39,687 nucleotides of DNA from Peptococcaceae bacterium (GTDB taxonomy: Bacteria > Bacillota > Desulfitobacteriia > Desulfitobacteriales > Syntrophobotulaceae): NCBI GenBank assembly GCA_012520405.1, contig JAAYOJ010000165.1:1-39687 (forward strand), read 5' to 3'. The translations under genes and the position numbers were made by a program. Shown one piece after another: positions 1 to 39,687 of the stretch. Under the pieces are notes generated by a model. The model was not told the origin of the DNA. It saw nothing but the letters and a program-made list of their open reading frames with translations, and did not search any database. Position 1 is the first letter of the stretch. Every line of letters begins with the position of its first letter.

Positions 1-39
1 ATGGGGTAGGATTTCCATAATTTCTTTAATGTTTAACAT
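1..39 (-). CDS. fabZ: 3-hydroxyacyl-ACP dehydratase FabZ, N-terminal 13 codons only
   Basis: The reverse strand reads ATG followed by 12 codons giving MLNIKEIMEILPH before the window ends. This is the usual beginning of FabZ, whose catalytic His lies in the LPHRYPFLLVD segment, so the last visible residue is probably the active-site His. A GGAGG ribosome site stands 6-10 bases upstream of the ATG, and accB ends 14 bases earlier. The order accB-fabZ is the normal one in clostridial fatty acid operons. FabZ dehydrates 3-hydroxyacyl-ACP to trans-2-enoyl-ACP in the cytoplasm. The rest of the gene is outside the window. Confidence 0.85.
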   Translation of the reverse strand, partial: MLNIKEIMEILPH

Positions 40-53
40 AAAAAACCTCCGCT

Positions 54-443
54 TTATTTCCCCGCAAATAAGGGCTGCCCATATTCCACCATTTCGCCAT
101 CAGCTACTAAAACTTCAATTATCTCCATGTCCTCGTCGGCTTGAATCTCATTCATAAGCTTCATAGCTTCAATTATACAGACGGTTTGTCCCTTTTTAAC
201 TTTAGAACCGGGTTGCACAAAAGGTGTCGCGCCCGGAGCAGGGGCAATATAAAAAGTACCGACGATCGGGGAAGCTATGACTTTCGGATATTGAGGAGTC
301 TCCTGTTGAACAACTTCCTGGGAAAATATCTTATTAGTTTCTTTGTTTATAGATATTTTGAAGTTTTCTTTTTCCATTTCAAATGAGGTTAAGCCGGTAT
401 TGTCGATGAGTTTAATTAATTCCTGAATCTCTTTAAATTCCAT
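54..443 (-). CDS. accB: Biotin carboxyl carrier protein of acetyl-CoA carboxylase
   Basis: A 129-residue protein, near the shorter end for AccB. It carries the biotin prosthetic group that shuttles carboxyl groups between biotin carboxylase (AccC) and carboxyltransferase (AccAD) to form malonyl-CoA. The N-terminal third is helical and charged, a short Gln/Pro linker follows (about residues 40-55), and the C-terminal biotinyl domain contains the EAMKLMNE motif with Lys95 as the biotinylation site. The motif SPIVGTFY at about 58-65 opens that domain, as is typical. Its stop lies 14 bases before fabZ and its ATG directly follows the fabF stop, so the genes are surely cotranscribed. accC, accD and accA are expected beyond the left edge. 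Confidence 0.96.
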   Translation of the reverse strand: MEFKEIQELIKLIDNTGLTSFEMEKENFKISINKETNKIFSQEVVQQETPQYPKVIASPIVGTFYIAPAPGATPFVQPGSKVKKGQTVCIIEAMKLMNEIQADEDMEIIEVLVADGEMVEYGQPLFAGK

Positions 444-444
444 A

Positions 445-1686
445 TTATTTATCCTCTGCCCATTTTTTAAAGATTAATGTACCGTTATGCCCTCCGAAAC
501 CCAGAGAATTGGAGAGGGCATAGTTTATGCTGCTCCTTCGCCCGCTATTGGGAACATAGTCAAGGTCGCATTCTTCATCCTTCACTCTGTAGCCGATGGT
601 GGGTGGGATGAAGTCTTCTTGGACTGCTTTGACACAGATTATGGCTTCCACAGCACCTGCTGCACCTAATAAATGTCCGGTCATGGACTTAGTCGAGCTC
701 ACTGGAATATTATATGCAGCTTGACCAAATACGGTTTTAATTGCTTGAGTTTCATATTTGTCGTTATACTCGGTACTTGTCCCGTGGGCGTTAATATAGC
801 TTATTTGCTCAGGTTTTAACCCGGCATCCTGTAAAGCCTGAAGCATGGATCTGGCGGCACCTTCCCCGCCGGGAGCCGGTGCGGTCATATGATGGGCATC
901 GCAAGTTGCGCCGTATCCTACCAATTCCCCATATATTGGGGCCTGTCTGTGCAGAGCATGTTCCAATGATTCCAAAACCACAACCCCTGCTCCCTCCCCA
1001 ATTACAAAACCGTTCCGTTCTTTATCAAAGGGTATGGAGGCCCGCAAGGGGTCTGTACTATTGCTTAAGGCCGTCATGGAGGAAAAACCGGCAACTGCCA
1101 GAGGGGTCACCGGAGCCTCAGCCCCGCCGGCAACAATAATTTGGACAGCACCGCTTCTGATTTTATGAAAAGCCTCTCCGATAGCATGAGTGCCGGAAGC
1201 ACAAGCGGTTACTATAGAAGTACACACTCCCCTGGCGTTGAGTTTTATGGCGATATTGCCCGCAGCCATGTTGCTGATAGCCATGGGAATAAAGAAAGGT
1301 GAAACTCTGCCCGGGCCTTTTTCTATAAGTTTGGAATGCTGTTCCTCTATAGTTAAAAGTCCCCCTATTCCGGAACCGATAATAACACCAATCTCGTTGC
1401 GGTCGATTTCGCTTTTTTCCAGGCCGGCATCGTGGTAAGCTTCTTGGGCCGCAGCCATGGCAAATTGACAGTAGCGATCCATGCGCCTGGCCTCTTTCCT
1501 ATCTATTAGGGCTTCAGGGTCAAAATCCTTGACTTCCGCACCTAATGTTGATTTATAACCGGTGGTATCAAAAGAAGATATGGGGGCAATTCCGCATTGA
1601 CCGTTCTTAATGTTGTTCCAAAAACCAGGGACCTTATTGCCAACTGGAGAAATAACTCCTAACCCGGTTATTACAACCCTATTCAT
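445..1686 (-). CDS. fabF: Beta-ketoacyl-ACP synthase II (FabF)
   Basis: 413 residues, the normal length for FabF. It condenses malonyl-ACP with acyl-ACP in the elongation cycle. The Cys-His-His triad is visible: Cys162 in TACASGTHA, His301 in NAHGTSTEYND and His338 in GHLLGAAGAVE. The ATG is preceded by AGGAGG-type bases at 1692-1697. It lies 12 bases downstream of fabG. In many relatives acpP sits between fabG and fabF; here the gap is far too short for it, so acyl carrier protein must be encoded elsewhere. Confidence 0.97.
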   Translation of the reverse strand: MNRVVITGLGVISPVGNKVPGFWNNIKNGQCGIAPISSFDTTGYKSTLGAEVKDFDPEALIDRKEARRMDRYCQFAMAAAQEAYHDAGLEKSEIDRNEIGVIIGSGIGGLLTIEEQHSKLIEKGPGRVSPFFIPMAISNMAAGNIAIKLNARGVCTSIVTACASGTHAIGEAFHKIRSGAVQIIVAGGAEAPVTPLAVAGFSSMTALSNSTDPLRASIPFDKERNGFVIGEGAGVVVLESLEHALHRQAPIYGELVGYGATCDAHHMTAPAPGGEGAARSMLQALQDAGLKPEQISYINAHGTSTEYNDKYETQAIKTVFGQAAYNIPVSSTKSMTGHLLGAAGAVEAIICVKAVQEDFIPPTIGYRVKDEECDLDYVPNSGRRSSINYALSNSLGFGGHNGTLIFKKWAEDK

Positions 1687-1698
1687 CTAAAACTCCTC

Positions 1699-2439
1699 CT
1701 AAAAGCTCATTCCGCCGTCCACGCTTATTACTTGCCCGGTAATATAGGCGGCTTTTTCCGAGGCAAGAAAACAAACGGCATTGGCAATATCGACGGGTGT
1801 GCCTAATTTTTTAAGGGCGATGTTTTCTTTAGCGTCCTCTTTCATTTTTTCATTGAGACCTGACGTCATATCCGTCTCAATAAACCCTGGAGCTACGGCA
1901 TTGACCGTAATTCCCCGGCTGCCGATTTCTTTAGCCAAAGATTTGGTTAAACCTATGAGACCTGCTTTGGAGGCGGCATAATTAGCCTGACCGGCATTGC
2001 CTACCAGGCCGACAATAGAGGTAATATTAATGATTCTGCCGCTACGCTGTTTAACCATGAGGGGCACAACATGACGGCAACAGTTGAAGGCTCCTTTGAG
2101 GTTAACTTCAAGCACTCGGTCAAAATCCTCTTCCGTCATTCTCATAATTAGGCCGTCTTTGGTAACCCCGGCGTTGTTGACCAAAATATCCACCGAACCG
2201 AATAGCTCTTTGGCTTTACCGACCAGGGCTCCGGCCTCCTCAAAATTACTAACGTCCGCGCAAACTGCTAAGGCTTTCCCGCCTGATTCTTCAATTTCAC
2301 GAACCACTTCTTCCGCTAAAGAGCGGTTATTTACATAATTGATAACTATGGCCGCACCTTCTTCGGCCAGGGCAAGGGCTATTGCTCTGCCAATTCCCCT
2401 GCTGGCACCCGTGACCAGCGCAGTTTTATTTTTAAACAT
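1699..2439 (-). CDS. fabG: 3-oxoacyl-ACP reductase (FabG)
   Basis: A 246-residue short-chain dehydrogenase that reduces 3-oxoacyl-ACP with NADPH. Visible features are the cofactor motif TGASRGIGRA (residues 10-19), NNAG (88-91), Asn114, and the catalytic Ser141, Tyr154 and Lys158 in the YAASK segment. The C-terminus SVDGGMSF is typical of FabG. The gene begins 3 bases after the fabD stop and sits inside the operon, which supports FabG over other dehydrogenases of this large family. Confidence 0.97.
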   Translation of the reverse strand: MFKNKTALVTGASRGIGRAIALALAEEGAAIVINYVNNRSLAEEVVREIEESGGKALAVCADVSNFEEAGALVGKAKELFGSVDILVNNAGVTKDGLIMRMTEEDFDRVLEVNLKGAFNCCRHVVPLMVKQRSGRIINITSIVGLVGNAGQANYAASKAGLIGLTKSLAKEIGSRGITVNAVAPGFIETDMTSGLNEKMKEDAKENIALKKLGTPVDIANAVCFLASEKAAYITGQVISVDGGMSF

Positions 2440-2442
2440 AAG

Positions 2443-3375
2443 TTATCCTCCAAACGAAATTGTTTTCTCCAGGGAATCCATATCCTCCACGTTTAAGAGC
2501 TTAACATTTTTATCTATCTTCTTTATAAATCCCCTTAGGGTCTTGCCAGGGCCAATTTCCACAAAAACATTCACCCCGTCGGCTATCATTTTTCTGATAG
2601 TCATTTCCCAGAGAACAGAACTTTGCACCTGCTGAGGGAGAAGTTCTGCCAGATGGAAAGCGTCCCGGACATAGTCCGCTGTGACATTAGAGATCAGGGG
2701 ATACTTGGGCTGACCAAGCTTGAGATGGGATATTTCCTGCCGCAATTTCTCGGCAGCCGGCTCCATAAGGGAGGTATGAAAAGGGCCGCTTACTTGTAAA
2801 GGTATAAGCCGCTTGGCTCCCCGCTCTAATAATTTTGGTTCTATAGCTTCCAAAGCTGCTTTTTCACCGGAAATTACGATCTGACCCGGACAATTATAGT
2901 TGGCAATGCTGATTATGCCCATGTTTTTTACCTCTTGCACAAGCTCTTCAATAATAGAAGCTTCCAGTCCCAGGACCGCCGCCATCCCTCCCCGGCCTTC
3001 GGGAACTGCCTGCTGCATAAAGAGACCTCTTTGACGTACTAGTTTAACAGCGTCCTGGAAAGTTAAAACTTCGGCACACACTAAGGCTGAATATTCACCC
3101 AGGCTAAAACCGGCTACGACATCAGGGAGGATACCGCTTATCCTTAAAGCCTGGTAAGCCGCAATACTGGTGGCGAGGATTGCCGGCTGGGTATTTTCCG
3201 TCCTGTTAAGTTCCTCCTGGGGACCCAGAAAACAAATCCGGCTTAATTCATAACCCAAGACCTGGTCAGCCTGTTCAAAAATTTCCCGGGCCACAGGACA
3301 ATTATTATATAAGTCTTGGCCCATACCGGCATACTGCGAACCCTGGCCGGAAAATAAAAATGCAATTTTACCCAT
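2443..3375 (-). CDS. fabD: Malonyl-CoA:ACP transacylase (FabD)
   Basis: 310 residues, standard for FabD. It transfers malonyl from CoA to acyl carrier protein. The nucleophile Ser91 lies in GFSLGEYSAL and the partner His200 in SGPFHTSLM; the N-terminal FLFSGQGSQYAGMG is the oxyanion-loop region shared by the family. The start overlaps the end of fabK by 8 bases, suggesting translational coupling. Confidence 0.97.
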   Translation of the reverse strand: MGKIAFLFSGQGSQYAGMGQDLYNNCPVAREIFEQADQVLGYELSRICFLGPQEELNRTENTQPAILATSIAAYQALRISGILPDVVAGFSLGEYSALVCAEVLTFQDAVKLVRQRGLFMQQAVPEGRGGMAAVLGLEASIIEELVQEVKNMGIISIANYNCPGQIVISGEKAALEAIEPKLLERGAKRLIPLQVSGPFHTSLMEPAAEKLRQEISHLKLGQPKYPLISNVTADYVRDAFHLAELLPQQVQSSVLWEMTIRKMIADGVNVFVEIGPGKTLRGFIKKIDKNVKLLNVEDMDSLEKTISFGG

Positions 3376-4336
3376 TATTTTTCCCCATTTCCACCAGGTC
3401 CTGGGCCTCGCGGAGGCAGTTAGCAGCCTGGCTGAACAGTTCTTCGATGATTTCCTGACAGCTTTTTTCTTCTTTTATCAGGCCTGCTATTTGCCCGGCC
3501 ATTACCGAGCCGTAGTCAATATCCCCCTCGAGCACGGCCTTGCGTAAAGCTCCTAGGCCTAAGGCTTCGTATTCTTCTAAGTTAGCGCAGTTTCTCTCCA
3601 GTTCAAGAAACTTTCTGGTTAGTTTATTTTTCAAGACCCGGACGCTATGCCCAGTAGGTCTGCCAGTGACTACACTATCCGTGTCCTTGGCTTTCAGCAC
3701 CCGATTTTTGTAATTTTGGTGAACGGTACATTCTTTAGACACCACGAATCTGGTGCCCAACTGGACTCCGCTGGCACCTAGCATCAAGGCTGCCGCTATC
3801 CCCCGACCGTCCCCAATTCCTCCGGCAGCAATAACCGGTATACTGACCGCATCCACTACCTGGGGTACCAGAGCCATGGTGGTCAGTTCACCCACATGTC
3901 CTCCGGCTTCTCCCCCTTCGGCAATAAGGGCGTCGGCCCCTTCTTTCTCCATTCGGCGGGCCATGGCCACTGAGGGGACGACCGGTACCACTGTTATGCC
4001 AGATTCTTTCCATCTAGCGATATACTTGCCGGGACTGCCGGCTCCGGTGGTAACCACTTTAACCCCTTCTTCGCAGACCATATTAGCAATTTGTTCTGTA
4101 CATTCATTTAAAAGCATGATATTAACGCCGAAAGGTTTATCCGTAAGTTGTTTGGTTTTTCTGATTTGGTCTCTCACATAATCTACAGGTGCGGTACCGG
4201 CAGCAATAATACCCAGCCCCCCGGCATTGGACACAGCTGCCGCTAACGAGCTGTCTGAAACCCAGGCCATACCGCCCTGAAACAGCGGATATTTAAGACC
4301 CAGTCTATAAAAGAAATCAAACTTATTCCTGTTCAT
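3368..4336 (-). CDS. fabK: Enoyl-ACP reductase II, FMN-dependent (FabK)
   Basis: FabK is the flavin enzyme that reduces enoyl-ACP in bacteria lacking, or supplementing, FabI. The fold is a TIM barrel of the nitronate monooxygenase type. Recognisable segments are YPLFQGGMAWVSD at the N-terminus, DKPFGVNIMLL, VKVVTTGAGSP, EGGEAGGHVG (catalytic His region), PVIAAGGIGDG and GTRFVVSKE. I place the start at the ATG at 4336 (322 residues) because a purine-rich AAAAGGGGAATGGAG stretch lies 10 bases upstream and right after the fabH stop. A longer frame opens at an ATG at 4381, but that ATG is inside fabH and the extra 15 residues do not resemble FabK. FabK proteins are generally insensitive to triclosan. 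Confidence 0.95.
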   Translation of the reverse strand: MNRNKFDFFYRLGLKYPLFQGGMAWVSDSSLAAAVSNAGGLGIIAAGTAPVDYVRDQIRKTKQLTDKPFGVNIMLLNECTEQIANMVCEEGVKVVTTGAGSPGKYIARWKESGITVVPVVPSVAMARRMEKEGADALIAEGGEAGGHVGELTTMALVPQVVDAVSIPVIAAGGIGDGRGIAAALMLGASGVQLGTRFVVSKECTVHQNYKNRVLKAKDTDSVVTGRPTGHSVRVLKNKLTRKFLELERNCANLEEYEALGLGALRKAVLEGDIDYGSVMAGQIAGLIKEEKSCQEIIEELFSQAANCLREAQDLVEMGKNNG

Positions 4337-4359
4337 GACCGTTAAACTCCATTCCCCTT

Positions 4360-5343
4360 TTAATAATTTGCTTTGGTCCATTTTATTAGATGAGCCCCGT
4401 AAGTCAGACCGGCTCCAAAACCGGTAACTACAATCAGATCTCCGGGCAATAATTGCCCCTTTCTGGACATCTCATCCAGAGCGATTGGAATACTGGCGCT
4501 GGATGTGTTGCCGTATTTGTCGATATTGACATAGAATCTATCCCTGTCAACTTTGAGTTTTTTAGCTGCGGAATCAATAATTCTGATATTGGCTTGGTGA
4601 GGTATAAAATATTTAATATCATTCAGAGTAAAGCCGCTGCCTTCAAGCACTTTAAGGATACTTTCAGGCATAATATTGACGGCAAATTTAAAAACCTCCC
4701 TGCCGTTCATGACAGTATAGTGAGGCTGGGTATCTTTCACAGGCACAAGCTGATTGCCAAAGGGGACACCATGACAATACAAATAATCAGCTCCCCTACC
4801 GTCTGCCCCGGTAAAACTGGCAATAATTCCGGCCTTTCCTCTCTGCAAAACCGCCGCACCCGCTCCATCCGCAAAAAGAACACAGGTCTTGCGATCCGAC
4901 CAGTCCGTGATCTTAGAAAGGACCTCTGCCCCAACCACTAGGGCCGTTTTATACGTTCCACATTTAATAAACTGAGCGGCAATGTTTAAAGCATAAATAA
5001 AACCGGTACAGCCGGCGCTGATATCAAAGCTGGTAGCCTGACCTGCGCCTAATCTGGTCTGCACCAGACAGGCGGCAGAAGGAAAATAGTAAGTGGGGGT
5101 CACTGTTGCTAAAATTATTAAATCTATTTCCTCTGGCCTAAGGCCTGCGTCTTCAATGGCTTTTAAAGACGCTTGAACCGCCATTTCTGTCGTGTCTTCC
5201 CCCAGGGAAATTCTGCGCTCTTTTATTCCCGTCATTTGAGTTATCCATTCATCGCTGGTATCCACCAAGGCAGCCAGATCATGGTTGGTCACTTTATTTT
5301 CCGGAACATATCTTCCCGTGCCGGTTATTTCAATATCAAACAT
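4360..5343 (-). CDS. fabH: Beta-ketoacyl-ACP synthase III (FabH)
   Basis: FabH starts fatty acid synthesis by condensing acetyl-CoA or a branched acyl-CoA with malonyl-ACP. With the ATG at 5343 it has 327 residues, and the triad is Cys112 (SAGCTGF), His249 (IPHQANIRI) and Asn279 (YGNTSS). A GTG seven codons upstream (5363) is also in frame, but AAGGA lies between it and the ATG at proper spacing for the ATG, and the N-terminus MFDIEITGTGRYVPE then matches the family. It is the first gene of the operon; candidate promoters and a palindromic operator lie just upstream. Confidence 0.96.
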   Translation of the reverse strand: MFDIEITGTGRYVPENKVTNHDLAALVDTSDEWITQMTGIKERRISLGEDTTEMAVQASLKAIEDAGLRPEEIDLIILATVTPTYYFPSAACLVQTRLGAGQATSFDISAGCTGFIYALNIAAQFIKCGTYKTALVVGAEVLSKITDWSDRKTCVLFADGAGAAVLQRGKAGIIASFTGADGRGADYLYCHGVPFGNQLVPVKDTQPHYTVMNGREVFKFAVNIMPESILKVLEGSGFTLNDIKYFIPHQANIRIIDSAAKKLKVDRDRFYVNIDKYGNTSSASIPIALDEMSRKGQLLPGDLIVVTGFGAGLTYGAHLIKWTKANY

Positions 5344-5406
5344 TTTTTCAGTTCCTTTTGTCACTAGAATTTTAAAATAATCCTAAACCCTGTAGCACTT
5401 AAAGAA

Positions 5407-5472
5407 ATATTACCCCATTTATAATTTGGTTGTCAAATAGTTTTATAATCAAACTAACTGTCATAGTGTCAA
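5407..5472 (-). promoter_or_regulatory. Candidate tandem sigma-A promoters for fabH operon
   Basis: On the minus strand there are two TTGACA hexamers. One (5472-5467) is followed 18 bases on by TTATAA (5448-5443). The other (5436-5431) is followed 18 bases on by TAATAT (5412-5407). Both have perfect -35 boxes with slightly long spacers. The palindrome described separately overlaps this region. Confidence 0.55.
5438..5456. promoter_or_regulatory. FabT-like palindrome ahead of the fatty acid operon
   Basis: A 19-base inverted repeat, TAGTTT-N7-AAACTA. Read in the direction of fabH it is TAGTTTGATTATAAAACTA, close to the TTTGA-N-TATCAAA type of site bound by MarR-family FabT/FabR repressors of fatty acid genes in other Firmicutes. 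It overlaps the -10 of one candidate promoter and abuts the -35 of another, which is where a repressor would act. No marR-type gene lies next to the operon, so the regulator would be encoded elsewhere. Confidence 0.5.
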
Positions 5473-5507
5473 AAAAAATAAAATATTAGGAGCTGTCCTG
5501 TTGGCAG

Positions 5508-5534
5508 ACAGACAAGGGTAACAAACATAAGATA
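5508..5534 (+). promoter_or_regulatory. SigK-like promoter for the LysM gene
   Basis: AC at 5508-5509, a 16-base spacer and CATAAGATA at 5526-5534 match the mother-cell sigma-K pattern AC-N16-CATANNNTA. It lies about 30 bases before the start codon. This is a short pattern in AT-rich DNA, so support is moderate; the spore-coat-like product makes it plausible. Confidence 0.4.
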
Positions 5535-5566
5535 AATAAGGAATATTTTATACAGGAGTGAGCTTC

Positions 5567-5923
5567 ATGTCCCCATGTCCGAGAGGAACTATTTCTTACC
5601 GCATTAAATCCGGTGACACTTTTCATAACATCGCCCAAAGGTTTAATACGCAAGTGGCTGCCATAATATCGGTCAATCCCGGAGTGGATCCCAAGAACCT
5701 ACATGTCGGCCAAAATATTTGCATTCCTGTAAGAAGGAAAGTTGTTCCCTGTTCCCCGGCAAACAGGTATGTTATCAAAGCCGGTGATACTTTTTCGAAA
5801 CTGGCTCAAAGATATGGTTTATCTGTAGCTGCTTTAACCGCTGTCAATCCGGGAGTAGATCCTTTGAATCTTCAAGTAGGGCAGATTATTTGCTTGCCGG
5901 TAAGAAGGCGGAGACGTCATTAA
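5567..5923 (+). CDS. Small protein with two LysM domains
   Basis: A 118-residue protein made almost entirely of two LysM repeats: about residues 11-56 (YRIKSGDTF ... ICIPV) and 66-112 (YVIKAGDTF ... ICLPV), each with the NPGVDP-x-NL-x-VGQ core. LysM domains bind GlcNAc-containing glycans such as peptidoglycan. There is no signal peptide or membrane segment, so the protein is probably not exported; in spore formers such proteins are often laid onto the cortex or coat from the mother cell, as with SafA. I chose the ATG at 5567, 8 bases after AGGAG; a GTG at 5558 overlaps that ribosome site. The C-terminus is basic (RRRRRH). Confidence 0.85.
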   Translation: MSPCPRGTISYRIKSGDTFHNIAQRFNTQVAAIISVNPGVDPKNLHVGQNICIPVRRKVVPCSPANRYVIKAGDTFSKLAQRYGLSVAALTAVNPGVDPLNLQVGQIICLPVRRRRRH

Positions 5924-5944
5924 CTTCTGGGTTCGATATTAACG

Positions 5945-5982
5945 AGCCGCTGCGGGGGACAAACATGTAACCTGCAGCGGCT
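5945..5982. terminator. Hairpin between convergent genes
   Basis: Arms AGCCGCTGCGGG and CCTGCAGCGGCT form a GC-rich stem between the LysM gene and the convergent channel-like gene. Neither side has a strong T run, so it is a weak terminator candidate for both. Confidence 0.5.
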
Positions 5983-6000
5983 TCTAATATTGCCAAGTAT

Positions 6001-6606
6001 TTATACCACTAAAGACACAATTAAGCTGAGTACATATAAATTAAACAGAGCTTCTATTCCAGCCAAAACTTGTACTCCAGTATCGGCAACATTTACGCCG
6101 AAGCTTTCTCCAATAGAGACACTTCCTATGGATAACATCAAAAAAGACAAAAACTGAGTTAGAGGGGTTTTACCGATAATACCTTCAAAGGTATGCGGAT
6201 ATAAGGAATAGATTAAATTAAAAGTAGAACCGTAAAATAAGATAATTATTGCTGAGGCCCAAACTACAGTGTTAAACTTTAGGTTGTTGTCACCTGCCTT
6301 GAACAATTGGTAAACATAAATTGCGCTACCAAAAGTGACAAGCAAGCCTAAAATATTCATAAAAGTAATAAACTTTTTATATCCTGCCTTTAGAGGGCGA
6401 CCAAAGAATACAAACCCTAAGATAAAGGTTGCCGCTCCTCCGAAAATTACCGGGGCTAATAGCAGAATATTGGCCTGGGAAGCAGCAGGGACATATAATT
6501 CCCTATAATCCGGCTTTAAGGCCTTTTTATTGTATGGAGTTAAATTACCTGTAAACAGCGAATTAGGAGGGCAATATTTTCGATAATAATATGAAGTAGC
6601 TTTCAT
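6001..6606 (-). CDS. Membrane protein resembling a two-TM potassium channel pore, filter altered
   Basis: 201 residues with a soluble N-terminal 40 residues, then hydrophobic segments at about 47-70, 80-103 and 112-135, and a C-terminal hairpin at about 150-201. That C-terminal part, LTQFLSFLMLSIGSVSIGES then a helix ending in EALFNLYVLSLIVSLVV, has the layout of a pore helix, filter and inner helix of Ion_trans_2 channels, where one expects TTVGYGD. Here the filter reads SVSIGE, so it is not a canonical K+ filter. The ATG is preceded by AAGGAG at 9 bases. The gene stands alone, convergent with the LysM gene. The assignment to the channel fold is my inference; otherwise it is an unknown membrane protein. 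Confidence 0.55.
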   Translation of the reverse strand: MKATSYYYRKYCPPNSLFTGNLTPYNKKALKPDYRELYVPAASQANILLLAPVIFGGAATFILGFVFFGRPLKAGYKKFITFMNILGLLVTFGSAIYVYQLFKAGDNNLKFNTVVWASAIIILFYGSTFNLIYSLYPHTFEGIIGKTPLTQFLSFLMLSIGSVSIGESFGVNVADTGVQVLAGIEALFNLYVLSLIVSLVV

Positions 6607-6763
6607 CTTGTTAGTCTCCTTTACTTCATCACCCCTACATAGTATGCAGCCGGAATATACGGCCGGACCACATTTATACCAATTTTTAGAAAAATATTAA
6701 CCGGGCAACACATATATAGTGCCAAATACATAAAATATGGTAAAACTAGTCCATATCTCCTGC

Positions 6764-6803
6764 GATGTCTCTCAACTTTTAATGTTTGGGGACATCTTTT
6801 TTT
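6764..6803 (+). terminator. Terminator-like hairpin upstream of the DUF1540 gene
   Basis: GATGTCTC (6764-6771) pairs with GGGACATC (6789-6796) and is followed by seven T residues. No gene on the plus strand precedes it, so it either ends a short untranslated transcript or attenuates transcription of the gene at 6869. The stretch 6607-6868 shows no other coding signal. Confidence 0.5.
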
Positions 6804-6868
6804 AAATTTCAGTCCATAATAAGATAAACAGCTTTCAAACCTGTTTATTTTTTAAGGAGGGAAATATT

Positions 6869-7018
6869 ATGGGATCAATTAAGTGTACTGTTCATGAATG
6901 CCAATATAATAAGGACGTTATGTGCGATGCGCCCATGATCCAAATCAACCATAACGGCGTTCGCCGAGCTAACGGATCGGAAGAAACTCAATGTGATACT
7001 TTTAAACCTAAAAGATAA
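6869..7018 (+). CDS. DUF1540 domain small cysteine protein
   Basis: A 49-residue reading frame starting at an ATG with AAGGAGG 9 bases upstream. It begins MGSIKCTVHECQYNKD and continues MCDAPMIQI, with a final ETQCDTFKPK. The pattern C-x4-C-x-YN-x4-C-x-A-x-x-I and a closing CDTF is that of DUF1540, small four-cysteine proteins that are common in clostridia, often in two copies per chain. Cys6, Cys11, Cys19 and Cys42 are placed as metal ligands would be. The function of the family is not established. A strong hairpin terminator follows 13 bases after the stop. Confidence 0.85.
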   Translation: MGSIKCTVHECQYNKDVMCDAPMIQINHNGVRRANGSEETQCDTFKPKR

Positions 7019-7030
7019 AAATAAACATTA

Positions 7031-7066
7031 TTGGGGACGGTCCTGCAAGGCAGAGACCGTCCCCAA
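7031..7066. repeat. GGGGACGGTC inverted repeat, terminator after DUF1540 gene
   Basis: Arms TTGGGGACGGTC (7031-7042) and GACCGTCCCCAA (7055-7066) form a perfect 12-bp stem followed by AAAATTTT. The sequence GGGGACGGT recurs at 34274 and, in part, at 29220, so this looks like a member of a dispersed family that also serves as terminator. Confidence 0.7.
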
Positions 7067-7078
7067 AATTTTACATAC
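7052..7078 (+). promoter_or_regulatory. Region 7019-7287: AT-rich spacer with SigK-like boxes at 7152-7178
   Basis: This entry marks the long non-coding stretch between the DUF1540 gene and the peptidase. Apart from the terminator hairpin, the one signal I see is AC at 7152-7153, a 16-base gap and CATATTATA at 7170-7178, the sigma-K pattern AC-N16-CATANNNTA. The exact promoter coordinates are given in the next entry. The rest is AT rich without reading frames. Confidence 0.2.
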
Positions 7079-7151
7079 TATTCTACACACTATTTTGCAT
7101 GCTAGTTTCCATAAATATCCTCATAAGTTTAGCCTGTCATACTTAGCAGCT

Positions 7152-7178
7152 ACTAAGACTTGAACATATCATATTATA
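7152..7178 (+). promoter_or_regulatory. SigK-like promoter for the interrupted M15 peptidase gene
   Basis: AC (7152-7153), 16 bases, CATATTATA (7170-7178): the same arrangement as ahead of the LysM gene at 5508. It lies 110 bases before the TTG start. AT-rich context makes chance matches possible. Confidence 0.35.
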
Positions 7179-7287
7179 AATACATTTTAAACATAGGTTT
7201 TAAACATATTATTAACTTTGAATATTAATCCCATTTGTAGTTTTCTTAAAAAATGTTTTTGTTTTGTTATTATGAGGAGGGTTTAAC

Positions 7288-7389
7288 TTGGGTGTTCAAG
7301 ATACAGGCTGTTTATGGCGTGTACCTGCCGGCCATGGTCTTATCAGGGAATATGACGGCAGATGTACCTACCACTCTGATTGAGCCTTT
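7288..7389 (+). other. N-terminal segment of the peptidase gene ending in an in-frame TGA
   Basis: A well-placed GAGGAGG (7275-7281) is followed by a TTG at 7288 that opens 31 codons (MGVQDTGCLWRVPAG ... CTYHSD) and then a TGA at 7381-7383. The frame continues without a shift into the peptidase domain that follows (AF, then VAPNFRMREF). The downstream GTG at 7390 has no ribosome site of its own, so translation most likely starts here and either stops or reads through. The TGA stands where a single base change from TGG (Trp) or another sense codon would restore the gene. Confidence 0.7.
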
Positions 7390-7893
7390 GTGGCTCCGAA
7401 TTTCAGGATGAGAGAATTTAATCCTGCAGGAGTACGTCCTTATGGAGTGATGAGGAAACTGGTTGACCAACTACAGAATATGCGCTGGTCCCTGGGAGCC
7501 CCGATTATTATAACCAGCGGCTATAGAAGCGGTAGTACCCATGGTTCAGGTCTAGCCGCAGATATCTCCGTGCCCAGAAGGACATTTATTCAGGTGGCTC
7601 AAGCGGCTTACAACGCCGGATTTCGCAGAATAGAAGTAATTAAACGTCCGGGAACTTCTTATTGGAACAACATGAGCGTAGGCGGTCATATCCACGTTGA
7701 TGTGTACGATGGCAGTGGCAACACAACCAGAGGAACTATTTATGATTGCCCCTCTTGCTCTTCTATACCGTGTTTTCCATGGTATGCCTGGGGATATGGT
7801 TCAGTATGGTCCACCAGCCAGCCCAATACTTTTTCCCAGTTGATGGCTAACCTCAGAGCTGACCGTAGGGTAACCGGGTATAGAGGATGCTAG
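7390..7893 (+). CDS. Peptidase M15-type (DD-carboxypeptidase-like) domain, gene interrupted by TGA
   Basis: 168 residues in the open part. The domain has the M15 (VanY/YcbK-like) layout: FRMREF near the start, PIIITSGYRS, then THGSGLAADI and GGHIHVDV. His51, Asp58 and His100 or His102 are the expected zinc ligands, and Asp104 is near the catalytic position. Such enzymes cleave D-Ala peptide bonds in peptidoglycan. There is no signal peptide in either the open part or the upstream segment, which would suit a spore-associated role like the LysM protein. The C-terminal third is Cys, Trp and Ser rich (DCPSCSSIPCFPWYAWGYG). Translation from the GTG at 7390 is doubtful because it lacks a ribosome site; see the segment upstream. 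Confidence 0.75.
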   Translation: MAPNFRMREFNPAGVRPYGVMRKLVDQLQNMRWSLGAPIIITSGYRSGSTHGSGLAADISVPRRTFIQVAQAAYNAGFRRIEVIKRPGTSYWNNMSVGGHIHVDVYDGSGNTTRGTIYDCPSCSSIPCFPWYAWGYGSVWSTSQPNTFSQLMANLRADRRVTGYRGC

Positions 7894-7918
7894 GGTATAA
7901 AGCAGGTTAGCTTGCGAG

Positions 7919-8233
7919 TTAGGCAATTATTAAATCCAGAAAATAATAAATGTAGTAGATAAGAGCTATATTATAAATAATTAATACAGGCACACCATAC
8001 TTGAATTTAGCATGTTTGGTTTTGTGCCTGAAAATCTGCATTCCTATGAAAACTCCAAGCGCTCCGCCAATTAAGCCCAGGAACAGAAAATGCTTTTCCG
8101 GCGTTCTTCGCTTGTGTTTTTTAGCTTTGAATTTATCCCTGCCAATGCTTAAAAGGGCGTAAATGTTAATGCCAATAAAATAAACATAAAATAATATAAT
8201 CGGCCACTCGGCCTGAATTATTAAGTTATACAT
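7919..8233 (-). CDS. DUF1294 membrane protein
   Basis: 104 residues with two or three membrane spans. The central RDKFKAKKHKRRTPEKHFLFLGLIGG ... GMQIFRHKTKHAKF region is the signature of DUF1294, a family of small inner-membrane proteins of unknown function; the first strongly basic loop and the short GG turn are constant in it (I quote it in two parts only). AGAGGT precedes the ATG by about 6 bases. It is transcribed alone, away from the gtrB operon and towards the peptidase gene. Confidence 0.85.
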   Translation of the reverse strand: MYNLIIQAEWPIILFYVYFIGINIYALLSIGRDKFKAKKHKRRTPEKHFLFLGLIGGALGVFIGMQIFRHKTKHAKFKYGVPVLIIYNIALIYYIYYFLDLIIA

Positions 8234-8397
8234 ATTGTACCTCTTGCCGGTCCTTTAGATTACTTACCATTTCTTTAGGATAATTGTAACACGAGCGGCA
8301 AAAATTTGGGAATTGCTTTCTCGAATAATGCATAATTTTGGCAAATAGGTACAAGATATCAGTAAGACTAATAGCCAAAGACAGAATTTATAACAAA

Positions 8398-8412
8398 TAC
8401 TAATCATTAGTA
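8398..8412. promoter_or_regulatory. Palindrome ahead of the gtrB operon
   Basis: TACTAAT-C-ATTAGTA is a perfect 15-base palindrome 21 bases upstream of the TTG start of gtrB, in the presumed leader or promoter. It may be an operator. I could not assign clear -35/-10 boxes nearby. Confidence 0.35.
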
Positions 8413-8433
8413 CTAAGCAAGCGGTGGAGTGTT

Positions 8434-9393
8434 TTGAAGAGAATTACTATCTTAATCCCTGCCTATAATGAAGAACAAGTACTGAATAAACTTTATACCC
8501 GTTTACAGGGGGTTTTAGCCGGTTTAAGCAAATACCGGTTTGAAATTTTATTTATTAATGATGGCAGCAAAGACCGCACTCTGGAAATAATCAAGGAGCT
8601 GAAGCGTAAGGATGCACGTGTTTCCTATATCAATCTTTCTCGCAATTACGGGAAAGAAATAGCTATGATAGCGGGTTTGGATTATGCCACAGGAGATGCT
8701 GTGGTGATTATAGATGCTGACCTTCAAGATCCTCCCGAATTGATTCCGCAAATGATTGCTTACTGGGAAGAAGGATATGATGATGTCTATGCCAAAAGAA
8801 GAAGCCGCCAGGGAGAAACATGGCTGAAGAAATCTACCTCGAAGTTGTTTTATAGATGTTTGCAAAAACTCAGCAATATCCCGATCCAAGAAGATACAGG
8901 CGATTTCCGTTTATTGGACAGGCGCTGCGTGGAGGCCCTCAAACAACTGCGAGAGACTCAACGCTATACTAAAGGTATGTTTAGTTGGATTGGCTTTAAG
9001 AAAAAAGAATTGCTTTTTGACCGCGAGCCGAGAGCAGCCGGGCAAACCAAATGGAATTATTTTAAGCTTTGCGACTTAGCCATAGAAGGCATTACTTGTT
9101 TTACAATTACTCCTCTGCGTTTTTCGAGTTTTCTCGGTGCTCTTATTTCGTTGTTTGCGTTTATCTATATGATTGTTGTAATGGTCAAAACAATTGTTTA
9201 TGGAGACCCGGTACAGGGTTATCCTTCCCTGATGGTGATTATACTTTTCCTGGGCGGTATCCAGCTTTTATCTCTGGGCATAATCGGTGAATACATAGGC
9301 CGAATTTTTAATGAGTGCAAAAGGCGGCCGCTTTACTTTGTGGACGAGTACAATGGAAAGAAAATACCCGCACGCCAATTAGTTTATGAGTAG
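8434..9393 (+). CDS. GtrB/CsbB-like polyprenyl-phosphate glycosyltransferase
   Basis: 319 residues, family 2 glycosyltransferase. The GT-A domain (about 1-220) shows ILIPAYNEE, FINDGSKD and IIDADLQDPPEL with the metal-binding Asp94-x-Asp96, plus TGDFRLLDR and TKWNYFKL. Two membrane helices at about 230-255 and 267-290 close the protein, as in GtrB, DPMS-like and B. subtilis CsbB. It would move a sugar from a nucleotide donor to undecaprenyl phosphate on the cytoplasmic face. The start is a TTG with GGTGGAG upstream. It overlaps the GtrA gene by 8 bases and is followed by a YfhO gene, which points to surface polymer glycosylation. Confidence 0.9.
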   Translation: MKRITILIPAYNEEQVLNKLYTRLQGVLAGLSKYRFEILFINDGSKDRTLEIIKELKRKDARVSYINLSRNYGKEIAMIAGLDYATGDAVVIIDADLQDPPELIPQMIAYWEEGYDDVYAKRRSRQGETWLKKSTSKLFYRCLQKLSNIPIQEDTGDFRLLDRRCVEALKQLRETQRYTKGMFSWIGFKKKELLFDREPRAAGQTKWNYFKLCDLAIEGITCFTITPLRFSSFLGALISLFAFIYMIVVMVKTIVYGDPVQGYPSLMVIILFLGGIQLLSLGIIGEYIGRIFNECKRRPLYFVDEYNGKKIPARQLVYE

Positions 9394-9796
9394 AAAAAAA
9401 GACTTGAACAAAGAAATAATTTTGTACGTGGTCTTTGGTGTGTTAACCACTTTGGTTAATTTCCTAAGCTACCTTATTTTCATAAAACTATTTTCTGCGG
9501 ACTATAAGGTAGGCACAACTGTGGCCTGGTTTTTATCAGTCCTCTTTGCCTTTGGGACCAATAAAGTCTTTGTCTTTCAGAGCAGACAATCAAGTATTGT
9601 AGTAATAAGCAGAGAATTCGGCTCTTTTTTATTTTCTAGGGTCTTATCCTATGGTTTGGATATTATGACTATGATCTTGCTTGTCAGCCTGATAGGGATT
9701 AATGATGTGGGGGCCAAACTAATAGCCAATATTCTGGTTATTATCTTCAACTATATGGCCAGCAAATTCTTTGTTTTTAAGAGCCGCCGGGGGTAA
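9386..9796 (+). CDS. GtrA family membrane protein (probable lipid-sugar flippase)
   Basis: 136 residues with four predicted membrane helices: about 12-33, 43-62, 80-100 and 108-128. GtrA proteins, including Listeria GtcA, are thought to flip undecaprenyl-phosphate sugar across the membrane. The opening KEIILYVVFGVLTTLVNFLSY and the ending VIIFNYMASKFFVFKSR are typical of the family (quoted segments are separate). The gene starts inside the end of the glycosyltransferase gene and ends 3 bases before yfhO. Confidence 0.9.
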   Translation: MSRKKDLNKEIILYVVFGVLTTLVNFLSYLIFIKLFSADYKVGTTVAWFLSVLFAFGTNKVFVFQSRQSSIVVISREFGSFLFSRVLSYGLDIMTMILLVSLIGINDVGAKLIANILVIIFNYMASKFFVFKSRRG

Positions 9797-9799
9797 TAC

Positions 9800-12334
9800 A
9801 TGCTTAATTCAAAACCTTTTGTTCTTTATGTTTGTTCCTTTTTCATTCCTGTTGCAGTTTTATTTCTTATCTATTGCCAATTGAATATTGGACCCTACGG
9901 GGATAAAACTATTTTGATTTCTGATCTCAGCGGCCAATATGTTGATTATTACTCAAGCTATTATCAGATTTTAAGCGAAAGAAAAAGCCTGCTTTATTCT
10001 TGGCAGGCAGGCCTGGGACTTAATTTCTTAGGTATTTTCAGCTATTACCTGGCCAGTCCCTTCTCTCTTTTAATTCTCTTGGCCGGGCAAGACCGACTGC
10101 CGGAATCTTTGCTGCTCATAACCTTGTTGAAAGTCGGCTGCTGTGGTTTAAGTTTTGCTTTCTCAGCAAAGAGGATTTTTAAGATTACCCACGGACCCTT
10201 ATTTATATTTGCCACTTTGTACGCCCTCTGCTCCTATACTATTGTTTACAGTTTCGATCTTATGTGGCTGGATGGGGTATTTATTCTGCCGCTGCTTATT
10301 TTAGGCGTGGACAAAATCCTTAAAGAACATAAATTCCTGCTCTTCTTTTTTTCTCTGCTCTATATCCTGGTGGCCAACTTTTATATTGCATACATGATCG
10401 CTCTCTTCTCCTGTTTTTATTTTCTGGCCGCCTATTTCTCCGCTCATTCTTGGCGGGAGATTCGCCACTTACTATCTAAGCTGAAACTGTTTGCCGGTTC
10501 AGCTGTTTTAGCAGCCGGATGTGCTGCTATAGTGCTTCTGCCAACATTTTTTGCCTTGCTAAACGGGCAAGGAGGACCCGACCCTTCTATTTGCAAATGG
10601 TGCCTAAATTTTAAGTTACTTGATTTGGGGAGTAAGATTTCTCTTGGGGCTTATGACTCCTTGAAAAGTCAAGGGCTGCCTAACATTTATTGCGGTCTTT
10701 TGCCCCTTATTTTATCCCTTTTATATTTTCTCAACACCGGCATCAGGTTAAAAGAACGTCTGATTTATGCTGCTTTAGTTGGATTTATGGTTATTAGTTT
10801 TGCCTTTAGCAATATTAATTTAGCTTGGCACGGATTCGACCATCCCAATTGGTTCCCCTACCGCTACTCCTTCGTTTTTTCTTTTTTGCTTGTTTTCTTA
10901 GCGGCCAAAGGGTTTTCCCAATTGGAGCAATTGCCGGTCACTACAATTATTAAAGCGGGGGGATTTTGGGCCTTGGTCATGCTTATCCTGCAGAAAATGA
11001 ATTACCCCTACCTGCAGGATATGTTGCTCATGCTCAGTGCTTTTTTTATTATTTTCTACGCATTATTGCTGGCGGCTTTAGGAAAATTTAAGCCTCCTAA
11101 AAGCCGCAGCGGTATTATTGCTCTGTTGATTATTTGGGTCCTGGTAGAAAGCCTGCTTAATTGCCGCTACCTAGTCAGCGGTTTAGACCATGAGTTTACT
11201 TATGTAAGCAAAGATAAATACCAGCGGGTTTTACCGGAGCTAAGGACGGTAATAACTCAAATACATTCCCAGGACCAAGCTTTTTATCGACTGGATCGGA
11301 TTGGCGGCAGAACTTATAACGATCCCATGAATCTTAATTATAAAGGGATTACTCATTTCAGCTCCATGGCTAAAGCTGACCTTAACAAGACTTTACATCA
11401 ATTGGGTTTTTTGACCACTGCCAGCTATAAATCTATAAACTTTGCCGGGGCCACCCCGCTTACCGAGTCTTTATTGGCTGTTAAATATGTCGTCTCTGCA
11501 GACCATAAAGGATTGGGATATATCAAAGTTATTGACGGTGAAGATTTTGCGGGCTATAAAAATATGTATGCCTTGCCTATAGCCTTCCTGACTGACGAAT
11601 CACTTTTAACCTTGGACAGCACCAAGGATAACAATCCTTTCCGACTGCAAAATACCTTGTTTAATCTTGCCCTAGGTAATGAGGAGCGGATCAACTTTTT
11701 TCTGCCGCTCGAAGTCATGGACCTTGAACAAGAAAAAAATCTTGACGGATCAGTGGAATATACCCTCTTAAACCCTGAAAATCAACAGGTCTATGCCTGC
11801 TTCCATACCATTAATGATGAAACTTGCCGGATCTTTTTAAATGAAAAAGAAATCAAAGAGTACTTGCCAATTTATAATAAGAGAATAGTGGATTTAGGAT
11901 TTCATGAACAAGGTGCGGAATTAAAAGTTAAGGTATCTTGTGCCTCCGATAATTTTTATTTAAAAGAAAAATATTTTTACGGTTTGAATGAATTGAATCT
12001 TGCCAAAGCTATCGCTCCTTTGCAAGCCGGAACAATCCAAGATCTGGTGGCCACGGAAACCCTAGTGCAGGGCAAGGTTAACGTACAAGATAAAACATTG
12101 CTTTTTACATCCATTCCTTATGATCCCGGCTGGAAGGTATTTGTTGACGGCCAGAAAACTGCTCCCAGCGTAATTGACAATGCTTTTCTCGGGGTAAAAC
12201 TTAAACCGGGAGTACACCAAATAGCATTGGTTTTCAGGCCACAAGGTTTTTATGCCGGGCTAGGAATTTCAGGTCTTAGTGTGGCGATAACAGTTGTATT
12301 GTTAATTTTTCGTAAATTCAAAAAAGTTTCATAA
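9800..12334 (+). CDS. YfhO family glycosyltransferase-like membrane protein
   Basis: 844 residues. About 12 membrane helices occupy residues 5-450, followed by a large extracellular domain and a last helix at about 815-838. The first loop, with SDLSGQYVDYYSSYYQIL, contains the acidic residues expected of GT-C enzymes. YfhO of B. subtilis and its Listeria homologues transfer the sugar from the undecaprenyl carrier onto lipoteichoic acid, using the products of csbB and gtcA type genes. All three components stand in one operon here, so this organism probably decorates an envelope polymer in this way; the polymer and sugar cannot be read from sequence. Confidence 0.88.
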   Translation: MLNSKPFVLYVCSFFIPVAVLFLIYCQLNIGPYGDKTILISDLSGQYVDYYSSYYQILSERKSLLYSWQAGLGLNFLGIFSYYLASPFSLLILLAGQDRLPESLLLITLLKVGCCGLSFAFSAKRIFKITHGPLFIFATLYALCSYTIVYSFDLMWLDGVFILPLLILGVDKILKEHKFLLFFFSLLYILVANFYIAYMIALFSCFYFLAAYFSAHSWREIRHLLSKLKLFAGSAVLAAGCAAIVLLPTFFALLNGQGGPDPSICKWCLNFKLLDLGSKISLGAYDSLKSQGLPNIYCGLLPLILSLLYFLNTGIRLKERLIYAALVGFMVISFAFSNINLAWHGFDHPNWFPYRYSFVFSFLLVFLAAKGFSQLEQLPVTTIIKAGGFWALVMLILQKMNYPYLQDMLLMLSAFFIIFYALLLAALGKFKPPKSRSGIIALLIIWVLVESLLNCRYLVSGLDHEFTYVSKDKYQRVLPELRTVITQIHSQDQAFYRLDRIGGRTYNDPMNLNYKGITHFSSMAKADLNKTLHQLGFLTTASYKSINFAGATPLTESLLAVKYVVSADHKGLGYIKVIDGEDFAGYKNMYALPIAFLTDESLLTLDSTKDNNPFRLQNTLFNLALGNEERINFFLPLEVMDLEQEKNLDGSVEYTLLNPENQQVYACFHTINDETCRIFLNEKEIKEYLPIYNKRIVDLGFHEQGAELKVKVSCASDNFYLKEKYFYGLNELNLAKAIAPLQAGTIQDLVATETLVQGKVNVQDKTLLFTSIPYDPGWKVFVDGQKTAPSVIDNAFLGVKLKPGVHQIALVFRPQGFYAGLGISGLSVAITVVLLIFRKFKKVS

Positions 12335-12342
12335 TTATACCT

Positions 12343-12371
12343 TTGACATTTGCCAATTATTCGGATATACT
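12343..12371 (+). promoter_or_regulatory. Sigma-A promoter of the zinc-ribbon gene
   Basis: TTGACA (12343-12348), 17 bases, TATACT (12366-12371). It is a near-consensus vegetative promoter directly after the yfhO stop and about 105 bases ahead of the start codon, so the mRNA has a long leader. Confidence 0.8.
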
Positions 12372-12380
12372 ATATACTGC

Positions 12381-12484
12381 TCGTAGATCTTGTGGATTTA
12401 GTAAGACCTTCTCGATTGCCTCAGGCTCAGGGAAGATCACGTACTTCCCATGTAGACGGGTAATAAAATCTAGGAGGTCATTAA
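12381..12484 (+). other. Structured 5' leader of the zinc-ribbon gene
   Basis: About 105 untranslated bases. GGGAAG (12430-12435) and CTTCCC (12444-12449) form a small hairpin, preceded by GCCT-CA-GGC. The last part holds TAGGAGG as the ribosome site. I recognise no known riboswitch class. See findings. Confidence 0.4.
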
Positions 12485-12778
12485 ATGTATAATGACAAGA
12501 CTTTAGTTTGTAAAGACTGTGGCCGGGAATTCATTTTTTCCGCATCTGAACAAGAATTCTATGCTGAGAAAGGATTCACTAACGAACCAGGTCGTTGCCC
12601 CGAGTGCCGTGCAGCCAGAAAAGCTCAAAGAAATGGCTATACTCGCGCTCCACGTGAAATGTTTCCTGCCGTATGTTCCGATTGCGGTGTAGAAACCACA
12701 GTTCCTTTCCAACCTACAGGCGACAAACCCGTTTATTGCCGTGATTGCTATCAAGCTCGTCGCAGCAGCAACTGGTAA
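12485..12778 (+). CDS. Zinc-ribbon protein (zf-trcl type) with four CxxC motifs
   Basis: 97 residues. CxxC pairs occur at Cys9/Cys12 (CKDC), Cys38/Cys41 (CPEC), about 64/67 (CSDC) and about 84/87 (CRDC), giving two zinc ribbons. The first half, LVCKDCGREFIFSASEQEF then GFTNEPGRCPECR, matches the probable zinc-ribbon family PF13451; the second half, PAVCSDCGVETTVPF and PVYCRDCY, is the companion CxxC domain common in clostridia. The function is unknown; such proteins are often abundant, small and nucleic-acid-like in charge. It has its own strong promoter and a good terminator, so it is monocistronic. Confidence 0.88.
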   Translation: MYNDKTLVCKDCGREFIFSASEQEFYAEKGFTNEPGRCPECRAARKAQRNGYTRAPREMFPAVCSDCGVETTVPFQPTGDKPVYCRDCYQARRSSNW

Positions 12779-12793
12779 AATTGTAATGCCAGC

Positions 12794-12828
12794 ACCCTCC
12801 TTGGTCCTAAAACCGGGGAGGGTTTTTT
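12794..12828 (+). terminator. Terminator after the zinc-ribbon gene
   Basis: ACCCTCC (12794-12800) pairs with GGAGGGT (12817-12823), with inner GG/CC pairs, then TTTTTT. A clear Rho-independent terminator. Confidence 0.85.
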
Positions 12829-12849
12829 ATTAGTCGAATTTCCATAATG

Positions 12850-12879
12850 TACATAAGATTAATTTTTATGCTCATACTA
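12850..12879 (+). promoter_or_regulatory. Sporulation-type promoter for CotF-like genes
   Basis: TACATA (12850-12855), 17 bases, CATACTA (12873-12879). The -10 matches the CATNNTA of sigma-G/sigma-F promoters, and the -35 is an approximate match. The product supports spore expression. Confidence 0.4.
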
Positions 12880-12910
12880 TAGATGAAAAATACTCTATAG
12901 GAGGATGGAA

Positions 12911-13147
12911 ATGCTATCTGTAAAAGAGCTGAATTACATCAAAGACTTTCTTTCCTGGGAACTGCTCATGACCAAAAAATGCGCTCATTATGCACAACAA
13001 GAGGTGGACCCTAATTTCAAAGGGGTTTTTGAAAATGCCCGGCAAGTACATCAGCAAAACTATGATTCTCTATTGTCCTACCTTCAGCAAAACTCCAGCC
13101 AAGGAACACAGGGAAATACAAGGCAACAGGGAGGGATTATGCAATGA
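12911..13147 (+). CDS. CotF-like small coat-associated protein
   Basis: 78 residues from the ATG at 12911, which sits 6 bases after AGGAGG; an ATG at 12905 touches the ribosome site and is not usable. The sequence is a helical pair, MLSVKELNYIKDFLSWELL and HYAQQEVDPNFKGVFENA, followed by a Gln/Gly/Ser-rich tail. It resembles the short subunits that accompany CotF-family coat proteins (ferritin-like helical hairpins with the motif KDxLSWELL). Its TGA overlaps the ATG of the next gene (ATGA), so both are translated together. Confidence 0.75.
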   Translation: MLSVKELNYIKDFLSWELLMTKKCAHYAQQEVDPNFKGVFENARQVHQQNYDSLLSYLQQNSSQGTQGNTRQQGGIMQ

Positions 13148-13503
13148 TTGATACCAACTCAATAGTAACAAGTCAATTTGGAGTGCAAAAGATTGGCAAA
13201 GACAAGTCCCCTGCTCTCCCCAAAGAAAAGGACCAGACTTTTAATGTTCGGGACAGGCTTAACGACACGCTGTCCAGTGAGAAATATTTGATTGAGGCCT
13301 ATACCACGGGGTCTAAGGAAATATTGTGCCAGAAGCTTTACAAGTTAATTAATGATAATTTAAACGGCGTAAAACAGTTGCAGCGCAATTTATTTGATCA
13401 GCTATTTAATCTGGGAGAGTACCAAGCTGATGTAGCTACCCCGCAACAGATTGATGATGCTTTCGATATGTTTTTCAAATATAAAGTTCAATTCCCTCAA
13501 TAA
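13144..13503 (+). CDS. CotF-family spore coat protein
   Basis: 119 residues. The core NVRDRLNDTLSSEKYLIEAY and then an amphipathic helix with LYKLINDNLNGVKQLQRNLF is typical of the CotF family of coat proteins, which form helical bundles on the spore. The 30-residue N-terminal extension is polar. It is coupled to the preceding gene by an ATGA overlap. The exact role in the coat is unknown. Confidence 0.85.
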   Translation: MIDTNSIVTSQFGVQKIGKDKSPALPKEKDQTFNVRDRLNDTLSSEKYLIEAYTTGSKEILCQKLYKLINDNLNGVKQLQRNLFDQLFNLGEYQADVATPQQIDDAFDMFFKYKVQFPQ

Positions 13504-13526
13504 TACTCCCTGTCATATGTTGAAAT

Positions 13527-13558
13527 AAGGAGATGTCTTCATTTGAAGGCATCTCCTT
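13527..13558. terminator. Hairpin between CotF gene and methyltransferase gene
   Basis: AAGGAGATGTCTTC (13527-13540) and GAAGGCATCTCCTT (13545-13558) form a long stem with one mismatch and a 4-base loop, between two convergent genes. T runs are short on both sides. Confidence 0.65.
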
Positions 13559-13591
13559 TAGCGATTGAACGAAATTGTACTTCCTTTCATT

Positions 13592-14227
13592 TTATGAAAC
13601 CCAGTAGTCGTCTTCATCAAAAACCTCTTCTCTTAATCGGTATATAATAAACTTTTCTTTTTTATCACTCCCTCCAGGCACCCTTATTTTATTTATAATT
13701 GAAAAGGGTGTACTGGTTTTAAGGAAATCCTTATATTCACGTATTGGATAATAAAGAATTAAATCCACTGTTCTTCTGTCTTTTTCTACAGAACGCAAAA
13801 TATTATGAACTACTTTTCTAAATATATGCACTGAGAATGGATTAAAAAAGTAAAAACAGTTATCTTTCTTGTCAATTTTATAATGCTGAGCAAGACCATA
13901 TTTAAATTTAAGAGGTGCATTGATATGCTCGGCCCTTAATCTGTAAAGGGCCTTGTTTTCAAGCGCTTCTTCATAGGTTTTATAATTGGCTTCTATTCCT
14001 GTTACCGGTAGATGAAAACGATTATGTAAATAAAATACCACTCTGCCTCGACCACATCCAAAATCTACAACTTTATCAACGTCTCTAAACTTATAATTTT
14101 CAAAAAGTATATTTAAAGCCTTGTATGGTGTGGCCTCATAACGGTTATATTGAACCTTATTGTCTGTCCATTCTCTTATACCTACCGTTCTAATACCAAG
14201 TGATTTATCTAGTTTTCTCTCTCCCAT
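13592..14227 (-). CDS. Class I SAM-dependent methyltransferase, substrate unknown
   Basis: 211 residues. Motif I, VVDFGCGRGRVVFYL (about 53-67), and the acidic end of the next strand, VTGIEAN, define a SAM-binding Rossmann fold. In place of the DPPY/NPPY motif of nucleic-acid methyltransferases there is YFFNPFS (about 126-132). The N-terminus contains RYEATPYKALNILF. The C-terminal 30 residues are acidic and aromatic. The gene is single, with AGAGG 8 bases upstream of the ATG. Nothing nearby indicates a substrate. Confidence 0.8.
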   Translation of the reverse strand: MGERKLDKSLGIRTVGIREWTDNKVQYNRYEATPYKALNILFENYKFRDVDKVVDFGCGRGRVVFYLHNRFHLPVTGIEANYKTYEEALENKALYRLRAEHINAPLKFKYGLAQHYKIDKKDNCFYFFNPFSVHIFRKVVHNILRSVEKDRRTVDLILYYPIREYKDFLKTSTPFSIINKIRVPGGSDKKEKFIIYRLREEVFDEDDYWVS

Positions 14228-14450
14228 AAAAACGCCTCTTTGTTTTGTGTCTTAATTATTATTATATCTACGAAGTTTCTAACAAGCAAATAATCAGTCA
14301 GTGGGCTTGTATCCGGTGCGGGATGGTAGGTTCCTTATTTATTCCCACTTAATACTTTTTTGCGTATACTAGTACTATAAATATTAATAACTAGCTATTA
14401 TTCAAATATTAATAAAGCCAAAAAGAATTTCAGGAAAGGTGAAAAGAACT

Positions 14451-14801
14451 ATGCAGGACAATCTAACAAAAATAAAAGCTAAACTCCTAGAACTGGCTAC
14501 GTTGGTCAAAGATCAAACGATGGAAGAAACAAAAGGTGTCAGAGATGAAATACTGAAAAACGTGAACGAGATGAAAACGGTAGTTGAAGAGCGTTTTCAG
14601 GGGGTGCAGGAAAAATACGGGGATAATATCCAGGAGTTCTGGGGAGATTTAGAAGACAAGGCCTTGAAGGTTCAGGAGCAAATTCAGGAAAAGCTGTCGT
14701 ATGGGCTGTCTCACAGAAACGAAATTATTGATAAAACCGCAGATTCTCTGATAGAAGTTATTACAAAAGCTAAAAAAGCCCTTCAGGCAAAGGAAAAGTA
14801 G
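14451..14801 (+). CDS. Helical, coiled-coil-like protein of unknown function
   Basis: 116 residues from the ATG at 14451; a GTG at 14439 is also in frame but lies within the AGGAAAGGTG ribosome site. The sequence is almost wholly charged amphipathic helix (Lys, Glu, Val, Gln), with repeated patterns such as MKTVVEERFQGVQEKYGDN and ALKVQEQIQEKL, resembling apolipoprotein or YtxH-like stress proteins. There is no signal or membrane segment. I do not recognise a family. Confidence 0.7.
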   Translation: MQDNLTKIKAKLLELATLVKDQTMEETKGVRDEILKNVNEMKTVVEERFQGVQEKYGDNIQEFWGDLEDKALKVQEQIQEKLSYGLSHRNEIIDKTADSLIEVITKAKKALQAKEK

Positions 14802-14848
14802 GATAACAGGTAAAATGGACGTAAACTATAGCAAAATATTTTAGATGG

Positions 14849-14884
14849 AGCAAAAACTTTGATGGTTATAGCTCCTTTTGTTTG
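14849..14884 (+). terminator. Weak hairpin after the coiled-coil gene
   Basis: GGAGC and GCTCC, about 19 bases apart, are followed by TTTTGTTTG and a T-rich stretch. It is a modest terminator candidate. Confidence 0.4.
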
Positions 14885-14963
14885 TATTTTTTTTATTAGC
14901 CATGAAACAATAAAAAGGAAGCATTTATCGGCGTGAATAATAAAGATAATGAGGTGGCATATA

Positions 14964-15155
14964 ATGAACGATAAAAAAATTACGAAGTATGATAAAAAAA
15001 AGAAAGACCATTTTAACGCCCTTCCGGTGGAAAATCACCAAACGGCGGCCTGGATTCAAAGCTCGAAGGAAATGAAACCAGAGCCCCAGGTACTTATCCC
15101 TCGTATTCAGGATGTGGAGCATGCTAAAGAATGGGTTGACTCCAACGAGCTATAG
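14964..15155 (+). CDS. DUF3787 small spore-surface-type protein
   Basis: 63 residues from the ATG at 14964, 9 bases after GAGGTGG (an in-frame ATG at 14949 overlaps the ribosome site). The features FNALPVENHQTAAW near residue 19-32 and the end VEHAKEWVDSNEL match DUF3787, a short clostridial family including a Clostridioides difficile spore surface protein. It is highly charged, with no membrane segment. The role is unknown; association with spores is by family only. Confidence 0.7.
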   Translation: MNDKKITKYDKKKKDHFNALPVENHQTAAWIQSSKEMKPEPQVLIPRIQDVEHAKEWVDSNEL

Positions 15156-15168
15156 GCAGAAAAATAGA

Positions 15169-15205
15169 CCTACCCTACCGTTTAGAATAAGGGGTAGGTT
15201 TTTTT
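15169..15205 (+). terminator. Terminator after the DUF3787 gene
   Basis: CCTACCC (15169-15175) pairs with GGGTAGG (15192-15198), followed by seven T residues. A clear Rho-independent terminator separating this gene from the molybdoenzyme gene. Confidence 0.8.
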
Positions 15206-15330
15206 GTTTTAAATAATCTACAATATTTTTTAATTTTTTTTAATTTTAGCACAATGACCGAAGCTTTATTGTGTGATAATATTTGGTCAATGGAAGAAAC
15301 AGCTCATCTTGAAAGAATAGGAGGAAAGGC

Positions 15331-18024
15331 ATGGATCACAAACCCATTGATATCAAGGACAAACGCAAAACTTTCAAAGGCACCAGTCTCATCGGGCAAC
15401 AAGGGGGAGCTATCTCAGTCGTTGATACCAGTGACGATAAAATCGTTAGAATCAGACCTTATTACTATGACGAATGGATAGAAGCCAATGATGTTGAGCC
15501 CTGGAAGATCGAAGCCCGTGGCAAATCTTTCGGGCCGCCCAATCGTTCCCCATATTCTTTTGTGGGCCAAGCATATAAGAAACGTGTCTATTCTGCTAAC
15601 CGTGTCAGTTATCCACTTAAACGGGTAGACTGGGATCCTAAAGGCGAACGTAATCCACAAAATCGTGGTAAATCAAAATATGTTCGCATAAGTTGGGACG
15701 AAGCTACCCAGATAATTGCCGATGAACTGCTGCGCATTAAAGAAACATACGGACCGTCGGCTATCCTCTCGCAAGCAGATATGCACAGCGAAGGTAAACA
15801 TATTGCTCCCGGTCACGGCTGCGCGAACCGTTTACTCTCACTTTTAGGTGGCTATACCATTCAAATGCGTAACCAGGATAGCTGGGAAGGATGGTGCTGG
15901 GGAGCAAAAAATGTCTGGGGGGCTGAGCCTGTAGGCCAAATGACGCCGGCGGCCAACCTGTATCCGGACATTGCCGAACATTCCGAATTGCTGCTTTTCT
16001 GGGGATGTGACCCGGAAACCACCCCGCTCGGAATTGATGGCATGATGGCCAGCCGTCTTTGTTACTGGCTTACTGAAATCGGTTTAAAGAGTGTCTATAT
16101 CTGTCCGGACTTAAACTACGGGGCTGCAGTTCATGCCGACAAGTGGATTCCTGTACTGCCTAATACGGATGCCGCTCTCCATCTGGCTATTGCCTATGTA
16201 TGGCTGACTGAAAACACCTATGATAAAGAATATGTTGAAACTCATGCCGTTGGCTATGAACCTTTCTTCGATTATGTACTTGGCAAAGAGGACGGCATTC
16301 CAAAAACCCCCGCCTGGGCATCGGAAAAATGTGGAGTGCCGGAGTGGACAATTAAAGCACTGGCTCGGGACTGGGCAAATAGGGTTACCAGTATTATCCA
16401 CGGTAATGGCGGACCTGGTATCCGCGGCCCCTACGCTACCGAACCTGCCAGGCTGGAAGCCATCCTCTTAGGAATGCAAGGCCTGGGCAAGCCCGGGGTA
16501 CATCAAGCCAAAATGATTGAATGGGCTTATTTTTCTGAGAATTATCCTGTGCCCTATAAGAGCAAGGTAGCCCCAAGAGTACCTATCTTCTGTGAGGCTG
16601 TCAGACCCGCCAACACGGAAGGCGCCGGCCGGTTCGGTCTCTCGGAGCGGGCCAAGAAAGTGCCTGAGCTTGCTGAACTTTGCAAGCCAATGGATATCCC
16701 CCCCGCCCAGTCAATTCCCAGATGTCTTGTTCATGAAGCAATATTAAAGGGATCGGTCGAATGGTGGGGTCTTAACTCCTTTTGCGGGCCTGCTGAAGAG
16801 CAGTGGGTAAAACATAAATTCCCTGCAGACGGCTGTTCCCGCATCCACATGATATGGACTGATGCGCCGTGCAATGTAACCTGCTGGAATGACGGCTATA
16901 AATTTGTAAAAGCCATGCAACACGAGTCTATTGAGTGTATTGTTGCTCAGCATCCCTGGCTGGAAAACGATTGTTATATGGCTGACATCATTCTGCCTGT
17001 GGTTACAAAGTTTGAGATGGATGATATTGTCGAAGATATCAGCAGTGCAACTTACCAATCAGTATATCGGGAATTTCCCGCTTGTCCTCCGATCGGAGAA
17101 TCAGTCTCAGATTTTGAAGCTGTGGCCAGAGTAGCTATGAAGTTAGGGAAAAAGTACTACGATGCCTACACCAAAAATGCTTCTACGGAAGAGATTATTG
17201 AGCTCTTTTACAAAGGTTCCGGAGCTGCTGAAGTCACAGACTACGAAGAGTTCAAAAAAGATAACATTATTATTTTTCCGCCTGATCCGGATGTGGTCAA
17301 AGTTCCTCCCGGATGGCGCCAATTTTATGAAGATCCGGATAAAATGCCTCTGTCTACACCAACCGGCAAGCTGGAGTTTACTTCTACAGATTTAGAAAAA
17401 TACTTCCCTGATGATGAGGAGCGCCCGCCTTATCCCAAATGGATAGAAAAGGGCGAAAGTCATGACGAAAGCCTTTGGGGTGAACGGGCCAAGAAATATC
17501 CGCTGCTCTGCATGTCCAACCATGGTCGCTGGCGCATGCATGCCCAATGTGACGACATTACCTGGACCCGTGAAATAGAGACCATGAAAATACGCGCCAA
17601 GGACGGCTACCAGTATGAACCTATCTGGCTCCATACCAGCGAAGCTCAAAAGCGGGGTATTAAACATGGGGATATTGTCAAGATCTTCAATGAGCGAGGG
17701 ATTGTTCTCGGTGCGGCTTATGTAACTGAGCGTCTAATCCCCAGTGTAGCCTATATGGATCACGGTGCCCGCTTTGACCCGATCGACGTGCATGGTATTG
17801 ACCGCGGAGGGGCGATCAACCTGATTACGCCTGCTACTATTACTTCTAAGAACGCTACAGGTATGGTTGTTTCCGGTTTCCTGGTCGAAGTACAGAAAGT
17901 TACCGATGAGGAAATGGCCGAGTGGAAGCGCAAGTATCCTGAAGCTTTTGCCCGTAAAGTAGATTATGCAGCCGGCGTCTGCCTGGATGGCTGGCTGATC
18001 GATAGTTCCAGCAACAAAAAATGA
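15331..18024 (+). CDS. Molybdopterin oxidoreductase, pyrogallol transhydroxylase large-subunit type
   Basis: 897 residues. It is a DMSO-reductase-family protein but has no N-terminal CxxC-x-C cluster motif, which is characteristic of the large subunit of pyrogallol-phloroglucinol transhydroxylase (TthL/AthL of Pelobacter). The shared stretches are WKIEARGKSF, PKGERNPQNRG, RISWDEAT, YGPSAIL and NQDSWEGW. In that last motif Asp183-Ser184-Trp185 correspond to the substrate Asp, Mo-ligand Ser and Trp of the Pelobacter enzyme, and His152 to its active-site His. The C-terminal 170 residues are the molybdopterin dinucleotide-binding domain. AGGAGG stands 5 bases before the ATG. No iron-sulfur small subunit gene is adjacent: nifJ converges downstream. 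There is no Tat signal, so it is cytoplasmic. The substrate is unknown; a hydroxyl transfer on an aromatic is the family precedent. Confidence 0.88.
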   Translation: MDHKPIDIKDKRKTFKGTSLIGQQGGAISVVDTSDDKIVRIRPYYYDEWIEANDVEPWKIEARGKSFGPPNRSPYSFVGQAYKKRVYSANRVSYPLKRVDWDPKGERNPQNRGKSKYVRISWDEATQIIADELLRIKETYGPSAILSQADMHSEGKHIAPGHGCANRLLSLLGGYTIQMRNQDSWEGWCWGAKNVWGAEPVGQMTPAANLYPDIAEHSELLLFWGCDPETTPLGIDGMMASRLCYWLTEIGLKSVYICPDLNYGAAVHADKWIPVLPNTDAALHLAIAYVWLTENTYDKEYVETHAVGYEPFFDYVLGKEDGIPKTPAWASEKCGVPEWTIKALARDWANRVTSIIHGNGGPGIRGPYATEPARLEAILLGMQGLGKPGVHQAKMIEWAYFSENYPVPYKSKVAPRVPIFCEAVRPANTEGAGRFGLSERAKKVPELAELCKPMDIPPAQSIPRCLVHEAILKGSVEWWGLNSFCGPAEEQWVKHKFPADGCSRIHMIWTDAPCNVTCWNDGYKFVKAMQHESIECIVAQHPWLENDCYMADIILPVVTKFEMDDIVEDISSATYQSVYREFPACPPIGESVSDFEAVARVAMKLGKKYYDAYTKNASTEEIIELFYKGSGAAEVTDYEEFKKDNIIIFPPDPDVVKVPPGWRQFYEDPDKMPLSTPTGKLEFTSTDLEKYFPDDEERPPYPKWIEKGESHDESLWGERAKKYPLLCMSNHGRWRMHAQCDDITWTREIETMKIRAKDGYQYEPIWLHTSEAQKRGIKHGDIVKIFNERGIVLGAAYVTERLIPSVAYMDHGARFDPIDVHGIDRGGAINLITPATITSKNATGMVVSGFLVEVQKVTDEEMAEWKRKYPEAFARKVDYAAGVCLDGWLIDSSSNKK

Positions 18025-18051
18025 GGAATTTAAAAAATTCCTCATTTTTTT
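18020..18051. terminator. Bidirectional terminator between molybdoenzyme gene and nifJ
   Basis: GAGGAATTT and AAATTCCTC with a 3-base loop, flanked by an A run on the left and a T run on the right, so it can stop transcription from both convergent genes. It overlaps both stop codons. Confidence 0.85.
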
Positions 18052-21000
18052 ACACTTTCATACCTTCCGCCAGGCGGCGATAAGTTTCATAGCGGATGCG
18101 GGCGTGCTCTTCCGCAGCGACAAACAAATCCTCGGCTATTTCAGGGAAAACAGTTTTTAGAGAGGAATAGCGGACTTCGCTTTGCAGGAATTCCTGGAAA
18201 TTTGTTTTTGGTTCCTTGGAATCCAGCATGAATGGATTCTTGCCCTCTTTTTGCAAATCGGGGTTATACCTGTAAAGATGCCAGTATCCCGCTTCCACTG
18301 CATTTTTTTGCTGACGCAGGCTAGTACCCATGCCGTTTTTAATACCATGGTTAAAGCAAGTGGAGTAAGCAATGATAAGTGACGGTCCTTTGTATTTTTC
18401 GGCTTCTGTTATGGCTTTTATGGTCTGTTGCATATTGGCGCCCATAGCAATTTGGGCCACATACACATAGCCATAGCTTATAGCCATCAAGCCCAAATCT
18501 TTTTTACGAATTCTTTTGCCGGCGGCAGCAAATTTGGCAATGGCGGCGGTCTGGGTAGCCTTGGAAGCCTGTCCGCCCGTGTTAGAGTATACCTCGGTGT
18601 CCAGGACCAACATGTTAATATCGTCGCCGGAGGCCAAAACATGGTCAACCCCATTATAACCAATATCGTAAGCCCAACCGTCACCGCCTATGGCCCAGAC
18701 AGAAGGTTTTACTAAATAATCCTTGTACTTAATTATTTCATCAAGGACAGGGTTGTTAGCTTGCGGATGATGATGAAGTATCTGCAGAACCTGCTGAGAG
18801 GCTTGTTCGGATAACTCACCATCGTCATAAACTTCTAACCACTTTGCAAAGGCTTTTTTTAGGGAGTCATCAAGCTCCATGCTTAAAGCTTGTTTCATGA
18901 GCTGGGCTAACTTCTCCCGCAGCTGGTTGACGCCTAGATACATACCGTAACCGTATTCAGCATTATTTTCGAAAAGGGAGTTAGCCCAAGCGGGTCCTCT
19001 GCCTCCGGCCGTGGTACTATAGGGGATGGAAGGGAAACTCCCCCCCCAAATGGAGGAACAGCCCGTGGCATTAGCTATCATCATGCGTTCCCCAAAGAGC
19101 TGGGTCAAAAGTTTAACATAAGGGGTTTCCCCACAGCCCGGACAGGCCCCGCTAAATTCTAAAAGGGGCCGGACAAATTGACTCCCTTTGAGGGTGAAGC
19201 GGCTAATCTTGTCTTCTTTAGGTTTAATACTCAAAGCATATTCCCAATTTTCTGCTTCCATCTCAATTTCTTGGACTGCCGGTTTCATAACCAGGGCTTT
19301 ACCTGGAGCAGGACAAATATCGGCACAGTTCATGCAACCTGTACAATCCAGCGGATCGACCTGAATACGGTAATGAAGTTGTTCCAGCCCTTTGCCAATG
19401 GCTTTTTTGGTTTTAAAGGTGTCCGGAGCATTATCTTTTTCCTCCTGGTCTAAAAGGAAAGGCCGGATAGTAGCATGAGGACAGATATAGGAACATTGGT
19501 TGCACTGAATGCATTTGTCGATTTGCCATTCAGGGATAAAGACAGCAATACCACGTTTTTCATAAGCTGTAGTGCCTAAGGGAGCCCGGCCGTCTTCTAT
19601 TCCTTTAAAAGTGCTGACCGGTAGTTCATCCCCTTCATAGCGCATAATAGGCTCATGGATTTTGGAGATAAAATCGGGTACTTGTTTAAGCTTTTCTTTG
19701 GTGAAGCTGTCCGTGGTATTTGAGGTCTCATGCTGTAAGTTAGCCCAAGATTCAGGTATTTCTACTTTTACCAGTCCGGTAAGTGCGCGGTCAACCGCAG
19801 CTTTGTTCATGTTAACAATTTTTTCTCCCTTACGGCCATAAGCTTGCTCGATAGACTTTTTTAGATAATCAACGGCGTCTTCGATTGGAATTATGTTGGC
19901 AAGTTTAAAGAAGGCTGCCTGCATAACCATATTTATTCTTGAACCAAGGCCCAGTTCTTGAGCTATGCCTACAGCATCGATAATGTAAAAGGAAATATTG
20001 TTTTGAGCCAAATATCTTTTTAAAGGTACCGGCAGGTGTTCTTCCAGTTCCTCCGGTGTCCAGGGACAATTGAGAACAAAGGTGCCGTTCTTTTTAAGCC
20101 CCTTAACCAGATTATACTGGTTAATAAATGACTGGTTGTGACAAGCTATATAATCGGCGTTATATACCAAATACCGCGATTTTATCGGTTTAGGGCCGAA
20201 ACGGAGATGAGATACCGTAGTCCCTCCTGATTTTTTACTATCATAAGAGAAGTAAGCCTGTACATAAAGATCCGTATTGTCCCCAATAATCTTAACCGCG
20301 GATTTATTAGCCCCTACTGTGCCGTCCGAGCCTAACCCCCAGAATTTGCAACTTACTGTGCCGGAAGGAGTGGTATCCACAATTTCTTCCTCCGGCAGGG
20401 AGGTATGGGCTACATCGTCCACAATACCGATGGTAAAATAGTTTATAGGATTTTGTTGCTTGAGATTGTCAAAAACCGCTATAATCTGGGAAGGTGTAGT
20501 ATCTTTGGAGCCCAAACCGTATCGGCCACCGACAATTAACGGCTTAGCAGTATGATTACTGAATAACTCGACGATATCAAGATAGAGAGGTTCCCCGGGA
20601 GCCCCGGGTTCTTTGGTTCTATCGAGAACTGCGATTCTTTTTACTGTTGGGGGACAGACCGCAAAGAAATGTTTCGCGGAAAAGGGTCGGTAAAGATGGA
20701 CAATCACAACTCCCACTTTCTCTCCTTTAGACCGGAGGTAATCGACGGTTTCCTCAATGGTATCGCAGACCGACCCCATGGCCACAATAACATATTCAGC
20801 ATCTTCGGCTCCGTAATAATTAAAAGGGTGATACACCCGGCCTGTGATTTTCTCTATATCGCGCATGGTTTGTTCTACAATATCCGGTACCTCAGCGTAA
20901 AAAGGGTTAGCTGCTTCTCGCATTTGGAAATAAACATCGGGATTTTGGGCGGTACCTTTTAACACCGGATGTTCCGGACTCAAGCTGTTGTTTCGGAAAT

Positions 21001-21604
21001 TCTCAATACCCTGAAAATCCACCAAGGGCCGGATTGTTTCCTGATCAAGGACTTCAATTTTTTGGTATTCATGGGAAGTCCGGAAGCCGTCGAAGAAATG
21101 CAAAAAGGGAATTCTGGCTTTCAGGGTAGCTAAATGAGCTACATAACCCAAGTCCAAAGCCTCCTGGACATTGGTAGAGGACAGCAAGGCAAAACCTGTT
21201 TGCCGACAAGCCATCACGTCCTGATGATCCCCAAAAATGGAAAGAGCGTGGGTGGCCAAAGCCCTGGCACTGACATGAAAAACACAAGGCAAAAGTTCCC
21301 CCGCAATTTTATACATAGTCGGAATCATGAGCAATAAACCTTGGGAGGCGGTGTAGGTAGTGGTCAGAGCTCCTGAGACCAAAGAACCATGGACCGTTCC
21401 GGCTGCTCCGGCTTCGGATTCCATTTCCACCACTTTCACCTGCTGGCCGAATAGGTTTTTTACCCCATGGGCAGACCATTCATCAACATTTTCAGCCATC
21501 GGTGAGGAAGGGGTTATCGGGTATATAGCTGCAACTTCGGTTAAGGCATATGAAGAATAGGCTGCGGCCTCGTTTCCATCCATGGTCGACATTTTTATAG
21601 ACAT
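18050..21604 (-). CDS. nifJ: Pyruvate:ferredoxin (flavodoxin) oxidoreductase
   Basis: 1184 residues, the full single-chain length. It oxidatively decarboxylates pyruvate to acetyl-CoA and CO2 and passes two electrons to ferredoxin. The N-terminal domain holds YPITPSSPM (about 29-37); the CoA and gamma-like domains follow. The ferredoxin domain has two cluster motifs, CIQCNQCSYICP (about 695-706) and CTGCMNCADICP (about 750-761). The C-terminal thiamine domain shows ACPGCGETPY (about 820), the GDGWAYDIGY magnesium site (about 975) and NTGGQ (about 1010). The ATG follows AGGAGG. It is monocistronic and a central enzyme of anaerobic metabolism. Confidence 0.98.
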   Translation of the reverse strand: MSIKMSTMDGNEAAAYSSYALTEVAAIYPITPSSPMAENVDEWSAHGVKNLFGQQVKVVEMESEAGAAGTVHGSLVSGALTTTYTASQGLLLMIPTMYKIAGELLPCVFHVSARALATHALSIFGDHQDVMACRQTGFALLSSTNVQEALDLGYVAHLATLKARIPFLHFFDGFRTSHEYQKIEVLDQETIRPLVDFQGIENFRNNSLSPEHPVLKGTAQNPDVYFQMREAANPFYAEVPDIVEQTMRDIEKITGRVYHPFNYYGAEDAEYVIVAMGSVCDTIEETVDYLRSKGEKVGVVIVHLYRPFSAKHFFAVCPPTVKRIAVLDRTKEPGAPGEPLYLDIVELFSNHTAKPLIVGGRYGLGSKDTTPSQIIAVFDNLKQQNPINYFTIGIVDDVAHTSLPEEEIVDTTPSGTVSCKFWGLGSDGTVGANKSAVKIIGDNTDLYVQAYFSYDSKKSGGTTVSHLRFGPKPIKSRYLVYNADYIACHNQSFINQYNLVKGLKKNGTFVLNCPWTPEELEEHLPVPLKRYLAQNNISFYIIDAVGIAQELGLGSRINMVMQAAFFKLANIIPIEDAVDYLKKSIEQAYGRKGEKIVNMNKAAVDRALTGLVKVEIPESWANLQHETSNTTDSFTKEKLKQVPDFISKIHEPIMRYEGDELPVSTFKGIEDGRAPLGTTAYEKRGIAVFIPEWQIDKCIQCNQCSYICPHATIRPFLLDQEEKDNAPDTFKTKKAIGKGLEQLHYRIQVDPLDCTGCMNCADICPAPGKALVMKPAVQEIEMEAENWEYALSIKPKEDKISRFTLKGSQFVRPLLEFSGACPGCGETPYVKLLTQLFGERMMIANATGCSSIWGGSFPSIPYSTTAGGRGPAWANSLFENNAEYGYGMYLGVNQLREKLAQLMKQALSMELDDSLKKAFAKWLEVYDDGELSEQASQQVLQILHHHPQANNPVLDEIIKYKDYLVKPSVWAIGGDGWAYDIGYNGVDHVLASGDDINMLVLDTEVYSNTGGQASKATQTAAIAKFAAAGKRIRKKDLGLMAISYGYVYVAQIAMGANMQQTIKAITEAEKYKGPSLIIAYSTCFNHGIKNGMGTSLRQQKNAVEAGYWHLYRYNPDLQKEGKNPFMLDSKEPKTNFQEFLQSEVRYSSLKTVFPEIAEDLFVAAEEHARIRYETYRRLAEGMKV

Positions 21605-21788
21605 TGTGTTTCCTCCTGAGTATTGCTTGTCATTATTGATTACCTAGTTATTATTTAGTTTTTTGGCATAAAAAATGTATAAGAAAGAATAAGATCTTTG
21701 TATGCTACAATAAGGCTAAAGTAAAAAGTAATAGAAAAGAATAGGAAAAGAATAAAAAAGCATTAAGAAAGTATTAAGGTATAGTGGG

Positions 21789-22130
21789 ATGACGTTTAAT
21801 ATTTTCGCCAAGATTGCCCTGGCCAAAATTGAAGAAGCTATAAAAAACGGCGAATTAGATAATCTTCCCGGACAAGGCAAGCCGTTAGATTTGGCTTACT
21901 TGGATATGGTTCCTCCGGAGATGAGACCGGCTTACTCCGTGCTGCGCAATTCGGGCTACCTGCCTGTGGAAGCAAGCCTTTTAAAAGAAATGGCTAACGT
22001 TAAACAAGAATTGGAATTAGGCACTCACACGGAAGAGCAAAAAGAAGCCTTGATCAATAAACTCAGAGATCTGGAGCTAAAGTATAATCTGGCTAGGGAA
22101 AGCTTAAGGAAAAATAAAAAATCTCGTTAA
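21789..22130 (+). CDS. DUF1992 protein (DnaJ homologue subfamily C member 28 type)
   Basis: 113 residues. The features IAKIEEAIKNGELDNLPGQGKPL (here split as IEEAIKNGELDNLPGQ and GKPLDL) and MRPAYSVLRNSGYLPVE are the DUF1992 signature, found alone in bacteria and as the C-terminal part of eukaryotic DNAJC28. The rest is helical and charged. The function is not established. The ribosome site is weak. The AT- and purine-rich upstream stretch contains no clear promoter. Confidence 0.88.
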   Translation: MTFNIFAKIALAKIEEAIKNGELDNLPGQGKPLDLAYLDMVPPEMRPAYSVLRNSGYLPVEASLLKEMANVKQELELGTHTEEQKEALINKLRDLELKYNLARESLRKNKKSR

Positions 22131-22145
22131 TTTTCTATTAAGAAT

Positions 22146-22186
22146 AAGAAGCTTCTCGTTTTGCATACAGAAGCTTCTTTTTTTAT
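22146..22186 (+). terminator. Terminator after the DUF1992 gene
   Basis: AAGAAGCTTCT (22146-22156) pairs with AGAAGCTTCTT (22169-22179), followed by a long T run. It also faces the end of gerC. Confidence 0.85.
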
Positions 22187-22214
22187 TTTATTTTTTGATT
22201 ATATTTCTTAATTC

Positions 22215-23501
22215 TTATTCGGAAGCCCTTTTTACTTCCAGCTTATCCCCTAGTTTGCCGGTCTTTGTAATTTGGGCTTTGACAATAACCTCAATATCCG
22301 CCGTAGTAAAAGCCTGTCGCCAGTTGCTACCGAAGCTTTTCCATACCTTGGGTTTGCTGCGATGCAGAGCCTGTGAAAAACCAAGAAAATCGGAATCGTA
22401 TTCTTTGGCTTTTTCTATAGCGGCCAGTGCTTTAGCTTTAAGCTGTTCGCCCACAGCTGTTTCTAATTCTCGAATTTCCTTAACCCCTAAGGTAAAACCA
22501 GGCTGGTCGTTCACTCCGCCCGCAGTTTGAATAATGACCTGATAGGAAATCCGACCGTTATTCACAAGGGGTTTGATTTTGCTTTTAGACTTGAATAGGA
22601 AATAAGTAAACAGCTGATTGTCATGCTCTACTGCAATCGCCATTTCCCCTTTGGTAATTTGGCGGGAAATCAATAAGCAGCCTTCGGTTTCTTCCCGGTT
22701 CAAATAGCCGACCAGTTTATCATCCCGAAACACCCCAATTCCTTCTACAAGATTTTCCTGAGTGCTATTGCTTTCTTCACTACTTGCTGAATTGTTCTGT
22801 TTGCTGCCGGATTCATTACCCCCCTGAGCTTCTTCCCCCTGATCCTTTCCCGGCTTATAGCTCGCTTCGCTAGCCGGTACGGTTTGAATAACACCGAGAA
22901 CCGCATCTCGGTCATTACTGGCCAGCCATTTTTCAAATTCATAGCGATAAACGCCGATGGACCGCCCGGTTGCAGTTGCCCGGTGATCCGTAAATTCCGT
23001 TAATTCGATAGACAGCCTGTTGTCCAACGATCCCCCGGCTTTTAAGACCTCGCTGGCCTGGCCACGGGCTAAAAAATAGACATTCCTAGGGCGTGTCTGC
23101 CAATATCTGGAAGCGCTTTCTACAAAATGAATAAGGTTTTCTTGGGCTACAGTTTCCCCAATTATATACCCGCTGATATAACCATAAAAGGGAGTACGAG
23201 ACATAGCCCTGGAATAGGCAAGAATAGCGGTCTGAGGAGTGGGCCCTTCCCCTTCATAATATCTTTCCCGGCTTTCTTGGCCGGCTTGTTCGCCCTGGGT
23301 CTGACTTTGCGGGCATAAAACTAAGGCTGAAGCTTTCCAGATTTCTTGCCCGTTTTCTATCCTTAAGTCCATTCCTACCAGGGTTACCAAAGCCAGATCT
23401 TCAACCTCTTTACTGCTCCAGCAGCCTGAACACCAAACAAGTGAGCTGAGAATAAAAGGCAGTATAAAACATTGGGCTAAAACGCGGCTTTTTCTTGTCA
23501 C
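22215..23501 (-). CDS. Ger(x)C family germination lipoprotein
   Basis: 428 residues. A signal peptide ends in the lipobox WCSGC with Cys27 as the lipidated residue. The sequence then follows the GerC family: EVEDLALVTLVGMDL, SGYIIGE, VYFLARGQ, and a conserved C-terminal domain with the segment DSDFLGFSQALHRSKPKVW. A Ser/Asn/Glu-rich insert at about 216-254 is a flexible linker. GerC is the outer-leaflet lipoprotein of the nutrient receptor in the spore inner membrane. The gene overlaps gerB by 4 bases. Which of the gerAC, gerKC or other subtypes it is cannot be said. Confidence 0.93.
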   Translation of the reverse strand: MTRKSRVLAQCFILPFILSSLVWCSGCWSSKEVEDLALVTLVGMDLRIENGQEIWKASALVLCPQSQTQGEQAGQESRERYYEGEGPTPQTAILAYSRAMSRTPFYGYISGYIIGETVAQENLIHFVESASRYWQTRPRNVYFLARGQASEVLKAGGSLDNRLSIELTEFTDHRATATGRSIGVYRYEFEKWLASNDRDAVLGVIQTVPASEASYKPGKDQGEEAQGGNESGSKQNNSASSEESNSTQENLVEGIGVFRDDKLVGYLNREETEGCLLISRQITKGEMAIAVEHDNQLFTYFLFKSKSKIKPLVNNGRISYQVIIQTAGGVNDQPGFTLGVKEIRELETAVGEQLKAKALAAIEKAKEYDSDFLGFSQALHRSKPKVWKSFGSNWRQAFTTADIEVIVKAQITKTGKLGDKLEVKRASE

Positions 23502-24592
23502 TTCCTTAAAACCACCTTTTGTCCTTTAAGTAGAGCTATAAACAATAGCCCGGCAGGAACCACCAGTTCAAAGACAAAACTTATCAAGGGCCAAAATTTA
23601 GTCAATACCAAGTTTGTTTCCTGAGGATTGCTGAAGGGTAAAGTTGCTAAAACAGTATGGACCATAAATAATAAGCCAAATATTATTGCTTTGTTCTTGA
23701 GGGCAAAAATTTGCATGATGGCAACACTCTCCAGATAAAGGAAAATGGAAACTTTAACTACGATTCCGGATACCCAGATAAAAACCACTAAAAACTCCAA
23801 CCTTTGAACCGTGACAAACTTAATATACCTAGCCAGAGTGACAAAGGGGAAAAGCAAATCTCCGGGCAATTTGGGGCCAAAAGCGGCTATAGAGATAACA
23901 GTAAGCAAGGTTAGAAATATTCCACTACATACTAAAGCTACTATTCCCGCCTTTGCTACTTTCTGAGGGGTTCTGATCATGGGAAAGAGCATGGTTACGA
24001 TAATAATCTGACCTATCAAGGTAGCCGGCAGAGTAGCGCCGCTTATTACAGGCACCAGCCCATGCTCCATAAACGGGAGAAGTTCCCCTAGCTTGGCATC
24101 AAATAAGGCCAAGCTAGCTATAATGATGATTGATCCCAAAAATAGGGGCAGAATAAACTGGGCAATCCTGGCAATAACCTCCAGGCCCTTTACGGCAGCA
24201 TAAATTGCAATTACGAGCAAGATTACATTTAAAAGTATTATCGGTGTTTCCGGCATTAACATAATATTAATATAATCTGAAAACTCTCTGGTCACTATAA
24301 TACTGACCGCAAAAAGAAACATTAGAAAACCAAAAGCCGCTAGCTTGCCTAAGTATTTACCCAGGAGGGTCTCGCAATACTGAGCCAGGGTTTTCCGGGG
24401 AAACCTTTTACCTAGGGCATTGGCCAAGCCCAAGGAAATCAAAGCTACGGGCAAGGAAAGCAGAGCTGCAAACCAGGCAGATTGTTCAGCCCTTTCTATC
24501 GTGATACTGGGTACAACTAAGACACCGGTGGACATAATTACCACGAACATAAGCATGGCTAATTGAGTTGCTGAAATCTTCTCCGGATTTAT
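23498..24592 (-). CDS. GerAB/Spore germination permease, probable ATA start
   Basis: Ten membrane helices of the amino acid permease type; GerB subunits bind the nutrient. The first ATG in frame is at 24556, but the frame continues upstream with EKISATQLA, the usual GerB N-terminus, as far as an ATA at 24592-24590. That ATA lies 9 bases after AGGAGG and overlaps the gerA stop (ATAA), the position where ATGA couplings normally occur. No ATG, GTG or TTG exists in between. I therefore give 364 residues with ATA as the probable start; if it is not used, the protein lacks half of helix 1 and 352 residues remain. Confidence 0.85.
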   Translation of the reverse strand: MNPEKISATQLAMLMFVVIMSTGVLVVPSITIERAEQSAWFAALLSLPVALISLGLANALGKRFPRKTLAQYCETLLGKYLGKLAAFGFLMFLFAVSIIVTREFSDYINIMLMPETPIILLNVILLVIAIYAAVKGLEVIARIAQFILPLFLGSIIIIASLALFDAKLGELLPFMEHGLVPVISGATLPATLIGQIIIVTMLFPMIRTPQKVAKAGIVALVCSGIFLTLLTVISIAAFGPKLPGDLLFPFVTLARYIKFVTVQRLEFLVVFIWVSGIVVKVSIFLYLESVAIMQIFALKNKAIIFGLLFMVHTVLATLPFSNPQETNLVLTKFWPLISFVFELVVPAGLLFIALLKGQKVVLRK

Positions 24593-26148
24593 GACTGGCC
24601 CCCTCCTTTCTTGGGCTTACGCGGGCCTTGAGATTCTCCTTGTCTAACCACATCAGACGCTCTGTTGGTCCGCGGCCTGGTGGTTAAGAACCACCAGGGG
24701 GCACGGATTATACTATCCTTTAAATCCCTGAGAACAAGGGGAGCAAAGGGTGCCAGGTAAGGAACCCCAAAGGAACGCAAGCTGCAGAGGTGGATCAAAA
24801 TACCCATGAGACCGAACATAATACCGATACCGCCAAATAAACTGGCCACGAGAACTAGGGAGAAACGTAAAAGTCTTAAAGAAATAGCGGCCCCAAAATT
24901 GGGAACAGAAAAAGAAGCAATAGCGGTAATAGCTACAACGATCACGGAAATGGGGGACACTATTCCCGCATTTACTGCTGCCTGACCAATGACCAAACCA
25001 CCAACGGTACTGATGGCTTCGCCGATTTTTTTGGGCAAACGAACCCCTGCTTCTCGTATAAGTTCAAAAGTAAATTCGAAAAGTATAATTTCCAAAGCAA
25101 TGGATAAGGGCAGACCTTGACGAGCACCGGCAACGGTACTGATCAACTCAGGGGGCAGCAGCTCCTGGTGAAAAGAAAAAACCGCAACGGTAATCGCCGG
25201 CAGCAATAAGGCCAAATTTAAAGCAATTATGCGCAAAATTCGGATCGCACTGGCCGCGACGGAATTGTGATAATAGTCTTCCGCTGCTTGGAGCATAGTA
25301 GCAAAGGTAGAGGGCAAAATAAGCGGCATGTTCGAGTTTTCTACTAAGATAACCACCCGTCCTTGAAGTATTGATGAGCAGGCCTTGTCGGGCCTCTCAG
25401 TATACTGAATGAGTGGAAAAAGGGAAAATTTTTCGTCCATAATCATTTCTTCTATATAGTTTCCTTCCAGGATACTATCGCTATTAATCCTGGCAATACG
25501 CTGCTTAACCTCCTCAACTACCTTCGGATTGGCAACGCCTTCTATATAACAAACCGCTATTTTGGTTTTTGTTAATTCCCCTTTTTCCATGATTATTGAT
25601 TTAAAGCGGCTAGTTTTTAAACGCCTGCGAATTAAAGTCATATTGGTTTCGAAGTCTTCGACAAATCCATCTTTAGGGCCCCTGATACTGGGTTCATTGT
25701 CAGGTTCGCCTATCGCTCTTTTTTCTCCGCCTCTAACATTAACGATTATGGCTTGGGGCGAGCCTTCAATCAGCAGGGCTGCATATCCCTGCAAAACCTT
25801 ATCTTCGATTTCCTTCAGGGTGTTAACAATAACAACCTCCGCTAAGCTAATCAGTTTTTCTTTTAAAACTTCAATAGCATTGGTCTTAGTTATTTTTACT
25901 CCCTTTGGATCGTGGCTCACTAAAACACTATTTAGCAATTGTTCGCATATTATTTGGTAATCACATAAGGGGGATGCATAGAGAACAAAAGTCCTCAGCG
26001 GATGTTCGGAATTAATAATAAATTCATGAAAAACAATATCTGAACATAAATTAAAAACTTGACGCAGGGCTTTAATATTTTCATCATAGCTAATCGATAT
26101 TGACTGTTTTTGCTGTGCTTTAGGAGCAGGCCACAATTCTTTTAACAT
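24589..26148 (-). CDS. GerA family spore germination protein
   Basis: 519 residues. The soluble N-terminal domain (about 1-290) contains ALLIEGSPQAIIVNVRGGEKR and EPDNEPSIRGPKDGFVEDFETN (quoted in part: EPSIRGPKDGFVE); the C-terminal half has five or so membrane helices (about 300-470) with the motif LPLSIALEIILFEF. The hydrophilic tail is Arg/Gly/Lys rich. GerA is the largest subunit of the germinant receptor complex and forms an oligomeric channel with GerB and GerC. It is the first gene of the operon. The upstream spacer shows no convincing sigma-G boxes that I can assign. Confidence 0.95.
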   Translation of the reverse strand: MLKELWPAPKAQQKQSISISYDENIKALRQVFNLCSDIVFHEFIINSEHPLRTFVLYASPLCDYQIICEQLLNSVLVSHDPKGVKITKTNAIEVLKEKLISLAEVVIVNTLKEIEDKVLQGYAALLIEGSPQAIIVNVRGGEKRAIGEPDNEPSIRGPKDGFVEDFETNMTLIRRRLKTSRFKSIIMEKGELTKTKIAVCYIEGVANPKVVEEVKQRIARINSDSILEGNYIEEMIMDEKFSLFPLIQYTERPDKACSSILQGRVVILVENSNMPLILPSTFATMLQAAEDYYHNSVAASAIRILRIIALNLALLLPAITVAVFSFHQELLPPELISTVAGARQGLPLSIALEIILFEFTFELIREAGVRLPKKIGEAISTVGGLVIGQAAVNAGIVSPISVIVVAITAIASFSVPNFGAAISLRLLRFSLVLVASLFGGIGIMFGLMGILIHLCSLRSFGVPYLAPFAPLVLRDLKDSIIRAPWWFLTTRPRTNRASDVVRQGESQGPRKPKKGGGQS

Positions 26149-26239
26149 ATGTCACCAAACTACCCTTATTCATATTGCTCAATATCTTATTCTCTTCCAA
26201 TCTTGGTTATTTTATGAACTCATAATGTTAAAAAATAAA

Positions 26240-26284
26240 GGGGCTGTTGCAAAACGAAAAGTAATTCGTCGAGCAACAACCCCC
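26240..26284 (-). terminator. Hairpin terminator after the flavoprotein gene
   Basis: GGGGCTGTTGC (26240-26250) and GCAACAACCCC (26273-26283) form a stem with an inner ACGAA/TTCGT pair. On the minus strand it is followed by TTTATTTTTT, so it ends the gene at 26305. The outer sequence resembles terminal repeats of some insertion sequences; see rejected items. Confidence 0.75.
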
Positions 26285-26304
26285 TTTCTACTGGGGAATT
26301 CCTC

Positions 26305-26901
26305 TCACCGACGTAAGCAGGCAGTAGCCTCGCAAACTTCTACCATTCTTTTGGCCAGTATGCCGGTTCTTTTCAAAGCATAGCTGTCTTCCTGGGCCGG
26401 TCTTTGGGCACTAACTCCATGGTATCCACAGTCATCTTCCCTATAACCGTCGCCGACAATGATCATTCCATGGACAAGCATGATGTCATGCAGGGCCCGA
26501 ATGGCCAGTTGCTGTCCCCCATATTTGGCATTACCCACTGTTAGCCCTGCACCTACTGTATTGCAAAGGCTTTTTTCCGCTCTTAATTGACGGGTTTTGT
26601 CAAAAAAAGCTTTAGTCTGGCCGGTTATACTGCCAAAATAAACCGGTGAGCCTACGATTATACCATCTGCTTTTTTAAGGAGATTAAGTGCTTCTTCTAA
26701 AGCTGTACCCTTATAACAGACAGCGGCACATGGACTGGTGCAGACCGTACAAAAAGCATGTTTGGCACTATTTAATAATTGAGCAATGTCCAGAATTTCA
26801 GTATTCACTCCTAAATTATTAATTTTTTGGAGCGTTTCCTCCAGCAAAAACTTGGTATTGCCGTTGGGAATGGGACTGCCATTTAGGCCGATAATCAACA
26901 T
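26305..26901 (-). CDS. Iron-sulfur flavoprotein / NADPH-dependent FMN reductase family
   Basis: 198 residues with a flavodoxin-like fold. GLNGSPIPNGNTKFLL (about 5-20) binds the FMN phosphate, and GSPVYFGSITGQTKAFFDK (about 88-106) binds the flavin ring. Cysteines at 51, 54, 58 and 62 (CTVCTSPCAAVC) form a compact cluster like that of Methanosarcina Isf-type proteins, which carry one [4Fe-4S]. The physiological partner is unknown; related proteins transfer electrons from ferredoxin or reduce oxygen species. It is a single gene with AAGGAT upstream. Confidence 0.85.
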   Translation of the reverse strand: MLIIGLNGSPIPNGNTKFLLEETLQKINNLGVNTEILDIAQLLNSAKHAFCTVCTSPCAAVCYKGTALEEALNLLKKADGIIVGSPVYFGSITGQTKAFFDKTRQLRAEKSLCNTVGAGLTVGNAKYGGQQLAIRALHDIMLVHGMIIVGDGYREDDCGYHGVSAQRPAQEDSYALKRTGILAKRMVEVCEATACLRR

Positions 26902-27116
26902 ATTCTATCCTTCTCTCACTTTGTTTTTAAAGGAAATATTATTTTAATTGCCTTTCCAATAACAATTATACAATCTTCCTAAGTACATTTTAAGTGTATT
27001 TTTCTTTTAGGTGCGGACTCGAAAAATATTGCTGCAAAATGGTAAAGGGGATAAAAAAAGGCATAATTCTTCTCTCTTGAGCCACACTAGCAATAAAAAC
27101 ATCTAGAGGTGATTAT

Positions 27117-27809
27117 ATGTCCCTGAATTCCCGAAAAGCATTATTACTAGGTGTAATTTTCCTTGTTGTTTTGCTGGTTGTTTCCTCCCTCAGCTACGCT
27201 GCCCTAGGTGACAGACTCCTGGCCAGGGGATCCAGGGGGCCGGAGGTAACTGAATTGCAGAAACGACTGCAAATGCTTGGATATGTGGTTGGCCCTATTG
27301 ATGGCATTTTTGGTAGGCAAACAGAGGCTGGAGTCCGTCTCTTCCAAAAAGAACACGGCTTGGCAGTTGACGGATTAGTCGGAAAAAATACCGTCCGGGA
27401 ACTAAAACGTTTAACCGGGCAAACCGTTACCACAGGTGGCAAGGCCGTAGGCTACAAAAATTCTGATGTGAATCTTCTGGCTCGCTTAGTTAGTGCCGAA
27501 GCTAAAGGTGAGCCTTACAGAGGGCAAGTTGCGGTAGCAGCGGTGGTCTTAAACAGAGTCAAAAGCTCACAGTTTCCGAACTCAATTTCCGATGTAATTT
27601 ATCAGCCGGGAGCTTTTTCACCGGTTGCCAACGGCCAGATTTGGAAAGAGCCGGTGTCTTCAGCTATCAAAGCAGCCAATGAAGCTTTAGCCGGGACGGA
27701 CCCCTCCTATGGTGCCCTGTTTTTTTTCAATCCGGCTAAGACTACAAATAAGTATATCTGGTCGCGTCCCCAGATAATTCAGATCGGAAATCATATTTTC
27801 GCACGCTAA
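27117..27809 (+). CDS. sleB: Spore cortex-lytic enzyme SleB
   Basis: 230 residues. A signal peptide or anchor (about 8-30) is followed by a peptidoglycan-binding domain (about 36-96, RGSRGPEVTELQKRLQ ... VGKNTVREL) and a hydrolase_2 domain (about 115-230). That domain begins NLLARLVSAEAKGEP, with the catalytic Glu, and includes AAVVLNRVKSSQFP and FFFNPAKT. SleB is a lytic transglycosylase that degrades muramic-lactam-containing cortex during germination. It is 34 bases upstream of ypeB, its partner for assembly into the spore. AGAGGTGA precedes the ATG. Confidence 0.95.
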   Translation: MSLNSRKALLLGVIFLVVLLVVSSLSYAALGDRLLARGSRGPEVTELQKRLQMLGYVVGPIDGIFGRQTEAGVRLFQKEHGLAVDGLVGKNTVRELKRLTGQTVTTGGKAVGYKNSDVNLLARLVSAEAKGEPYRGQVAVAAVVLNRVKSSQFPNSISDVIYQPGAFSPVANGQIWKEPVSSAIKAANEALAGTDPSYGALFFFNPAKTTNKYIWSRPQIIQIGNHIFAR

Positions 27810-27843
27810 ACGGATAAATTTTAAACAGTGAGAGGGATAAAGT

Positions 27844-29211
27844 ATGAGAAAAAAAAATTTTTGGATAAGTACACTGGCAGTCTTGCTGACCTTCTCCTTG
27901 CTTTGGGGTTTTAGTGAAAATCGGCGAGCTGCTGATTTTAGAATCGCTTCCGAGAATCAAAACCAACGTTCCTTTAGTGATTTTGTCTCCAACCTTGACG
28001 GCTTGGAAACCAATCTGGCCAAAAGCAGAGTTGCCTCTACCCCCTTGCAACAACTGTATTATTTAGGGCAAACTTCCCTGCAAAGTGAAATCACCGTAAA
28101 GGATCTTTCGCTTTTGCCTGCTGAAGAGGTCGGGCTGGCTTACGTAGACCAATTTTTAAATCAAATAGGGGATTTTTCCTGGTCTTTGTCCCAACAAATT
28201 GTCAAAGGGGATCAACCTGACTCGAAACAAGAAGAAACTCTGGCTGCCATGCATGACCGGCTTATTGATGTCAACCGCAAAATTCAAGAGCTAGCAGTTA
28301 ATCTCCAGACTAACAATATTGTCTGGGTAGACAAACCCTCACCACCTTGGATGCCCGGAGTAAAAACAGCTGCGGCAGCAAGCCAAGCCCAGGAAGCCGG
28401 GGCAGATGAACCCTCTTCCTTAAGAGCCAGCCTTGAACAGCTTGACGCTTCTCTCCAAAAACTGCCTCCCTTCACTTACAGCGGTCAGACTGATACCCAT
28501 GCTGTCCCCGAACCGCTCGGCTTACCCGACTTAAAGGTGAAAGAAGAGCAAGCCCATCAGGCAGCCCAGGAGTTTATTAAATCCATAGGTTATCAAAATA
28601 CGGATTTAAAACTTAGCGCCACCACCAGCGGGGTTTTTGAAGGATATTCCTTTACGGCTGAAAATATATCTATCGATGTCTGCAAACGGGGAGGAGTAAT
28701 CACCTTTTTCAGAGATGAACGACCGCTAGGGTTACAGAAGCTGAGTGCCAAGCAAGCGGCGGCTAAAGCTGTTCAAACTTTGCAAGCTATGGGCTGGAAG
28801 TCTTTTATCGCCACTGCAGTAGAAGACTTTGGCGGCTACATTCAAATGGATGCTGTTTACGTTCAGGATAATGTACGGATTTATCCCGATAAAATTCGTT
28901 TGGTGGTGACCAAAGACAATGGTCAGATTATTGGCTATGATGCTACCCCATACTGGCTTTTCCATCATCAAAGAACTTTAAAACCACAAATTACAGCTAA
29001 GCAGGCTAAAAGCAAGCTGCGCCAAGATGTACAAATTAAGGAAAACGGTATGGCTGTAATTTCCCTGCCCGGATATGCAGAAGCTTTTTGCTACGAATAC
29101 CGTGTGCATAAAGATGGTGAAGATTATCTGATCTATATCAACGCTCAAGATGCTACTGAAGAAAAAATTCAGCGTATTGTTATAACCCCCAGAGGAGAGT
29201 TTCTCCAATAA
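27844..29211 (+). CDS. ypeB: Germination protein YpeB
   Basis: 455 residues. A single N-terminal membrane anchor (about 7-23) precedes a mostly helical N-terminal half and a C-terminal half with PepSY-like repeats (KVKEEQAHQAAQEF, LSAKQAAAKAVQTL, ITAKQAKSKLRQDV). YpeB localises and protects SleB in the spore; the two genes are nearly always adjacent. The length is close to that of the B. subtilis protein. GAGAGGGATA is the ribosome site. Confidence 0.94.
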   Translation: MRKKNFWISTLAVLLTFSLLWGFSENRRAADFRIASENQNQRSFSDFVSNLDGLETNLAKSRVASTPLQQLYYLGQTSLQSEITVKDLSLLPAEEVGLAYVDQFLNQIGDFSWSLSQQIVKGDQPDSKQEETLAAMHDRLIDVNRKIQELAVNLQTNNIVWVDKPSPPWMPGVKTAAAASQAQEAGADEPSSLRASLEQLDASLQKLPPFTYSGQTDTHAVPEPLGLPDLKVKEEQAHQAAQEFIKSIGYQNTDLKLSATTSGVFEGYSFTAENISIDVCKRGGVITFFRDERPLGLQKLSAKQAAAKAVQTLQAMGWKSFIATAVEDFGGYIQMDAVYVQDNVRIYPDKIRLVVTKDNGQIIGYDATPYWLFHHQRTLKPQITAKQAKSKLRQDVQIKENGMAVISLPGYAEAFCYEYRVHKDGEDYLIYINAQDATEEKIQRIVITPRGEFLQ

Positions 29212-29282
29212 GGGGATAAAGGGACGGTTCTCTGCCCCGCTCCTGGCTTAAAGGAAAAACATCCCCGGATAGAGAATTATAT

Positions 29283-29299
29283 AGTATAAGATTTATACT
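29283..29299. promoter_or_regulatory. Palindrome before the Crp/Fnr gene
   Basis: AGTATAA-GAT-TTATACT is a perfect inverted repeat of 7-base arms, ending just before the AAGGTGGAG ribosome site. It is a reasonable site for autoregulation by the dimeric regulator that follows, or part of a -10 region. Confidence 0.4.
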
Positions 29300-29314
29300 T
29301 AAGGTGGAGTGGAA

Positions 29315-30007
29315 ATGGAGAAGAAATGGTTGGACGTATTATCCGGCTGTCCCCTGTTTGAAGGTATTGAACAAAGTGACCTCCAATCTATCCTGGGATG
29401 CCTGGAAATAAAAACAGTAGAATACGAGAAAAATGAATACTTGAAAATCGCAGGTGATAAGCTGCAGCAAATTGGAGTTGTCTTAAGCGGAGTGGTAGCC
29501 TTATCTAAAGAAACTTCTTCCGGTAACAGGGTAATCATTAATCTCTTGGAAGCCGGTGAAATATTCGGGGAAATGGCCGCCTATTCGGACCAAAAATCAT
29601 GGCCCGTCACCGTAAGCGCTCATACTGATTGTACTGTAATGTTTTTTTCTACGGATAAAATTGTTGGTTGTTGTGGCAATGTGTGTTACTGTCATCAAAA
29701 GTTAATTTTAAATATGCTCAAAATAGTATCCAACAGAGCGCTGCTTCTTAACAAAAAAGTGGAATACCACTCTCTGAAAACCCTACGCTGTAAGATAGCC
29801 ACCTATCTACTGGATGAATATGCCAAGGGCGGTAAAAGCACTTTTCAGTTAACTCTGAACCGAAACGAGCTGGCTGAATTTGTCAATGCTACGCGCCCTT
29901 CCCTTTCCCGAGAGCTTGGCAAAATGAGAGATGAGGGACTAATCGATTTCTTCAGCACCGCGATTAAAATCAAAGATCTGGAAGCTTTAAAAAAATATTG
30001 CGAATAA
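29315..30007 (+). CDS. Crp/Fnr family regulator with a cysteine cluster
   Basis: 230 residues from the ATG at 29315, 5 bases after AAGGTGGAG; a GTG at 29309 overlaps that site. It has a cyclic-nucleotide-like effector domain (about 10-115) with GEIFGEMAAY, a dimer helix (about 125-150), and a winged helix with RNELAEFVNATRPSLSREL (about 183-201) as the recognition region. Cys119, Cys120, Cys124 and Cys126 form a CCGNVCYC group at the start of the dimer helix, not present in cAMP-binding Crp. It may bind metal, haem or respond to oxidation, but the ligand is unknown. Its targets are also unknown. Confidence 0.85.
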   Translation: MEKKWLDVLSGCPLFEGIEQSDLQSILGCLEIKTVEYEKNEYLKIAGDKLQQIGVVLSGVVALSKETSSGNRVIINLLEAGEIFGEMAAYSDQKSWPVTVSAHTDCTVMFFSTDKIVGCCGNVCYCHQKLILNMLKIVSNRALLLNKKVEYHSLKTLRCKIATYLLDEYAKGGKSTFQLTLNRNELAEFVNATRPSLSRELGKMRDEGLIDFFSTAIKIKDLEALKKYCE

Positions 30008-30132
30008 TATGTTTAGAAATTATTTAGAGTTCTTTTAAAAAAGGAATATTATCCAAATATCAATCGTATACTAAAACGATTTGTTTTACTTTTGTTGTAA
30101 AATGAATTCAAATATTCATAAAGGAGATATTT

Positions 30133-30375
30133 ATGACTAAAGACCATTTTGCTCATGCTTTTGGTTTCCAAAATTATGACAAAATGCTTAGGCACAGCAT
30201 GATTGTTTATGAAGAGGACAATGTTTGCTGGTACGTGACCAAAATCCCCCACGGTAACTTTTTAACTTGGAACAGTGCTGAAATTGCTGATGATCGAGTA
30301 GAATTATTCTTTACCAAAGAGGAAGCGCAAGACTATGTATTCAAATTAAAAAATGCCTTACAACCAGGGCTTTAA
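30133..30375 (+). CDS. Small hypothetical protein, 80 residues
   Basis: An 80-residue soluble protein beginning MTKDHFAHAFGFQNYDKML, with AAGGAGAT 6 bases upstream of the ATG. It has an alternating aromatic and charged sequence (VCWYVTKIPHGNFLTWN) that suggests a small beta sheet followed by a C-terminal helix with TKEEAQDYVFKLK. I do not recognise a family. It has its own AT-rich promoter region and a strong terminator hairpin. Confidence 0.65.
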   Translation: MTKDHFAHAFGFQNYDKMLRHSMIVYEEDNVCWYVTKIPHGNFLTWNSAEIADDRVELFFTKEEAQDYVFKLKNALQPGL

Positions 30376-30470
30376 TTAATCCCTTGTCAACCATTCTAAG
30401 CTAAACAGAGCCATAAATAAATGGCTTACAGCAGCGTAATTCCGGTTATTGAATATGTAGACAGAATAAA

Positions 30471-30505
30471 GGGGGCGTGTGAAATTTGAGTTTTCACACG
30501 CCCCC
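30471..30505 (+). terminator. Strong hairpin after the 80-residue gene
   Basis: GGGGGCGTGTGAAA (30471-30484) pairs perfectly with TTTCACACGCCCCC (30492-30505), followed by TTATTAG. It isolates the small gene from the ATPase gene. Confidence 0.75.
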
Positions 30506-30665
30506 TTATTAGCCTATGTTTTCTTAAGGCCGCATATAAATTATTGATTCAAATCCAACGAAATTATTATTTTTATACTTTTTAATTGAGATACTTTTTG
30601 GTACATTTATTTTATTGGTTTGGGTATAACTTTTATTAAACAATAAATTGAGGAGGATCCGAGTA

Positions 30666-33314
30666 TTGAACTGGTACAGTGAAGCTCTCGACGAGGTGCT
30701 AAAAAAACTGGAAACAGATGTCCGGCAAGGACTTTCCGACGAGCAGGCTGCTGCCAGGCTGGAAAAGTATGGACCGAATAAGCTGCAGGAAAAACCGCCT
30801 CGTACTTTTTTAATGCGTTTTATTGACCAAATGAAAGATGTTATGATCCTTATTCTTCTGGCGGCGGCGCTAGTTTCTTTAGGCATGAGTATTTATCACT
30901 ATTTACATGGTATGGAAGCCGATTGGGTAGAACCCATTGTGATCGTGGTCATAGTTCTTCTGAACGGGATTTTAGGCGTCATCCAGGAAAGTAAGGCGGA
31001 AGCCGCTTTGGAGGCTCTCAAAAAAATGTCTGCCCCCCTGGCTCGGATCTTGCGCAACGGCACCGAAATGGCCGTCCCTTCCGCCGAGCTGGTACCGGGA
31101 GACATAATCTTGCTGGAGGCCGGAGACTTTGTCCCGGCTGACTGTCGCTTAATCCATTCCGCTTCTCTTAAAATTGATGAAGCGGCGCTTACGGGCGAAT
31201 CAGTGCCTGTGGAAAAGAACGCAGAAACCCTTATTGAAGAAAAAGCTCCACTGGGAGACCGTTTGAATATGGTTTACTCCGGCTGCGCTGTTTCTTATGG
31301 CCGTGGCAGTGCCGTGGTCGTAGAAACCGCAATGAAAACGGAAATGGGGAAAATAGCCTCCATGCTTGAAGGTGAAGGGCAGGCTATGACACCCTTACAG
31401 GTTAAACTGGCCCAGCTGGGAAAATATTTAGGCCTGCTGGCTCTGGCTATTTGTGTTGTGATTTTCTTTATCGGCATTATCGAAAAACTTTCTATACTCG
31501 ACATGTTTATGACTGCGGTTTCCTTAGCTGTGGCTGCTATACCGGAAGGATTACCCGCTATTGTCACTATTGTGCTGGCCATAGGTGTTCAGCGCATGGT
31601 GGCCAAAAACGCTATTATCCGCCGTTTGCCGGCAGTAGAAACCCTGGGCAGTACCTCTGTTATTTGTTCTGATAAGACCGGCACTCTAACCCAGAACCGC
31701 ATGACTTTGGTCAAAGTATATACCGACGAACAACTTTATTCTCTGGAAGGCGACTTGCGTGACCTGCCGGAAAACGTGTATAAGCTCATCAAAATGGCAG
31801 CACTCTGCACGGACGGAACTGTGGAAATTATTGAAGGCCAAGAAAAACATATCGGGGATCCAACTGAAACCGCTATTGTTGCTGCGGCTCTACATATGGG
31901 AATGCCCAAACAGGATTTAACGGCGCAATGTCCTCGTACCGGAGAAATTCCCTTTGATTCGGACCGCAAGCTTATGACCACAATCAATACTATAGACGGC
32001 AAAAACGTAGTGATTGTCAAAGGAGCACCGGACATTCTGTTTGCAAAATGCATGAGCGGCGATATGCAGAGGGCAACCCAAGCCAATACGGACATGGGGC
32101 GAGAAGCACTCCGGGTGCTGGCCGTAGGCTATAAAACTATGGAAAGCATTCCCCAAGACTTACAGCCGGAAGATTTGGAAAGCGGTTTGACTTTTGCCGG
32201 CTTGGTCGGCATGATTGACCCGCCTCGTCCTGAAGTACTGGATTCCATCCGGGAGTGTGACGAAGCGGGCATTAAAACCATCATGATTACCGGTGATCAT
32301 GTAGTGACTGCTTCCGCCATCGCCAAACAACTCGGTATCCTGAATAATGAGGATGAGGCGATTGATGGTGCCCGACTGGCTGCAATGAGTGATGAAGACT
32401 TAAATGCCAACATACGCGAGCTGCGAGTTTATGCCCGGGTTACACCGTCCGATAAGATTCGGATTGTTAAAGCCTGGCAGCAACAAGGACAAATAGTAGC
32501 CATGACGGGCGATGGGGTAAATGATGCTCCGGCTCTTAAAGCGGCGGATATAGGCTGTGCCATGGGAATTACAGGTACGGATGTGGCTAAAGGCGCTGCT
32601 GACATTATACTTACGGATGATAATTTTGCTACTATTGTGACCGCGGTGAGAGAAGGGCGCGGCATCTACGATAATATTCGCAAATCTGTGCATTTTCTGC
32701 TTTCCTGCAACCTGGGGGAAATTGTAGCCGTCTTTTTTGCCATGTTGATCTGGAAAGAGACACCGCTTTTGCCCATTCACCTTTTGTGGATTAACCTTAT
32801 TACTGACAGCCTCCCAGCGCTATCGTTGGGTGTAGAACCTATTGAACGCGATGTTATGCAACGTAAACCCCGGGCCAAAAACGAAAGCATATTTGCCCAT
32901 GGGGTTGGAATAATGGCCGGTTTCCAGGGCTTTATGATCGGTATCTTGACGCTTATCGCTTACTTTATCGGCACAAGAACCGGTATCGAGAATGCAGGTC
33001 TAGCCCTGGGAGAAACTATGGCTTTTGCCGTGCTGGCAATTTCTCAGCTTGTTCATTCTTTTAACGTTCGTTCCAGGCATTCGCTGTTTAAAATCGGTAT
33101 CTTTTCTAACAAGTACTTGGTAGGCGCTTTCTTAACTTCTTTAACCCTAATGTTGCTTATTCTTTTTGTTCCAATCCTGCAGGGAATTTTCAAAGTAATT
33201 ACCATGCACTCTACAGCCTGGATTATAGTTATTGGCTTAGCCCTTGTACCCCTTGTCGTTATGGAAATTGTTAAGCTGTTTACCGCCCCCCGGGAAATAA
33301 AAAATATTAGGTAA
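30666..33314 (+). CDS. P-type cation-transporting ATPase (PMCA/SERCA-like, probably Ca2+)
   Basis: 882 residues from the TTG at 30666, which lies 9 bases after AGGAGG (30651-30656). An earlier in-frame TTG at 30648 is inside the ribosome site. Motifs in order: cation ATPase N-terminal region (YGPNKL), TGES, PEGLPA in helix 4 (an ion-binding helix of type II pumps), CSDKTGTLTQN with the phosphorylated Asp near 336, KGAPD in the nucleotide domain, TGDH and GDGVNDAPALK. It has ten helices with the cation ATPase C-terminal domain. The best guess is Ca2+ export or uptake by YloB-like pumps; Mn2+ is possible because the next gene is under a manganese riboswitch. Confidence 0.93.
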   Translation: MNWYSEALDEVLKKLETDVRQGLSDEQAAARLEKYGPNKLQEKPPRTFLMRFIDQMKDVMILILLAAALVSLGMSIYHYLHGMEADWVEPIVIVVIVLLNGILGVIQESKAEAALEALKKMSAPLARILRNGTEMAVPSAELVPGDIILLEAGDFVPADCRLIHSASLKIDEAALTGESVPVEKNAETLIEEKAPLGDRLNMVYSGCAVSYGRGSAVVVETAMKTEMGKIASMLEGEGQAMTPLQVKLAQLGKYLGLLALAICVVIFFIGIIEKLSILDMFMTAVSLAVAAIPEGLPAIVTIVLAIGVQRMVAKNAIIRRLPAVETLGSTSVICSDKTGTLTQNRMTLVKVYTDEQLYSLEGDLRDLPENVYKLIKMAALCTDGTVEIIEGQEKHIGDPTETAIVAAALHMGMPKQDLTAQCPRTGEIPFDSDRKLMTTINTIDGKNVVIVKGAPDILFAKCMSGDMQRATQANTDMGREALRVLAVGYKTMESIPQDLQPEDLESGLTFAGLVGMIDPPRPEVLDSIRECDEAGIKTIMITGDHVVTASAIAKQLGILNNEDEAIDGARLAAMSDEDLNANIRELRVYARVTPSDKIRIVKAWQQQGQIVAMTGDGVNDAPALKAADIGCAMGITGTDVAKGAADIILTDDNFATIVTAVREGRGIYDNIRKSVHFLLSCNLGEIVAVFFAMLIWKETPLLPIHLLWINLITDSLPALSLGVEPIERDVMQRKPRAKNESIFAHGVGIMAGFQGFMIGILTLIAYFIGTRTGIENAGLALGETMAFAVLAISQLVHSFNVRSRHSLFKIGIFSNKYLVGAFLTSLTLMLLILFVPILQGIFKVITMHSTAWIIVIGLALVPLVVMEIVKLFTAPREIKNIR

Positions 33315-33340
33315 AATATTCCTCAAGCCCAGAAAATATA

Positions 33341-33369
33341 TTGCTATTCTATTCCATTTGTGTTACACT
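33341..33369 (+). promoter_or_regulatory. Sigma-A promoter of the TerC gene
   Basis: TTGCTA (33341-33346), 17 bases, TACACT (33364-33369), directly ahead of the riboswitch. Confidence 0.65.
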
Positions 33370-33375
33370 TAGTTT

Positions 33376-33490
33376 CGTTAATGGGGAGTAGCTTGAAACC
33401 AAAAAGCCGTCAATCCGGATTAGAATCCCGGTTTTTTGGAGCAACTCTGTTGCAAGCAAGACCTTAACCTTCTGGTTAAGGTTTTTATTT
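33376..33490 (+). ncRNA. yybP-ykoY manganese riboswitch with terminator
   Basis: The aptamer core GGGGAGTAGC (33383-33392) and the closing GCAAGACC (33456-33463) are the conserved segments of the yybP-ykoY class, which senses Mn2+. Between them lie the expected helices. The aptamer's outer stem uses GTTAA (33377-33381) with TTAAC (33464-33468), whereas the expression platform is the terminator CCTTAACC (33462-33469) with GGTTAAGG (33474-33481) followed by a T run. The two share TTAAC, so Mn2+ binding should block termination and switch on the TerC gene. The class commonly controls TerC/YkoY exporters and P-type ATPases. Confidence 0.88.
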
Positions 33491-33536
33491 TTATAAGATC
33501 TTAACCAAATAATATTAAGGAAGGGGCCTTAAACAA

Positions 33537-34220
33537 ATGGAAATCATGGGACTGACACTTTCCCAATTTCTAACCGGATTATTTTCAATTATTATTATTG
33601 ATCTAGTCTTAGCTGGAGATAATGCCATTGTTATCGGACTGGCCTGCCGTAACCTGGATAAAAGTGTGCAGATGAAAGCAATTGTCCTTGGGACTTTAGG
33701 AGCTGTAATTATTAGAGTTATCGCCACTATAGCCGTGGTTTGGCTCCTCCAGATTAAAGGTCTCATGCTGGGTGGAGGTCTCTTACTGGTCTGGATTAGT
33801 TATAAGTTGTTAACTAAAAATCAAGATGACAGCAAAGTAAAATGCCAGGATAGTTTGATTTCGGCTATAGTTACCATTATTGTGGCTGATGCTGTTATGG
33901 GTATTGATAATATATTAGCTGTAGCCGGAGCCTCGCACGGAAGTTATGTATTGGTTATTATTGGACTCGCAATTAGCATTCCGATTATGGTCTTTGGCAG
34001 TACTCTTCTTATCCGGCTAATGAACCGTTTCCCTTTGATTGTGGATATCGGAGCAGCTGTTATTGCCTATACAGCCGGCAAAATGATTACTGAAGAGCCT
34101 TTCCTGCATGCAATTTTCTTCCGTCCGGAATTAAAATATGGATTTATTGCCATAATTGTTGCTGCTGTACTACTGTTAGGACGAATGAAGAGACAAAAAA
34201 CAGCCAACGCTTCAAAGTAA
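33537..34220 (+). CDS. TerC family membrane protein (YjbE/YkoY-like metal exporter)
   Basis: 227 residues with seven predicted helices. The DLVLAGDNAIVIGLA segment near residue 22-36 and the second acidic one, VADAVMGIDNILAVAG (about 116-131), carry the paired Asp residues typical of TerC transporters. Proteins of this family behind manganese riboswitches export Mn2+ or deliver it to exported enzymes. AAGGAAGGGG is the ribosome site. The gene is single; the riboswitch provides the regulation. The ATPase upstream is close but separated by this promoter. Confidence 0.92.
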   Translation: MEIMGLTLSQFLTGLFSIIIIDLVLAGDNAIVIGLACRNLDKSVQMKAIVLGTLGAVIIRVIATIAVVWLLQIKGLMLGGGLLLVWISYKLLTKNQDDSKVKCQDSLISAIVTIIVADAVMGIDNILAVAGASHGSYVLVIIGLAISIPIMVFGSTLLIRLMNRFPLIVDIGAAVIAYTAGKMITEEPFLHAIFFRPELKYGFIAIIVAAVLLLGRMKRQKTANASK

Positions 34221-34270
34221 CTCTAATCGAAAAAGAGCTTCCCTAGCCAACTTAAAACCTAACAAGCAAT

Positions 34271-34332
34271 ACAAGGGGACGGCTCCGCTGTACCACGCAA
34301 ACGTGGATAAGACAGCGGAACCGTCCCCTTGT
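34271..34332. repeat. GGGGACGG dispersed inverted repeat
   Basis: Long arms of 21 bases with one mismatch, beginning ACAAGGGGACGG and ending CCGTCCCCTTGT, surround an inner hairpin CCACG-CAAA-CGTGG. It shares GGGGACGG with the repeat at 7031-7066 and GGGACGGTTC with 29221. It probably terminates the TerC transcript. The rest of the 34221-34626 stretch is AT rich and without reading frames. Confidence 0.7.
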
Positions 34333-34522
34333 CCCAGTGGGCCTTTTAAGGTCATGCCCAGGACTAAATACTACAACCCTCTTTACAGTGGGCTACTTCT
34401 CTAAGCATCCAATGTTTGGTAAACATATTCATATTAACTAACCCTCCTTTATCCTACTCATAAATTTCTGTAATTTAGTTAAATTAAACATGAAAGACTT
34501 ATACATTATATGATTGATTTTA

Positions 34523-34531
34523 TGGTATTAT
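34523..34531 (+). promoter_or_regulatory. Extended -10 promoter candidate for the helicase gene
   Basis: TGGTATTAT contains TATTAT with the extended TG element. The -35 region is weak. It would give a leader of about 90 bases. Confidence 0.35.
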
Positions 34532-34626
34532 GAAAAACGTCCCTATTAGTTCTATGGCTATTTTTTACAGTTTAACATTTGAGAATTTAAATGTAAATAT
34601 ACTTTTGGAAAGGAAGAAATTGCTCA

Positions 34627-36084
34627 ATGTCCAATTTTAACGAATTAAATCTTAGCAAGGCTTTAATGCAGGCGATTTCCGAAATGGGTTTTGAAGAAAC
34701 AACTCCTATCCAGGAAAAAGCAATCCCTCATGCTCTTCAAGGCAAGGATATTATAGGCCAGGCTCAAACAGGAACCGGAAAAACAGCTGCCTTCGGTATC
34801 CCCATGATTGAACGAATAACGCCGGAAAGAGAGAACATTAGAGGTTTGATTATTACCCCGACTAGGGAATTAGCCATTCAGGTGGCGGAGGAGTTAAACC
34901 GAATAGGCCAATTTAAAGGAGTACGCGTCCTTCCTATTTACGGGGGCCAGGATATTGAACGCCAAATTAGAGCCTTAAAGTCCCGGCCGCAAATAATTGT
35001 GGGCACTCCCGGGCGTCTTATGGACCATATGCGGCGCAAAACTATCAGACTCCAGAATATTGAGTTTGTTATTCTTGATGAAGCAGATGAAATGCTGAGT
35101 ATGGGGTTTATCGAAGATATTGAAAACATTCTTAACGAAATCCCTACTGAAAGACAGACCATGCTCTTTTCTGCTACTATGCCCAAAACAATTCTGGATC
35201 TGGCTCAGCGTTTTATGAAGCATCCGGAGTTTGTTAGCATCAAGGCTAAGGAAATGACTGTGCCACAAGTGGAACAATACTATCTGGAAGTCCAGGAAAA
35301 ATTCAAATTTGATATTCTCTGCCGTTTATTGGATATTCATTCTCCGGAATTAGCTATTGTTTTTGGCCGGACTAAAAGGCGGGTCGATGAGCTATTTGAA
35401 GCCTTAAGCAAGCGCGGTTATTCAGCTGAAGGTATCCACGGAGATTTGACTCAGGCCAGACGGGATACTGTTATGAGGCATTTCAAAGAAGGATTGACCG
35501 AAATACTGGTAGCAACCGATGTGGCAGCCAGAGGGCTGGATATCAGCGGTGTTACCCATGTCTATAATTTCGATATCCCTCAAGATCCTGAAAGTTATGT
35601 CCATCGTATCGGCCGAACAGGACGTGCAGGGAAAACAGGTATTGCCTTTACCTTTGTAACTCCCCGCGAAATTAGCCATTTACGGCTGATTGAACAGGTC
35701 GCACGCAAGAAAATAGAGCGTAAATCATTGCCTACTTTACATGAAGCTCTGGAAGGCCAGCAACGTATAACAATGGAAAAAATTCTAAAAACCCTGGAAG
35801 ACGAAGATATCTTTAAATACAGGGAATTGGCCACTCAACTTTTAGAAGATAATGACTCTGTTTCCCTGCTTTCAGCAGCCTTAAAGCTTTTAACCAAGGA
35901 ACCGGATACAACTCCTGTGCGGCTTACAGAAGAATTGCCCCTTAGGACAAAAAAAGCTTCACAGGAAAGGTCAAGCAGAGAAAGATCAGGCAGAGAGAGA
36001 TCAGGCAGAGAGAGATCTGGCAGAGAGAGATCGGCCAGGAAAAGCACAAGCAGGCCAAATTATCGTCGCAGACCAAAATTCTAA
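34627..36084 (+). CDS. DEAD-box ATP-dependent RNA helicase (CshA/DeaD type)
   Basis: 485 residues. Q motif TTPIQEKAI, Walker [13 protein letters not shown] and TPGR, DEAD (about 151-154), SAT, and the second RecA domain with [23 protein letters not shown] and [11 protein letters not shown] are all present. A C-terminal tail of about 50 residues is Arg/Ser rich with RSGRE repeats and ends in [10 protein letters not shown], a nonspecific RNA-binding tail. Such helicases unwind mRNA and rRNA structures in cold adaptation and RNA decay. AAAGGAAG precedes the ATG. Confidence 0.95.
35968..36042 (+). repeat. 15-base tandem repeats in the helicase tail
   Basis: Five consecutive 15-base units encode [20 protein letters not shown] and RSARK; the middle copies are nearly identical at the DNA level. 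Copy number may vary between strains by slippage. Confidence 0.85.
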
Positions 36085-36105
36085 CCATATGGAAATTCTT
36101 AATTC

Positions 36106-36133
36106 TTGAGAAAATTCAATAACATGATATAAT
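36106..36133 (+). promoter_or_regulatory. Promoter of the 6S RNA candidate
   Basis: TTGAGA (36106-36111), 16 bases, TATAAT (36128-36133). A perfect -10 places the start near 36140, the beginning of the structured RNA. Confidence 0.65.
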
Positions 36134-36139
36134 GAGCTT

Positions 36140-36366
36140 ACCTACCTCGCTCGTAAAACTTTTTAAGTTTTGATCCTATGTTTAATACGGGAACCGAGTA
36201 CTGTTTTGAGTACAACAAGCCTTACACGAAGGAAGTTGGAAATTTCAGTTTAGGTGCCCACCTGCGTGAGGCAGGGTCATGAAACTTGAAAGTTTACGGC
36301 CAGGCGGCAAAGACAAAAGAGCTTCGCTTACCCACAAATAAGGAGGTAAGTGAGGTTCTTTTTTTT
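36140..36366 (+). ncRNA. ssrS: Probable 6S RNA (SsrS)
   Basis: A strong promoter is followed by about 225 non-coding bases that end in a terminator. The features GCCTTACACGAAGG, GGTGCCCACCTGC ... GCAGGGTCATGAAA and ACGGCCAGGCGGCA resemble the right half of bacterial 6S RNAs, where a pyrimidine-rich stem, a GGGTCA-type strand and GGCGGCA precede the closing helix. The 5' end ACCTCGCT pairs with AGTGAGGT at 36350-36357. 6S RNA mimics an open promoter and binds the housekeeping RNA polymerase in stationary phase. I judge this by pattern memory only; a covariance search would settle it. Confidence 0.65.
36318..36366 (+). terminator. Terminator of the 6S RNA candidate
   Basis: AGAGCTTCGCTTACC (36318-36332) pairs over 15 bases, three of them G-U, with GGTAAGTGAGGTTCT (36345-36359), then a run of T. 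Its right arm also pairs with the 5' end of the RNA, so the two structures compete. Confidence 0.75.
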
Positions 36367-36608
36367 GTTCATATCCTGTTTCATTTTGATTTTATTCTCT
36401 CTTACTTAAGTCATATTGCTACCAATTATTGTTTCTGTTTCGCTCTAAAGTCAGCAAACTTCACCTTTTTAAAGTTGTCATATGTTGGCATATTGCTTGC
36501 ATCGTAGTAAATATGATAGTATCGGTAAGACAAAGTGGTTTTATTTACTTATAGGCCTTGATAATCAAGATAAAATATGGTAAGACAATTTGGAAAGGGG
36601 GTATAACA

Positions 36609-36896
36609 ATGGGTAATTTGCGTCCAATCACCGTTAAACTGCAACCTGAGTTATTTGAACAAATTAAAACCATTGCTGAAAAAAATGGTATGTCCTATTC
36701 GGACACTGTCCGCTACCTAATAAGCCGTGGCCTGGATGAGAAAATTCATCGCGAAAATGTCGAGCTTATTTCTCAAATTGTCAGGGAGCAGATCGAACAG
36801 GCCTTGAATTCCTACATGCCGGTTTTACAGCCTGGACCTCGATATCCCAGGGAAGTCGACCCTCGAAGACTTGCTCTTTGTCGTAAAACAGGTTGA
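36609..36896 (+). CDS. Ribbon-helix-helix (CopG/Arc type) DNA-binding protein
   Basis: 95 residues. The N-terminal RPITVKLQPELFEQIKTIAEKNGMSYSDTVRYLISRGL region (quoted here in parts: RPITVKLQPEL, GMSYSDTVRYLI) gives a beta strand followed by two helices, the RHH fold, which acts as a dimer. The C-terminal helix (about 50-75) and a Pro/Arg tail complete it. The ATG at 36609 follows GGAAAGGGGG; a frame starting at 36558 adds 17 unlikely residues. It converges on modC. Its target is unknown; the repeats around modABC are one possibility. Confidence 0.8.
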   Translation: MGNLRPITVKLQPELFEQIKTIAEKNGMSYSDTVRYLISRGLDEKIHRENVELISQIVREQIEQALNSYMPVLQPGPRYPREVDPRRLALCRKTG

Positions 36897-36917
36897 TGAC
36901 GCTTACTATTCTTACCT

Positions 36918-36985
36918 TTATTGATCTTGATCTTCGCTGACCTTGATCTTTACTAACCTTAACTTTCAACTTTATTTTGTACTTT
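36918..36985. repeat. Degenerate TTGATCTT repeats downstream of modC
   Basis: TTGATCTTGATCTTCGCTGA, CCTTGATCTT and CCTTAACTTTCAACTTT are imperfect short-period repeats in the gap between the RHH gene and modC. Their composition recalls the repeats in front of modA. The following palindrome TTGCTTAAT (37051-37059) / ATTAAGCAA (37072-37080) spans the modC stop. Confidence 0.55.
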
Positions 36986-37072
36986 TGTACTTATCTTAAG
37001 GAATAAGCTGGCTTAATCAATAACCTTTAGTTTAGCGATTAGCGTAGATTTTGCTTAATGTTATACATAATA

Positions 37073-37759
37073 TTAAGCAAAGGAAGGCTGAATTGGTTTT
37101 TGCAGCGGCGCAGACTCTTTTATAGCCGTTAGCTGACCACGGTCTATTCTCAAGATTTGGTCGCCTAGGATTTCCGCTTCTTGAAGATCATGAGTAACAA
37201 CTACCACCGGGATTTTCCATTGTCTTTGGATTTTTTTCAGTTCTTGCTGCAGCTCGCTTCTAATATCCGGATCCAAAGCTGATAAAGGCTCATCCAAGAG
37301 CATAATTTCCGGTTCAGTCATTAAAGCTCTGGCCAAAGCCACTCTTTGTTTCTCTCCGCCGGAAATATGTCCGGGGTAGCGATCTTTGAGGTGCAAAATG
37401 CCCAGCATTTCAAGCATTTTATCCGCCTGCAAGCCAGCATTTTTCTTCTTATTTTTGGGCAAGCCATAGAGCACATTTTTTTTCACAGTCATATGAGGGA
37501 AAAGCGCATATTCCTGGAACACATATCCCACTCTTCGCACCCGAGCCGGAAGGTTAACCTTATTAACTGAGGAGTAAACGGTCCGTCCGTTAATCTGAAT
37601 ACTTCCTTCTGATGGTGCTAATAACCCTGCCAGGCATTTTAAAATTGTTGTCTTACCGGCACCGGAAGGACCAACCAAAACAAGAGTCTCTTCCGCAACC
37701 TGAAGGCCGGCTTGCAATTCGAAGTGCGGTAATTTTAATCTAAAGTCTGCCTGAAGCAA
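37073..37759 (-). CDS. modC: Molybdate ABC transporter ATP-binding protein ModC (short form)
   Basis: 228 residues. Walker A GPSGAGKT (about 33-40), Q-loop, signature ISGGEKQRVALARAL and Walker B IMLLDEPLSAL are intact. It lacks the C-terminal MOBE/TOBE domain of E. coli ModC, so molybdate sensing by that domain is absent. The start is a TTG at 37759, 3 bases after the modB stop and 9 bases after GGAGG. It energises uptake of molybdate through ModB. Confidence 0.92.
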   Translation of the reverse strand: MLQADFRLKLPHFELQAGLQVAEETLVLVGPSGAGKTTILKCLAGLLAPSEGSIQINGRTVYSSVNKVNLPARVRRVGYVFQEYALFPHMTVKKNVLYGLPKNKKKNAGLQADKMLEMLGILHLKDRYPGHISGGEKQRVALARALMTEPEIMLLDEPLSALDPDIRSELQQELKKIQRQWKIPVVVVTHDLQEAEILGDQILRIDRGQLTAIKESAPLQKPIQPSFA

Positions 37760-37762
37760 GAT

Positions 37763-38455
37763 TCATTTCCTCCCTTCACCTTGTATCATGCCCTTTTGCT
37801 GGCGCTTTGACCACCGATTGAGCCAGAACACTACCAAGAAGCTAAATATGGTCATAATTAAAACTAAGGCCACAGCGGTCCTATTATCACCGCTTTCACT
37901 GGCCATATAAATAGCAATCGGCATGGTCTGGGTTTTTCCCGGTATATTACCTGCAATCATTAAAGTGGCCCCAAATTCGCCCAGGGAACGAGCAAAAGAA
38001 AGTATAAAACCGGATACAATCCCCGGCCAGGCTAAAGGCAAGGTTATAGTAAAGAAAACCCTGATTTCTCCCGAGCCCAGAGTACGGGCCGCATTTTCTA
38101 ATGTACGGTCCACACTTTCTATGGCAGCCTTAACAGACTGATACATAAGCGGAAAGGAAACCACAGCGGCGGCTATCACAGCCCCGGATAGATGAAACAC
38201 TACACTGACGTTGAAGGTATGAGCAAGAAATTGGCCAAGAGGTCCGTTCTTGCCAAACAACCAAAGAAGAATGAATCCTACGACAGACGGGGGTAAAACT
38301 AAGGGTAGGGTAAATAAGGCCTCCAGAGCATCTTTGCCCGGAAAATCCCGTCTGGCCATTAACCCGGCTAACGGAATACCGCATAGCACAACAAAAAATA
38401 CTGCTGTTATGGCAACTTTAAGCGATAGAATAATCGGGGTGAAATCTACTCCCAT
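37763..38455 (-). CDS. modB: Molybdate ABC transporter permease ModB
   Basis: 230 residues with five or six helices and the binding-protein-dependent permease EAA-like motif in AARTLGSGEIRVFFTITLPLAWPG (quoted part: AARTLGSGEIRVFF). FARSLGEFGATLMIAGNIPG is typical of ModB. GGAG is 6 bases upstream of the ATG. It lies between modA and modC in the standard order. The tungstate importer TupB is related, but the match to ModB is better. Confidence 0.93.
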   Translation of the reverse strand: MGVDFTPIILSLKVAITAVFFVVLCGIPLAGLMARRDFPGKDALEALFTLPLVLPPSVVGFILLWLFGKNGPLGQFLAHTFNVSVVFHLSGAVIAAAVVSFPLMYQSVKAAIESVDRTLENAARTLGSGEIRVFFTITLPLAWPGIVSGFILSFARSLGEFGATLMIAGNIPGKTQTMPIAIYMASESGDNRTAVALVLIMTIFSFLVVFWLNRWSKRQQKGMIQGEGRK

Positions 38456-38542
38456 GTTTTACTCCATAGATTAAACTAAGATTTTATTATGAGATTTTAT
38501 TTCATTATAAGATTTGAGTTTGTAATAAAAGTTATCATGAAA

Positions 38543-39355
38543 TTATTTTAAAGATCTAAAACCATGTTTCTCCAAAACGGCCTGGGCTTCCGGAGTGCTT
38601 AAGCTACCCAGAAAATCTTTGGCCTCTGTTAGATTGGCTGTAGTGTTTAAGACCGCTCCGGGGTACACAATGGGACTATGACTATCCGACGGAGCTACGT
38701 CCACAACTTTTACTTTATCTGAAGGTTTGGCATCGGAACCATAAAGTATTCCGGCTTCCACATTGCCATTTTCCACATAGGTCAAAACTTGCTTAACGTC
38801 TTTGGCTTGCACGATCTTTTCTTGCAGACTATCCCATAGTTTCAAGTATGTCAACGTTTCTTGGGCGTATTTTCCTGCGGGTACTGTTTCCGGAGTTCCA
38901 AGGCTCATGAGATCAGCCTTGGTAAGGTCCTCAAAGCTTTTTATATTTTGGTTGTCTTTGCTGACTATAAGCACTATGTCATTGCCAATAAAGTCGACAC
39001 GAGTATCTTCGGCTAAAAGCTCTTGCTTCTCTAAGGCATCCATTTGGGACTTACCCGCTGATAAAAAAATATCGGCTGGGGCTCCCTGCTCAATCTGTTT
39101 TTGTAAGGATCCCGAGGAACCAAAATTGAATATAAGATCTATGTTTTGATTTTTTTCTTCATAAAGTTTCTCTATTTCAGTCAAAGGACTTTTCAGACTG
39201 GTTGCTGCCGATACAAGTATTTGTTTGGGAGCGGACTGTGAGGGGTTGGAGTCCAGATTCTTATCGTTGTCGGAAGCTGCCTGACCGCAAGCAGATAAGA
39301 CCAGGATAAAGGTCAGAATAAAGGCCATCGGCAACGATACCATGGCTTTTTTCAT
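38543..39355 (-). CDS. modA: Molybdate-binding lipoprotein ModA
   Basis: 270 residues. The signal peptide ends in LSAC with Cys23 as the lipidation site, followed by a Ser/Asn linker. The mature part shows VSAATSLKSPLTEIEK, FNFGSSGSLQKQIEQGAPAD and VPAGKYAQETLTYL, the ModA ligand-binding segments, with Ser residues that bind the oxyanion. It delivers molybdate (or tungstate) to ModBC. AGGAGGAAAGA is the ribosome site. It is the first gene of the operon and has a long leader. Confidence 0.94.
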   Translation of the reverse strand: MKKAMVSLPMAFILTFILVLSACGQAASDNDKNLDSNPSQSAPKQILVSAATSLKSPLTEIEKLYEEKNQNIDLIFNFGSSGSLQKQIEQGAPADIFLSAGKSQMDALEKQELLAEDTRVDFIGNDIVLIVSKDNQNIKSFEDLTKADLMSLGTPETVPAGKYAQETLTYLKLWDSLQEKIVQAKDVKQVLTYVENGNVEAGILYGSDAKPSDKVKVVDVAPSDSHSPIVYPGAVLNTTANLTEAKDFLGSLSTPEAQAVLEKHGFRSLK

Positions 39356-39395
39356 TTTTATCTTTCCTCCTAAATTTGTTATAAAATGCGAGTTC

Positions 39396-39440
39396 TAAGT
39401 TTTATGTAACTAAGTCCTATGTAATTAAGTTTATGTAATA
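39396..39440. repeat. Three contiguous 15-base repeats in the modA leader
   Basis: TAAGTTTTATGTAAC (39396-39410), TAAGTCCTATGTAAT (39411-39425) and TAAGTTTATGTAATA (39426-39440) follow each other directly, 40 bases ahead of modA. Confidence 0.8.
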
Positions 39441-39557
39441 TGGAGCGAAGATTAAGTTCAAGCTCAAGTTCAAGTCCAAGTTCAAGTCCAAGTTCAAGTT
39501 TAAGCTTAAATTCAAGTATAAGCTTGAGTTTAAGACGTACCTAATATGGGTTAACAT
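39417..39557 (-). other. Possible 46-codon leader reading frame of modABC
   Basis: An ATG at 39557 opens a frame of 46 codons that spans the hexamer repeats and ends at TAG (39419-39417). Its centre alternates Leu with Asn, Asp or Ser (LNLNLDLNLDLNLSLNL), the pattern of an amphipathic beta strand. No convincing ribosome site precedes the ATG, and a six-base repeat is open in all frames by nature, so translation is uncertain. Confidence 0.25.
39453..39534. repeat. Hexamer tandem repeats AAGTTC/AAGTCC in the modA leader
   Basis: About 13 imperfect copies of AAGTTC, AAGTCC, AAGCTC and similar run head to tail. On the mod strand they read GAACTT/GGACTT. They lie between the modA start and the promoter. 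Confidence 0.9.
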
Positions 39558-39591
39558 AGGCTAACACAAACCAACATTACCAAGCATAATC

Positions 39592-39620
39592 ATTATAATA
39601 CAATCACAAAGAGCATGCAA
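39592..39620 (-). promoter_or_regulatory. Sigma-A promoter of modABC
   Basis: On the minus strand TTGCAT (39620-39615), 17 bases, TATAAT (39597-39592). It predicts transcription starting near 39585 and a leader of about 230 bases that contains all the repeats. The remaining right-edge sequence to 39687 is AT rich with no reading frame that I can support. Confidence 0.7.
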
Positions 39621-39687
39621 TAACCATTTTTTCAAACTAACAAGAATCAAGTGCTACTAATTCTGCTTGGTTGCTGCTTCTAATTAG

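Follow-up and report, generated by a model that had tools for sequence, protein, structure and literature searches.

The window, which is the whole stretch of 39,687 nucleotides that was analysed, carries a gene for an M15-type peptidase whose reading frame is interrupted by a TGA (Table 1). An earlier note on this DNA had described a ribosome site, a TTG start codon at 7288, 31 codons, the TGA at 7381-7383 and the resumption of the same frame behind it, and we find each of these in the sequence; its count of 168 residues beyond the TGA has to be corrected to 169, after which the frame is terminated by a TAG at 7891-7893. The ribosome site of TTG 7288 is predicted to pair with the anti-Shine-Dalgarno sequence more strongly than that of any other start scored in the window. 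Predicted pairing is weak for the two start codons that follow the stop, the GTG at 7390 (-1.9 kcal/mol), which had already been described as having no ribosome site, and the ATG at 7408 (-2.3 kcal/mol). Reinitiation aside, neither of them has a well-spaced ribosome site that could rescue the domain.

Table 1. Coordinates of the interrupted peptidase gene and associated features in the window
Feature	Position	Strand	Remarks
Sigma-K-like promoter match AC-N16-CATATTATA	7152..7178	+	similar sites in 7/9 orthologues vs 0.28 expected
Shine-Dalgarno GAGGAGGG	7274..7281	+	-12.0 kcal/mol with anti-Shine-Dalgarno
M15_3-type peptidase gene, probable pseudogene	7288..7893	+	201 codons plus TAG; in-frame TGA is codon 32
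Upstream segment, 31 codons	7288..7380	+	invariant Cys C8 and C26; in every homologue
Premature TGA	7381..7383	+	TGG (Trp) in same-genus orthologue; Asp/Asn/Thr in others
Hairpin GAGCC-TTTGT-GGCTC	7382..7396	+	also forms, with changed pairing, in intact orthologue
Downstream segment, 169 codons	7384..7890	+	M15 metal-ligand pattern H85, D92, H136 (full-length numbering)

The genomes of relatives and public genome contigs were searched for homologues, which yielded nine of full length that share the start M/L/V-G-[VI]-x-D-[TS]-G-C. When the 31-residue segment and the position of the TGA were aligned with these homologues, as the earlier note had suggested, the segment was present in all nine and codon 32 was a sense codon in all nine; none begins at the VAPNF position without the upstream segment. 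Because all nine full-length homologues have this segment, the true gene is, by this comparison, 7288-7893, with codon 32 a stop in this genome only among those searched. The GTG after the stop was rejected as the true start for the same reason, and the corrected gene model 7288-7893 replaces the GTG reading frame 7390-7893. The split frame is not a chance product, since relatives have kept the frame over its full length of 201 codons. The closest comparison is provided by an orthologue of the same genus (G001; JAAYMU010000195.1) that is 95% identical and has TGG (Trp) at codon 32, and in which the genes for a LysM protein, an uncharacterised protein, DUF1540, the M15 peptidase and DUF1294 follow each other in the same order. 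Across the homologues, the residue at codon 32 is W, D, N or T, and in none of the nine is it Cys. A stop at this codon was not found elsewhere among the genomes searched, nor was a second copy of the TGA allele found in the relatives' genomes or the public contigs.

The domain behind the stop matches Pfam Peptidase_M15_3 (PF08291) with 36.5 bits against a cut-off of 23.2. The earlier note had credited the peptidase with all metal ligands, which agrees with our alignments: the pattern H85-x6-D92...H136 is invariant among relatives, and the first two ligands, H85 and D92, are matched in an alignment by H154 and D161 of 1lbu, a muramoyl-pentapeptide carboxypeptidase. There are six invariant Cys residues in total, and because two of them, C8 and C26, precede the stop, a product of restarted translation would be without them. 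A structure prediction based on seven sequences gave a poor model (mean pLDDT 46.9). Taken from sequence, the gene product is probably a cell-wall peptidase of the spore stage.

The sigma-K-like promoter proposed earlier gains support from the orthologues, because sites of the form AC-N14..17-CATA-N2..3-TA within 150 nt upstream of the start occur in seven of nine, the expected number of 0.28 coming from dinucleotide shuffles. Late mother-cell expression of the M15 gene may thus reasonably be inferred. Upstream, at 5558-5923, lies a gene for a 121-codon protein with two LysM domains, which in several relatives is conserved in the vicinity of the genes for DUF1540 and the M15 peptidase and is possibly spore-associated.

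The gene has not been kept throughout the family. In a third member of the genus (L184:275-934, G002:C89), the M15 gene is absent between DUF1540 and DUF1294 on one contig, and its place is filled by an unrelated 219-codon gene that looks nitroreductase-like by eye. In another genus (L020:2391-2806, G005:C61), the first 41 codons are kept and are followed by internal deletions and a frameshift; judged on its sequence, this copy is independently broken. Most other genomes of the family gave no match to the M15 gene. Because it was lost or broken more than once among relatives, the gene is dispensable, and this repeated loss weakens the earlier suggestion that spores could be affected by its absence.

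Compared with the same-genus orthologue, the gene in the window has a dN of 0.025 and a dS of 0.23, which gives a dN/dS of 0.11; between intact pairs in the family, dN/dS is 0.05-0.07. After the stop, 11.5 nonsynonymous differences were seen, compared with approximately 46 expected if the whole branch had been free of selection, and under a rough model it is unlikely that half or more of the branch was free of selection (P about 0.001). The low dN/dS and the small number of nonsynonymous changes therefore mean that the stop is recent or else not real. Apart from the TGA, the gene shows no sign of decay, so that the description of the domain as otherwise undecayed holds, with purifying selection on the rest of it.

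To establish how TGA is used in this genome, we surveyed in-frame stops in about 0.63 Mb of sampled contigs against 0.46 Mb of the same-genus relative, which gave 141 orthologous matches with 48,876 aligned residues. No further in-frame stop within a real gene was found in these roughly 140 matches. The other stops listed were read as lying in pre-start leaders, in poorly aligned stretches or in frames antisense to real genes; one of them, a second apparent W-to-TGA case (L134:10538-10963), was rejected because it is antisense to a response-regulator-like gene. RF2 is present in the genome, and the frames tallied in the window end in TAA (21), TGA (4) or TAG (2). Because real genes of the sample contain no other in-frame stop, TGA is an ordinary stop here, and its reassignment to Trp was rejected on the grounds of a single case in about 140 matches and the presence of RF2. 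A suppressor tRNA was likewise rejected: no TCA anticodon occurs among the tRNAs identified, and the tRNA-Trp is the same as in the intact relative.

We favour, with a probability of about 72%, a loss of function through a recent change of TGG to TGA in an M15_3 peptidase gene that is dispensable and probably belongs to the spore stage. Among the explanations offered by the earlier note, a recent nonsense mutation is the best supported, given the TGG in the syntenic orthologue, the purifying selection and the universal upstream segment. The ancestral gene would have encoded a 201-residue M15_3 metallopeptidase of a bacterial family, probably used at the spore stage as its sigma-K-like promoter suggests, and codon 32 would have changed from TGG (Trp) to TGA recently and in this lineage. 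Translation from the strong TTG should then end after 31 residues, and as no downstream start with a ribosome site would rescue the domain, the gene would be at an early stage of loss of function. Misreading of the UGA by tRNA-Trp would restore the ancestral Trp, so that a little normal protein may persist. The locus would then be a gene loss caught at its first step, with a lone stop in an otherwise intact frame and with family members that have broken copies or none, and new biology is not needed to explain the split gene.

Because the stop is the only defect, the data also fit an error, a minority allele or a functional leaky readthrough. The main rival is that the TGA is an error of sequencing or assembly, or an allele carried by a minority strain of the metagenome, and that most cells have a sense codon and an intact gene. 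The evidence for the stop comes from a single contig of a draft assembly (2.54 Mb in 225 contigs, with an estimated completeness of 95.8%), and its being the only defect, the low dN/dS and the failure of our searches to find a second copy of the TGA allele all count in favour of this rival. However, the lack of other in-frame stops in real genes of the survey indicates that gene-breaking base errors are rare in this assembly, and the independent losses in relatives mean that a real loss is to be expected now and then. We consider an error or a minority allele unlikely, although it deserves more weight than any other alternative.

Second among the rivals is a leaky readthrough that keeps the gene functional, in which tRNA-Trp(CCA) misreads the UGA and inserts Trp, a lower dose of the protein being sufficient or useful. 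The only tRNA-Trp found in the assembly (CCA anticodon; L161:1498-1571) has A24 and a G27-U43 wobble pair topping the anticodon stem (own position numbering). According to PMC13092985, readthrough of UGA is made easier by the changes A9C and G24A in tRNA-Trp, and A24 is the base that the latter change produces; for a UGA reporter in B. subtilis whose RF2 is normal, PMC7918605 cites a readthrough of 6%. Given the A24 tRNA and these reports, it is plausible that this UGA is sometimes misread as Trp. Such misreading would reinstate the ancestral residue, and the low dN/dS is in line with the values below 1 reported for bacterial genes with in-frame stops (PMC7918605). However, the intact TGG relative has a tRNA-Trp with 100% identity to this one, and the tRNA is also the same in another genus (three genomes of the family), so it is not adapted to this stop; moreover, the stop was found in a single genome, and its recency accounts equally well for the low dN/dS. 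Functional readthrough is therefore a distinctly improbable explanation, and its more specific form, in which the TGA would act as a dose switch that the A24 tRNA-Trp(CCA) reads as Trp often enough to be useful in late sporulation, with the gene still under selection, is very improbable.

What speaks for a programmed recoding of the UGA, through selenocysteine or a stimulatory hairpin, is the 5-bp hairpin that starts on the stop codon. The hairpin exists and has a predicted stability of -8.4 kcal/mol, but a role specific to the stop is not borne out, because the intact TGG relative forms an equally stable one at the same place (-8.9 kcal/mol). The hairpin thus did not arise with the stop; it is part of the coding sequence in this genus rather than a stop-linked signal, and it was rejected as a stimulator of readthrough. 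For selenocysteine, no tRNA-Sec was recognised in the assembly, the best match being a tRNA-Ser, although only 16 tRNAs were recovered and the absence of a tRNA from this incomplete set is weak evidence alone. Stronger evidence comes from SelB, for which no match in the genome reaches the cut-off (a match of 181.9 bits was rejected as EF-Tu), and from the homologues, in which codon 32 never encodes Cys. With a stop private to this genome, a variable residue at its position, no selenocysteine machinery found and a hairpin older than the stop, selenocysteine was rejected and programmed recoding in general is scarcely credible.

The predicted peptidase resembles Peptidase M15_3 and 1lbu in its Pfam match above the cut-off and in the shared H-x6-D pattern, the similarity to 1lbu itself being weak (E 0.002). 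It differs from them by its additional N-terminal segment with two invariant Cys, by its six invariant Cys overall and by a C-terminal part that lies outside the Pfam match. The interruption can be compared with the in-frame stops that Belinky et al. (2021, PMC7918605) described in conserved genes of bacteria. The stops retained by these authors occupy the same codon in at least two species, whereas the stop described here occurs in a single genome; what they share with it is a single stop in a frame conserved on both sides, a dN/dS well below 1 and an evolutionarily young age.
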